Source: an uncultured Selenomonadales bacterium
GTDB lineage: Bacteria; Bacillota; Negativicutes; Selenomonadales; Selenomonadaceae
Direction: 5' to 3'
Assembly (NCBI GenBank): GCA_946411735.1
Contig: CAMKFB010000014.1
Location: 1 to 42,271, forward strand
DNA: 42,271 nucleotides
Part shown: positions 1 through 42,271 of the stretch, piece after piece
How positions within the stretch are numbered: position 1 is the stretch's first letter
Layout: every line of letters starts with the position of its first letter
Translations under genes and position numbers: made by a program
Notes under the pieces: generated by a model
What the model saw: the letters and a program-made list of their open reading frames with translations, nothing else
Database searches by the model: none
Told to the model about the DNA's origin: nothing

Positions 1-1
1 C

Positions 2-1354
<1,353 letters not shown>

Positions 1355-1385
1355 TTCTTTCAACCGCCGAAGGAGGCGCGCTCCC

Positions 1386-1895
1386 TTGAAGACCCTTTTC
1401 ACCATCGGCTTTACCAAGAAAACCGCCGAGCAGTTTTTCAACCTTCTTTACTCGAGACACGTCCGCCGCCTCATCGATGTGCGCCTCTCCAATAACTCTC
1501 AACTTGCCGGCTTTGCGAAGGGCGTCGACTTAAAATTTTTCCTCGAGACCTTCTACGGCATTCCCTACGAACACGATTTGATGTTCGCGCCGACTACTTC
1601 ACTTTTCGATCGATACAGGGCAAAAAAAATGTCGTGGGAGGAATATGCCGAGCAGTTTGATGAGATCATGGACGAGCGCGACGCCGCCGAGTACATCAAA
1701 AATCTCGACTACGACATCGACCGCGCCTGCCTGCTTTGTGCCGAGGAATCCGCGCGGAACTGCCACCGCCGCCTCGTCGCCGAGCTCATCGCCGACACAC
1801 TCGACGACGTAACCATCGAACACCTTGGTGATCCGACATGGAAAGAGATATCGTTATTCTGGCCGCCAGCGAAAAAAACGGAGATTATTGCGTAG
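1386..1895 (+). CDS. DUF488 family protein
   Basis: This 169-residue protein matches the DUF488 family, whose biochemical role is not settled. Visible family features are the N-terminal FTIGFTKKTAEQF stretch, DVRLSNNSQLAGFAKG near residues 37-52, and a Cys-rich CLLCAEESARNCHRR block near residue 116. The start is TTG at 1386, chosen because AGGAGG lies 9 bases upstream. The last 58 bases overlap the start of the next gene in another frame, so the two products are probably translationally coupled and act together. It contains one copy of the palindrome TCCGCGCGGA at 1749. Confidence 0.85.
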   Translation: MKTLFTIGFTKKTAEQFFNLLYSRHVRRLIDVRLSNNSQLAGFAKGVDLKFFLETFYGIPYEHDLMFAPTTSLFDRYRAKKMSWEEYAEQFDEIMDERDAAEYIKNLDYDIDRACLLCAEESARNCHRRLVAELIADTLDDVTIEHLGDPTWKEISLFWPPAKKTEIIA

Positions 1896-2533
1896 CCGGC
1901 ATCGACGTCGACAGCGGCGAGTGGCTCCGCCCTTACACTCATAACGCCGAGACCAAGGGCGCCGTCCCGCTCCGCCACATCACTTACGACGACGGTACCC
2001 ACGTCAAGCTGTTTGATGTGGTTCGCATCGACTTTGCCGACAACTGCCGCAATCCCATGCAGCCCGAGAATTTTTATTACGACGAGACCGCGCGTTGGCG
2101 CAAGGTCGACAAGCTCACGCTCGATGAGGTGATAAAGCGGCGCGGGCTTGACGACCGCGTAAAAATTTTTTTCAATGCCGATCGCTCCGTCGTCGAACAA
2201 AATCTTGTCGACATAAAAAAACGAGAATCGCTGATCCTCGTCAAAGCCTTCGATTTATCGATCGTGGTCGAGCCGCCGCACGAACTCAGTCGCGACCGCT
2301 CGAAAAAATTTCGCCTCAACTTCTCCTACAACGGCATCAGTTATCAGCGCTTCTCAGTTGGCGACACTCGCATCCGCCGCTACTTCGGCGAAAAGGAGCT
2401 CGGCACTTATCCCTTCGCCGATTATAACTTCGTCGTGTTCAGTCTCACCGACAAATTTGATCTCAACGGCAAAAATTATAAGGTCGCCGCGCAATTTCTC
2501 GGGCGCGGGCGCCGTCAGACATTGCCCGCGTAA
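1838..2533 (+). CDS. DUF488-partner protein, possible dual-OB-fold domain
   Basis: This 231-residue protein has an N-terminus MERDIVILAASEKNGDYCVAG followed by a stretch (SGEWLRPY) that I associate with the small proteins accompanying DUF488 genes, described as dual OB-domain proteins. That recognition is tentative. There is no signal peptide or membrane segment. The protein is rich in beta-type sequence and ends in a basic tail (LGRGRRQTLPA). The ATG at 1838 sits inside the DUF488 gene, giving a 58-base overlap, and there is no strong Shine-Dalgarno site, which suits translational coupling. Its 3' end overlaps the convergent amrS gene by 19 bases. Function is unknown; an OB fold would suggest nucleic-acid binding. 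Confidence 0.7.
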   Translation: MERDIVILAASEKNGDYCVAGIDVDSGEWLRPYTHNAETKGAVPLRHITYDDGTHVKLFDVVRIDFADNCRNPMQPENFYYDETARWRKVDKLTLDEVIKRRGLDDRVKIFFNADRSVVEQNLVDIKKRESLILVKAFDLSIVVEPPHELSRDRSKKFRLNFSYNGISYQRFSVGDTRIRRYFGEKELGTYPFADYNFVVFSLTDKFDLNGKNYKVAAQFLGRGRRQTLPA

Positions 2534-3354
2534 ACGTAATTCAAATGCCGCTTCGCCGTCGACACCAACTCGTAAATCGTCTCGACCGGCGTCGGCGGGC
2601 GATCATTGACTTTGTAGCGCGGGAAGAATCGGCTGATGTGCAGCGGAATGTCCGGCGACAGCGACGCAAGCCATTCCGCCTCCCGCTCCATCTCGACGAT
2701 CGAATCGTTTGCACCCGGTACGATCAGCGTCGTCACCTCGACGTGGCACATCGACGACGCCAGTTCGATCGTCCGTTTGACCGTCGCAAAGTCCCCGCCG
2801 ATCCATCGATAAAATTCTTCGTTGAACGCCTTCAGGTCGATGTTGAGCGCATCAATCAGCGGGAGAATTTCCATCAGCGGCTTCTCGCAAATCGTCCCGT
2901 TGGTGACCAGTACCGACTCAAGCCCGACCTCGTGCAGCAGCATCGACGTGTCGCGCACGAACTCGTAACTGATGAACGGCTCGTTGTAGGTGAAGGCGAC
3001 TCCGATATTGCCCTTGAGCCGCTTTGACATGTCGACGGCGATCTCCGTCAAGCGCGCGGGCGTGACATCCTGCGTCTTAAATGTATGATCCGCCATCGAG
3101 ATCGAGTAGTTTTGACAGAAGGGGCAGTTGAGATTGCAACCGAAACTGCCGACGGACAAAATCCAACTGCCCGGGTGGAAACGATAAAGCGGCTTCTTCT
3201 CGATCGGATCGAGCGCGATCGAAGTCAGACGCCCGTAGTTGATGTCGACGATTTTGCCGTCGACGTTGGCGCGCGCCCTGCACCGACCTGTCTCGCCCTC
3301 TGCAAGAGTGCAGTGGTGAGGACAGAGCGGGCAGGCTGTTTTTTTTTCGCTCAT
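2515..3354 (-). CDS. amrS: AmrS-type radical SAM enzyme
   Basis: This 279-residue protein belongs to the radical SAM enzymes of the AmmeMemoRadiSam group, related to pyruvate formate-lyase activases. The cluster-binding CxxxCxxC is C73-N-L-N-C77-P-F-C80. A second cysteine set (C8, C11, C15, C25) precedes it, as is usual in this group. LVTNGT and the NIDLKAFNEEFYRW segment are also characteristic. The reaction is not established for this family. No AMMECR1 or Memo gene is visible nearby. It is the last gene of the envelope operon: its ATG overlaps the stop of the serine hydrolase gene (ATGA). It is slightly short for the family. Its 3' end overlaps the convergent DUF488-partner gene by 19 bases. 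Confidence 0.85.
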   Translation of the reverse strand: MSEKKTACPLCPHHCTLAEGETGRCRARANVDGKIVDINYGRLTSIALDPIEKKPLYRFHPGSWILSVGSFGCNLNCPFCQNYSISMADHTFKTQDVTPARLTEIAVDMSKRLKGNIGVAFTYNEPFISYEFVRDTSMLLHEVGLESVLVTNGTICEKPLMEILPLIDALNIDLKAFNEEFYRWIGGDFATVKRTIELASSMCHVEVTTLIVPGANDSIVEMEREAEWLASLSPDIPLHISRFFPRYKVNDRPPTPVETIYELVSTAKRHLNYVYAGNV

Positions 3355-4262
3355 GTTTTACTCTCCTGCTCAATAATCTGCGCGACTTTGATCGCGATCG
3401 CCTTCATTCGATCGATCGCGTCCTCGCGCCCGTCAATGTCATCGTTCATTATCACCAACACGAAATCGCCCGCCGCTCCGTAAAATATTCCGCCGTCATC
3501 GTAAAGCCCCGCGACCTCCCCCGTCTTGTGCGCGATATTCCAATACGGCAACGCGCTCGGGAAGCAATCCGTGTCCTCCTGTTTCAACAGATAATCGATC
3601 ATCAACAGATCACGCGCCTCGTCAACGCACTCGTGTCGATAAATCCGTCGAAACAATTCCCCAAGGTCGAGCACCGACGACAGGTTCGTCATCTTGCCCT
3701 CATCGAGCATCATTTTGTGATTCATCACCGTGTCATGGCAGCCGTTCTCTCGAATGTAGCGGTTGATGTTGTTCATCCCCAGCCGATCGATCAAAATGTT
3801 CGTCGCGGTGTTGTCGCTCTCGACGATCATCAACTCGATCGCCTTGCGCACCGGCACCTGCGCTCCGACGCCCTCGCCCGCGATCGAGCCCGCCCCGCCG
3901 ACCATATTTTCTTCCGTCAACGTGAGCCGCTCGTCGAGCGATAATTTTCCGTCCCGAACGTCCGCCATCGCCGCCGCCATCACGAACATCTTTATCATGC
4001 TCGCCGGTCGCATCGGGCGCGATTGAAAGATGATCGGCTCGCCCGTCTTCGGATTAAAAAAATATACCGCGAACCGCGATACTTCTTCACCCAGCTCCGC
4101 GCGGAGCATTCGCTCGAAATCATCGGTTGAAGGCTTCGTGCGTTTTTCCGTCGCCGTCGATTGCTCCGATTGCGGGACAAAAAAATATAATGCCGTCAGC
4201 ACCGCCACCAGCACGATGTTGACCGCGATTAAAAGTTTTATACTGCCGTCGAGTTTGATCAT
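3351..4262 (-). CDS. Membrane-anchored class A beta-lactamase-like serine hydrolase
   Basis: This protein of about 303 residues has the fold and active site of penicillin-recognising serine hydrolases. It shows the SxxK motif SMIK (Ser88, Lys91 from the chosen start), SDN in the segment VESDNTATN, and KTG in AHKTGEVAG. An N-terminal hydrophobic segment (residues about 8-30) anchors it outside the cytoplasmic membrane. Plausible roles are a D,D-peptidase-like enzyme or a beta-lactamase. The operon with an LCP protein and a deacetylase favours cell-wall remodelling over resistance. I chose ATG at 4262 because it places the membrane segment normally. A TTG at 4301, touching the upstream stop codon, is the alternative; neither has a good ribosome site. 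One TCCGCGCGGA copy lies at 4096. Confidence 0.85.
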   Translation of the reverse strand: MIKLDGSIKLLIAVNIVLVAVLTALYFFVPQSEQSTATEKRTKPSTDDFERMLRAELGEEVSRFAVYFFNPKTGEPIIFQSRPMRPASMIKMFVMAAAMADVRDGKLSLDERLTLTEENMVGGAGSIAGEGVGAQVPVRKAIELMIVESDNTATNILIDRLGMNNINRYIRENGCHDTVMNHKMMLDEGKMTNLSSVLDLGELFRRIYRHECVDEARDLLMIDYLLKQEDTDCFPSALPYWNIAHKTGEVAGLYDDGGIFYGAAGDFVLVIMNDDIDGREDAIDRMKAIAIKVAQIIEQESKT

Positions 4263-4301
4263 ATAACCGTGATATCCGAAAGGGGGCGTGAGCGGGCTCA
4301 A

Positions 4302-5195
4302 TCACCAAGGTTGCGGCGTCATGGGCGTCACGACTCCGAATGTAAAGCCGCGCTCCCTCAATACGCGAATGATGTCCGGCAGCGCCGCCACCGTTTCCTC
4401 TTTGCCCGCGTTGCAATGCAACAGCACGATCGCCGCGTTGTTCTTCACGCCCCGATCCAATTGCTTTTCGATGATCGCAACCATCTCCGCCGCCGACAAT
4501 TTCATGCCCGTCGCCGCGTCCTCGCAACTGATATTCCAATCGTGCTCGAAATAGCCGCAAGCCTGCATCATCGGCAGATAATCATCCGTCCACATGCCCG
4601 CTCGACCGCCCGGCGCCCGAATGATCAGCGGACGCACGCCGATAATCTCATGGATCAGGTCATCCGTGTTCGTCAGCTGGATCAAAAAATTCGACGCCGT
4701 CGGATAAAGCTCGTTGTACTTATGAGTGTATGAATGATTGCCGATCGCATGCCCCTCCGAGTAAATCCGCTTGAGCACATCGGGATATTGCTCGATCTGA
4801 CTGCCGACCACATAAAATGTGCCGAGAACGCCCTCCTGCTTGAGAATGTCGAGCACCGCCGGCGTATTCTTATCATCGGGACCGTCATCGAACGTCAAAT
4901 ACGCAACCTGCTCGTAAGTGTACGGCTCGAGATAAGGCGCCTCCATCGGCAAGCCCATCTCCTGCCGCGTCCACAACGTGTATTGATCGTAGACCGGCGT
5001 CGTCACGTTGTCCAACTCGTAGAGATTCGAATAATCGTCGCTCACGATCATTATGTTTGTCGGCGGAGGATATTCCACGGTCGAAACTTGCTCCTCGACC
5101 GGCGGCTCGACCTTCGGCGCGGGCGGTTGTTCGCCGCAACCGATTGCCGTCAGCGTCAACGCCACAAGCGCCGCCACCGATAAAAATTTTTTCAT
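4302..5195 (-). CDS. Polysaccharide deacetylase (CE4), probable lipoprotein
   Basis: This 297-residue secreted protein carries a NodB-type deacetylase domain, which removes N- or O-acetyl groups from peptidoglycan or another envelope glycan using a divalent metal. Visible motifs are LTFDDGPDD (catalytic Asp and metal Asp), HSYTH (metal His pair), and RAPGGRAG (substrate groove). The N-terminus MKKFLSVAALVALTLTAIGC is a signal peptide ending in a lipobox-like AIGC, so Cys20 is probably lipidated. A Pro/Glu-rich linker follows. GGAGG lies 11 bases before the ATG and overlaps the end of the upstream LCP gene, which supports one operon. The exact substrate cannot be read from the sequence. Confidence 0.9.
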   Translation of the reverse strand: MKKFLSVAALVALTLTAIGCGEQPPAPKVEPPVEEQVSTVEYPPPTNIMIVSDDYSNLYELDNVTTPVYDQYTLWTRQEMGLPMEAPYLEPYTYEQVAYLTFDDGPDDKNTPAVLDILKQEGVLGTFYVVGSQIEQYPDVLKRIYSEGHAIGNHSYTHKYNELYPTASNFLIQLTNTDDLIHEIIGVRPLIIRAPGGRAGMWTDDYLPMMQACGYFEHDWNISCEDAATGMKLSAAEMVAIIEKQLDRGVKNNAAIVLLHCNAGKEETVAALPDIIRVLRERGFTFGVVTPMTPQPW

Positions 5196-5211
5196 TCAAA
5201 TAAGCCTCCAA

Positions 5212-6345
5212 TCAGGCATCACTGTCGGTCAAATCCACGATGTCGCGCCGATCGAGATAGTCAATCAGCCGACGGTCGCGCGCCTTATTGACGTTCTCGT
5301 CATACTCGTCGACGGAATGATCGACGTAATACGGCACCGAGTCAACGTACTCGTCGGCGAGCAGCTCAAAATGCTCGTCGATTTTTTTGTTGCGAGCGAA
5401 GGCAAGATTGTCGGTCACAATCTCCCCGAGCCGCTCGATATTCGGCACCAGATAGCTCACGTCGTCGATGTAAAGCCAGCGCCCGGGCACGATGCCGGTT
5501 TTGATGCCGTCGACGGACTCATCGGCGTTTTTGAGCGTGGCGGCGATCGAGATCATATCGCCGACGGAGAGATCGGTTTTGAGCGCTTGACGCGCCTCTT
5601 TGATCATCTCCGGCAACTGCATGACGATCGAGGGATCGCTCAACTTATCGGCGCAAGCCTTCATGAATTTCTGTTGACGACGAACGCGACCGGCATCGCC
5701 TTCCTCATCGCGATAGCGAACGTAAGTGATCGCCGTCGCGCCGTCCATATGTTGGCGCCCGGGCTTGAGATCGATCACCAGCCCGCCGTTGTCGTCCCAA
5801 GGATCCTCGTATTTCATACGCTTCTCGACGTCGATATCGATGCCGCCCATCGCATCAATCAGGCGGCTGAAGGAATTGGTGTCGACGATGACGTAATGGT
5901 CGATGTCGATGCCGAGAAAATTCTCGACGGTCGAGCGCGAAAGTTTTTCGCCGCCGTAAGCGTAAGCGGCGTTGATCTTGTCAAAGCCGTGGCGGCTGAT
6001 CTTGACGCGGGTATCGCGCGGGATCGACAGCAACGAGACGTGATCGCTCTTGGGATCGATCGAAGCGACCATCAGCGTGTCGGAGCGCCCAACATCATCC
6101 TTTCGCTCGTCGACACCCATGAGCATAATCGTCGTGCGCGCGCCAAGCTTTTGATGTTGCGGCGTCGTCGGCTTGACGGTCTCGATCGGCGGCTCAGAGA
6201 CATCGGGATTGAATTTGAAGCCGGTGTAGAAAACGACCGAGGTGATCGATATGATGAAACAAATCAACAAAAACCTGATGCGGCGCATCTTGACCGCGCG
6301 GCGGCGACGACGCTCCGCCAGTCTCGAACGAGGGTAATCAGTCAT
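5212..6345 (-). CDS. LytR-CpsA-Psr (LCP) family envelope protein
   Basis: This 377-residue LCP protein is probably a phosphotransferase that attaches glycopolymers to peptidoglycan or another envelope acceptor. A short, very basic cytosolic tail (RLAERRRRRAVKMRR) precedes one membrane helix at residues about 24-42, and the LCP domain lies outside. Family motifs are GVDERKDDVGRSDTLMVAS, SIPRDTRV, INAAYAYGG, YVRYRDEEGDAGRVRRQQ and the Arg-rich cluster that binds the polyprenyl pyrophosphate head group. GGAGG is 9 bases before the ATG. It is the first gene of a four-gene operon driven by the promoter at 6388-6416, divergent from the flagellin promoter. Confidence 0.92.
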   Translation of the reverse strand: MTDYPRSRLAERRRRRAVKMRRIRFLLICFIISITSVVFYTGFKFNPDVSEPPIETVKPTTPQHQKLGARTTIMLMGVDERKDDVGRSDTLMVASIDPKSDHVSLLSIPRDTRVKISRHGFDKINAAYAYGGEKLSRSTVENFLGIDIDHYVIVDTNSFSRLIDAMGGIDIDVEKRMKYEDPWDDNGGLVIDLKPGRQHMDGATAITYVRYRDEEGDAGRVRRQQKFMKACADKLSDPSIVMQLPEMIKEARQALKTDLSVGDMISIAATLKNADESVDGIKTGIVPGRWLYIDDVSYLVPNIERLGEIVTDNLAFARNKKIDEHFELLADEYVDSVPYYVDHSVDEYDENVNKARDRRLIDYLDRRDIVDLTDSDA

Positions 6346-6387
6346 TATGCATTGCCTCCGGATGAATGATTTATAATTCCACGGCGG

Positions 6388-6416
6388 ATTGTACTACGTT
6401 GATCGGCGCATGGCAA
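6388..6416 (-). promoter_or_regulatory. Sigma-70-type promoter for the LCP operon
   Basis: On the minus strand TTGCCA (6411-6416) and TACAAT (6388-6393) are separated by exactly 17 bases and point at the LCP gene, whose start is 43 bases beyond the -10 box. Matches are 5 of 6 and 5 of 6 to consensus. Confidence 0.65.
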
Positions 6417-6464
6417 CGTGATTTTATAATGTAAAAATGCGCGGGAGAAAATTTTTGGCGCGGC

Positions 6465-6494
6465 TTGACACGGGGATAAGGATCGATTTACAAT
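6465..6494 (+). promoter_or_regulatory. Sigma-70-type promoter for the flagellin gene
   Basis: TTGACA (6465-6470), an 18-base spacer and TACAAT (6489-6494) point at the flagellin gene 77 bases on. A second TATAAT lies at 6503-6508 without a matching -35. I see no clear sigma-28 (FliA) promoter, which is the usual one for flagellin, so housekeeping-sigma transcription plus leader control is the simplest reading. Confidence 0.6.
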
Positions 6495-6500
6495 ACACGT

Positions 6501-6570
6501 GATATAATATAAAAGGATTAGACTGGGTTTAGTAGAAGGATTTACTACAAACACGGAGGTGTGAACTCAA
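6501..6570 (+). promoter_or_regulatory. Flagellin leader with repeated GGA sites, CsrA-like control region
   Basis: The expected leader holds three GGA motifs: AAGGATT at 6513-6519, AAGGATT again at 6536-6542, and the Shine-Dalgarno CGGAGG at 6554-6559. The middle one sits in the loop (6535-6542) of a hairpin whose arms are 6527-6534 and 6543-6552, with two bases bulged. CsrA is known to bind GGA in hairpin loops together with a second site over the ribosome site, as in the flagellin leader of Bacillus subtilis. Regulation here is inferred; no csrA or fliW gene is in the window. Confidence 0.5.
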
Positions 6571-9500
6571 ATGGCAATGAAGGTTTTGCGGAACGATCTG
6601 ACGACGCTCGCGCTCAACGCGTTCGACCGAAGCGTCAAAACGATCGGCAAGGCGTTGGCTCGAGTCGCAAGCGGGCAAAAAATCGTCAGCGCCGCGGAGG
6701 ATGCATCGCAATTTGCGGTGTCCGAACGAATGCGGCATATGATCCGCGATCTCGATCGCTCATCGGAGAACATTCAAAACGAGTCGACGATGCTCAAAAT
6801 CGCCGAAGGCGCGATCTCCTCGACGCTCGATATCGTCAATCACATGCGCGAGAAGGCAACGCAGGCCGCCGACGTCAATATGACCGACACGGAGCGGCGG
6901 GCGCTGCAAAAGGAAATGGACACGCTCATCGATCAGATCGATCAAAATTCGCGGGTTCAATTCAACAACAAGTTCCTGCTCGACGGCGGTTCTTCGCCGA
7001 TGTACTCGAACAAGTACAACAAGCAGGAGCTGGTGGCGCGCGCGCTCAACTCGTCGTGGATCAAGGATTCGGTCGCGGTCATCAAAGACACGTACGGCTT
7101 GGACTTCCAAAGCAGCACGTCGTCGATTCACAAGATGAACATTTACCTTGATGAAGACGGCGATTCGGCGGTGACGACGAGCATTTCCGCTTCGGGCGAT
7201 GCGATCGATCTGCATTTCAATACGAGTCTTTTCGATGAAAATTACATGCGCAATCCGAACGGCGTTTCGACCGACGAGGAGGCGCATTTCTTGGATCGGC
7301 AGATTGCGCGGAGCATGGCGGATGCCGTGTTCATGGCGAATTTCAAAAACTACGAGCAGTTGCAGGCGGATAATCCGGACATTCTTGAGGGCTTGCGTAC
7401 GGCGCTCGACGGCGGAGACGACGATGGCGATCTCAGCACGGGCTTTAAGATGATTCGTCTGATGGCGAATAAGTCTCAGCTGACGGTGTCGGATTTCGCC
7501 CACGAATTTACGCGGACGCTTGCTGACGGTTGGAGCGTTGACGCCGCGATCCAGCATTCGACGCATTATATATTCAACAGTGCTGCCGATGTTCAGGCGC
7601 GCGCCGACGCCCTTACCGACGAGGCTGATCTCGACAGAGAGGCGGGCATTCGTCTTACCACACACGATATCGGCTCGATCAACGGCGAGGACGCCGGACG
7701 CGGCGGCGATAAGAGTGCTTACACGGCAATTCGCGAGACAAGCACGCCTTCCAACTGGAAACTGCCGTCGAAACCGACGACTTTCAGCGCGGGGCTCGAG
7801 ATCACTTGGAAGAATGAAGAAGTGCTTGCCGATACCGACGGCGGCGGCGGCTTCCAATTCCAAATCGGCGCGAACGCTTACGACAAGATGAATGTCGGCT
7901 TGTTCAATATGTCGGCGCGGGCGCTCGGGCTCATCGACGAAGAAGGTCAGACGCTCCAAATCTCTTCGCGCGGCAACGCGTTGGAGGCAGTCAACGTGCT
8001 CGATCGCTTGGTGAATACCCTGTTGCAACATCAGGCGGATATCGGAGCGCTGCACATGCGCGTCGATTTCACGACGAACAATCTCGAGACGAGCAGCAAC
8101 AATATACAGGCGGCGGAGTCGATCATTCGCGACGCGGATATGGCCAAGGAAATGGTCGAGATCAGCCGCGGGCGGGCGTTGGAGAATGCGTCGCAATCGG
8201 TGTTGGCTCAAGCAAATCAGAACTCGGAAAAAGTTTTGCAGGTGCTGTCGAATGACTCCGCGCCAATCGAAGTGCACGCCAATACGATTCAAGCCAAGCA
8301 CACCTACGACGAGAATTTGTCGGAGGTCGGCAAGGATCTCAAGCAGATTTCGAGCGGCGAGAAGATCACCGATCCGACGGACGGCTCTTCGCCGTATCAG
8401 ATGGGCGAGAATGTGGAAGCGAAGTTGCGCGTGCTCGAGCGCGACAGTCAAAATGTACAGGACGGCTCGACGATCCTCAAGGTGGCGCAATCGACGCTCG
8501 AGACGGTTGTCGACGATTTGAGATCGTTGAGGGAGCTTGCGGTCGCTGCCGCCAACGGTCATAACTCCGACGTCGATCGTCGCATTTTGCAGAAGGATTT
8601 CGATCAAATTCGCGACAAGATCAACGATTTGGTTTTGCAGACGACCTACAACGGCAAGGAACTGGTCGGCGGGCGCTATCAGAGGTTCTACACGACGTTC
8701 GACAGCGCCTCGAACACCGCCAAGATCAACGAAAATCTGGGCGTGTCGATACAGCACGGCTCGGAATCGGGGCAATCGGTGAACTTCTATATCAGCGATC
8801 TGCAGACGAAGAATCTCGGCGGCTCGAATGTTCGTAAGGAGAATCTCGACAAGCTGCTCAACAGTCGGGAGTTCGTCAACAGTCGGAACGCGGCGGAGCT
8901 GACGAATTTGACGGAGTTGCAATCGCAGTTGGAGCAGATGCGCGAGGACACGAGTGTGTTGCTTCGCGATGAGAATTTGCAGCAGCGGTTGCAAGGCGTG
9001 TTCGATCGATTTGAGAGTCTCGACAGTCTTGAGGAGGGCGAGACGCCCAACATTCGGCACGCGGTGATGAATGCATATCTCAACACCGGAAGCGTCAGCG
9101 ATACGGTTGAGAATTTGGATCGCTACGAATTTTTGAAGCCGATGCTTGAGGAGGCGATGGTGGTCGATGCGTTGAACACTCGTCTCGATACGGAAGGCAA
9201 TGTGATTGAGACGGACGCGGACGCGGAGCCGATTGCCGATCTCGAGTCGGTGGAAGTTTTGAAGGACGCGGCGGGCAAATCGTTGGACGACGTGACGATC
9301 GACAACATTCACAACGCGAACGTGGCGATGCACATAGTGTCGAGCGCGTTTGACCAGGCGTTGAGCGAAGCGGCGACATTGGGGGCGTCCGTGGCGCGGT
9401 TGGATTACACGAGCCAAAACATCTCCGCGCAGATCACGAACACGGAAGAGATGAACTCGACGATCCGCGATGCGGATATGGCCAAGTCGATGTCGAAATA

Positions 9501-9591
9501 CATGCGGGATCGGATGCTGACGGATGCGTCGCAGGCAATGTTGTCGCACGCGATCAAAGACCCGCTGATGGTGCTGACGTTTGCACAATGA
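6571..9591 (+). CDS. Tandem double flagellin (two complete flagellin modules in one chain)
   Basis: This 1006-residue protein is about twice or more the length of an ordinary flagellin. Module 1 has a flagellin N-terminal helical domain at about 1-145 (RVASGQKIVSAAEDASQFAV, then LKIAEGAISSTLDIVNHM), a variable region to about 455, and a C-terminal domain ending near 562 (IIRDADMAKEM, ASQSVLAQANQ, EKVLQVL). Module 2 begins again near 568 with ISSGEKITDPTDGSSPY, ILKVAQSTLETVVDD and LRSLRELAVAAANGHNSD, a variable part from about 705, and a second C-terminal domain at 925-1006 (STIRDADMAKSM, DASQAMLSHA). There is no stop codon between them. The start at 6571 has GGAGGT ten bases upstream, and a strong terminator follows. 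It would be a filament subunit; whether it forms the main filament or a special segment is unknown. No other flagellar gene is in the window. Confidence 0.93.
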   Translation: MAMKVLRNDLTTLALNAFDRSVKTIGKALARVASGQKIVSAAEDASQFAVSERMRHMIRDLDRSSENIQNESTMLKIAEGAISSTLDIVNHMREKATQAADVNMTDTERRALQKEMDTLIDQIDQNSRVQFNNKFLLDGGSSPMYSNKYNKQELVARALNSSWIKDSVAVIKDTYGLDFQSSTSSIHKMNIYLDEDGDSAVTTSISASGDAIDLHFNTSLFDENYMRNPNGVSTDEEAHFLDRQIARSMADAVFMANFKNYEQLQADNPDILEGLRTALDGGDDDGDLSTGFKMIRLMANKSQLTVSDFAHEFTRTLADGWSVDAAIQHSTHYIFNSAADVQARADALTDEADLDREAGIRLTTHDIGSINGEDAGRGGDKSAYTAIRETSTPSNWKLPSKPTTFSAGLEITWKNEEVLADTDGGGGFQFQIGANAYDKMNVGLFNMSARALGLIDEEGQTLQISSRGNALEAVNVLDRLVNTLLQHQADIGALHMRVDFTTNNLETSSNNIQAAESIIRDADMAKEMVEISRGRALENASQSVLAQANQNSEKVLQVLSNDSAPIEVHANTIQAKHTYDENLSEVGKDLKQISSGEKITDPTDGSSPYQMGENVEAKLRVLERDSQNVQDGSTILKVAQSTLETVVDDLRSLRELAVAAANGHNSDVDRRILQKDFDQIRDKINDLVLQTTYNGKELVGGRYQRFYTTFDSASNTAKINENLGVSIQHGSESGQSVNFYISDLQTKNLGGSNVRKENLDKLLNSREFVNSRNAAELTNLTELQSQLEQMREDTSVLLRDENLQQRLQGVFDRFESLDSLEEGETPNIRHAVMNAYLNTGSVSDTVENLDRYEFLKPMLEEAMVVDALNTRLDTEGNVIETDADAEPIADLESVEVLKDAAGKSLDDVTIDNIHNANVAMHIVSSAFDQALSEAATLGASVARLDYTSQNISAQITNTEEMNSTIRDADMAKSMSKYMRDRMLTDASQAMLSHAIKDPLMVLTFAQ

Positions 9592-9614
9592 TGCGCAGCT
9601 GATAAAAAAATTTT

Positions 9615-9638
9615 GGGAGGCAATCGCCTCCCTTTTTT
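9615..9638. terminator. Bidirectional terminator between flagellin and glyA
   Basis: GGGAGGC (9615-9621), loop AATC, GCCTCCC (9626-9632) and six T (9633-9638) form a textbook plus-strand terminator for the flagellin gene. A run of seven A at 9604-9610 gives a T run on the other strand, so it may also end the convergent glyA operon. Confidence 0.9.
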
Positions 9639-9656
9639 ATGCTCCGCGCGGAGCCG

Positions 9657-10892
9657 TTAATAGATCGGATATTTTTTGCAGAGCGCCGCCACCCGATTTT
9701 TCGCCGCTGTCTTAATCTCTTCGTTCTCGGGCTCGTCAAGCACCATCGCAATGATGTCGGCGACATTCTTCATATCCTCCTCGACAAAACCGCGCGTCGT
9801 CAGCGCCGGCGATCCCAAGCGAAGCCCGCTGGTCACGAACGGCGAACGCGGCTCGAACGGGATCGTATTTTTGTTGACGGTGATGTTGACGGCGTCGAGA
9901 TAATTTTGAGCGTCCTTGCCGGTGAGGTTTTTCTTCGTGAGGTCGACCAACATCAGATGATTGTCGGTACCGCCCGAGACGATCCGATAGCCGCGCGCGC
10001 TCAACTCCGCCGCCAACACCTTCGCGTTCTTGACGACTTGCGCCGCATACTGTTTGAACTCGGGCTTGAGCGCCTCGCCGAGCGCCACCGCCTTCGCCGC
10101 GATCACATGCATCAACGGTCCGCCTTGAATGCCCGGGAAAATCGCCTTGTTGAATTGCTTGCCGAACTCGAAACTGTTGCAGAGAATCATTCCGCCGCGC
10201 GGACCTCGGAGCGTCTTGTGAGTGGTGGTCGTGACCACGTCGGCATAGGGTAACGGGCTCGGATGTTGACCGCCCGCGATCAGCCCCGCAATATGGGCGA
10301 TGTCGACCATCAAATACGCCTTGACGGATTTGGCGATCGACGAAAGCCTCTCGAAATCGAGTACACGCGAATACGCCGACGCGCCCGCCACGATCATCTT
10401 CGGGCGACACTCGCGCGCCTTCTCCTCGAGCGCATCGTAATCGATCGTCTCGGTTTCGCGACTGACGCCGTACGGCACGATGTTGAAATACTTGCCGCTC
10501 ATATTGACGGGACTGCCGTGCGTCAAATGTCCGCCGTCCGTCAAATTCATACCCATCACCGTGTCGCCCGGGTTGAGCAACGCGAAGAACACCGCCATAT
10601 TCGCCTGCGCGCCTGAGTGCGGCTGGACGTTGGCGTATTCGCATTGAAACAGTTCGCGCGCGCGATCGATCGCAAGCTGCTCGACCACATCAACATACTC
10701 GCAACCGCCGTAATATCGCTTGCCGGGATAACCTTCGGCGTATTTGTTCGTCAAGACGCTGCCTTGCGCCTCGAGCACCGCACGGCTGACGATATTCTCC
10801 GACGCAATCAGTTCGAGTTTGTCGCGCTGCCGATTGAGCTCGCCTTCGATCGCCGCAAAGACTTGGGGATCAACTTTCTGCAATTCGTTCAT
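9657..10892 (-). CDS. glyA: Serine hydroxymethyltransferase
   Basis: This 411-residue PLP enzyme interconverts serine and glycine with tetrahydrofolate, feeding one-carbon units to purine, thymidylate and methionine synthesis. The PLP-binding lysine is in [49 protein letters not shown] and [10 protein letters not shown] are all family signatures. The length is normal. AAGGAG precedes the ATG, and the gene lies 12 bases after tsaC, so it is the last gene of the alaS operon. Two bases after its stop codon is the full 14-base palindrome GCTCCGCGCGGAGC, followed by the shared terminator. Confidence 0.97.
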
Positions 10893-10904
10893 GAGATCAG
10901 CTCC

Positions 10905-11534
10905 TTAAAATTTTATTGCCGCCGCCAACATCGCGCGCGTGATCAGCCCCGGACGAACCACGCGCCAATCCTCCGTCGAGACATCGACCACAGTCGATGA
11001 ACGCCCGATCCTGCAGGCGCCGCCGTCGAGTATCAAAGGAATCTTGCCGTCGAGATCGCTTAGAACGGCTTGAGCGGTCGCGGGCGCGGGACGCCCCGAA
11101 AGATTTGCGCTCGGAGCGGCGATTGGCACGCCCGAAGCATCGATCAGCGCTCGAGCGATATCGTTTGCGGGCAATCTAACTCCGACGGTCGGCAGCCCGC
11201 GCGAAATCGCATCCGGCACGCTCGGGCGCTTGGGCAGGATCAGCGTGAGAGGTCCCGGCAAAAACGTTTCGATGAGACGCTCGGCGATCGGCGTGATGAC
11301 GGCGATGAATCCGAGCATCTTGACGCTCGAGACGTGCAGCGTGAGCGGCTTATCGGGCGGGCGCCCCTTGACGTCGAAAATTTTTTGGCAGGCGCTCGAA
11401 TCGAGCCCGTTGGCGCCAAGCCCGTAAACGGTTTCGGTGGGGAAGGCGACGAGCCTGCCGTTTCTTATCAGATTGCCGACCTTGGCGATGACGGGGTCGT
11501 CGGCGCTTGAAATCTTTATCAGCTGTGTATTCAT
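10905..11534 (-). CDS. tsaC: L-threonylcarbamoyladenylate synthase
   Basis: This 209-residue protein makes threonylcarbamoyl-AMP from threonine, bicarbonate and ATP, the first step of the t6A37 modification in tRNAs that read ANN codons. Motifs of the YrdC domain are visible: FPTETVYGLGANG, KIFDVKGRPPDKPL, GPLTLILPK, VGVRLPAND and APSANLSG. It has only the YrdC domain and lacks the Sua5 C-terminal domain, so it is TsaC-like. Its start overlaps the prmC stop by four bases (ATGA), the usual prmC-tsaC coupling. The window also holds tcdA (39724-40422), which turns t6A into cyclic ct6A, so two steps of this pathway are present. Confidence 0.93.
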   Translation of the reverse strand: MNTQLIKISSADDPVIAKVGNLIRNGRLVAFPTETVYGLGANGLDSSACQKIFDVKGRPPDKPLTLHVSSVKMLGFIAVITPIAERLIETFLPGPLTLILPKRPSVPDAISRGLPTVGVRLPANDIARALIDASGVPIAAPSANLSGRPAPATAQAVLSDLDGKIPLILDGGACRIGRSSTVVDVSTEDWRVVRPGLITRAMLAAAIKF

Positions 11535-12391
11535 TTTTTGTGTGCGAGAACAATCCTTTCAATGCCGCTCAAATCGCGAACAATGTCAACGGCGCCGAAT
11601 TGACCGGTGTCGTCGAGCAGATTTTTGACGGCGTGTGCTTGATCGATGCCGATCTCGAGCGCGATGAATCCGTTGTCGTTTAGGAGTTGAGCGGCGCCGC
11701 CGATAATTTTTTTATAACAGTCGAGCCCGTCGGAGCCGCCGTCGAGCGCAATGCGCGGCTCGTGTCGAGCGACCTCCGGTTGAAGTTCGTCGATGACGGC
11801 GGTCGGAATGTACGGCGGATTGGAAATGATCGCGTCGAATTTTTTGCCGCTCAGCGGCTCGAGGAGATTGCCGACGCAAAAATTTATCCGATCATCGACA
11901 TCGAACTTGACGGCGTTGGCGCGCGCGACAGCGATCGCGGCGGGGCTGATATCGACAGCGGCGGCGTTGATGTGGTCGAGACAGTGAAGGATCGAGACGG
12001 CAATCGCGCCGGAGCCCGTTCCGATATCGGCGATCGTCGACGGCTTTTGACGGCGCTCGAGAAGTTTGACGGCGGTCTGCACTAGCAGCTCCGTCTCGGG
12101 GCGCGGCACGAGCACATCGGGCGTGACATCGAACTCGAGCCCCATAAATTCTTTGACGCCGATCAGTTGAGCGACCGGCACGTGCGACACTCGACGGCGG
12201 ATGAGATTTTTGTAGGCGTTGATATCGTCGTCGTCGAGCTCGAGATCGAGATGAACGTAAAGGTAGAGCCGCCGCATCTTGAGCACGTACGCGAGCAAAA
12301 CTTCTGCGTCGAGCCGCGCGTCGTCGATGTTATTCGCTGTCAAAAAATCTTCCGCGCGGCGCAAGACCGCTTGTATCGTCAATACTCTCAC
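11531..12391 (-). CDS. prmC: Peptide chain release factor N(5)-glutamine methyltransferase
   Basis: PrmC methylates the glutamine of the GGQ motif in release factors RF1 and RF2 with S-adenosylmethionine. The 286-residue protein has the N-terminal helical domain (residues 1-75), the SAM motif IADIGTGSGAIAVS near 110, and the substrate motif NPPYIP near 185. LVPRPETELLV is also diagnostic. The start is GTG at 12391, only 3 bases after the glycosyltransferase stop, and its end overlaps tsaC by four bases. The usual upstream neighbour prfA is absent; here a glycosyltransferase takes that place. Confidence 0.95.
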   Translation of the reverse strand: MRVLTIQAVLRRAEDFLTANNIDDARLDAEVLLAYVLKMRRLYLYVHLDLELDDDDINAYKNLIRRRVSHVPVAQLIGVKEFMGLEFDVTPDVLVPRPETELLVQTAVKLLERRQKPSTIADIGTGSGAIAVSILHCLDHINAAAVDISPAAIAVARANAVKFDVDDRINFCVGNLLEPLSGKKFDAIISNPPYIPTAVIDELQPEVARHEPRIALDGGSDGLDCYKKIIGGAAQLLNDNGFIALEIGIDQAHAVKNLLDDTGQFGAVDIVRDLSGIERIVLAHKK

Positions 12392-12394
12392 CTC

Positions 12395-13426
12395 TCAAGA
12401 CGATTTATTTTGAGCCCGTATCAATCGGAGCCGCAACTCCGCCGCCACATTGAGCAGATAACTCGTCACGATCGCCGCCCCGTCAAGCGATTCTTTTTCA
12501 AGCTCCGCGCGGATCAGCGGCTCAATCTCGTGCGGCGGATGCTGCAGATACAGTTGATGTTCGCCGCTCATATGCAACTCGAGAAAGAATTGGATCGCCA
12601 TCATCTTGTACTTCGGATTTTCGACGAAGAACTTTTGCCGGCTTATCGAACGGTCGAGCGCCTTCAAGCCGCGCACCAACGATGAGACATAGCGCTTAAC
12701 CTGCTGCTCGAGTGTGAGCGTGGAGCGCGTGATCGACTCGTTGTGCAACCGATAAACGTAGAAGGCTTTCGGGATGCGGACGTAGCGCTTCGCGCGACAC
12801 ACGCAATCGAAGACGAAAATCATGTCCTCGACGGTGCGGGCGTTGACGAACTCGAGCCGATTTTCAATCAAAAAATCTCGGCGAAACAGTTTGCTCCACA
12901 CATTCCAATGGTAGCCGTATTTGCAAAACCGCTCGACGCGCTCGGCGATATTATCAGTCTCGACCGTCAAGGTTTGAACGCGAGGCAGCGCTTGATAAGA
13001 CATATATTTGACATTGTACAACGCGCCCTTAACAACGCTCGGAACGAGAAAGCCCTCGGAGTGCACGACATCGGCGTCGGTCTTGACGGCGGCACTGTTG
13101 AGAATTTCGAGCGCGGCAGGCTTAATCATATCGTCGGCGTCAACAAACGTCACATAAATTCCGCGCGCGAGTCTGAGCCCGACATTGCGTGGGATGGCAG
13201 CCATGCCGGAGTTCTCGGGCAGCTTGACAAGTTTGAATCGGTCGCCGCCCCCATTGTTTTTTACAAACTCCTCGACGATCTCAACGGAGCGATCGGTGGA
13301 GCAATCGTCGACGACGATCACCTCAAAATCTTTGAAGGTCTGCGCGTTGATCGTTTGAAGACAATGGTCAATGTATTTTTCGGCATTGTACATTGGTATA
13401 ATCACCGAGATCGAAGGAACAGTCAA
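12395..13426 (-). CDS. Family 2 glycosyltransferase
   Basis: This 343-residue protein has a GT-A fold. The N-terminal half shows SVIIPMYNAEKYIDHCLQT, VIVVDDCSTDRSVEIVEEF and the metal-binding DxD-like VDADDMI near residue 95. Family 2 enzymes add sugars from nucleotide donors to envelope or exopolysaccharide chains. The substrate cannot be inferred. There is no membrane segment. The start is TTG at 13426, and its ribosome site GGGGTGA overlaps the end of alaS. The C-terminal 150 residues are helical and do not suggest a second catalytic domain. Its place in a translation-related operon looks incidental. It contains a TCCGCGCGGA copy at 12504. Confidence 0.88.
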   Translation of the reverse strand: MTVPSISVIIPMYNAEKYIDHCLQTINAQTFKDFEVIVVDDCSTDRSVEIVEEFVKNNGGGDRFKLVKLPENSGMAAIPRNVGLRLARGIYVTFVDADDMIKPAALEILNSAAVKTDADVVHSEGFLVPSVVKGALYNVKYMSYQALPRVQTLTVETDNIAERVERFCKYGYHWNVWSKLFRRDFLIENRLEFVNARTVEDMIFVFDCVCRAKRYVRIPKAFYVYRLHNESITRSTLTLEQQVKRYVSSLVRGLKALDRSISRQKFFVENPKYKMMAIQFFLELHMSGEHQLYLQHPPHEIEPLIRAELEKESLDGAAIVTSYLLNVAAELRLRLIRAQNKSS

Positions 13427-13432
13427 CGCAAT

Positions 13433-16057
13433 TCACCCCAACTGTTGGCGGACGATTTGCTCTGCCGCCTCGAACGCTTTAGGCAATGCATCGGGATTTT
13501 TGCCGCCCGCTTGAGCCATATCGGGGCGACCGCCGCCTCCGCCGCCGACTGCCTTCGCCGCTTCTTTGACGATCTTGCCGGCGTTGATCCCGAGCTTGAC
13601 CGCCGCCTTATCGGCTTTCGCAACCAGACTCACGCGCCCGTCGTTGACCGACGCCAATACCACCACGCCCGTCTCGAGATTGTTGCTGATGAAGTCCGCC
13701 ATGCTCCGAAGCTCGTCCATATCCTTGGCGTTCGCCTTGCCCGCCACGAACTTCACCGCGCCGATCTCCTCCACGCCCATCAGCAATTTTTGAGCGTCCG
13801 CCTTCTCCTCGATCGCGTGCACTTCGTCGAGCTGTTTTTTCATCGCTCGATTGTCCGCCAACACCTTTTCAATCTGATTCGGCACATTCTCGACCGTCGA
13901 CTTCAACAGCGTCGCCACCGTCGACAGCATCTCCGATTGCCGATTCGCATCCGCCAACGCCGCGCGCCCCGTGATCGCCTCGATCCTCCGAACGCCCGCC
14001 GCGACTCCCGTTTCGCTCACGATCTTAAACCGACCGATCTGACCGACGTTCTTGACGTGCGAGCCGCCGCAAAGCTCGCAACTGAAATTCGGCACCGTCA
14101 CCACGCGGACGATGTCGCCGTACTTCTCGCCGAACAGCGCCATCGCGCCCAGTTTCTTCGCCTCGTCGATCGGCATCTGCGCGATCCCGACGTCGTCACT
14201 CTTCAAAATCTCTTCGTTGACAAGCTCCTCAACGTCCGCCAACTGTTGATCCGTCACCGGCTCGAAATTCGAGAAGTCGAAGCGCAACCGCTCCGGCGTA
14301 ACCAACGAGCCCGCCTGATGCACTTGATCGCCGACCACTTTGCGCAGCGCCGCCTGCAACAGGTGCGTCGCCGTGTGATTCCGCGCGGAGCTCAATTTTT
14401 TCTCCCGATCGATCGCGATCTTAACCGCGTCGCCGACTTTCAATTGCCCTTCCTCAACGTACGATATCTGATATACCGTCCCGTCCGGCAACTTCTTCGC
14501 GTTCGACACTCTGATCCGCCCCAATTCGCTGATCAGTTGCCCCTCGTCGCCGACTTGTCCGCCGCCCTCCGCGTGGAACGCCGTCGTCTCCAAGATTATG
14601 CCCGCCTCGTCGCCGTCGTGTATTTCGTCGACCAGCGCGCCGTCCTTCCATATCGCCGCAACCTTCGACTCGACCGCCGACTCGTCGACTGTCAAATGAC
14701 TCACATCAATCCCCGATAAATCCGGTACATCAAACCGCTGATTTTCCGCTCGAGCCGCCCGAGCACGTTGGCGCTGATCATTCATCGCCCGATCAAAGCC
14801 CTCCTTGTCGAGCTCAAGACCGTTCTCGTCGAGAATCTCCGCCGTCAACTCGAACGGGAATCCGTATGTGTCGTAAAGCCTGAAGCCGATCGCGCCGTCG
14901 AGAACCTTTTTGCCGTCCGCTTTGACCGCATCGATCTCCCGACCTAGCATCTCCATGCCTTGAGCCAGCGTCGCCGCAAAACGATCCTCCTCGAGACGGA
15001 TCACTTTCTTTATATATTCGCGATTGTTGGCAAGTCCGTCGAAATCCGGCGCGCCGTCATAAATTTTCGCAACCGCATCGACCGCGCCCTCAAGAAATGC
15101 ATCTTTGATCCCGAGCATCCGCCCGTGACGGATCGCCCGACGCAATATCCTCCGAAGCACATAGCCGCGCCCTTCGTTCGACGGCAGGATTCCGTCCATC
15201 ACCATGATCGCCATGCTCCGCGCGTGGTCGGCGATCACCTTCAATGAAATATCCTTTTTACGATCGTCACCGTATTTGACGCCGCTCACTTTCGACGTGT
15301 ACTCGATGATCGGGAACAACAAATCCGTCTCGAAATTCGACATCTTGTGCTGCAACACCGACGCAAGCCGCTCGAGCCCCGCGCCCGTGTCGATGTTCTT
15401 TTTCGCCAGCGGGACGTATTGCCCGTCCTCCGTTCGATCGTATTGCGTGAAAACCAAATTCCATATCTCAAGGAACCGATCGCAATCACACCCGGGCGCG
15501 CAATCCGCTCGACCGCAACCGCGCTCCTCCCCCAAATCAATGTAAATCTCCGAATCGGGACCACACGGACCGGGACCAATCTCCCAAAAATTATCCTCCA
15601 GCCGCACAATCCTGTCCTTCGTCAGCCCGGGCTGCTTGAGCCAGATCGCCTCCGCCTCGTCGTCCTTCGGATAAATCGACACCCACAATTTTTCGCGCGG
15701 AAGTTCGCAGACCTCCGTCAAAAACTCCCACGCCCAAGGGATCGCGCTCTCCTTGAAATAATCCCCGAACGAAAAATTGCCGAGCATCTCGAAATACGTC
15801 TGATGCCGCGCCGTCCGTCCGACGTTCTCGATATCGCCCGTCCGCACGCACCGTTGGCACGTCGCTATTCTTACGCGCGGCGGCTTGACTTTGCCCGTGA
15901 AGAACGCTTTGAACGGCGCCATGCCCGCTCCGATCATCAACAGCGTCGGATCGTTTTCGGGGATCAGCGACGCCGACGGCAATCGCAAATGCCCGCACCT
16001 CTGCTCGAAAAACTTCAGAAACGCCTCGCGCAATTCATTGCCCGTCATGTATTTCAA
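13433..16057 (-). CDS. alaS: Alanine-tRNA ligase
   Basis: This class II synthetase of 874 residues charges tRNA-Ala. In order it has the catalytic domain (LREAFLKFFEQRCGHLRLPSASL, then FEMLGNFSFGDYFK), the tRNA-recognition region, the editing domain with zinc ligands in HTATHLL and CELCGGSHV, and the C-Ala domain with the glycine-rich GGGGGGRPDMAQAGG near the end. I chose TTG at 16057 because AGGGGG lies 8 bases upstream and it gives the family-like start MKYMTGNELREAF. The first in-frame ATG is at 16048. It heads a five-gene operon with a strong promoter at 16087-16115. I see no T-box leader. Confidence 0.97.
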   Translation of the reverse strand: MKYMTGNELREAFLKFFEQRCGHLRLPSASLIPENDPTLLMIGAGMAPFKAFFTGKVKPPRVRIATCQRCVRTGDIENVGRTARHQTYFEMLGNFSFGDYFKESAIPWAWEFLTEVCELPREKLWVSIYPKDDEAEAIWLKQPGLTKDRIVRLEDNFWEIGPGPCGPDSEIYIDLGEERGCGRADCAPGCDCDRFLEIWNLVFTQYDRTEDGQYVPLAKKNIDTGAGLERLASVLQHKMSNFETDLLFPIIEYTSKVSGVKYGDDRKKDISLKVIADHARSMAIMVMDGILPSNEGRGYVLRRILRRAIRHGRMLGIKDAFLEGAVDAVAKIYDGAPDFDGLANNREYIKKVIRLEEDRFAATLAQGMEMLGREIDAVKADGKKVLDGAIGFRLYDTYGFPFELTAEILDENGLELDKEGFDRAMNDQRQRARAARAENQRFDVPDLSGIDVSHLTVDESAVESKVAAIWKDGALVDEIHDGDEAGIILETTAFHAEGGGQVGDEGQLISELGRIRVSNAKKLPDGTVYQISYVEEGQLKVGDAVKIAIDREKKLSSARNHTATHLLQAALRKVVGDQVHQAGSLVTPERLRFDFSNFEPVTDQQLADVEELVNEEILKSDDVGIAQMPIDEAKKLGAMALFGEKYGDIVRVVTVPNFSCELCGGSHVKNVGQIGRFKIVSETGVAAGVRRIEAITGRAALADANRQSEMLSTVATLLKSTVENVPNQIEKVLADNRAMKKQLDEVHAIEEKADAQKLLMGVEEIGAVKFVAGKANAKDMDELRSMADFISNNLETGVVVLASVNDGRVSLVAKADKAAVKLGINAGKIVKEAAKAVGGGGGGRPDMAQAGGKNPDALPKAFEAAEQIVRQQLG

Positions 16058-16086
16058 TTTATCATCCCCCTGTCGATATGCCCGCA

Positions 16087-16115
16087 ATTATATTGGTTTG
16101 ACGCTTCGATGTCAA
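16087..16115 (-). promoter_or_regulatory. Consensus promoter for the alaS operon
   Basis: On the minus strand TTGACA (16110-16115), a 17-base spacer and TATAAT (16087-16092) give a perfect sigma-70 consensus 29 bases before the alaS start codon. The short leader leaves no room for a riboswitch or T-box. Confidence 0.88.
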
Positions 16116-16135
16116 AAAAAAAACTCCGCGCGGAG
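16114..16135 (-). terminator. Possible terminator made from the iterated palindrome
   Basis: On the minus strand CTCCGCGCGGAG (16124-16135) is followed directly by ten T (16114-16123). The stem is only 4-5 GC pairs, so strength is uncertain. It would end the transcript of the small secreted-protein gene just before the alaS promoter, whose -35 box shares the last two T. Confidence 0.45.
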
Positions 16136-16224
16136 GTGAGGACACTCCCCCGCTTCGGAGTCCGACCTTCATTCGGTCGTGACGGCGGAAAAAAATTTAA
16201 AAACTGCCGTCCGGAGAAAACAAT

Positions 16225-16689
16225 TTAAAAATCGGCTTTCACAGTCAATGCGCGCCGTTCCACTTCCTTTGGTTTTTCCGATTCCTTCGGAGGATCAACT
16301 GGCTTGCGATCCACAACTTTCGGCGGCTCCGCCGGAGCGGGCTTATCTTTCATCACAGAGTCTCGAAACTTATCCCAAAAACTCTGCTCATCGGCATCAA
16401 AATTCTCCGGATCGACCGTCAATCCGCTCAACGCGGGCGCCGCCGGCGACATCCAATAGCTCTCACGCTCGAACGGTCTGTGAACTTTCCTTTTCCCCGG
16501 ACGATAATATCTTTCGTGTTCTCTGACTGCCGGAGGGCGCGGACCGCGTCTGTAATACGGCGGACGATTGAACGGCAAACCGTACAGCGATTCGCGCTCA
16601 ACGCTTGGGGTGAGCGGTTGCGCTTCGATCATCGAGCCGCTCAACAATTCGATCACCAGCACTGCAATCATCATCGCCGCTCTCATCAT
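16225..16689 (-). CDS. Small secreted Pro/Arg-rich protein of unknown function
   Basis: This 154-residue protein is not one I recognise. It begins with a signal peptide (MMRAAMMIAVLVIELLSGS, probable cleavage after SMIEA), so it is exported. The mature part has an N-terminal Pro/Arg/Tyr-rich stretch (RPPYYRRGPRPP), a short acidic-aromatic patch (DEQSFWDKFRDSVM), and a C-terminal Lys/Pro/Glu-rich tail. It has no cysteines and no clear fold. The start at 16689 was chosen because GGGAGGT lies 7 bases upstream; an upstream ATG has no such site. It is transcribed alone, with a promoter at 16715-16742. Confidence 0.65.
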   Translation of the reverse strand: MMRAAMMIAVLVIELLSGSMIEAQPLTPSVERESLYGLPFNRPPYYRRGPRPPAVREHERYYRPGKRKVHRPFERESYWMSPAAPALSGLTVDPENFDADEQSFWDKFRDSVMKDKPAPAEPPKVVDRKPVDPPKESEKPKEVERRALTVKADF

Positions 16690-16714
16690 CGCACACCTCC
16701 CTGTTGCTTGTAAC

Positions 16715-16742
16715 ATTATAACCTGCGTTTCTTGCATTGTAA
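16715..16742 (-). promoter_or_regulatory. Probable promoter of the small secreted-protein gene
   Basis: On the minus strand TTACAA (16737-16742), a 16-base spacer and a perfect TATAAT (16715-16720) lie 25 bases before the start codon at 16689. Confidence 0.55.
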
Positions 16743-16783
16743 TTAGCGCCGCATTAAATTTTGATTAAATTTTTCATTGACGC

Positions 16784-17587
16784 TTAATCTTTCGCCGCGA
16801 AAACCGTTCCGATCCGATCGCCTCCGACCACTCGCCGAAGAACGTTGAGCTCGCTGCCGGGCGCGATCACCATCGGAATGCCCGCCGCGCTCACAATCTT
16901 GGCGGCGGCGACCTTCGTGTACATCCCGCCCGTGCCCAACTTCGTCCCGGGACCTCCGGCAAGCCGCTCGATCTCGGGCGTGATCTCATCGATCTTGTCA
17001 AGCAGTTGCGCCGACGGATTCAACTTCGGATTGTCGGTATAAAATCCGTCGATGTCCGTCAAGATGATCAACAGTTGCGCGTCGATCAGCGTCGCCACGA
17101 TCGCCGACAGATTATCGTTGTCGCCGATCCTGATCTCGTCGACCGCCACCGCATCATTCTCGTTGATCACGGGGATCGCCCCCATCCTGAGGATCGCCAT
17201 CAACGAGTTGCGCGAGTTCTCTCGAGCGTGGGCGTCGGCGGCATCCGCCTTTGTCAACAGCAGTTGCGCCATCGTCTTGCCGTACTCGGCAAACACTTTT
17301 TCGTAAGCATGCATCAGCACTCCTTGACCGATCGCCGCCAACGCCTGATTTTCTGGGATTGTGTCGGGCTTTTTTTTCAATCGCATTCGATCGATCCCCG
17401 CCGCGATCGCTCCCGACGTCACCAAAATGATCTCCCGCCCCGAATTGTGCAGATCGGCTATCTCTTGGATCAATCGATCGATACGAAAAAAATTCAGCCC
17501 GCTCGTCGCCGCGTGCGTCAACGTGCTCGTGCCCACCTTGACCACGATCCGCCGCGCTCCGCGTAACCTCGATCTGATATCGCTCAA
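16784..17587 (-). CDS. proB: Glutamate 5-kinase (short form without PUA domain)
   Basis: ProB phosphorylates glutamate with ATP, the first step of proline synthesis. The 267-residue protein has amino-acid-kinase motifs: VVKVGTSTLTH at the N-terminus, VTSGAIAAG, NENDAVAVDEIRIGDND and GTGGMYTKVAAA. It stops after the kinase domain and lacks the C-terminal PUA domain of longer ProB proteins. This short form is known in several lineages. The start is TTG at 17587 with GGAGGG 7 bases upstream. No proA is in the window, so it is a single-gene unit here, divergent from the receiver-domain gene. Confidence 0.93.
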   Translation of the reverse strand: MSDIRSRLRGARRIVVKVGTSTLTHAATSGLNFFRIDRLIQEIADLHNSGREIILVTSGAIAAGIDRMRLKKKPDTIPENQALAAIGQGVLMHAYEKVFAEYGKTMAQLLLTKADAADAHARENSRNSLMAILRMGAIPVINENDAVAVDEIRIGDNDNLSAIVATLIDAQLLIILTDIDGFYTDNPKLNPSAQLLDKIDEITPEIERLAGGPGTKLGTGGMYTKVAAAKIVSAAGIPMVIAPGSELNVLRRVVGGDRIGTVFAAKD

Positions 17588-17611
17588 ATAACATCCCTCC
17601 AGTCTCGAGAC

Positions 17612-17640
17612 ATTATACGACGGCGCGATTGACGCCGCAA
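17612..17640 (-). promoter_or_regulatory. Probable promoter of proB
   Basis: On the minus strand TTGCGG (17635-17640), a 17-base spacer and TATAAT (17612-17617) sit 24 bases before the proB TTG start. It is back-to-back with the promoter at 17644-17672, only 3 bases apart. Confidence 0.6.
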
Positions 17641-17643
17641 CTA

Positions 17644-17672
17644 TTGACTTTGACGGCGAGTTTTGCTACATT
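17644..17672 (+). promoter_or_regulatory. Probable promoter of the receiver/CheX-like pair
   Basis: TTGACT (17644-17649), a 17-base spacer and TACATT (17667-17672) point at the response-regulator gene starting at 17704. Confidence 0.55.
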
Positions 17673-17703
17673 ACCACTGAACTTGCGACGAACGGAGGCA
17701 GTG

Positions 17704-18132
17704 ATGATGGACAACGAAGACAAACTGAGAATACTCATAACCGACGACTCGCGGACGTTGAGACGAAAGCTCCGCGCGGATTTGGAGGCGCTCGGTTGCG
17801 AAGTCATAGAGGCCGCTAACGGCAAAGAGGCGATTATGCTCGATCTTCAACACGAGCCGGACGGCGTGTTGCTCGATATCGTAATGCCGGAAGTCGGCGG
17901 CGTCGAGACTCTTCAGATCATTCGGGAGGTCAGTCCGAACGTGCCGATCATCATGCTGTCGTCGGCGGGAACGCCGCAAAAACTGATGCAGACACTCAAA
18001 ATGGGCGCGCTCGATTTCATTCAAAAGCCCTATTCAAAGGAGCAACTCGTCAAAGTGGTCGAGACGATCCGACGCGAAAAATCAAAACGAGAGGCGCTCG
18101 ACAAAGAGGCGAACTCCGATGAAAAGCCATGA
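17704..18132 (+). CDS. Single-domain response regulator (CheY-like)
   Basis: This 142-residue protein is a stand-alone receiver domain. The acidic pair is in ILITDDSRTLRRKL, the phosphoacceptor Asp is in GVLLDIVMPEVGG, the conserved Ser is in IIMLSSAGTP, and the Lys is in IQKPYSKEQ. A charged tail follows, and there is no output domain. GGAGG is 5 bases before ATG 17704 and 8 bases before a second in-frame ATG at 17707, which is equally possible. It overlaps the next gene by 14 bases. The pairing with a CheX-like protein suggests chemotaxis or motility signalling; the cognate kinase is not in the window. A TCCGCGCGGA copy is at 17771. Confidence 0.9.
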   Translation: MMDNEDKLRILITDDSRTLRRKLRADLEALGCEVIEAANGKEAIMLDLQHEPDGVLLDIVMPEVGGVETLQIIREVSPNVPIIMLSSAGTPQKLMQTLKMGALDFIQKPYSKEQLVKVVETIRREKSKREALDKEANSDEKP

Positions 18133-18982
18133 CTTCGGACAATACCTGTATAATGAGCACCGCTTGAGCGAGGAGCAATCGGCGCGGCTGATCGCGGCGA
18201 CCAAAAGCGCGGAGCCGACATTGGCGGTGGAGGCGTTGTTTCTTCAGTTGGTGTCGGCGGAGGAGCTGACGGATCTGTTTCGCTCGACTTACGGCAAGAA
18301 ATTCGCTTCGATCGGCGAGACGATCCGTTCGATCGACGATCGAGTGCGGACGCTGATCACGCCGCGTCAAGCGCTCCGCGCGGAGGAGCTCAAAGTCGGA
18401 CAATCGATTAGGCTGGCGCAAGCGCTGATGAATAACGGGCTGGCGAATTTTTTGAAGCTCGAGCGACTCCTGAATGAATATCATGACTTGCAGGTGCCGC
18501 CGCTGGAGCGGATGCTGACGATATATTACGAGCGGCTGCGTGAGCGCTTGGCGGTGGATTTTCCGTTCGCGATCGACCTGATGCGGGATCTGCACATGTT
18601 TTTGTCGGATGTGCTCAACGCGACGGTGATCATTTTGCCGCCGACGGAATTTGATTATCACGAAGAGATCGGATCGAGCGTGGCGTTAATCGGCGACGTG
18701 CCGGCGGTGACGGGCATTTTTGCGGACGAGCGGACGTTCATGCGATTGGCGACGCGCTACGACGACTGCGTTGAGACGTTAGAGGACGGCTTTGATGCGA
18801 TGTCGGAGCTGCTGAACGTGTTCGTGGGACATTTTGCGGTGAAGGCGGCGACGCGGCGGGGGCTCGAGGAGGAGCCGGAGCCGCCGCGCTGCGGAGAATT
18901 GAGCGGCGATATCGGAGGCTTTTTGATGATGTCGGACGTTGGAAAGTTTTTTATCTACGTCAATCGCGAAGAGATATTTTAA
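18119..18982 (+). CDS. CheX-like chemotaxis protein with N-terminal extension
   Basis: This 287-residue protein has no signal peptide or membrane segment. The first 150 residues are helical and resemble the N-terminal domain of GspE-type or similar signalling proteins only weakly. The C-terminal part, from about residue 155, resembles CheX/CheC-type phosphatase domains in the stretch DAMSELLNVFVGHFAVKAA, in which Glu and Asn spaced three apart (E-L-L-N) match the phosphatase signature ExxN. It overlaps the receiver gene by 14 bases, so it may dephosphorylate that receiver. Family assignment is moderate. A TCCGCGCGGA copy is at 18375. Confidence 0.6.
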   Translation: MKSHDFGQYLYNEHRLSEEQSARLIAATKSAEPTLAVEALFLQLVSAEELTDLFRSTYGKKFASIGETIRSIDDRVRTLITPRQALRAEELKVGQSIRLAQALMNNGLANFLKLERLLNEYHDLQVPPLERMLTIYYERLRERLAVDFPFAIDLMRDLHMFLSDVLNATVIILPPTEFDYHEEIGSSVALIGDVPAVTGIFADERTFMRLATRYDDCVETLEDGFDAMSELLNVFVGHFAVKAATRRGLEEEPEPPRCGELSGDIGGFLMMSDVGKFFIYVNREEIF

Positions 18983-19015
18983 TTCGCTCCCAACGGCCGG
19001 GCGGGAAAAATTTTC

Positions 19016-19044
19016 TTGACACTGCCCAATCGAAAGTGTAGACT
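19016..19044 (+). promoter_or_regulatory. Promoter of the tRNA-Ser / SRP RNA unit
   Basis: TTGACA (19016-19021), a 17-base spacer and TAGACT (19039-19044) lie 15 bases before the tRNA. This probably drives the tRNA and the SRP RNA together, up to the terminator at 19311-19335. Confidence 0.75.
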
Positions 19045-19058
19045 ATAGCCGTTCCTGC

Positions 19059-19149
19059 GGAGAGTTGTCCGAGTGGTTTAAGGAGCACGACTGGAAATCG
19101 TGTGTGCGTTGATAGCGTACCGAGGGTTCGAATCCCTTGCTCTCCGCCA
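19059..19149 (+). tRNA. tRNA-Ser (anticodon GGA), reads UCC and UCU
   Basis: The acceptor arms GGAGAGT (19059-19065) and GCTCTCC (19139-19145) pair fully with one G-T wobble. They are followed by discriminator G and an encoded CCA (19147-19149). The anticodon loop CTGGAAA gives GGA. The long variable arm expected for serine tRNA and the T-loop GGTTCGAATCC are present. At 91 bases the length fits a class II tRNA. Confidence 0.97.
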
Positions 19150-19150
19150 T

Positions 19151-19310
19151 TCATCGTGCTCAATCGTGAGCACAGGGGTTCAGTTTTTCCGAACATTATT
19201 ACCGAATCGGCAATCTCGCCAGGGCTGATGCAGCAACGAGAGTACTTTGCGACTTCGGCAGCTTCGGGCTTGGGACTGAGCCTTTGTGCTGACGATTGGC
19301 GAATCACGGA
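19151..19310 (+). ncRNA. ffs: Signal recognition particle RNA (4.5S/scRNA type)
   Basis: This stretch folds into one long rod. A 16-pair helix (19169-19184 with 19275-19290) is unbroken; 19161-19167 with 19292-19298 extends it outward, and CGTG 19155-19158 with CACG 19305-19308 further still. Inward are CCGAA/TTCGG pairs (19189-19193 with 19263-19267, and 19202-19206 with 19254-19258), TCTCG/CGAGA (19214-19218 with 19237-19241), and then the symmetric-loop core CAGG (19220-19223) opposite AGCA (19232-19235), the Ffh-binding signature. The apical loop is unusual: GC-TGAT-GC instead of a GNRA cap on three pairs. The position between tRNA-Ser and dnaX is where Firmicutes keep this gene. The RNA targets membrane proteins with Ffh and FtsY. 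Ends are approximate. Confidence 0.8.
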
Positions 19311-19335
19311 GGGTGCGCTCGACGTGCCCTTTTTT
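19311..19335 (+). terminator. Terminator after the SRP RNA
   Basis: GGGTGCG (19311-19317), loop CTCGA and CGTGCCC (19323-19329) pair with two wobbles and run into six T (19330-19335). Confidence 0.75.
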
Positions 19336-19356
19336 CATAGGAAGCGAGGCATCATC

Positions 19357-20922
19357 ATGGCATATGAAGCTCTTTATACGCGTACTCGACCGAAGAATCT
19401 TGCTCAACTCGTCGGTCAAGATCACATCAGCCTGCCGCTTACACGCGCCATCAATCAGAATCGCCTCGCTCACGCCTACCTGCTCGTCGGCACCCGCGGC
19501 ACCGGCAAAACTTCAACCGCCCGCCTGATGGCCAAGGCGGTCAACTGTGACGCCGTCGAGACCGCCCGCGCGGAAGGCAAATCGATCGCCGCCAAGGACA
19601 TCCCCTGCGGCAAGTGCGATGCCTGCCTGAATTTCGGTCGCTCGACGGATAACGTCGAGTTCGATGCCGCCTCCAACCGCTCCGTCGAGGACATCAGCCG
19701 GCTGCTCTCGACCGTTTATATGGCGCCTATGCAATCGCGCGTCAAGACGTTTATCATCGACGAGGTTCACATGCTCTCGTTCGAGGCCGTCAACTCGATC
19801 CTAAAGCTGATCGAGGAGCCCCCCGATAACGTCATTTTTTTTCTTGCCACGACGGAATATAATAAAGTACCGTTGACGATCCGATCGCGCTGCCAAATTC
19901 TTAACTTCAAACTGATCGCGCAAGAGCGGATCGCCGATTATCTCATCCGCGTCGGCGGGCATTTGGAGCTCGAGATCGAAAATGAGGCGGCGCGCAAACT
20001 AGCGCGGCTTGCGAAGGGCTCAATGCGCGACGCGTTGACATTGCTCGACCAGTGCTATTCGATGATTGACCAAAAGACTTTGACGCTCGAACTTGTCGAT
20101 GAGACGCTCGGGCTGGTCGCCGATTCCGATCTCGACGATCTCATAAACGCAATCCGCTCGAAAGATCGCCTGAAAATATCGATGCTCAACGCAAAAGTGT
20201 TGGCGTCGGGGATCACGGCGCTCGACTTCGCAGAGGAGATCATCACGCGGGCGCGCGATCTGATCACGAAGCTCGACAACGCACAATCGGAAGAATTTTA
20301 TTTCCTCGATCGAATGATCGAATTGCTCCGCAAAGCAGCCGTCGAAATGCGCGCCTCGGGGATCGCCGACATCATTCTCGAGACAACATTACTGAAACTC
20401 GCATCCGATATTGCGCCGATCGTCGTCGGCGGGATTCGCTCGACGGATGCTCAGCCGTCAAGCGCTCAACCGTCAAGCCCGCCCGTCGAACAAAAACCGC
20501 CCGTCGATGATCCGCTCGATAAGATGCGCGACGAGCTCGGCAACTCGCCGGAAAAAGATATGGGCACGCGCGTAATTTCGTGTCTCAAAAGATATTGCAG
20601 TGAGGGTAAGCGCGCCAATCTCAAGTCGATGCTGGAGATGGTCAAGTCGGCGGAGCTGACCGCGGACAAGCTCATCTTGACGTTTCAAACCGATTTCAAT
20701 CGCAAGTCGTTCGACGAGACGTATCGAAAACAAATCGGCGATATCGTCAACCGCTTGCTCCAAAAAACGGTCGCGATCGAGGTACGGACGATCGAGCCGC
20801 CGCCCGATAACAATAGGAGTCTCGCGTCGAAGATTGTGCGGATGAAGCCCAAATCTCGAAAAGCGACATTGGTCGCGCAAGACCTGTTCGGAGATTTTGA
20901 AGTCGTCGAGACGGACGAATAA
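19357..20922 (+). CDS. dnaX: DNA polymerase III subunit gamma/tau
   Basis: DnaX is the ATPase of the replicative clamp loader. The 521-residue protein shows YTRTRPKNLAQLVGQDH at the N-terminus, Walker A VGTRGTGKTSTA, a zinc site ending in CGKCDAC, Walker B FIIDEVHMLS and sensor 1 FLATTEYNKVP. The zinc region carries about a dozen extra residues between the first and second cysteine. I chose ATG 19357; the frame is open further upstream but that part is SRP RNA and tRNA. AGGAAGCGAGG lies upstream. A Ser/Pro-rich hinge is near residue 370. I see no slippery A-rich heptamer plus hairpin that would make a separate gamma product. It heads dnaX-ybaB-recR-bofA-rng. Confidence 0.96.
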   Translation: MAYEALYTRTRPKNLAQLVGQDHISLPLTRAINQNRLAHAYLLVGTRGTGKTSTARLMAKAVNCDAVETARAEGKSIAAKDIPCGKCDACLNFGRSTDNVEFDAASNRSVEDISRLLSTVYMAPMQSRVKTFIIDEVHMLSFEAVNSILKLIEEPPDNVIFFLATTEYNKVPLTIRSRCQILNFKLIAQERIADYLIRVGGHLELEIENEAARKLARLAKGSMRDALTLLDQCYSMIDQKTLTLELVDETLGLVADSDLDDLINAIRSKDRLKISMLNAKVLASGITALDFAEEIITRARDLITKLDNAQSEEFYFLDRMIELLRKAAVEMRASGIADIILETTLLKLASDIAPIVVGGIRSTDAQPSSAQPSSPPVEQKPPVDDPLDKMRDELGNSPEKDMGTRVISCLKRYCSEGKRANLKSMLEMVKSAELTADKLILTFQTDFNRKSFDETYRKQIGDIVNRLLQKTVAIEVRTIEPPPDNNRSLASKIVRMKPKSRKATLVAQDLFGDFEVVETDE

Positions 20923-20946
20923 ATTCGATTTAAGGGAGGAATTGTC

Positions 20947-21294
20947 ATGGCACAACCGCCGAAGTTCAATATGAACGAACTGTTGAAGAAGGCGCAGGAA
21001 CTTCAAAAAAATCTCGAGGCGCAAAAGGCGAAACTCAAAGCCGAGCTGACGACGGTGTCGGTGGGCGGCAACGCCGTGGTCGTCACGGTCGACGGCGAGA
21101 AGGTGGTGCAGAGCATCAAAATCGATCCCGATCTCGTTGCCGACGGCGACGTCACGGTCATTGAGGATTTGGTTTTGAGCGCGATCAACTCCGCCAACGC
21201 TCAAGTCGACAAGAAGGTAGAGGCGCAAATGGGCGCGATGGCGGGTCCGGCGCTCAACGCGCTCCCGGGGCTCGGAAATATTTTCGGTAAATGA
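20947..21294 (+). CDS. YbaB/EbfC nucleoid-associated protein
   Basis: This 115-residue DNA-binding protein forms dimers that coat or loop DNA. It shows the family pattern: an N-terminal amphipathic helix (LLKKAQELQKNLEAQKAKLK), a central beta part (VSVGGNAVVVTVDG, then IKIDPDLV), and a Met/Gly-rich C-terminus (MAGPALNALPGLGNIFGK). GGGAGG precedes the ATG. It lies between dnaX and recR, the standard arrangement, and its stop almost touches the recR start. Confidence 0.95.
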   Translation: MAQPPKFNMNELLKKAQELQKNLEAQKAKLKAELTTVSVGGNAVVVTVDGEKVVQSIKIDPDLVADGDVTVIEDLVLSAINSANAQVDKKVEAQMGAMAGPALNALPGLGNIFGK

Positions 21295-21295
21295 G

Positions 21296-21895
21296 ATGAA
21301 CTCTAAGGCAATGACTGCCTTGACGGAGTCGCTTCAAAAATTGCCCGGCATCGGGCGCAAGAGCGCCACGCGACTGGCTTATTACATCGTCAGTCTCGAC
21401 GACGCCGACATAAGGACGCTCGCTGACAACATTCAAAACATCAAGGCGCGGACGCATCCGTGCGCGACGTGTTTTCGGACGATCGACAGCGATCGGGAAG
21501 TGTGCGACATCTGTTCTTCGGAGACGCGCGACGCGACGACGATCTGCGTCGTCAAAGACACGCGCGATCTCGATTCGATCGAGCGCGTCGGCTGTTTCAA
21601 GGGAAAATATCATGTGACGGGCGGCTTGATCTCGCCTCTGTCGGGCGTGACGCAAGAGGATCTTCGATTGCGGGAGCTGATAGAGCGCGTCGGCGCGACG
21701 GATGTCAAAGAGATCATCATCGCATTCGAGCCGACGGTCGAGGGCGACGCGACGGCGCTGTACATCTCGAGGATATTGACGCCGGCGGGCGTTCGCGTGA
21801 CGAAACTTGCGCGCGGGCTGCCGATCGGCACGGATTTTTATTCGACGGATTCTCTGACGTTGACCAAGGCAATCGAAAATCGCATCGTCGTTTGA
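21296..21895 (+). CDS. recR: Recombination mediator RecR
   Basis: RecR with RecF and RecO loads RecA on gapped DNA. The 199-residue protein has the helix-hairpin-helix LQKLPGIGRKSATRLAYYI, a four-Cys zinc finger (CATC then CDIC, residues about 58-73), and a Toprim domain (TICVVKDTRDLDSIE, VTGGLISPLSGV, IIAFEPTVEGDAT). The start is ATG 21296, one base after the ybaB stop; a second in-frame ATG five codons on is possible. Length is normal. Confidence 0.96.
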   Translation: MNSKAMTALTESLQKLPGIGRKSATRLAYYIVSLDDADIRTLADNIQNIKARTHPCATCFRTIDSDREVCDICSSETRDATTICVVKDTRDLDSIERVGCFKGKYHVTGGLISPLSGVTQEDLRLRELIERVGATDVKEIIIAFEPTVEGDATALYISRILTPAGVRVTKLARGLPIGTDFYSTDSLTLTKAIENRIVV

Positions 21896-21907
21896 AGGAG
21901 TGGGCTG

Positions 21908-22174
21908 ATGAATACTCAATTGATAGAATACGTGGCGGGCGCGGTGGTCGGCGCGGTCGTCATCGTGACGGTCGTCAACATCCTGACGCTGCCGTTTCAA
22001 CTGCTTTTCAAGCTGCTCATCAACAGCGCAATCGGCGCGATAATGCTCTACGTCATCAATATGATCGGGCTGATCACAATCAAAATCACGTTCATCCACT
22101 GTTTCATCGCGGGGACATTCGGCGTGCCGGGCGTAATCGGGCTGATGATTTACACTTACATGTTCAAACACTGA
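21908..22174 (+). CDS. BofA-like membrane protein
   Basis: This 88-residue protein has two or three hydrophobic segments (residues about 8-30, 33-55 and 62-84) with the small-residue pattern of the pro-sigma-K processing inhibitor BofA family, e.g. TFGVPGVIGLMIY near the C-terminus. In Bacillus BofA restrains the SpoIVFB protease in the outer forespore membrane. The gene commonly follows recR in Firmicutes, as here, and is kept in many non-sporulating relatives where its role is unknown. AAGGAG precedes the ATG. Confidence 0.75.
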   Translation: MNTQLIEYVAGAVVGAVVIVTVVNILTLPFQLLFKLLINSAIGAIMLYVINMIGLITIKITFIHCFIAGTFGVPGVIGLMIYTYMFKH

Positions 22175-22191
22175 ACCGAGCGGAGTATTGA

Positions 22192-23313
22192 ATGAAGACG
22201 ATTCTTATCAATCATACGCAGAAAAAGACGCGCGCCGCCGTTCTTTCGGACGGGGCGCTTGTTTCTTATTACGTTGCCGACGAGGAGGAGCCGAAGTTGA
22301 TCGGCAACATTTACAAGGGGCGGGTGCAAAACATCTTGCCGGGCATGCAGGCGGCGTTTGTCGACATCGGCACGGAGCGAAATGCGTTCCTGCAGTTCGG
22401 TCGGAAAAAAGTCCCTACGCTCGAGATCGACGGCGATGTGCTGATACAGATCGAGAAGGAGGCGGTCGGAACGAAGGGACCGCGCGCGACGCTGATGTTG
22501 TCGATGCCGGGGCGGAGCCTGGTGTTGTTGCCGAACTCGAAAAGCATAGGCGTGTCACACAAGGTGGGAGACGCGGAGCGCAATCGGCTGTTCAAATTGG
22601 CGGCGACGTTGCGTCCGGCGGATTGCGGCTTGATAATGCGGACGGCGGCGGCGGATTGCTCGGACGAGGAGCTGACGGAGGAAGTCGAGCGACTGCATGA
22701 GCGGTGGCAAGCGATTGCGGCGGGCGCGGATAAAAAAAAGTCGCCGTCATTGATCTACAGCGAGAATGATCTGTTGAGTCGGGTGATGCGCGAGGAGCTG
22801 TGTGATGAGCTTGAGCGGTTTGTGCTCGACAATCGGAAGATGTACGTGCGTGCGCTGTCGATGGTGAAGGATTTGATGCCGCAATGCGCGGCGCGGCTCG
22901 AGCATTACGACGGGGCGGAGCCGATATTCGAGGCGTTCGGGCTCGAGGAGGAAGTAAAAAAAATCTCCGCGCGGGAGATCGAGTTGCCGAGCGGCGGAGC
23001 GATCGTGATCGATCGGACCGAAGCGATGACGGTGATCGATGTCAACACGGGGAAATTTTACGGCGGGAGCAATCTGTCGGAGACGGTGTTTCAAACGAAT
23101 CTGGAGGCGGCGGAGGCGATCCTCAAGCAGTTACGACTGAGGGATATCAGCGGGATCATCATCATCGACTTCATTGATATGAACCGCGCGGAGCAACGCG
23201 AAGAGCTGATGGAGTATTTGCGTGCGGAGGCGCTGAAGGATCGCAAACGAGTGCACGTCGTGGACATGACGCCGCTCGGGCTGGTCGAGCTCACTCGGCG
23301 CAACTGCCAATAA
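22192..23313 (+). CDS. rng: Ribonuclease E/G, C-terminally truncated
   Basis: This 373-residue protein matches the RNase E/G catalytic region: RNase H-like start, S1 domain (LIGNIYKGRVQNILPGMQAAFVDIG), 5' sensor (RATLMLSMPGRSLVLLP) and the DNase I-like catalytic part with metal ligands in MTVIDVNTGKF and GIIIIDFIDM. It stops at DMTPLGLVELTRRNCQ. Family members continue at this point with about 80-100 residues that include the CPxC zinc-link, which bridges subunits, and the small domain. Both are missing, and neither downstream frame encodes them. The catalytic aspartates remain, so activity is possible but oligomerisation should be affected. The break abuts repeat-rich DNA (23314-23495), which suggests a rearrangement. 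Confidence 0.88.
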   Translation: MKTILINHTQKKTRAAVLSDGALVSYYVADEEEPKLIGNIYKGRVQNILPGMQAAFVDIGTERNAFLQFGRKKVPTLEIDGDVLIQIEKEAVGTKGPRATLMLSMPGRSLVLLPNSKSIGVSHKVGDAERNRLFKLAATLRPADCGLIMRTAAADCSDEELTEEVERLHERWQAIAAGADKKKSPSLIYSENDLLSRVMREELCDELERFVLDNRKMYVRALSMVKDLMPQCAARLEHYDGAEPIFEAFGLEEEVKKISAREIELPSGGAIVIDRTEAMTVIDVNTGKFYGGSNLSETVFQTNLEAAEAILKQLRLRDISGIIIIDFIDMNRAEQREELMEYLRAEALKDRKRVHVVDMTPLGLVELTRRNCQ

Positions 23314-23343
23314 TTTTACCTCCTCGCCCGTCCATTTATATTT

Positions 23344-23380
23344 GGCGCCGCCGACGCTCCCACCCACCGAGCGCGGCGCC
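23344..23380. repeat. Two-part inverted repeat (long hairpin)
   Basis: GGCGCCGC (23344-23351) pairs perfectly with GCGGCGCC (23373-23380). Inside it CGCTC (23355-23359) pairs with GAGCG (23369-23373), leaving a C-rich loop CCACCCACC. It lies 30 bases after the truncated rng gene. No T run follows, so it is not a typical terminator. Confidence 0.65.
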
Positions 23381-23426
23381 CAACAGAGAACGCGATCCCA
23401 CCCTGCGTCGTCGGCGTCTTTTATTT

Positions 23427-23476
23427 TGAAAAAATTTTTTTCAAGGGTGGGTGGGCGGGATGAAAAAATTTTTTTC
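23427..23476 (+). repeat. Direct repeat of a 16-base A6T7 tract flanking a G-quadruplex motif
   Basis: TGAAAAAATTTTTTTC occurs at 23427-23442 and again at 23461-23476, a period of 34 bases. The G-run motif lies between the copies. The A/T tract is itself nearly palindromic and likely bent or hairpin-forming. Confidence 0.85.
23445..23459 (+). repeat. G-quadruplex motif GGGTGGGTGGGCGGG, copy 1
   Basis: Four G3 runs are separated by single bases, the pattern known to form very stable parallel quadruplexes. It is followed by AT. The same 15-mer occurs at 29654-29668, and a one-base variant occurs on the minus strand at 25202-25216. Confidence 0.85.
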
Positions 23477-23495
23477 CAAGCCCCAAGGTTAAGGG

Positions 23496-24251
23496 TCAAA
23501 ATTGAAATATAAGTTGGACGGGACAATGGTCGCTGCCAAGGATCGATCTTTTGATCGAGGCGTCGACGATCTTCTCTTTCAAGCGCGCCGACATCAAAAA
23601 ATAATCGATCCGCCAACCCGCATTGCGATCCCGCGCCCGACCTATATAACTCCACCAAGTATAAGCGCCCGCCTCCTTCGGATGCATCACTCGAAACGTA
23701 TCGATAAAGCCCGCGCTCAAAAGCTCCTCGAGCTTGCCGCGCTCCTCGAGCGTGAAGCCCGCATTGTGATGATTCGCCGAAGGATTTTTCAAGTCGATCG
23801 GATTGCGCGCGACGTTTAAATCGCCGCCGACTACGACCGGCTTTTTTTTGTCGAGCGCAATCAAATACTCTCGAAACGCATCCTCCCACTCCATTCGATA
23901 GCCCAACCGTGCAAGCTCCCGCCCCGCGTTCGGCGTATAAATATTCACCGCATAAAACTCATCGAACTCCGCCGTGATCACTCGCCCCTCGTGATCGTGC
24001 TCGTCGATGCCGATCCCGAACGTCACATCGATCGGCTCGAGACGAGTGAAGAGCGCCGTCCCCGAATATCCCTTGCGCTCGGCGCTGTTCCAATATTGCC
24101 GATAACCGTCGAGCTCAAGCAAAGCCTGCTGCGGCTGCATTTTCGTCTCCTGCACCATGAAAATGTCCGCGTCCGTCGCCGCAAACGACTCCATAAAATT
24201 TTTCTTCAGGCAAGCCCGCAATCCGTTCACATTCCACGAGATCAATTTCAA
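23496..24251 (-). CDS. Exodeoxyribonuclease III / AP endonuclease
   Basis: This 251-residue enzyme of the ExoIII (ExoA) family cuts DNA at abasic sites in base excision repair. Active-site motifs are all present: ISWNVNGLRA (metal Asn), MVQETK (metal Glu), GGDLNVA, GWRIDYFL and SDHCPV (catalytic Asp-His). I chose TTG at 24251, eight bases after GGGAGG, which gives the family start MKLISWNVNGLRA. The frame is open far upstream only as a shadow. It overlaps the acyltransferase stop by four bases. It ends the aroH-trpBA-acyltransferase transcript and faces rng. Confidence 0.94.
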   Translation of the reverse strand: MKLISWNVNGLRACLKKNFMESFAATDADIFMVQETKMQPQQALLELDGYRQYWNSAERKGYSGTALFTRLEPIDVTFGIGIDEHDHEGRVITAEFDEFYAVNIYTPNAGRELARLGYRMEWEDAFREYLIALDKKKPVVVGGDLNVARNPIDLKNPSANHHNAGFTLEERGKLEELLSAGFIDTFRVMHPKEAGAYTWWSYIGRARDRNAGWRIDYFLMSARLKEKIVDASIKRSILGSDHCPVQLIFQF

Positions 24252-25198
24252 TTGAGACGCCTCCCGATTAAAATTTTTACCGTCGACCTCAGCCCGAGCG
24301 CGCCGACGATCGACGCCGCAAACCACATCGACCAACTCGTGCCGTCGAGCCCCCAATGATGCTTGGCGACGTGCCACAGCATGATGTGCACCAGATATAT
24401 CTCGAATGACAGCCCGCCGAGCGGCGTAAGAATTTTTTCGAGCGGCGGCAATCGGCGCATCGCCATCGACAGCAACAAACACAGCCCGGGCGTGATCAAC
24501 AGGAAAGGGTACCACCACAATCCGAAGCGCGCCATCGTCAGCGGCGTCAACGTTTTTGTCAATCCGATCAGGATCGAAAAGCCGACCGCCGTCAACGCCG
24601 TCAAGACGATTATCGATCGTCGGGTGATGAGCGAATCCCGTCGGGCGGCGATGCAAAATCCCAAAAAGAATATCGGCAGCCGCGTCATCAGCACCAAGTA
24701 ATCGTGGTCGAGGAACGGCACCGTCAATATCAAAAGCGCCGCCGTCACCGTCGCGAAGCGGCTCCGCGCGGAGAACTCGAAAAAGTACGGCGCGAGAAGA
24801 TACAGCGCGGGCAATGCGCTCATATACCAATTGAAGGAGTAATGCCAGTCGATGTAGTCTTGGACGAGGAGTGCGTTGCCGAAAAACGCGCGCCAAGGGA
24901 AGTCAAAGCCCTGCTCGTCGAGAAGCAGCCACCATATGACGACGAACGTCCACCACGTTGGAAGGATGCGGCGGGCGCGGCGCTCGAGAAAAGAAAGGGC
25001 GTCGGGATTTTTGTTGAGCGAGTGCCAACAGCCGATGCCCGACGCGAATATGAAAATGTCGGAGCCGCCGTAGCCGATCATCTTGAGCGTGTGAAGCGGC
25101 TCGAGGTCGACGGTGGCGGCGCAATGGAAAAACATTATCCAGAGGATCGCAAAGCCCATGCAGCCGTCTCTGTACTTGAACAGTTCGCCTAAAATCAT
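24248..25198 (-). CDS. Acyltransferase 3 family membrane protein
   Basis: This protein of about 316 residues has roughly ten membrane helices and the acyltransferase-3 fold, which moves acetyl or other acyl groups to envelope glycans or lipids. Supporting features are the early ILWIMFFHC with the key histidine, ARRILPTWW (Arg-rich loop), and a late SFEIYLVHIMLWHV segment. The substrate is unknown. ATG 25198 is the likely start, but the usual ribosome site is replaced by the G-quadruplex sequence ending 3 bases before it. The gene lies between trpA and the exonuclease gene in one transcript. Codon use is similar to its neighbours. A TCCGCGCGGA copy is at 24763. Confidence 0.87.
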   Translation of the reverse strand: MILGELFKYRDGCMGFAILWIMFFHCAATVDLEPLHTLKMIGYGGSDIFIFASGIGCWHSLNKNPDALSFLERRARRILPTWWTFVVIWWLLLDEQGFDFPWRAFFGNALLVQDYIDWHYSFNWYMSALPALYLLAPYFFEFSARSRFATVTAALLILTVPFLDHDYLVLMTRLPIFFLGFCIAARRDSLITRRSIIVLTALTAVGFSILIGLTKTLTPLTMARFGLWWYPFLLITPGLCLLLSMAMRRLPPLEKILTPLGGLSFEIYLVHIMLWHVAKHHWGLDGTSWSMWFAASIVGALGLRSTVKILIGRRLN

Positions 25199-25201
25199 TA
25201 T

Positions 25202-25216
25202 CCCGCCCACCCGCCC
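25202..25216 (-). repeat. G-quadruplex motif GGGCGGGTGGGCGGG, copy 2, at a start codon
   Basis: On the coding strand of the acyltransferase gene four G3 runs with single-base loops end 3 bases before the start ATG, where a Shine-Dalgarno site would be. In RNA such a structure could block ribosome entry, or the GGCGGG run could act as a poor ribosome site. A short inverted repeat AAAGGC/GCCTTT lies just upstream (25220-25235). Confidence 0.75.
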
Positions 25217-25264
25217 TTTAAAGGCTACCGCCTTTAGAACCTTTCGGCGCCCGCTCACATTCGC

Positions 25265-26086
25265 TCAACGGTGATAGTTTTGATCGAGCGCCGCGCGCAT
25301 CGATCGGATCAGCGCCATTGCCTCATCGAACTTGCCGTCGAGCAGGCGTCGAACGACCGCGCTGCCGACTATCACGCCGTCGGTCTCGACCGCAGCCGCC
25401 ACCGCCGACTCCGCGTCGCCGATCCCGAATCCGACCGCCATCGGGATCGATGTGAATTGTCGAGCCGCGCGCGCCACCCGATTGATCACGCCGAAATCCA
25501 ATTTCTTGACGCCCGTCACGCCCGTGTTCGACACGCAATAGATGAATCCGTCCGCCTCCGAGCACGTTTCGCGCATGCGCTCGACCGTCGTGATCGGAGT
25601 GATGAACTCGACCAGATGAAACTCGTTGCGACGACTGATCGCGCGCATCGAACCCGCTTCCTCATGCGGCACATCGGGGAGGATTACGCCGTCGAGTCCC
25701 GCCGCCTTCGCGTCGACCACAAATTTTTCGTAGCCGTCATACACTTTTTGTCCGTCGAAACCGTAGCTCAGCAGATTATTGATATAGCCCATCGCCACCA
25801 GCGGCATCTCCGACTCGCGTCTGATCCGTCGAACGAGCTCGAGCACGCCGCCGGTCGTCATGCCGTTGCGCACCGCCAATGACGACGACTCCTGTATCAC
25901 CGGACCGTCCGCCAACGGATCGCTGAACGGGATGCCCAACTCGATTACGTCCGCGCCCGCGCGCTCCGCTTCCAGCATCGCCCGCACGCTCGTCTCGACG
26001 TCCGGCGCGCCCGCCGTGATGTATATGAATAAGCCCTTTCGACCGTCGGCTCGCAACGCCGATAATTTTTTTTCCAAGCGCGTCAT
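25265..26086 (-). CDS. trpA: Tryptophan synthase alpha subunit
   Basis: TrpA cleaves indole-3-glycerol phosphate to indole, which passes through a tunnel to TrpB. The 273-residue TIM barrel shows the catalytic Glu in VIELGIPFSDPLADGPVIQ (with the catalytic Asp of the family in the following loop region), GVILPDVPHEEA, and the phosphate-binding GFGIGDAES and VIVGSAVVR. CGGAGG precedes the ATG, 15 bases after trpB. It forms the TrpA2B2 complex with its neighbour. The other trp genes are not in the window. Confidence 0.97.
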   Translation of the reverse strand: MTRLEKKLSALRADGRKGLFIYITAGAPDVETSVRAMLEAERAGADVIELGIPFSDPLADGPVIQESSSLAVRNGMTTGGVLELVRRIRRESEMPLVAMGYINNLLSYGFDGQKVYDGYEKFVVDAKAAGLDGVILPDVPHEEAGSMRAISRRNEFHLVEFITPITTVERMRETCSEADGFIYCVSNTGVTGVKKLDFGVINRVARAARQFTSIPMAVGFGIGDAESAVAAAVETDGVIVGSAVVRRLLDGKFDEAMALIRSMRAALDQNYHR

Positions 26087-26101
26087 CGTTCTCGCCTCCG
26101 A

Positions 26102-27289
26102 TCAAATTTCGACGCCCATCGCGCGCGCCGCCATCTGCACGTCTTTATCGCCGCGCCCGCTCAAGCATACCACCACGACCTCATCGGGCATCGTCGAGGG
26201 CATCAACTTTTCGAGATACGCGATCGCATGCGCGCTCTCCATCGCCGGAATGATCCCTTCGATCCGCGACAATCTCTTAAAGCCGTCGAGCGCCTCTTGA
26301 TCCGTCACGGCGACGTATTTGACTACGCCCGCGTCTTTGAAGAAGGAGTGCTCGGGTCCGACGCCGGGGTAATCCAAGCCCGCCGAGATCGAATACGCCT
26401 CGATAATCTGACCGACCTCCGTCTGAAGGACGTAACTGTAGGCGCCGTGCAACACGCCCGGGCGCCCCGTGCCGGACAAAGTTTTGGCGTTGTCGCCTAT
26501 ACCGTCGCTCCGACCGCCCGCCTCGACGCCGATCTTTTTGACCGACGGCTCATCTCGAAAGTCGTAAAAAGTACCCGCCGCATTCGAGCCGCCGCCCACG
26601 CACGCCACCACATAATCCGGCAGCCGACCGAAAGTCCCGAGCGAATCCGCGCGGATCTCCTCGCCGATGCATTTTTGGAAGTCGCGAACGAGCGTCGGAT
26701 AAGGATGCGGTCCGACGACCGAGCCGATCAGATAATAGGTGTCGGTAACGTGCGTCGCCCAATGGCGGATCGCTTCACTCGTCGCGTCTTTGAGTGTGCC
26801 GGTGCCGCTGCTGACGGGCTTGACCTCCGCGCCGAGCAATTTCATTCTGAAGACATTCAACTTCTGCCGCTCGATATCCTCAACGCCCATGAACACCGTG
26901 CACTTCATGTCGAAAAGCGCCGCCGCCGTCGCCGACGCCACGCCGTGTTGACCCGCGCCGGTCTCGGCTATGATTTTCGTCTTGCCCATGCGCTTGGCCA
27001 GCAGCGCTTGACCGAGCGCATTGTTGATTTTGTGGGCGCCGGTGTGCAACAAGTCTTCGCGCTTCAAAAAAATTTTCGCTCGACCGTAGTGCTTCGTGAG
27101 CTTGTCGGCGGCGTAAAAAATCGTCGGTCGACCGGCGTAATTCCTCAAGTAGAAATCAAAATCCGATAAGAATTGCGGCTCCGCGCGGAACCGATCGTAA
27201 GCCGCCTCGAGCTCCATCAGAGCAGGCATGACGATCTCCGGCACGTATTGACCGCCGTAAGCGCCGAATCTTCCCTTCACATCAATCAT
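26102..27289 (-). CDS. trpB: Tryptophan synthase beta subunit
   Basis: TrpB condenses indole with serine using PLP to give tryptophan. The 395-residue protein shows [13 protein letters not shown] at the N-terminus, the PLP lysine in [15 protein letters not shown], the catalytic Glu region [13 protein letters not shown] and the phosphate loop [11 protein letters not shown] chose ATG 27289, which overlaps the aroH stop (ATGA) and fits translational coupling; the reading frame is open further upstream only within aroH. Two copies of TCCGCGCGGA lie in it, at 26646 and 27180. Confidence 0.97.
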
Positions 27290-27654
27290 CCTTTCAATAA
27301 ATCGGGGCGGAGACTCATCGCCCCCTTCAGGTAAACGTGTCGAATCTCGCGCGCCGAGCGCTCGACGTCCACCAAAAGCAGCACTCGAATGCACATCGGC
27401 AGACTCCCCTCGACTGCCGGCTCTCGAGTGTCGAACATCGGGATCATCGCAAACGTCGGCAACTGTCGCACGCCCGTGGTCGGGAACGCCGCCGTCAAAT
27501 CCTCCGTCGAGGAAAAAATCGCCGCCCCGACTTGATCGGCGCTAAGTTGGTTCGCCGACATCAATTGCGTCATCAAAACTTGCGCCGCGTGTCGAATGTG
27601 CTCTCTGTCGTTGACGTCGACCGTCGTCGCGCCGCGTATCCCTCTCATTGCCAT
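27286..27654 (-). CDS. aroH: Chorismate mutase, AroH class
   Basis: This 122-residue enzyme converts chorismate to prephenate, the entry to phenylalanine and tyrosine. The N-terminus [18 protein letters not shown] is typical of the trimeric AroH class, with active-site Arg in [19 protein letters not shown] in the middle and [17 protein letters not shown] at the end. GGGAGGAG lies about 10 bases before the chosen ATG. It is first in a transcript with trpBA, so enzymes from both branches after chorismate share one promoter, divergent from a LysR regulator. Confidence 0.94.
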
Positions 27655-27686
27655 GACCAACACTCCTCCCGTTGCTAACAGCCGAA

Positions 27687-27715
27687 ATTATAATCGACGC
27701 AACACTTTTGATCAA
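27687..27715 (-). promoter_or_regulatory. Promoter of aroH-trpBA
   Basis: On the minus strand TTGATC (27710-27715), a 17-base spacer and perfect TATAAT (27687-27692) lie 32 bases before the aroH start. Confidence 0.7.
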
Positions 27716-27739
27716 GCGCCGATTGTCAACAGAAATAAT

Positions 27740-27768
27740 TTTACTTTATCATTCCATTGTAGTACAAT
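27740..27768 (+). promoter_or_regulatory. lysR promoter with an embedded palindrome ATTGTAGTACAAT
   Basis: TTTACT (27740-27745), 17 bases and TACAAT (27763-27768) point at the LysR gene. The -10 box is the right arm of a perfect 13-base palindrome, ATTGTA-G-TACAAT (27756-27768), between the two divergent promoters. This is a good candidate operator for autoregulation by the LysR protein and possibly for control of aroH-trpBA. Confidence 0.55.
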
Positions 27769-27801
27769 CGATTTAATATAAAAAGATTTTGCGAGGATGT
27801 G

Positions 27802-28689
27802 ATGAGTTTGGAACTCAGGCAGCTCGAGTACTTTCAGATGGCGAGTCGATTGAAGAACATCACGCGGGCGGCGCAGCGGCTGAAGGTATCGCAACCCAAC
27901 ATCACCGTGGCGATCAAAAAGCTTGAGTCGGAGCTGGGGATATTGCTGTTCGATCGAAGTCAGAAGCAACTGTCGTTGACGCCCGAAGGCGCGGTGTTTT
28001 TGAATCGAATCGAAGCCGCGTTGCGATGCATCGAAGATGCCGTTCTCGAGGTCAACGATTACAAGCAACTGCAGAAGGGCACGATCAAAATCGGAATACC
28101 GCCGATGATGGGCGCTTACCTCTTTCCAAAAATTTTCTCCGGCTTTCAGCACTTGCATCAGGGGCTCGACGTACTGTTATTCGAGGAGGGGTCGATGACG
28201 ATCCGCGAGAAGCTCGAGCGCGACGAGTTGGATTTTGGCATCGTGATCATCACCAACGTGCCGTCGACGCTCAACGTGCTGCCGATGAGCCGATCGCAAT
28301 TGATGGTGTGCGTGCCCGCCGACGGTGCGCTCGCCAAAAAGCAATCGATCACATCAGAGGACATTGCGCGCTCGAATCTCATAATGATGAAGGAGGGCTC
28401 CTACCTTCGAGAGATTTTGCAGGGACGGCTAAGGGAATGGGGCATCACGCCGAACGTGGTGCTCGAGTCGAGCCAAGTGGTGACAATCAAAGGGCTGGTC
28501 GCGCACGGAGTGGGGATCGCGTTCCTGCTCGACTTCATCTGCATATCATCGACGGAGATCAAATCGATCCCGTTCGAGGAGCCGATCTACGTCGACATCG
28601 GGCTGGCGTGGAAGAAGGATCGCTACGTTTCGAAGGCGGCGCAGGCGTTCATAGATTTCTGCAACGAATCAAACGGGCGGGTGATTTGA
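27802..28689 (+). CDS. LysR-family transcriptional regulator
   Basis: This 295-residue regulator has an N-terminal winged helix-turn-helix (LRQLEYFQMASRLKNITRAAQRLKVSQPNITVAIKKLE) and a periplasmic-binding-type effector domain from about residue 90 (GTIKIGIPPMMGAYLFP). It lies divergent from aroH-trpBA with a shared 150-base control region, the classical LysR arrangement, so an aromatic-pathway effector is plausible but unproven. GAGG precedes ATG 27802; a GTG one codon earlier is possible. Its stop overlaps the rluD-like start (TGATG). Confidence 0.92.
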   Translation: MSLELRQLEYFQMASRLKNITRAAQRLKVSQPNITVAIKKLESELGILLFDRSQKQLSLTPEGAVFLNRIEAALRCIEDAVLEVNDYKQLQKGTIKIGIPPMMGAYLFPKIFSGFQHLHQGLDVLLFEEGSMTIREKLERDELDFGIVIITNVPSTLNVLPMSRSQLMVCVPADGALAKKQSITSEDIARSNLIMMKEGSYLREILQGRLREWGITPNVVLESSQVVTIKGLVAHGVGIAFLLDFICISSTEIKSIPFEEPIYVDIGLAWKKDRYVSKAAQAFIDFCNESNGRVI

Positions 28690-29588
28690 TGGCGACGCTC
28701 GAGGCGGACGGGAGCGCTCAACGCTTGGATTTGTTTTTGATCGAGCGCTTGGAGGGCTCAAGGAATCATTGGCAGCGGGCGATCGAGCGGGGCGCGGTGA
28801 CGGTCAACGGGCTGGTGACGAAAAACAATTGCAAGTTGCACGCGGGCGATTGTATAATCGTCGACGAGCCGGCGCCGGAACCGATGTTTGCTCAGCCCGA
28901 GGACATTCCGCTCGACATTCTCTACGAGGACGCGGACATGATCGTGGTGAACAAGGCGCGCGGCATGGTGGTGCACCCGGCGCAGTACTCGAATTACGGG
29001 ACGCTGGTGAACGCGCTGCTGTTTCATTGCAAAGATTTATCGGGGATCAACGGCGTGATGCGACCGGGGATCGTGCATCGATTGGATAAAGACACTTCGG
29101 GCGTGATGGTGGCAGCGAAAAACGATCGGGCGCACGTAAGTCTGGCGACGCAGATCAGAGAAAAATCCGCGCGGAGAGTATACGAGGCGATCGTGCACGG
29201 ACAAGTGAAGCTCGAGGCGGGGATCATCAACGGGGCGATCGGTCGGAGCCCGTTCGATCGGAAGAAGATGGCGGTGGTCGAGGGCGGCAAGCCGGCGACG
29301 ACGGATTTCAAAGTGCTGGAGCGTTTTGATCGATATACGCTGGTCGAGTGTAGATTGCGGACGGGGCGAACGCATCAAATTCGAGTACACATGACGGCGA
29401 TGGGTTATCCGCTGTTGGGCGATATGGTGTACGGTTGTCGACGGAACGAATTTGGGATGGTCGGTCAAGCGCTGCACTCGAGGGAATTGACGTTGGTGCA
29501 TCCGTCGACGGGGGAGGCGATGAAATTCGAGGCGCCGCTACCCGAAGACATGCAGTCGATATTAAACACATTGAGAGGAGACGGTTGA
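28689..29588 (+). CDS. RluD-family large-subunit rRNA pseudouridine synthase
   Basis: This 299-residue enzyme converts uridine to pseudouridine in rRNA (or tRNA for some members). It has an N-terminal S4-like RNA-binding domain (QRLDLFLIERL, RAIERGAVTVNGLVTKNN) and the catalytic domain with Asp in HRLDKDTSGVMVAAKN. RTGRTHQIRVHMTAMGYPLLGD is the other family signature. The start ATG overlaps the lysR stop by one base, so it is co-translated with the regulator. Site specificity cannot be read from the sequence. A TCCGCGCGGA copy is at 29166. Confidence 0.93.
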   Translation: MATLEADGSAQRLDLFLIERLEGSRNHWQRAIERGAVTVNGLVTKNNCKLHAGDCIIVDEPAPEPMFAQPEDIPLDILYEDADMIVVNKARGMVVHPAQYSNYGTLVNALLFHCKDLSGINGVMRPGIVHRLDKDTSGVMVAAKNDRAHVSLATQIREKSARRVYEAIVHGQVKLEAGIINGAIGRSPFDRKKMAVVEGGKPATTDFKVLERFDRYTLVECRLRTGRTHQIRVHMTAMGYPLLGDMVYGCRRNEFGMVGQALHSRELTLVHPSTGEAMKFEAPLPEDMQSILNTLRGDG

Positions 29589-29590
29589 AA

Positions 29591-29651
29591 GCGTCGGCAG
29601 TTGCAGACGGCGGGCGGGATCGCTTCCGAGCGTCGGCAGTTGCAAACTGCC
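29591..29651 (+). repeat. Direct repeat GCGTCGGCAGTTGCA with hairpin, upstream of pyrR
   Basis: GCGTCGGCAGTTGCA occurs at 29591-29605 and 29630-29644, 39 bases apart. Each copy is followed by a G-rich GGCGGGAT or its longer form. The second copy starts a perfect hairpin, GGCAGTT (29635-29641), loop GCA, AACTGCC (29645-29651), in the leader between rluD and pyrR. No T run follows. It does not match the known PyrR-binding loop, so I do not call it a pyr attenuator. Confidence 0.7.
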
Positions 29652-29653
29652 AT

Positions 29654-29668
29654 GGGTGGGTGGGCGGG
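29654..29668 (+). repeat. G-quadruplex motif GGGTGGGTGGGCGGG, copy 3
   Basis: This is identical over 15 bases, plus the following AT, to the copy at 23445-23459. It is in the leader 25 bases before the pyrR start codon. A partial copy GGCGGGCGGGAT is at 29609-29620. Confidence 0.85.
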
Positions 29669-29693
29669 ATAAATTATTGAGAGGAGAATGATT

Positions 29694-30242
29694 ATGGCTG
29701 AGTTCATTGAAAAGATCACGGTAATGGAGTCCGAGGACATGCGGCGCGCAATCGAGCGAATTGCCCATGAGATCATCGAGCGCAATCGGGGCATCGATGA
29801 CGTAATTCTCGTCGGGATAAGGACGCGCGGCGTGCCGATCGCCAACCGTCTCGTCGCCGCCATCGAGCAATCCGAGGGGCGCAAGCCCGACTCCGGCATC
29901 CTCGACATCACGCTCTATCGCGACGATCTCACCACGCTCCAATCCCAACCGATCCTGCGCTCCACCGACATCCGCGCCGATATCACCGGCAAGATCGTCG
30001 TGCTCGTCGACGACGTTCTCTACACCGGTCGGACTATCCGCGCGGCGCTCGACGCCTTGATCGATCTCGGGCGCCCCAAAATGATCCAGCTCGCCGTCTT
30101 GATCGACCGCGGGCATCGCGAACTTCCAATCAGCGCCGACTACATCGGCAAATCCGTCCCCACCTCCAAATCGGAGATCATCGCCGTCCGCCTCGACGAC
30201 ATCGACGGCGAAGATCGCGTCGTCATCCGTCAGATCAAGTAG
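29694..30242 (+). CDS. pyrR: PyrR: pyrimidine operon attenuator / uracil phosphoribosyltransferase
   Basis: PyrR senses UMP and controls pyr operons by binding mRNA, with a weak uracil phosphoribosyltransferase activity. The 182-residue protein has the PRPP-binding signature [18 protein letters not shown] and the family's [16 protein letters not shown] and [14 protein letters not shown] lies 7 bases before ATG 29694. No other pyr gene except pyrG is in the window. The leader carries the hairpin and G-quadruplex motif listed above. Confidence 0.95.
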
Positions 30243-30308
30243 CGTCATATCTTTTTCATTCGATTATGTTATGCTTGCGCCGATTTCATTCAACAAAGGA
30301 GGGATTTT

Positions 30309-31562
30309 ATGCTTGACAAGGTTTTACGCATCATTTTTACTCTCTTCCTCGCAATTGCAGGCGGCGCATTATTGAAACTCGCAAGCCCGCTGATCGCCAC
30401 GTTCATCCGCACGGAATTTCTCGACGCCGATCTCGGCATCTTTCAGCTGACGGTCGCAAGCCTCATCTGCATTCTCGTCGGAGCGCTGGTCGGCGGACTC
30501 GGCGGCTGGTTCTCATCACCGTTTCTTCTTGGCAAACTCCGCCGCTTCACCCTGTTTGTCGAAAAACAACTCGGCAAAATGCCTATCCACGACGTCATTG
30601 CCGGCGCGTGCGGGCTTGCCATCGGACTTATAATCGCAAATCTCCTGAGCTATTCATTCGCGAAAATCCCCGTCGTGGGCGATTACATTCCCGTCATTTT
30701 CAGCATCGTGCTCGGCTATCTCGGCATTCACATCACCATCAAAAAGCGCCGCGAGATTGCCGCCAGTTTTGATTTTATACCTAAAGTATTGAAGGAAGTG
30801 CTCCGTTCGCGCGAACGCGCCGACGAAAATAAAAACGCCGATAAAGATGCCGCCGTCAAGCAAAGCAAGCCCAAACCCAAGCCCGTCGCTCCGCCCGTCG
30901 AAAAGACGCCGCCGACGACTCCCGCGCCCGTCGATCTCAAAAAGTCCGCCGATAAAGCCAACTCCGCAAAGCGCTATAAGCTGCTCGACACCAACGTGAT
31001 CATCGACGGTCGGATCGCGGACATTTGTCGGACGGGCTTTCTCGAGGGCACGCTGTTGATCCCCGTGTTCGTGCTCGAGGAACTTCAGCGCATTGCCGAT
31101 TCGCCCGATGCGCTTCGCCGCGTGCGCGGTCGGCGCGGGCTCGATGTGCTTCAATCGATCCGAGACGACTCGTCGAAGATGACGGTCGAGGTGATGAACA
31201 TCGATTTCGATGACATCAACGGCGTCGACTCGAAACTCGTCCGTCTCGCTCAAAAGGTCAAGGGTAAAATCATCACCAACGACTTCAATCTCAACAAAGT
31301 CGCTCAACTGCGCGGCGTCGAGGTGCTCAACATCAATGATCTGTCGAACGCGGTCAAGTCGGTGGTGGTACCGGGCGAAACGATGCGCGTGCAAGTCGTG
31401 CGCGACGGTCGAGAGCCGGGGCAAGGCGTCGGCTATCTCGAGGACGGCACGATGATCGTGATCGAGAACGGGCATCGGTATTTGAGCAGGACGATATCCG
31501 TCGAAGTGACGTCGGCGCTGCAAACGTCGGCGGGCAGAATGATTTTCGCGCGACCGAGGTGA
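30309..31562 (+). CDS. YacL-like membrane PIN-TRAM domain protein
   Basis: This 417-residue protein has four N-terminal membrane helices (to about residue 145), a Lys/Pro-rich linker (about 170-220), a PIN nuclease-like domain beginning YKLLDTNVIIDGRIADI and containing ITNDFNLNKVA, and a C-terminal TRAM RNA-binding domain (VVPGETMRVQVVRDG...GQGVGYLEDGTMIVIENG). The four PIN acidic residues appear kept. Family members such as Bacillus YacL have no settled function; RNA cleavage at the membrane is plausible. The linker is longer than I expect for the family. AAGGAGGG precedes the ATG. Confidence 0.9.
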   Translation: MLDKVLRIIFTLFLAIAGGALLKLASPLIATFIRTEFLDADLGIFQLTVASLICILVGALVGGLGGWFSSPFLLGKLRRFTLFVEKQLGKMPIHDVIAGACGLAIGLIIANLLSYSFAKIPVVGDYIPVIFSIVLGYLGIHITIKKRREIAASFDFIPKVLKEVLRSRERADENKNADKDAAVKQSKPKPKPVAPPVEKTPPTTPAPVDLKKSADKANSAKRYKLLDTNVIIDGRIADICRTGFLEGTLLIPVFVLEELQRIADSPDALRRVRGRRGLDVLQSIRDDSSKMTVEVMNIDFDDINGVDSKLVRLAQKVKGKIITNDFNLNKVAQLRGVEVLNINDLSNAVKSVVVPGETMRVQVVRDGREPGQGVGYLEDGTMIVIENGHRYLSRTISVEVTSALQTSAGRMIFARPR

Positions 31563-31628
31563 CGCTTAACTTCAATCGTTCAGTCGACGAAAAAGGTTTT
31601 GAAGGCCGAATTGATTGGAGCGATAATC

Positions 31629-32324
31629 ATGGCAGGAATAACAGACAAAACAAATTCGGCGCGAATGGCGTTGGCAATGGCGGAGCAAGCGGCAAAAAAA
31701 ATCGCCGAGACGAAGGCGACAATCAGAAAGACGCTGGCGAAAATCGAAGTGATCGCAATCGGCTCGTCGACGGGCGGGACGGAGGCGTTGTCGGTCGTGC
31801 TGCCCGCGCTCCGTCCGCCGCTGCCGCCGATATTCGTCGTGCAACACATTCCCGCGGGCTTCTCGAAAATGTTCGCGGAGCGAATGAACACGCAATGTCA
31901 GTTGCGCGCGAAGGAAGCGGTCGATGGCGAAGTCGCCAAGCCCAATTGGATATATATCGCGCCGGGCGAATTGCATATGTCGATCAGCAGGATCGGCGAC
32001 ATAATCAAAGTGAATTGCCACAATGGACCGCGACTGCATTCGTGTCGACCGGCAGTCGATGTACTCTTCCGCGCGGTGGCTCGACAATTCAAAGACGGAT
32101 CGGCGCTGGGCGTGATCCTGACGGGGATCGGGCGCGACGGCACGCAAGGGCTGCTCGAGATGAAACAGAACGGCGCCACAACGATCGGTCAAGACGAGGC
32201 GACGAGCGTCGTTTACGGAATGCCGAAGGCGGCTTTCGAGGCCGGCGCGGTCGAAAAACAATTGCCTTTGCAATTCATTGCGGGCGCGATTATGAGTCGC
32301 GTCAAGGGCAGAGATATCAGATGA
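31629..32324 (+). CDS. Stand-alone CheB-type protein-glutamate methylesterase
   Basis: This 231-residue protein is the catalytic domain of CheB, which removes methyl esters from chemoreceptors during adaptation. The Ser is in IAIGSSTGGTEAL (near residue 46), the His in VVQHIPAGFSKMF, and the Asp in LTGIGRDGTQGLL. There is no receiver domain; instead a helical stretch of about 40 residues (MALAMAEQAAKKIAETKA) leads the chain. Without a receiver it must be controlled differently from classical CheB, or by a separate receiver such as the one at 17704. GGAG is 8 bases before the chosen ATG. A strong terminator follows. Confidence 0.9.
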   Translation: MAGITDKTNSARMALAMAEQAAKKIAETKATIRKTLAKIEVIAIGSSTGGTEALSVVLPALRPPLPPIFVVQHIPAGFSKMFAERMNTQCQLRAKEAVDGEVAKPNWIYIAPGELHMSISRIGDIIKVNCHNGPRLHSCRPAVDVLFRAVARQFKDGSALGVILTGIGRDGTQGLLEMKQNGATTIGQDEATSVVYGMPKAAFEAGAVEKQLPLQFIAGAIMSRVKGRDIR

Positions 32325-32332
32325 AACGCAAG

Positions 32333-32358
32333 CCGCTCGAGCGCGAGCGGTTTTTTTT
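32333..32358 (+). terminator. Terminator after the CheB-type gene
   Basis: CCGCTCG (32333-32339), loop AGCG, CGAGCGG (32344-32350) and eight T (32351-32358) form a strong intrinsic terminator. Confidence 0.92.
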
Positions 32359-32383
32359 GTTGTCAAAAGCGCCCGATTGTAAA

Positions 32384-32411
32384 TTGACAAGATGCCGGCA
32401 GGTGTTATACT
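32384..32411 (+). promoter_or_regulatory. Promoter of the rubrerythrin-fusion operon
   Basis: TTGACA (32384-32389), a 16-base spacer and TATACT (32406-32411) lie 38 bases before the start codon. I see no clear PerR or Fur box around it. Confidence 0.72.
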
Positions 32412-32449
32412 TTGATTGATTATTCATCGATGCGAAGGAGGAGAGCTGA

Positions 32450-33961
32450 ATGGAGAGTTTGCACGGATTGGTGAAGGGCACCGCGCTCGAGGCGGACGCC
32501 AAGGCGTTGGCGCAAGGCGAGGCGAACGGTGTGATGATGTACTACGCGTTGGCGCGTTTGGCCACTGAGCAGGGGCTTGACGAGGTCGCCGCAAAGTTCA
32601 TCGAGGCAGCGAATCAAGAGGCGGTGCACGCGGGCTTCTACGCGACGCTCGTCGGCAAATACCCGAAGGATTTTTGGGCGCTGGTCGAGACCGTTCGGAA
32701 GGCGGAGATCAAAGGCGAGGCGAGCATCAAGGCGTTTGCGGATAAAGTTCGCGCGGCGGGCTTCGACAAAGCGGCCGACGAGATGGAAATTTTTGCAAAG
32801 CAGGAAGGGCATCACGGCGTGTTGATGACGGAGATCATCGACAACTATAAGCCGAAAGATGCCGGCGCGAAGAAGTCCGCCGCGAAGGTTTATGTCTGTC
32901 CGGTGTGCGGCTACGAGTACGTCGGCGACATCGACAAGGAGCCCGACGATTGGACGTGCCCGCTGTGCGGTCAACCGAAGTCGGCGTTCAGACCTAAATC
33001 GAAAATGAAGATCAAGGCAGTCAAGCTTTACGAGAACGGTTTTATGACGCAGCCGTTTGCGATGGGCGGCAAGGGCGAGACGGATAAATTCGATCCGACC
33101 GTCAAGTACCGCTCGACGCTGCAGAATTATGTGATCGACACCGGCGACGAGGTGATCCTGGTCGATACCGGCATGCCGCTCGAGGCGCCCGATATGGTCG
33201 TCGACGACAAGACGCAGATTTATCTCGGCAGTCGGATTAAGGATTACGTCTCGGCGCTCAAGGAAGTCGGCTACGAGCCCGAGCAAATCTCGAAAATCCT
33301 CATCACGCACAAGCACGCCGATCACACCGGTGAGCTCCGCTCGTTCCCGAACGCCAAGATTTATATCTCGCGCGTCGAGGCCGACGACATGAAGCTCGAC
33401 ACGCCCAACGTCGTCCGCACCGATTTCACCGACGGTCCCTACAAAAATTTCGAGCGCAGTCAGAAAATCGCCGACGGCGTTTACTACATTTTCGCGCCCG
33501 GTCACACCAAGGGCAATTCGATTATCATCGTCGAGGACGGCGGGCTGTATTACATCATTCACGGCGACGTCACCTACACCGACGAGGCGCTTTACAAGAA
33601 TCGCTTGAGCGTGGTGTTCGAGGATTATGATGCCGCGCTTGACACGCTTGCGCGCGTCCGTCAATTCATCAGAGAAAATCCGACGGTCTACGTCTCGACG
33701 CACACGCCGCTGGGCTATGAAAATCTCGAGGCGAAGCGCGTGGTCGATCTCGACAACATGCCCGAGCCGATCCCGCCCGGCGAGATCAAAGCGGCGAAGG
33801 CGACGGGCAAGTATATCTGCTCGATCTGCGGTCAAGTGTACGATCCCGCCGTCGGCGATCCCGATCACGGCATTCCGGCGGGGACGGCGTTCGAAGACCT
33901 TCCTGCCGATTGGAAGTGCCCGCGCTGCCGTCAGCCGAAGACCGCGTTCAATCCGGCTTGA
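32450..33961 (+). CDS. Rubrerythrin - rubredoxin - metallo-beta-lactamase - rubredoxin fusion
   Basis: This 503-residue cytosolic protein carries four modules. Residues 1-130 are a rubrerythrin-type diiron four-helix bundle with ligands E24, E57xxH60, E90 and E119xxH122. Residues 147-182 are a short rubredoxin-like iron site (C150PVC153G and CPLCG). Residues about 190-440 are a metallo-beta-lactamase domain with an intact metal site (H287-K-H289-A-D291-H292, then APGHTKG, HGDV and THTP) of the kind found in flavodiiron proteins and their relatives, but no flavodoxin follows. Residues 455-500 are a canonical rubredoxin (C457SIC460G...[10 protein letters not shown]). Rubrerythrins reduce peroxide and flavodiiron-type domains reduce O2 or NO with electrons from rubredoxin, so this looks like a self-contained reductase. 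Activity is inferred. Confidence 0.9.
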
Positions 33962-33973
33962 GAGGACAAAATT

Positions 33974-34321
33974 ATGACTGAAGAAGAGATCATCCGCGCC
34001 TTCCACGAGATGTACGACAACTTCCCCGAGCCGGTCATGATCACGCAAAAGAGCCGCGAGATGGTCGCCATCAATAAAAAGGCAGCGGAGTTGGGGCTGG
34101 CGGTCGGGATCAAGTGCTCGTCGATCGGCAAGCCCGAAAATCATCGGGGCTGCCTGTGCAATAAGGCGGTCGACAGCGGCGAGACCGTTTGCGTGCAATA
34201 TCAGGGTCCGTTCGGCAAATCGTTCGGCTATTGGATTCCGATCCCGTCCAAGCCCGAGTGGATCATCCACTTCGGCGTGGGCAGCACGTTCGATTATCCC
34301 GACACCGGCATCAAAAGATAA
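33974..34321 (+). CDS. Small PAS-like protein with conserved-looking cysteines, unknown function
   Basis: This 115-residue protein has a start reminiscent of PAS domains (residues about 15-42: FPEPVMITQKSREMVAINKKA) and then four cysteines: one in GIKCSSIG, two in GCLCNKA and one in TVCVQY. There is no helix-turn-helix, signal peptide or membrane segment. It lies 12 bases after the rubrerythrin fusion and 13 bases before the peroxidase gene, all in one transcript. A redox or metal sensor, or an electron-transfer partner, would fit. I do not recognise a named family. Confidence 0.6.
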   Translation: MTEEEIIRAFHEMYDNFPEPVMITQKSREMVAINKKAAELGLAVGIKCSSIGKPENHRGCLCNKAVDSGETVCVQYQGPFGKSFGYWIPIPSKPEWIIHFGVGSTFDYPDTGIKR

Positions 34322-34334
34322 TGGAGGCGATTGA

Positions 34335-34880
34335 ATGAACGTCTACGACTTCACCGTCAAGACGAAACGCGGCGAGGACAAGTCGCTGAAGGATTACGCG
34401 GGCAAGGTGCTGCTGATCGTCAACACGGCGAGCAAGTGCGGCTTCACTCCGCAGTTCGAGGGCTTGGAGAAACTCTACAAGGATTACAAGGATCGCGGGC
34501 TGGAGATACTCGGCTTTCCGTGCAATCAGTTTGCGGGGCAGGACCCCGGCACCAACGACGAGATTCAGAGCTTCTGCAAGTACAACTACGGCGTGTCGTT
34601 TACGATCTTCGCCAAGGGCGACGTCCGCGGGGCTGATGCGCAGCCGCTGTTCAATTATCTGACCGAGCAGAAGAAGTTCGAGGGCTTTGACGAGTCGAAG
34701 CCGCTGACGGCGATCCTCACCAAGGCGTTGAAGGAGAATTTCCCCGAGTTCCTTGAGGACGACGGCATCAAATGGAACTTCACGAAGTTTTTGATCGATC
34801 GGGAGGGCAATGTGGTCGCGCGTTTCGAGCCGATGATCGAGCCCGCCGAGATCGCTCCGTCGATCGAAAAACTGTTGTAA
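34335..34880 (+). CDS. Glutathione peroxidase family protein (thiol peroxidase)
   Basis: This 181-residue thioredoxin-fold peroxidase has the active Cys in [17 protein letters not shown], followed by GFPCNQF with a second Cys and the family Gln/Trp motifs ([15 protein letters not shown]). It uses cysteine, not selenocysteine. Bacterial members of this type usually take electrons from thioredoxin despite the name. TGGAGG precedes the ATG. As third gene of the rubrerythrin operon it adds a peroxide-removal route. Confidence 0.94.
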
Positions 34881-34903
34881 GAAACAATCGCCGCAAAAAA
34901 ATC

Positions 34904-34930
34904 AGCCGCTCAAGCAAGAGCGGCTTTTTT
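34904..34930. terminator. Bidirectional terminator between peroxidase and methyltransferase genes
   Basis: AGCCGCTC (34904-34911), loop AAGCAA and GAGCGGCT (34918-34925) are followed by T on the plus strand (34925-34930) and by seven T on the minus strand (34896-34902 read in reverse). It overlaps the last codons of the methyltransferase gene. Confidence 0.88.
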
Positions 34931-35902
34931 GATGGCGACGGCAATCTCATAAGCAAGCGGGATTGGGACGGCGTTGCCGATCATCTTGTAACCGTCGTCG
35001 ACCTTGTCATAGACGAATCGAAAGTCGTCGGGGAAGCCCTGAATGCGGGCGATTTCTCTGACGGTCAAGCGGCGGTAAAGATGTTCGCTGCCCTCGACAA
35101 AGCGACGGAGGTCTTTCGCGACGGCGATCATCTTCGGCGCTTGAGGATGCAATTGACAGTGGCGCCCGCTTGCCTGCACGGTGAAGGCCTGTTCGTCCCA
35201 GCCCTTGACGCGATTGCGGCTCATAAAAATCGTCGAGAAGCCGCCGGTGTAATACTCGTTATTATTGAGCGCGTTCGGATTGTGAGTATTGCCCTTGACG
35301 GCGGGGACGGCGGTGAATTGCAAATCCCAAATGACATCGCGGAGCGTCAACTTGTCGCCGTCGAAAACCGTCGATCCCTGCGGAAATTTGAAGTCGATGC
35401 CGAGATCGCGTCGGAAGCCGATGTAAAAAACGCGCTTGCGTTCTTGAGCGACGCCGTAATCCTTTGCGTTGACGAGATCGATTGTCACATCGTAGCCGCA
35501 TTGGTAGAAACGATCGACGATACCTCGGACAGCCTCGGAGTGTCGATCGGCAAGCATGCCGCTGACATTCTCCGCCAAAAAAAATTTCGGTCGCTTAGCC
35601 TCGAGGATGCGAATGTACTCGAAAAACAGTTGACCGCGTCCGTCTTTGATGCCGCGTTGCGCGCCCGCCTCCGACCACGATTGGCAGGGTGGTCCGCCGA
35701 TGATACCGTCGACTTCATCAGGCAAATCCTCCGCGCGGAGCCGTCGAATGTCGCCCGTCACAAGCGTCGTCCGCGGGTGATTGGCGCGGTACGTCATCCA
35801 AATGCTCGGATCAAGTTCGTTGGCGATCGGAATGTCGAAGCCCGCGCGCTCAAAGCCCAAGTCGAGTCCGCCGCAGCCGCTGAACAGACTGATCAGTCGC
35901 AT
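34910..35902 (-). CDS. C5-cytosine DNA methyltransferase, M.HaeIII-like (probable GGCC specificity)
   Basis: This 330-residue enzyme puts a methyl group on C5 of cytosine in a short DNA site. All motifs are present: [18 protein letters not shown] (SAM loop), [12 protein letters not shown] (catalytic Cys), [18 protein letters not shown], and C-terminal [16 protein letters not shown]. The whole chain, including the target-recognition part ([28 protein letters not shown]), is very close to what I remember of M.HaeIII, so GGCC is the likely target. GAGGTG precedes the ATG. Its partner restriction gene just upstream is broken, leaving the methyltransferase solitary. It carries a TCCGCGCGGA copy at 35730, so it is not compositionally alien throughout. 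Confidence 0.93.
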
Positions 35903-35911
35903 TCGATCACC

Positions 35912-36632
35912 TCAAAAATAAAAGCTGACGAGCTTTGCCTCATTTAATTTCGCAGGATTGTCGGGATCGCGAATCTTGACATCGTTAATTCGTAATGCCG
36001 AACAAATTTCTTGAAGTTCAAGGATCTTGTCTCGGTTGTCGAAAGTGATCCACTTATCCGTATTGATGATACTCATAAAATTAAAATCCGCTTGCTCATT
36101 TCGCAGATAAATATGGTCGAAGACCTTCCACGGATTTTCGATGTGTCACATCCCGCGAATGCGCAGATAAGTAATGCCGAGAATCGCGCCCGTAAACCAT
36201 GCACAAATGCTTAACCCGATTGTTGTTGACGACGCCGACGGCATAAATAATGTCTTTCTCTCTCCAATCCTCCGCTTCGCGACATGCCTTTGACAGCATC
36301 GGATTGGTTTTCAACAAAGTATGCTTCGGATAACTGCTGTTAAGAGCCAACGTCGCATGGTTGGATTGAATCTTTTTGACTTCAATGGCATCACCGCCCT
36401 TAAGCATAACGTCCGGCGGATTGGCATCGTTGCCGAGATAAGAAAACGTCTCACTCCAACTTTCGAGTCGCTCACGCTCGGAGCAATAAAAACTGTCGGC
36501 GAAAAGATTTTTTATGTAATCCTCTAAAGCATAGCCGATCGTATTAATCCGATTGCTGCCGAGGTGAGAGCCGCTCAAACGATTGTCGCCGAGGTTGATC
36601 AGCGTGCAGATTGCATCAACTATATTTTTCAT
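35912..36632 (-). pseudogene. Decayed type II restriction endonuclease (NgoPII-like, GGCC)
   Basis: The first frame (36632 down to about 36190) encodes about 148 residues typical of the NgoPII-type nuclease: ALEDYIKNLF, ETFSYLGNDANPPDVML, the active-site-like GDAIEVKKIQ and DIIYAVGVV...HLCMVYG. Then the frame runs into unrelated sequence and stops at 36096. In a different frame the family-like sequence resumes as ITYLRIRGM, meets TGA at 36146-36148 where a Trp is expected, and continues as HIENPWKVFDHIYL and FNFMSIINTDKW to a stop at 35912-35914, nine bases before the methyltransferase. About 45 residues seem to be missing at the junction. So there is a deletion with frameshift plus a nonsense mutation. 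The gene starts 6 bases after pit and is AT-richer than its neighbours, suggesting acquisition and decay. Confidence 0.82.
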
Positions 36633-36638
36633 GCCCCG

Positions 36639-37634
36639 TCAGAAGATGGCGTCGACGAGGAAATACGTCAGCGCCCCCATCACCGCCGTGCACGGGATCG
36701 TCATTACCCACGCCATTACCATTTGTTGCGCCACGCCCCAATGCACCGCGTTGATGCGCTTGGCCGTGCCGACTCCCATGATCGAGCCGCTCACCACGTG
36801 CGTCGTCGAAACCGGCAGGTGAAGCAGCGTCGCCGAGAATACCACCAGCGACGAGTTCAAATCCGCCGCGAAGCCGCTGATCGGCTCCAGTTTGAAAATC
36901 TTGCCGCCGATCGTTTTGATGATCCGCTGACCGCCGAACGCCACGCCCAATGACATTGCCGCCGCGCAAAGGATTTTGACGTACGTCGGCACCTCGAACT
37001 CCGAAATGAAGCCGCCCGAGAACAGCGCCAATGTGATGATGCCCATCGATTTTTGAGCGTCGTTCGAGCCGTGCGAAAACGCCATCGACGCCGCCGTGAG
37101 TACTTGCATCTTGCGAAAACCGTTGTTGACGGTGTGCGGACTCAGCGAGCCGAACAGCCTGAAGAGGACGTTCATTATGATGATGCCGGTGAACCACGCA
37201 ACAACCGGCGAGGCAATCAGCGACACCACAATCTTGCCGATGCCGTCAAAATTCAAGCCCGTCGAGCCGACCGAAACCATCACCGCGCCGATCATTCCGC
37301 CGATCAATGCGTGTGACGAGCTCGAGGGCATTGCGAACCACCACGTCACCAAGTTCCAAACGATCGCGCCGAAGAGACCCGCGATAATGATCTTCTCATC
37401 GACGATTTGCGTGGAGCTTACGATGTCGCCGCCGATTGTTTTCGCCACGCCCGTTGAGATCATCGCGCCCGCAAATTCCAACAGCGCCGCCATCATCACC
37501 GCCGTGTTCGGAGGCAACGCCCGCGTCGACACCGATGTCGCGATCGCGTTGGCGCTGTCGTGGAAGCCGTTGATGAAGTCGAACAGCAGCGCCAGCACGA
37601 TGACCGTGAACATCAAATATTGCAGCTCATGCAT
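36639..37634 (-). CDS. pit: PiT-family inorganic phosphate transporter
   Basis: This 331-residue integral membrane protein takes up phosphate (as metal-phosphate) with protons or sodium. It has about ten helices in two homologous halves, with the duplicated signature GFHDSANAIATSVSTRAL near the N-terminus and FSHGSNDAQKSMGI in the second half, plus WFAMPSSSSHALIGG and LPVSTTHVVSG. It overlaps the DUF47 gene by 8 bases, the usual regulator-transporter pair. It is the last working gene of the ftsZ-led transcript; the broken restriction gene follows with no terminator. Confidence 0.95.
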   Translation of the reverse strand: MHELQYLMFTVIVLALLFDFINGFHDSANAIATSVSTRALPPNTAVMMAALLEFAGAMISTGVAKTIGGDIVSSTQIVDEKIIIAGLFGAIVWNLVTWWFAMPSSSSHALIGGMIGAVMVSVGSTGLNFDGIGKIVVSLIASPVVAWFTGIIIMNVLFRLFGSLSPHTVNNGFRKMQVLTAASMAFSHGSNDAQKSMGIITLALFSGGFISEFEVPTYVKILCAAAMSLGVAFGGQRIIKTIGGKIFKLEPISGFAADLNSSLVVFSATLLHLPVSTTHVVSGSIMGVGTAKRINAVHWGVAQQMVMAWVMTIPCTAVMGALTYFLVDAIF

Positions 37635-38268
37635 ACTTCATCACAACTCCACGAATCATATCGCCGATTTTCTTGCAGTGATCCTGCGTCTGCTCGATAT
37701 CGTCAAGAATGTCCTTCCACTTGATCAGATGGATCGTCCGATGGGCGGGGTCGCGCGAAGCGTCGTCGAAGAGCACGCCCACGTCCTCCCGATAGACCAA
37801 ATCCGCTTTGCTCTCGTATTCGCTGACTTGGTGGACGGCGTCGAGAATCTCCCGCTGATTTTTTTTGATGTCGACCATCAGCTTGAACGCCTTGACCAGC
37901 TCGTTGGTGCTCTCGACAATCCAATTCGTCAGCATCGGGCATTTGTCCGTCGCATGCCCCGCGCGGTACATTATGAGCCGCTGCAGCGCCCCTTGGAGCA
38001 TGTCCACGCCCGCGTCCAGCTCCGACGCGATCGAATAAATATCCTCGCGATCGATCGGCGTGATGAACGTCAGGTTGAGTTTTTCCAAGATGCGCTCGTT
38101 GATCTTATCCGCCTTTTGCTCGAGCCCGAGTATCTCGTCGATCCGCGTCAGCGCCCGATTCGGGTCCTTGATCACCTCGTCGAGCAGCACCGCTCCGAGA
38201 TGAAAGTACTTCGCGTTCTCGACGAACAGGTCAAAGAACTCCGTGTCCTTTCGAGAGAAATTAAACAT
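37627..38268 (-). CDS. DUF47 family PhoU-like protein
   Basis: This 213-residue all-helical protein belongs to the PhoU-like DUF47 family, which accompanies PiT transporters and is thought to regulate them. The metal-binding-type E/D motifs are seen in EQKADKINERI and in YESKADLVYRE, and TFITPIDREDIYSIASELD is the typical family core. GGAGG before the ATG lies within the 3' end of carD, which it overlaps by 8 bases; it overlaps pit by 8 bases too, so translation is probably coupled. Confidence 0.94.
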   Translation of the reverse strand: MFNFSRKDTEFFDLFVENAKYFHLGAVLLDEVIKDPNRALTRIDEILGLEQKADKINERILEKLNLTFITPIDREDIYSIASELDAGVDMLQGALQRLIMYRAGHATDKCPMLTNWIVESTNELVKAFKLMVDIKKNQREILDAVHQVSEYESKADLVYREDVGVLFDDASRDPAHRTIHLIKWKDILDDIEQTQDHCKKIGDMIRGVVMKYA

Positions 38269-38764
38269 CTGTATCCTCCTTCACGCCCAAAATTTCGTCG
38301 AGCCGACGCTCGATCTCCTCAGGCGATTTTTCGCATGCAAATACCAGTTCGCTGATCAAAATCTGTCGCGCCAGATCGAGCAGCCGTCGCTCCCCGCTCG
38401 AGAGTTTCTTGCGAACGTTTTGCGCCGACAAGTTTCGCGCGACCGCCGCCGCGTCAAGTATGTCGCCGCTCTTTAGCCGATCGAGCGTCGCGTGATAGCG
38501 CTTGTTCCAACTGCCCGCCAAAAACTCCGGCTCCTCCTCGAGCACGCGCCTGACCTCTTCGACCTTCGACTTATCTATTATGCCGCGCAGCCCGATCTCG
38601 TTGATCTTGTCAATCGGCAGCATGAGTTTCAAATTCCCCATCGGCATTTTGAGCACGTAATACGATTTCGTCACGCCGCCGATTTCGTTCGTCTCGACGC
38701 CCGCGATGATCCCCGCTCCGTGCATGGGATAAACAATTCTGTCGCCTATCTCCAAATCTCCCAC
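38261..38764 (-). CDS. CarD-like RNA polymerase-interacting regulator
   Basis: This 167-residue protein has the CarD/CdnL N-terminal domain that binds the RNA polymerase beta subunit (IGDRIVYPMHGAGIIAGVE, YYVLKMPMGNLKLMLPI) and a helical C-terminal DNA-contacting domain (RYHATLDRLKSGDILDAAAVARNL, GERRLLDLARQIL). CarD proteins stabilise open promoter complexes, often at rRNA promoters. The gene starts 6 bases after gpsA and overlaps the DUF47 gene, placing a global regulator between glycerolipid and phosphate functions. Confidence 0.92.
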   Translation of the reverse strand: MGDLEIGDRIVYPMHGAGIIAGVETNEIGGVTKSYYVLKMPMGNLKLMLPIDKINEIGLRGIIDKSKVEEVRRVLEEEPEFLAGSWNKRYHATLDRLKSGDILDAAAVARNLSAQNVRKKLSSGERRLLDLARQILISELVFACEKSPEEIERRLDEILGVKEDTDV

Positions 38765-38770
38765 CCCCGC

Positions 38771-39727
38771 TTATTCAGCCTTCGTCTCGCGCAAAAAGAG
38801 CTTTTCGATCTCTCCGCGCGGATTTTTTTTGTGATGTATGATGTTGTCGACGGTGCGGCAGATAGGAAGTTCCGTGCCGACTTGCGCCGACAAATTTATC
38901 AGTGCCTTGACGGTCTCGACGCCCTCCGCAAGTTTTTCGAACGGCTTTTGTCGAATGAAGTCTTCGCCGAACCGTCGGTTATTCGAATGCGCCGAGAACA
39001 GCGTCGCCTCGTAATCGCCAAGATGCGATAATCCGTAGACCGTCATCCGATCGCCGCCGAGCGCCTCGATCAGTCGCGATAACTCGTGAGTGCCGCGCGC
39101 CATCAGCGCCCCCTTCAGACTCGTGTAGTTGAGCCCGTCGAGCATGCCGGCGGCCAGCCCGACCACATTCTTTGCGGCGGCGCCGATTTCGATGCCGATC
39201 AGATCGCGCCCGTAGTAAAATCGGATCAGCGGGCTTTTAAACACATCGACAAGCGCGCGCGTGAGCTCCTCGTCGTCGGAAGCAATCACCATGCAGTTGG
39301 GGATGCCGTTGACAAAATCCTGCACATGCCCCGGTCCGACCCAAACGGCGACTTGATTGCCGTCGCCGAGCACATCTTTGAAGACGGTCGTCAAGCGCTT
39401 GCCGGTGCCGCTCTCGAGCCCCTTCATACACAGCACGAATTTTTTATTCGACACGCCGAGCGCGCGGATATCGGTCAGAAAAGTTCTCAACTGTTGAGCG
39501 CCGATAGAAATAATGATCACGTCGGCGGTCTCGAGCGCCGCGCGGAGATCGACAGTCAAAGCGATCGAATCGGGCAACGTCAAATAGTCGTTGCGGCGCG
39601 TGTCGAGAAGTTGAGCCATTCGAGCGGAGTTCGGACGCCCCCAAAGGATGACGTTGTGTCCGATCCGCGCGGCGTACCAAGCAAGAAAACTCCCCCAGCG
39701 CCCGCAACCGAGCACGGATATATTCAT
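38771..39727 (-). CDS. gpsA: NAD(P)-dependent glycerol-3-phosphate dehydrogenase
   Basis: GpsA reduces dihydroxyacetone phosphate to sn-glycerol 3-phosphate for phospholipids. The 318-residue protein has the dinucleotide fold ISVLGCGRWGSFLAWYAA, VIISIGAQQLR, LCMKGLESGTGKRL, the catalytic-lysine region EIGAAAKNVVGLAAGMLDGL, and NNRRFGEDF near the C-terminus. The sequence is somewhat divergent (GCGRWGS and a KGLE in place of KGIE), but the domain order and length fit. It overlaps tcdA by four bases. A TCCGCGCGGA copy is at 38813. Confidence 0.9.
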   Translation of the reverse strand: MNISVLGCGRWGSFLAWYAARIGHNVILWGRPNSARMAQLLDTRRNDYLTLPDSIALTVDLRAALETADVIIISIGAQQLRTFLTDIRALGVSNKKFVLCMKGLESGTGKRLTTVFKDVLGDGNQVAVWVGPGHVQDFVNGIPNCMVIASDDEELTRALVDVFKSPLIRFYYGRDLIGIEIGAAAKNVVGLAAGMLDGLNYTSLKGALMARGTHELSRLIEALGGDRMTVYGLSHLGDYEATLFSAHSNNRRFGEDFIRQKPFEKLAEGVETVKALINLSAQVGTELPICRTVDNIIHHKKNPRGEIEKLFLRETKAE

Positions 39728-40422
39728 AGCAAATCACTCACCAAGATTTTTACGGCTTCGCCCGCAAGGATTAAGCCGGCGACCGAAGGCACGAACGAGA
39801 CGCTCCCAATAATTTTTTCGGCACCCGCGCGGCGCGGAGGCTCCGTCGAGTAGACTACGCGCAACCGCTTGATCCCCAGCTCCTTCAGTTTCTTCCGCAT
39901 GACTTTCGCGATCGGATCAACGCTCGTCTCGAAAATATCGCCCGCGCGGAACGCCGTCGGATCAAGTTTATTGCCTGCGCCCATGCTGCTCACCGGCGTA
40001 ATCCCGCGCCGATCGCACTCGACCGCCAAGCCGATCTTGCCGCTTATCGTATCAATCGCATCGACCACGCAATCATATCGGGCGATAAAAAACCTGTCGG
40101 CGTCAACCGTCGGCAAGTAAAATTCGTCGATCACATCAACCCGCGCGGACGGATTGATCTCAAGTACCCTCGAGCGCATCAGCGCCGTCTTGGATTGCCC
40201 GACCGTCCGCGTCGTCGCGTGCAACTGCCGATTGATGTTCGTCACGTCGACCACATCATGATCGATCAGCACCAGCCGACCAATCCCGCATCGCGCCAGC
40301 GCCTCGACCGCGTACGACCCCACTCCTCCAACGCCGAATACCGCCACCGTCGAGCCGCGCAATCGCTCCATTGCCCGCGCGCCGAGCATCAGTTCCGTCC
40401 TGAAAAATTTTTCGTCGATCAT
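39724..40422 (-). CDS. tcdA: tRNA threonylcarbamoyladenosine dehydratase
   Basis: This 232-residue E1-like enzyme uses ATP to cyclise t6A37 in tRNA to ct6A. It shows the adenylation fold VAVFGVGGVGSYAVEALARCGIG, the Arg/Lys cluster NINRQLHATTRTVGQSK, VVDAIDTISGKIGL and the late SVSFVPSVAGLILAGEAVK. MoeB/ThiF are relatives, but the N-terminal RTELMLGARAMERL and the length point to TcdA. It overlaps both ftsZ and gpsA by four bases (ATGA). With tsaC at 10905 it belongs to the t6A pathway. Confidence 0.92.
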   Translation of the reverse strand: MIDEKFFRTELMLGARAMERLRGSTVAVFGVGGVGSYAVEALARCGIGRLVLIDHDVVDVTNINRQLHATTRTVGQSKTALMRSRVLEINPSARVDVIDEFYLPTVDADRFFIARYDCVVDAIDTISGKIGLAVECDRRGITPVSSMGAGNKLDPTAFRAGDIFETSVDPIAKVMRKKLKELGIKRLRVVYSTEPPRRAGAEKIIGSVSFVPSVAGLILAGEAVKILVSDLL

Positions 40423-41636
40423 TTCTTATTCGGATCGTTCTTCGGTCGAAACAGCGAAAACGACGGGATCGCAAAGCCGCCGCCCGGCTTGTCGTTCTTC
40501 GCAGTCGGAGGCGGCGCAAATTTCGGCGCCTCAAGATTGAATCCGTTCGACACCGTCACCTTGCTCTTGGGCACCTCGATCGTCGGCGCCTTCAACGACA
40601 GGCTGTTGGCAAAATCCGTCGCTATGATCGTCGCCTGCACCTTCCCCTTCATTTTCGGATCGATCACCGTCCCGAGGATGATGTTGACGTCCTCCGCCGT
40701 TTGACTGAAAATATATTTCGCCGCCTCGTCGACTTCGTACATCGGCAGGTTCTCGTCGCCCGTGATGTTCAATATGACGCCCCGCGCGCCCTTCAACGAT
40801 TTATCGATCAACGGCGTCTGCAACGCCTGTTGTACCGCCTTCAATGCGCTGACTGTGCTCACTCCGATCCCCAGGATCGCGTCGCTCGACTCGCTCTGAC
40901 GGAAAATCGTCGTCACGTCCGCAAAGTCGACGTTGATCACGCCCGTCGAGAGGATCATCTCTGCCATACACTTGATCGACTGTCGCAAAACCGAATCCGC
41001 CGCGTGAAATGCGTCGACCACCGTCAATTTCTTGTTGTGCTCGAGCTTCAAGAGGTTGTCGTTCTTGACGGTGATAAGCGCGTCCATGTACGACTGCATT
41101 TTGATGATGCCTTGGTTGGCAATGCGCTGTTTGCGCGCGCCCTCGAAAGTAAACGGGATTGTCACCACGCCGACCGTCAGCATGCCCTGATCCTTGGCAA
41201 TCTTGGCGACGATCGGCGCCGCGCCCGTGCCGACTCCTCCGCCCATGCCCGCCGTAATGAAAATCATGTCCGCGCCGAGCATCATGCTCTTCAGGCGATC
41301 GGCATCGTTCTTCGCGGCCAGCTCTCCGACCATGACGTTGCCGCCCGTGCCGCGCCCCTTCGTCAGCGATTCGCCGATCTGTATCGTCTTGATCGCGCCC
41401 ATATTCGAGAACTTCAGCGCGTTGATGTCGGTGTTGACCGCGACCAGGTCGATATCGGGGAAATCACTCTCGGCAATGCGCTCGAGAACGCTGTTGCCGC
41501 CGCCGCCCACGCCGAAGACTTTTATCGTTACGATTGCGCGCTTGATCGACATATTGTCTTCCGCCATGGTCCCACTTTTGTTTTTATTGCGCAGCGCCTC
41601 CAAAGCCTGTCTGATCGCCGCATCTTTATCCGCCAT
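40419..41636 (-). CDS. ftsZ: Divergent FtsZ cell-division GTPase
   Basis: FtsZ polymerises into the division ring. The 405-residue protein has the GTPase core IKVFGVGGGGNSVLERI, a nucleotide loop GMGGGVGTGAAP and a T7-loop-like NVDFADV. The usual GGGTGTG signature reads GGGVGTG here (Val135 from this start). After the T7 loop the sequence (FRQSESSDAILGIG) departs from the usual. An N-terminal extension of 28 residues precedes MSIKRAIV. The tail ends in GFAIPSFSLFRPKN, similar to the partner-binding C-terminal peptide. GAGAGGG precedes ATG 41636; internal ATGs at the extension's end are alternatives with weaker sites. It lies with tcdA, gpsA, carD and pit instead of with ftsA. It could be the main or a second FtsZ. 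Confidence 0.9.
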   Translation of the reverse strand: MADKDAAIRQALEALRNKNKSGTMAEDNMSIKRAIVTIKVFGVGGGGNSVLERIAESDFPDIDLVAVNTDINALKFSNMGAIKTIQIGESLTKGRGTGGNVMVGELAAKNDADRLKSMMLGADMIFITAGMGGGVGTGAAPIVAKIAKDQGMLTVGVVTIPFTFEGARKQRIANQGIIKMQSYMDALITVKNDNLLKLEHNKKLTVVDAFHAADSVLRQSIKCMAEMILSTGVINVDFADVTTIFRQSESSDAILGIGVSTVSALKAVQQALQTPLIDKSLKGARGVILNITGDENLPMYEVDEAAKYIFSQTAEDVNIILGTVIDPKMKGKVQATIIATDFANSLSLKAPTIEVPKSKVTVSNGFNLEAPKFAPPPTAKNDKPGGGFAIPSFSLFRPKNDPNKK

Positions 41637-41700
41637 GGTGTGACCCTCTCTCATTACAGTATCGAGCTTATTTTCGACATTTACGCCGATATTCCTTTTA

Positions 41701-42270
41701 TTATTGACGCGCTCTCGACAATTTGAGTTGTGCAACGATCATCCCGACGAGCATCAACGCGCAGCCGAAAATTTCTCTCGAGCTCATCTGCTCGCCGAGG
41801 ATTGCCCAACCGGACAGCGCGCCGAAGAGCGCCTCAAAACTCATCAGGATCGCGGCGGTCGAGGGCTCGGCGTATTTTTGACCGTAGATTTGGAGTGTGA
41901 ATGCCACGCCCGCCGACATCACTCCGCCGTAGAAAATCGGGAACCAAGCGTCGAGCACGGCTCCGACCGTCGGCGTTTCGAAAATGCTCATGGCAATCGA
42001 GCTTAAAACGAAGCAAACGAAAAGTTGCGCGGTCGACAGCTCGATCACATCGACCCGCGACGCAAACCGATCGATGAACAAAATTTGCGCCGTCCAGAAG
42101 AAGGAGCTCATAAAGACGATCACATCGCCGATGCCGAGCGATAATTCCTCGTTGACGGCGAGCAGATACAGTCCGATGAGCGCGGTGAAGGCGCCGATCC
42201 AATTCTCGAGGCGAATGATTTTGCCGAGCAGCACCGCTCCGAGCGGCACGAACACGATATAAAGGCAGGT
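41701..42270 (-). CDS. EamA-family (DMT) transporter, 5' part outside the window
   Basis: The visible 189 residues form the second half of a ten-helix drug/metabolite transporter: six hydrophobic segments, with FVPLGAVLLGKIIRLENWIGA at the start of the visible part, GDVIVFMSSFFWTAQILFI in the middle, and the typical EamA end PSTAAILMSFEALFGALSGWAILGEQMSSREIFG. The substrate is unknown. The frame remains open to the window edge, so this is a partial gene and the start is upstream. It lies 64 bases before ftsZ on the same strand; no terminator is seen between them. Confidence 0.9.
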   Translation of the reverse strand, partial: TCLYIVFVPLGAVLLGKIIRLENWIGAFTALIGLYLLAVNEELSLGIGDVIVFMSSFFWTAQILFIDRFASRVDVIELSTAQLFVCFVLSSIAMSIFETPTVGAVLDAWFPIFYGGVMSAGVAFTLQIYGQKYAEPSTAAILMSFEALFGALSGWAILGEQMSSREIFGCALMLVGMIVAQLKLSRARQ

Positions 42271-42271
42271 G

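What the first reader, a model, noticed from the sequence alone, without database searches (positions are those of the whole stretch)
6571..9591. One gene encodes two complete flagellins in tandem
The chain has the order N-domain, variable, C-domain, N-domain, variable, C-domain. Each flagellin normally has one N and one C domain, which pair as coiled coils in the filament. Here the C1 end (SEKVLQVL, about residue 560) leads straight into a second N-domain with its own SSGEKI and LRELAVAAANG motifs. A covalent dimer would constrain filament assembly, secretion and chaperone use: there are two FliS/FliW-type binding regions per chain, and an internal C1-N2 linker where the filament core should be. 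The two modules differ clearly in sequence, so this is an old fusion, not a recent duplication. The only flagellin in view being double makes a new filament architecture possible.
Basis: partly seen in the sequence, partly recalled or inferred. Interest (0 to 1): 0.82.

Follow-up and report, generated by a model that had tools for sequence, protein, structure and literature searches.

The report
Two flagellins fused in one chain
One gene in a bacterium related to rumen Selenomonadaceae encodes two whole flagellins joined end to end, a layout conserved in related species, and the chain would likely lock two neighbouring building blocks of the flagellum together while carrying a protease-like domain without its catalytic residues.

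Summary
In detail: window 6571-9591 (+) is one open frame of 1006 aa with the order Flagellin_N, C, N, C. It is not an assembly join: nine other full-length proteins share it at 61-95% identity, one relative keeps three upstream genes, and a distant tandem is named Selenomonas sp. KH1T6. The C1-N2 junction is the most conserved 60-residue stretch (0.91 against 0.68 overall; dN/dS 0.04 against 0.23). It is not the genome's only flagellin: frames of 512, 484, 1045 and about 297 aa lie elsewhere. Module 1 descends from a flagellinolysin (protease flagellin); the HExxH site is absent in 10 of 10 close members, while 5 of 5 wider tandems that reach it keep it. Module 2 is another flagellin lineage; internal duplication is rejected. 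In related genomes a flagellinolysin gene and the next flagellin gene share a frame with one stop between at 5 of 10 junctions read, a plausible route to fusion. Likely role, untested: a minor covalent subunit pair in a mixed filament.

The parts
6571..9591 (+). tandem flagellin gene, 1006 aa (N1-V1-C1-N2-V2-C2)
6571..6990 (+). N1: first Flagellin_N region (residues 1-140)
6991..7977 (+). V1: first variable region (residues 141-469), homologous to the flagellinolysin peptidase insert
7309..7323 (+). residues 247-251 (RSMAD), which align with the HExxH site of flagellinolysins
   Evidence: residue numbers counted
7978..8247 (+). C1: first Flagellin_C region (residues 470-559)
8188..8370 (+). 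C1-N2 junction, residues 540-600, most conserved stretch of the protein
   Evidence: dN/dS 0.039
8275..8682 (+). N2: second Flagellin_N region (residues 569-704)
8683..9312 (+). V2: second variable region (residues 705-914), no family match over a curated cut-off
   Evidence: one search found only a tandem protein (P0011) and P0217, which begins inside N2
9313..9579 (+). C2: second Flagellin_C region (residues 915-1003)
6555..6559 (+). GGAGG, ribosome-binding-like site, 11 bases before the ATG
   Evidence: sequence
6465..6494 (+). sigma-70-like promoter match, 11 of 12
   Evidence: 2 sites found where shuffles give 1.6, so not above chance
9615..9632 (+). terminator-like stem and T run after the gene
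   Evidence: 4 found where shuffles give 3.5, so not above chance

Best explanation
The gene encodes one 1006-residue chain of two flagellins end to end, the first with a protease-like variable domain that lacks the catalytic residues, and the chain is predicted to enter the flagellar filament as a covalently linked pair of neighbouring subunits. Shown: the domain order, its conservation, the homology of V1 to flagellinolysins, the absence of HExxH, the separate ancestry of the two modules, and further flagellins, FliS and FliD in the same genome. Inferred: the fusion arose by loss of the stop codon between a flagellinolysin gene and the next in-frame flagellin gene; the protease then decayed in this branch; the linked pair is a minor subunit that occupies two lattice sites among ordinary flagellins, the short junction bridging two neighbours in the core, with V1 and V2 displayed side by side on the surface. 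Untested: secretion, assembly, position and stoichiometry.
For: N-C-N-C in 14 of the 216 listed proteins, with 6 more partial tandems. The junction is the most conserved 60-residue window; the two inner D0 ends (C1 and N2, 0.87 each) are more conserved than the two outer ones (N1 0.73, C2 0.69). dN/dS 0.039 at the junction against 0.234 for the whole gene, one pair of species. All four D0 ends are still recognised by HMMs of ordinary flagellins. Synteny with the relative L061. V1 homology E 6e-56; site absent in 10 of 10, against HExxH in 5 of 5 wider tandems that reach it and in the 4 stand-alone same-genus relatives examined. Flagellinolysin gene and next flagellin in frame with a single stop between at 5 of 10 junctions read; N2 of P0122-P0125 groups with such downstream genes (95/86). 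Other flagellins, FliS and FliD present.
Against: The D0 ends score well under ordinary flagellins: mean bits N1 37.5, N2 26.4 against 67.5; C1 44.4, C2 30.9 against 77.0 (the ordinary set overlaps the sequences that trained the model), so the protein may have left the normal lattice. The full-length AlphaFold model is poor (mean pLDDT 54), so pairing of N1 with C1 is not shown. No promoter signal above chance. The architecture is rare: 3 of 66 genomes of the genus, many of them incomplete. The order of events is not settled: two N-domain trees disagree on whether all N2 share one origin.
Confidence: 0.5

Rival explanations
1. Secreted or specialised flagellin-like protein: it is exported by the flagellar system but sits at one special place (base, junction or tip) or is shed, and is not a lattice subunit of the filament.
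For: All four D0 ends are diverged from ordinary flagellins; the genome has other flagellins able to build a filament; the gene is on another contig than FliS and the main FliD match, at unknown distance.
Against: The N and C helical regions of both modules are kept and under purifying selection (dN/dS 0.10-0.23).
Confidence: 0.22
2. Nested fold: N1 pairs with C2 as the core of one lattice site, and C1-N2 form an internal coiled-coil hairpin that is part of a giant outer domain.
For: Topologically possible; N1 and C2 are the true chain ends; the AlphaFold model was too poor to decide.
Against: The two modules descend from different flagellin lineages, so N1-C1 and N2-C2 are the inherited pairs; C1 keeps the higher D0 score of the two C ends.
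Confidence: 0.1
3. Precursor: the chain is cut at the conserved junction into two flagellins after translation or export.
For: The junction is extremely conserved, as a processing site could be.
Against: The old start region of N2 is gone: no MAM-type start stands there in any of the 20 tandems listed (a Met of any kind in the stretch examined is in 4 of 20), so the second half was not kept as an independent unit. I recall no flagellin that is matured this way.
Confidence: 0.12
4. Assembly artefact or a lost stop in one genome.
For: The genome is a draft of 135 contigs.
Against: The same open frame in nine other full-length proteins, in loci of other genomes (L061, L102) and in a protein named Selenomonas sp. 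KH1T6.
Confidence: 0.01

Closest known systems
Flagellinolysin (proteolytic flagellin; NCBIfam NF033876; PMC5595980 and PMC7643111, passages read)
   Same: V1 is homologous to the peptidase insert; wider tandem relatives P0122 and P0123 score over the NCBIfam cut-off (319.3 and 225.8 against 205).
   Different: The window protein lacks HExxH and scores 121.7, under the cut-off; a second flagellin is fused on. PMC5595980 says that all its flagellinolysins keep the zinc-binding histidines (passage).
Giant flagellins over 1000 aa (PMC6248924, abstract end and passages read)
   Same: Chain of more than 1000 residues.
   Different: Those grew by duplicating a domain inside the variable region and adding an insert (passages); here whole N-V-C modules follow each other.
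Tandem flagellin genes as separate genes (for example S. maltophilia fliC1-3, PMC8998449, search listing and start of abstract only)
   Same: Flagellin genes side by side.
   Different: Separate proteins; here one chain without a stop.
Ordinary flagellin (Pfam PF00669 + PF00700)
   Same: Each module has the N and C helical regions.
   Different: Two of each in one chain.

Membership tests
Flagellin | Flagellin_N and Flagellin_C regions over Pfam cut-off | tested here: met
   142.7 and 102.5 bits for the whole protein against 26.6 and 23, two stretches each; each single stretch is over the cut-off too
Flagellin | one N and one C region per chain | tested here: not met
   two of each
Flagellin | assembles into a filament | not testable with these tools
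   needs biochemistry or cryo-EM
Flagellinolysin | HExxH zinc site and third-ligand Glu | tested here: not met
   R-S-M-A-D at the site and Thr where the third-ligand Glu aligns; both absent in 10 of 10 members of the close family
Flagellinolysin | NCBIfam NF033876 over its curated cut-off | tested here: not met
   121.7 bits against 205
Flagellinolysin | homologous insert domain in the variable region | tested here: met
   HMM of 21 active inserts (3 loci held twice, wider tandems included) hits V1 at E 6e-56; its stretch 23-146, outside the part shared with ordinary flagellins, scores 81.9 bits
Flagellinolysin | gluzincin-type fold of the insert | tested here: inconclusive
Giant flagellin | more than 1000 aa | tested here: met
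   1006 aa
Giant flagellin | one N and one C domain around an enlarged variable region | tested here: not met
   N-C-N-C
FlgL (hook-associated protein 3) | NCBIfam TIGR02550 over cut-off | tested here: not met
   123.9 bits over several stretches against 127.2; the wider tandems P0122 and P0123 do pass it (173.9 and 160.8), also over several stretches, which makes the test weak for double chains

The most novel reading that the evidence does not exclude
A family of covalent flagellin dimers staples pairs of lattice sites in the flagellar filament and so sets a protease, or here a dead pseudo-protease, in fixed one-to-one register beside an exchangeable partner domain (helical, VWA or beta-helix) on the filament surface: a modular display filament with internal covalent bonds.
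Probability: 0.35. Interest if true: 0.85.

Novelty: new variant of a known kind. Interest (0 to 1): 0.7.

Why it matters
Flagellins are taken to add to the filament one by one, each with free ends in the core. A conserved two-in-one chain makes it testable whether export, the FliD cap and the lattice tolerate, or use, a covalent link between neighbours. The wider family joins protease flagellins with an intact HExxH motif to partners such as a VWA domain, which would give surface functions in fixed ratio, and the single-stop gene pairs show a plausible path from two genes to one.

Full report
What is there. The open frame 6571-9591 (+) encodes 1006 aa. Pfam reports Flagellin_N and Flagellin_C in two stretches each. 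HMMs built here give N 1-140, C 470-559, N 569-704, C 915-1003. C1 runs into N2 with a very short spacer: in the full-length model, whose confidence is low, residues 561-569 are the only break between helices 467-560 and 570-594.

Not the only flagellin. The same genome (2.42 Mb, 135 contigs) has seven Flagellin_N and six Flagellin_C places. Besides the tandem these are N-C proteins of 512 aa (C10), 484 aa (C20), 1045 aa (C12) and about 297 aa (C6), and an N-only frame of 502 aa on C15. The last lies beside a frame that I recognise from memory as FlgK-like, and is probably FlgL. One FliS match and the main FliD_C match lie on C15; FliD_C has a second, weak match on C4.

Real and conserved. Two protein searches, each listing its best 120 of 418 and 5381 hits, together with the window's own gave 216 different proteins. 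Of these 196 were N-C, 14 N-C-N-C, and 6 partial tandems (4 C-N-C, 1 C-N, 1 N-C-N). The close family P0001-P0010 is full length, the nine others 61-95% identical to the window. The wider family P0122-P0126 includes P0123, named Selenomonas sp. KH1T6 by one source and S. ruminantium by another; KH1T6 is a taxon of Selenomonadaceae. L061, from a roe deer rumen genome record of a Selenomonadaceae bacterium, holds a 63% identical tandem, with three upstream genes of the window, the LytR-CpsA-Psr gene among them, in the same order. Its contig has the same length and the same tandem frame as G067:C114, and G067 is placed in the window's genus. An uninterrupted full-length junction was listed for 3 of 66 genomes of the genus (G000, G032, G067); for 5 of 380 of the class (those, G273, and G227 cut by its contig end; at most 7 candidates scored per genome); and, at E 1e-50, for the window's genome alone among 398 of the phylum.

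Constraint. Among the ten full-length members residues 540-599 are the most conserved 60-residue window (mean pairwise identity 0.91; whole protein 0.68). Between the window and L061, dN/dS is 0.234 for the whole gene and 0.039 for residues 540-600, with dS 0.9-1.5 by region, which is near saturation. So the junction is kept, not merely tolerated. The four D0 ends are recognised, but all score below ordinary flagellins, which fits adaptation to the linked state, or departure from the normal lattice.

Origin of the fusion. N1 and N2 of the close family are not sisters, nor are C1 and C2. Of the 11 genomes in which one search lists a full junction broken by stops, I read 9, ten junctions in all. 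At all ten the next ATG is in the frame of the gene before. At five there is one single stop codon between (G252 first pair, G258, G259, G249, G291; G258 and G259 are identical in the stretch shown); at the other five there are two or more. In all five single-stop pairs the upstream gene carries the flagellinolysin insert and HExxH; in G249 the downstream gene does too. A further pair, in G032, has a long spacer with many stops. N2 of P0122-P0125 groups with the genes downstream of flagellinolysins in G252, G258 and G259 (95/86). N1 of P0126, which keeps HExxH, is sister to N1 of the window's clade (100/99 in both trees), but its N2 moves between trees. So either module 2 was exchanged after one fusion, or fusions happened more than once. 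Second modules differ: VWA in P0014 and P0125, a weak beta-helix match in P0123, an unnamed region in the window protein.

How it likely works (inferred). The frame has one start after a ribosome-binding-like site, and the chain is most likely exported whole. As other flagellins, FliS and FliD are present, the likeliest use is as a minor subunit that fills two lattice sites, the conserved junction bridging neighbours in the core, with the pseudo-protease V1 beside V2 outside. Which sites, how many copies and whether it assembles at all are unknown.

Literature. The listings showed no report of two whole flagellins in one natural chain. Giant flagellins arose by duplication inside the variable region (passages of PMC6248924). 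A find for fusion, tandem, two flagellin, duplicat, double and Selenomonas in PMC7018530 gave no occurrence. Selenomonas does not occur in PMC5595980 or PMC7643111. Most subscription papers are not in the library.

Noticed in passing
P0065, P0071, P0073, P0076, P0123 (less cleanly P0020, P0038, P0042); L100, L101, L105, L107: The flagellinolysin insert is re-ordered: the second part of the HMM (about 210-330) matches before the first (about 21-212), as a circular permutation inside the flagellin would give. In four genome loci two separate matches and HExxH at residue 375-412 fit the same.
   Followed up: partly
P0020, P0042, P0104, P0105: Single flagellins whose variable region matches the flagellinolysin insert but lacks HExxH: other likely pseudo-protease flagellins.
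   Followed up: partly
L102:1283-8387: G273 array: single flagellinolysin, then a tandem with HExxH, then another flagellin.
   Followed up: no
L053:6116-9256: Flagellin with an extra lysine-rich tail of about 90 residues after its C domain, directly before the next flagellin frame.
   Followed up: no
L016:7797-10934: 1045-aa flagellin of the window's own genome with one N and one C domain and a very long variable region.
   Followed up: no
L018:2978-5042: Two neighbouring frames, which look like glycosyltransferases from memory, with the same first 70 residues.
   Followed up: no
window 19059-19149: tRNA-Ser (gga), the only RNA family match at gathering score in the window.
   Followed up: no
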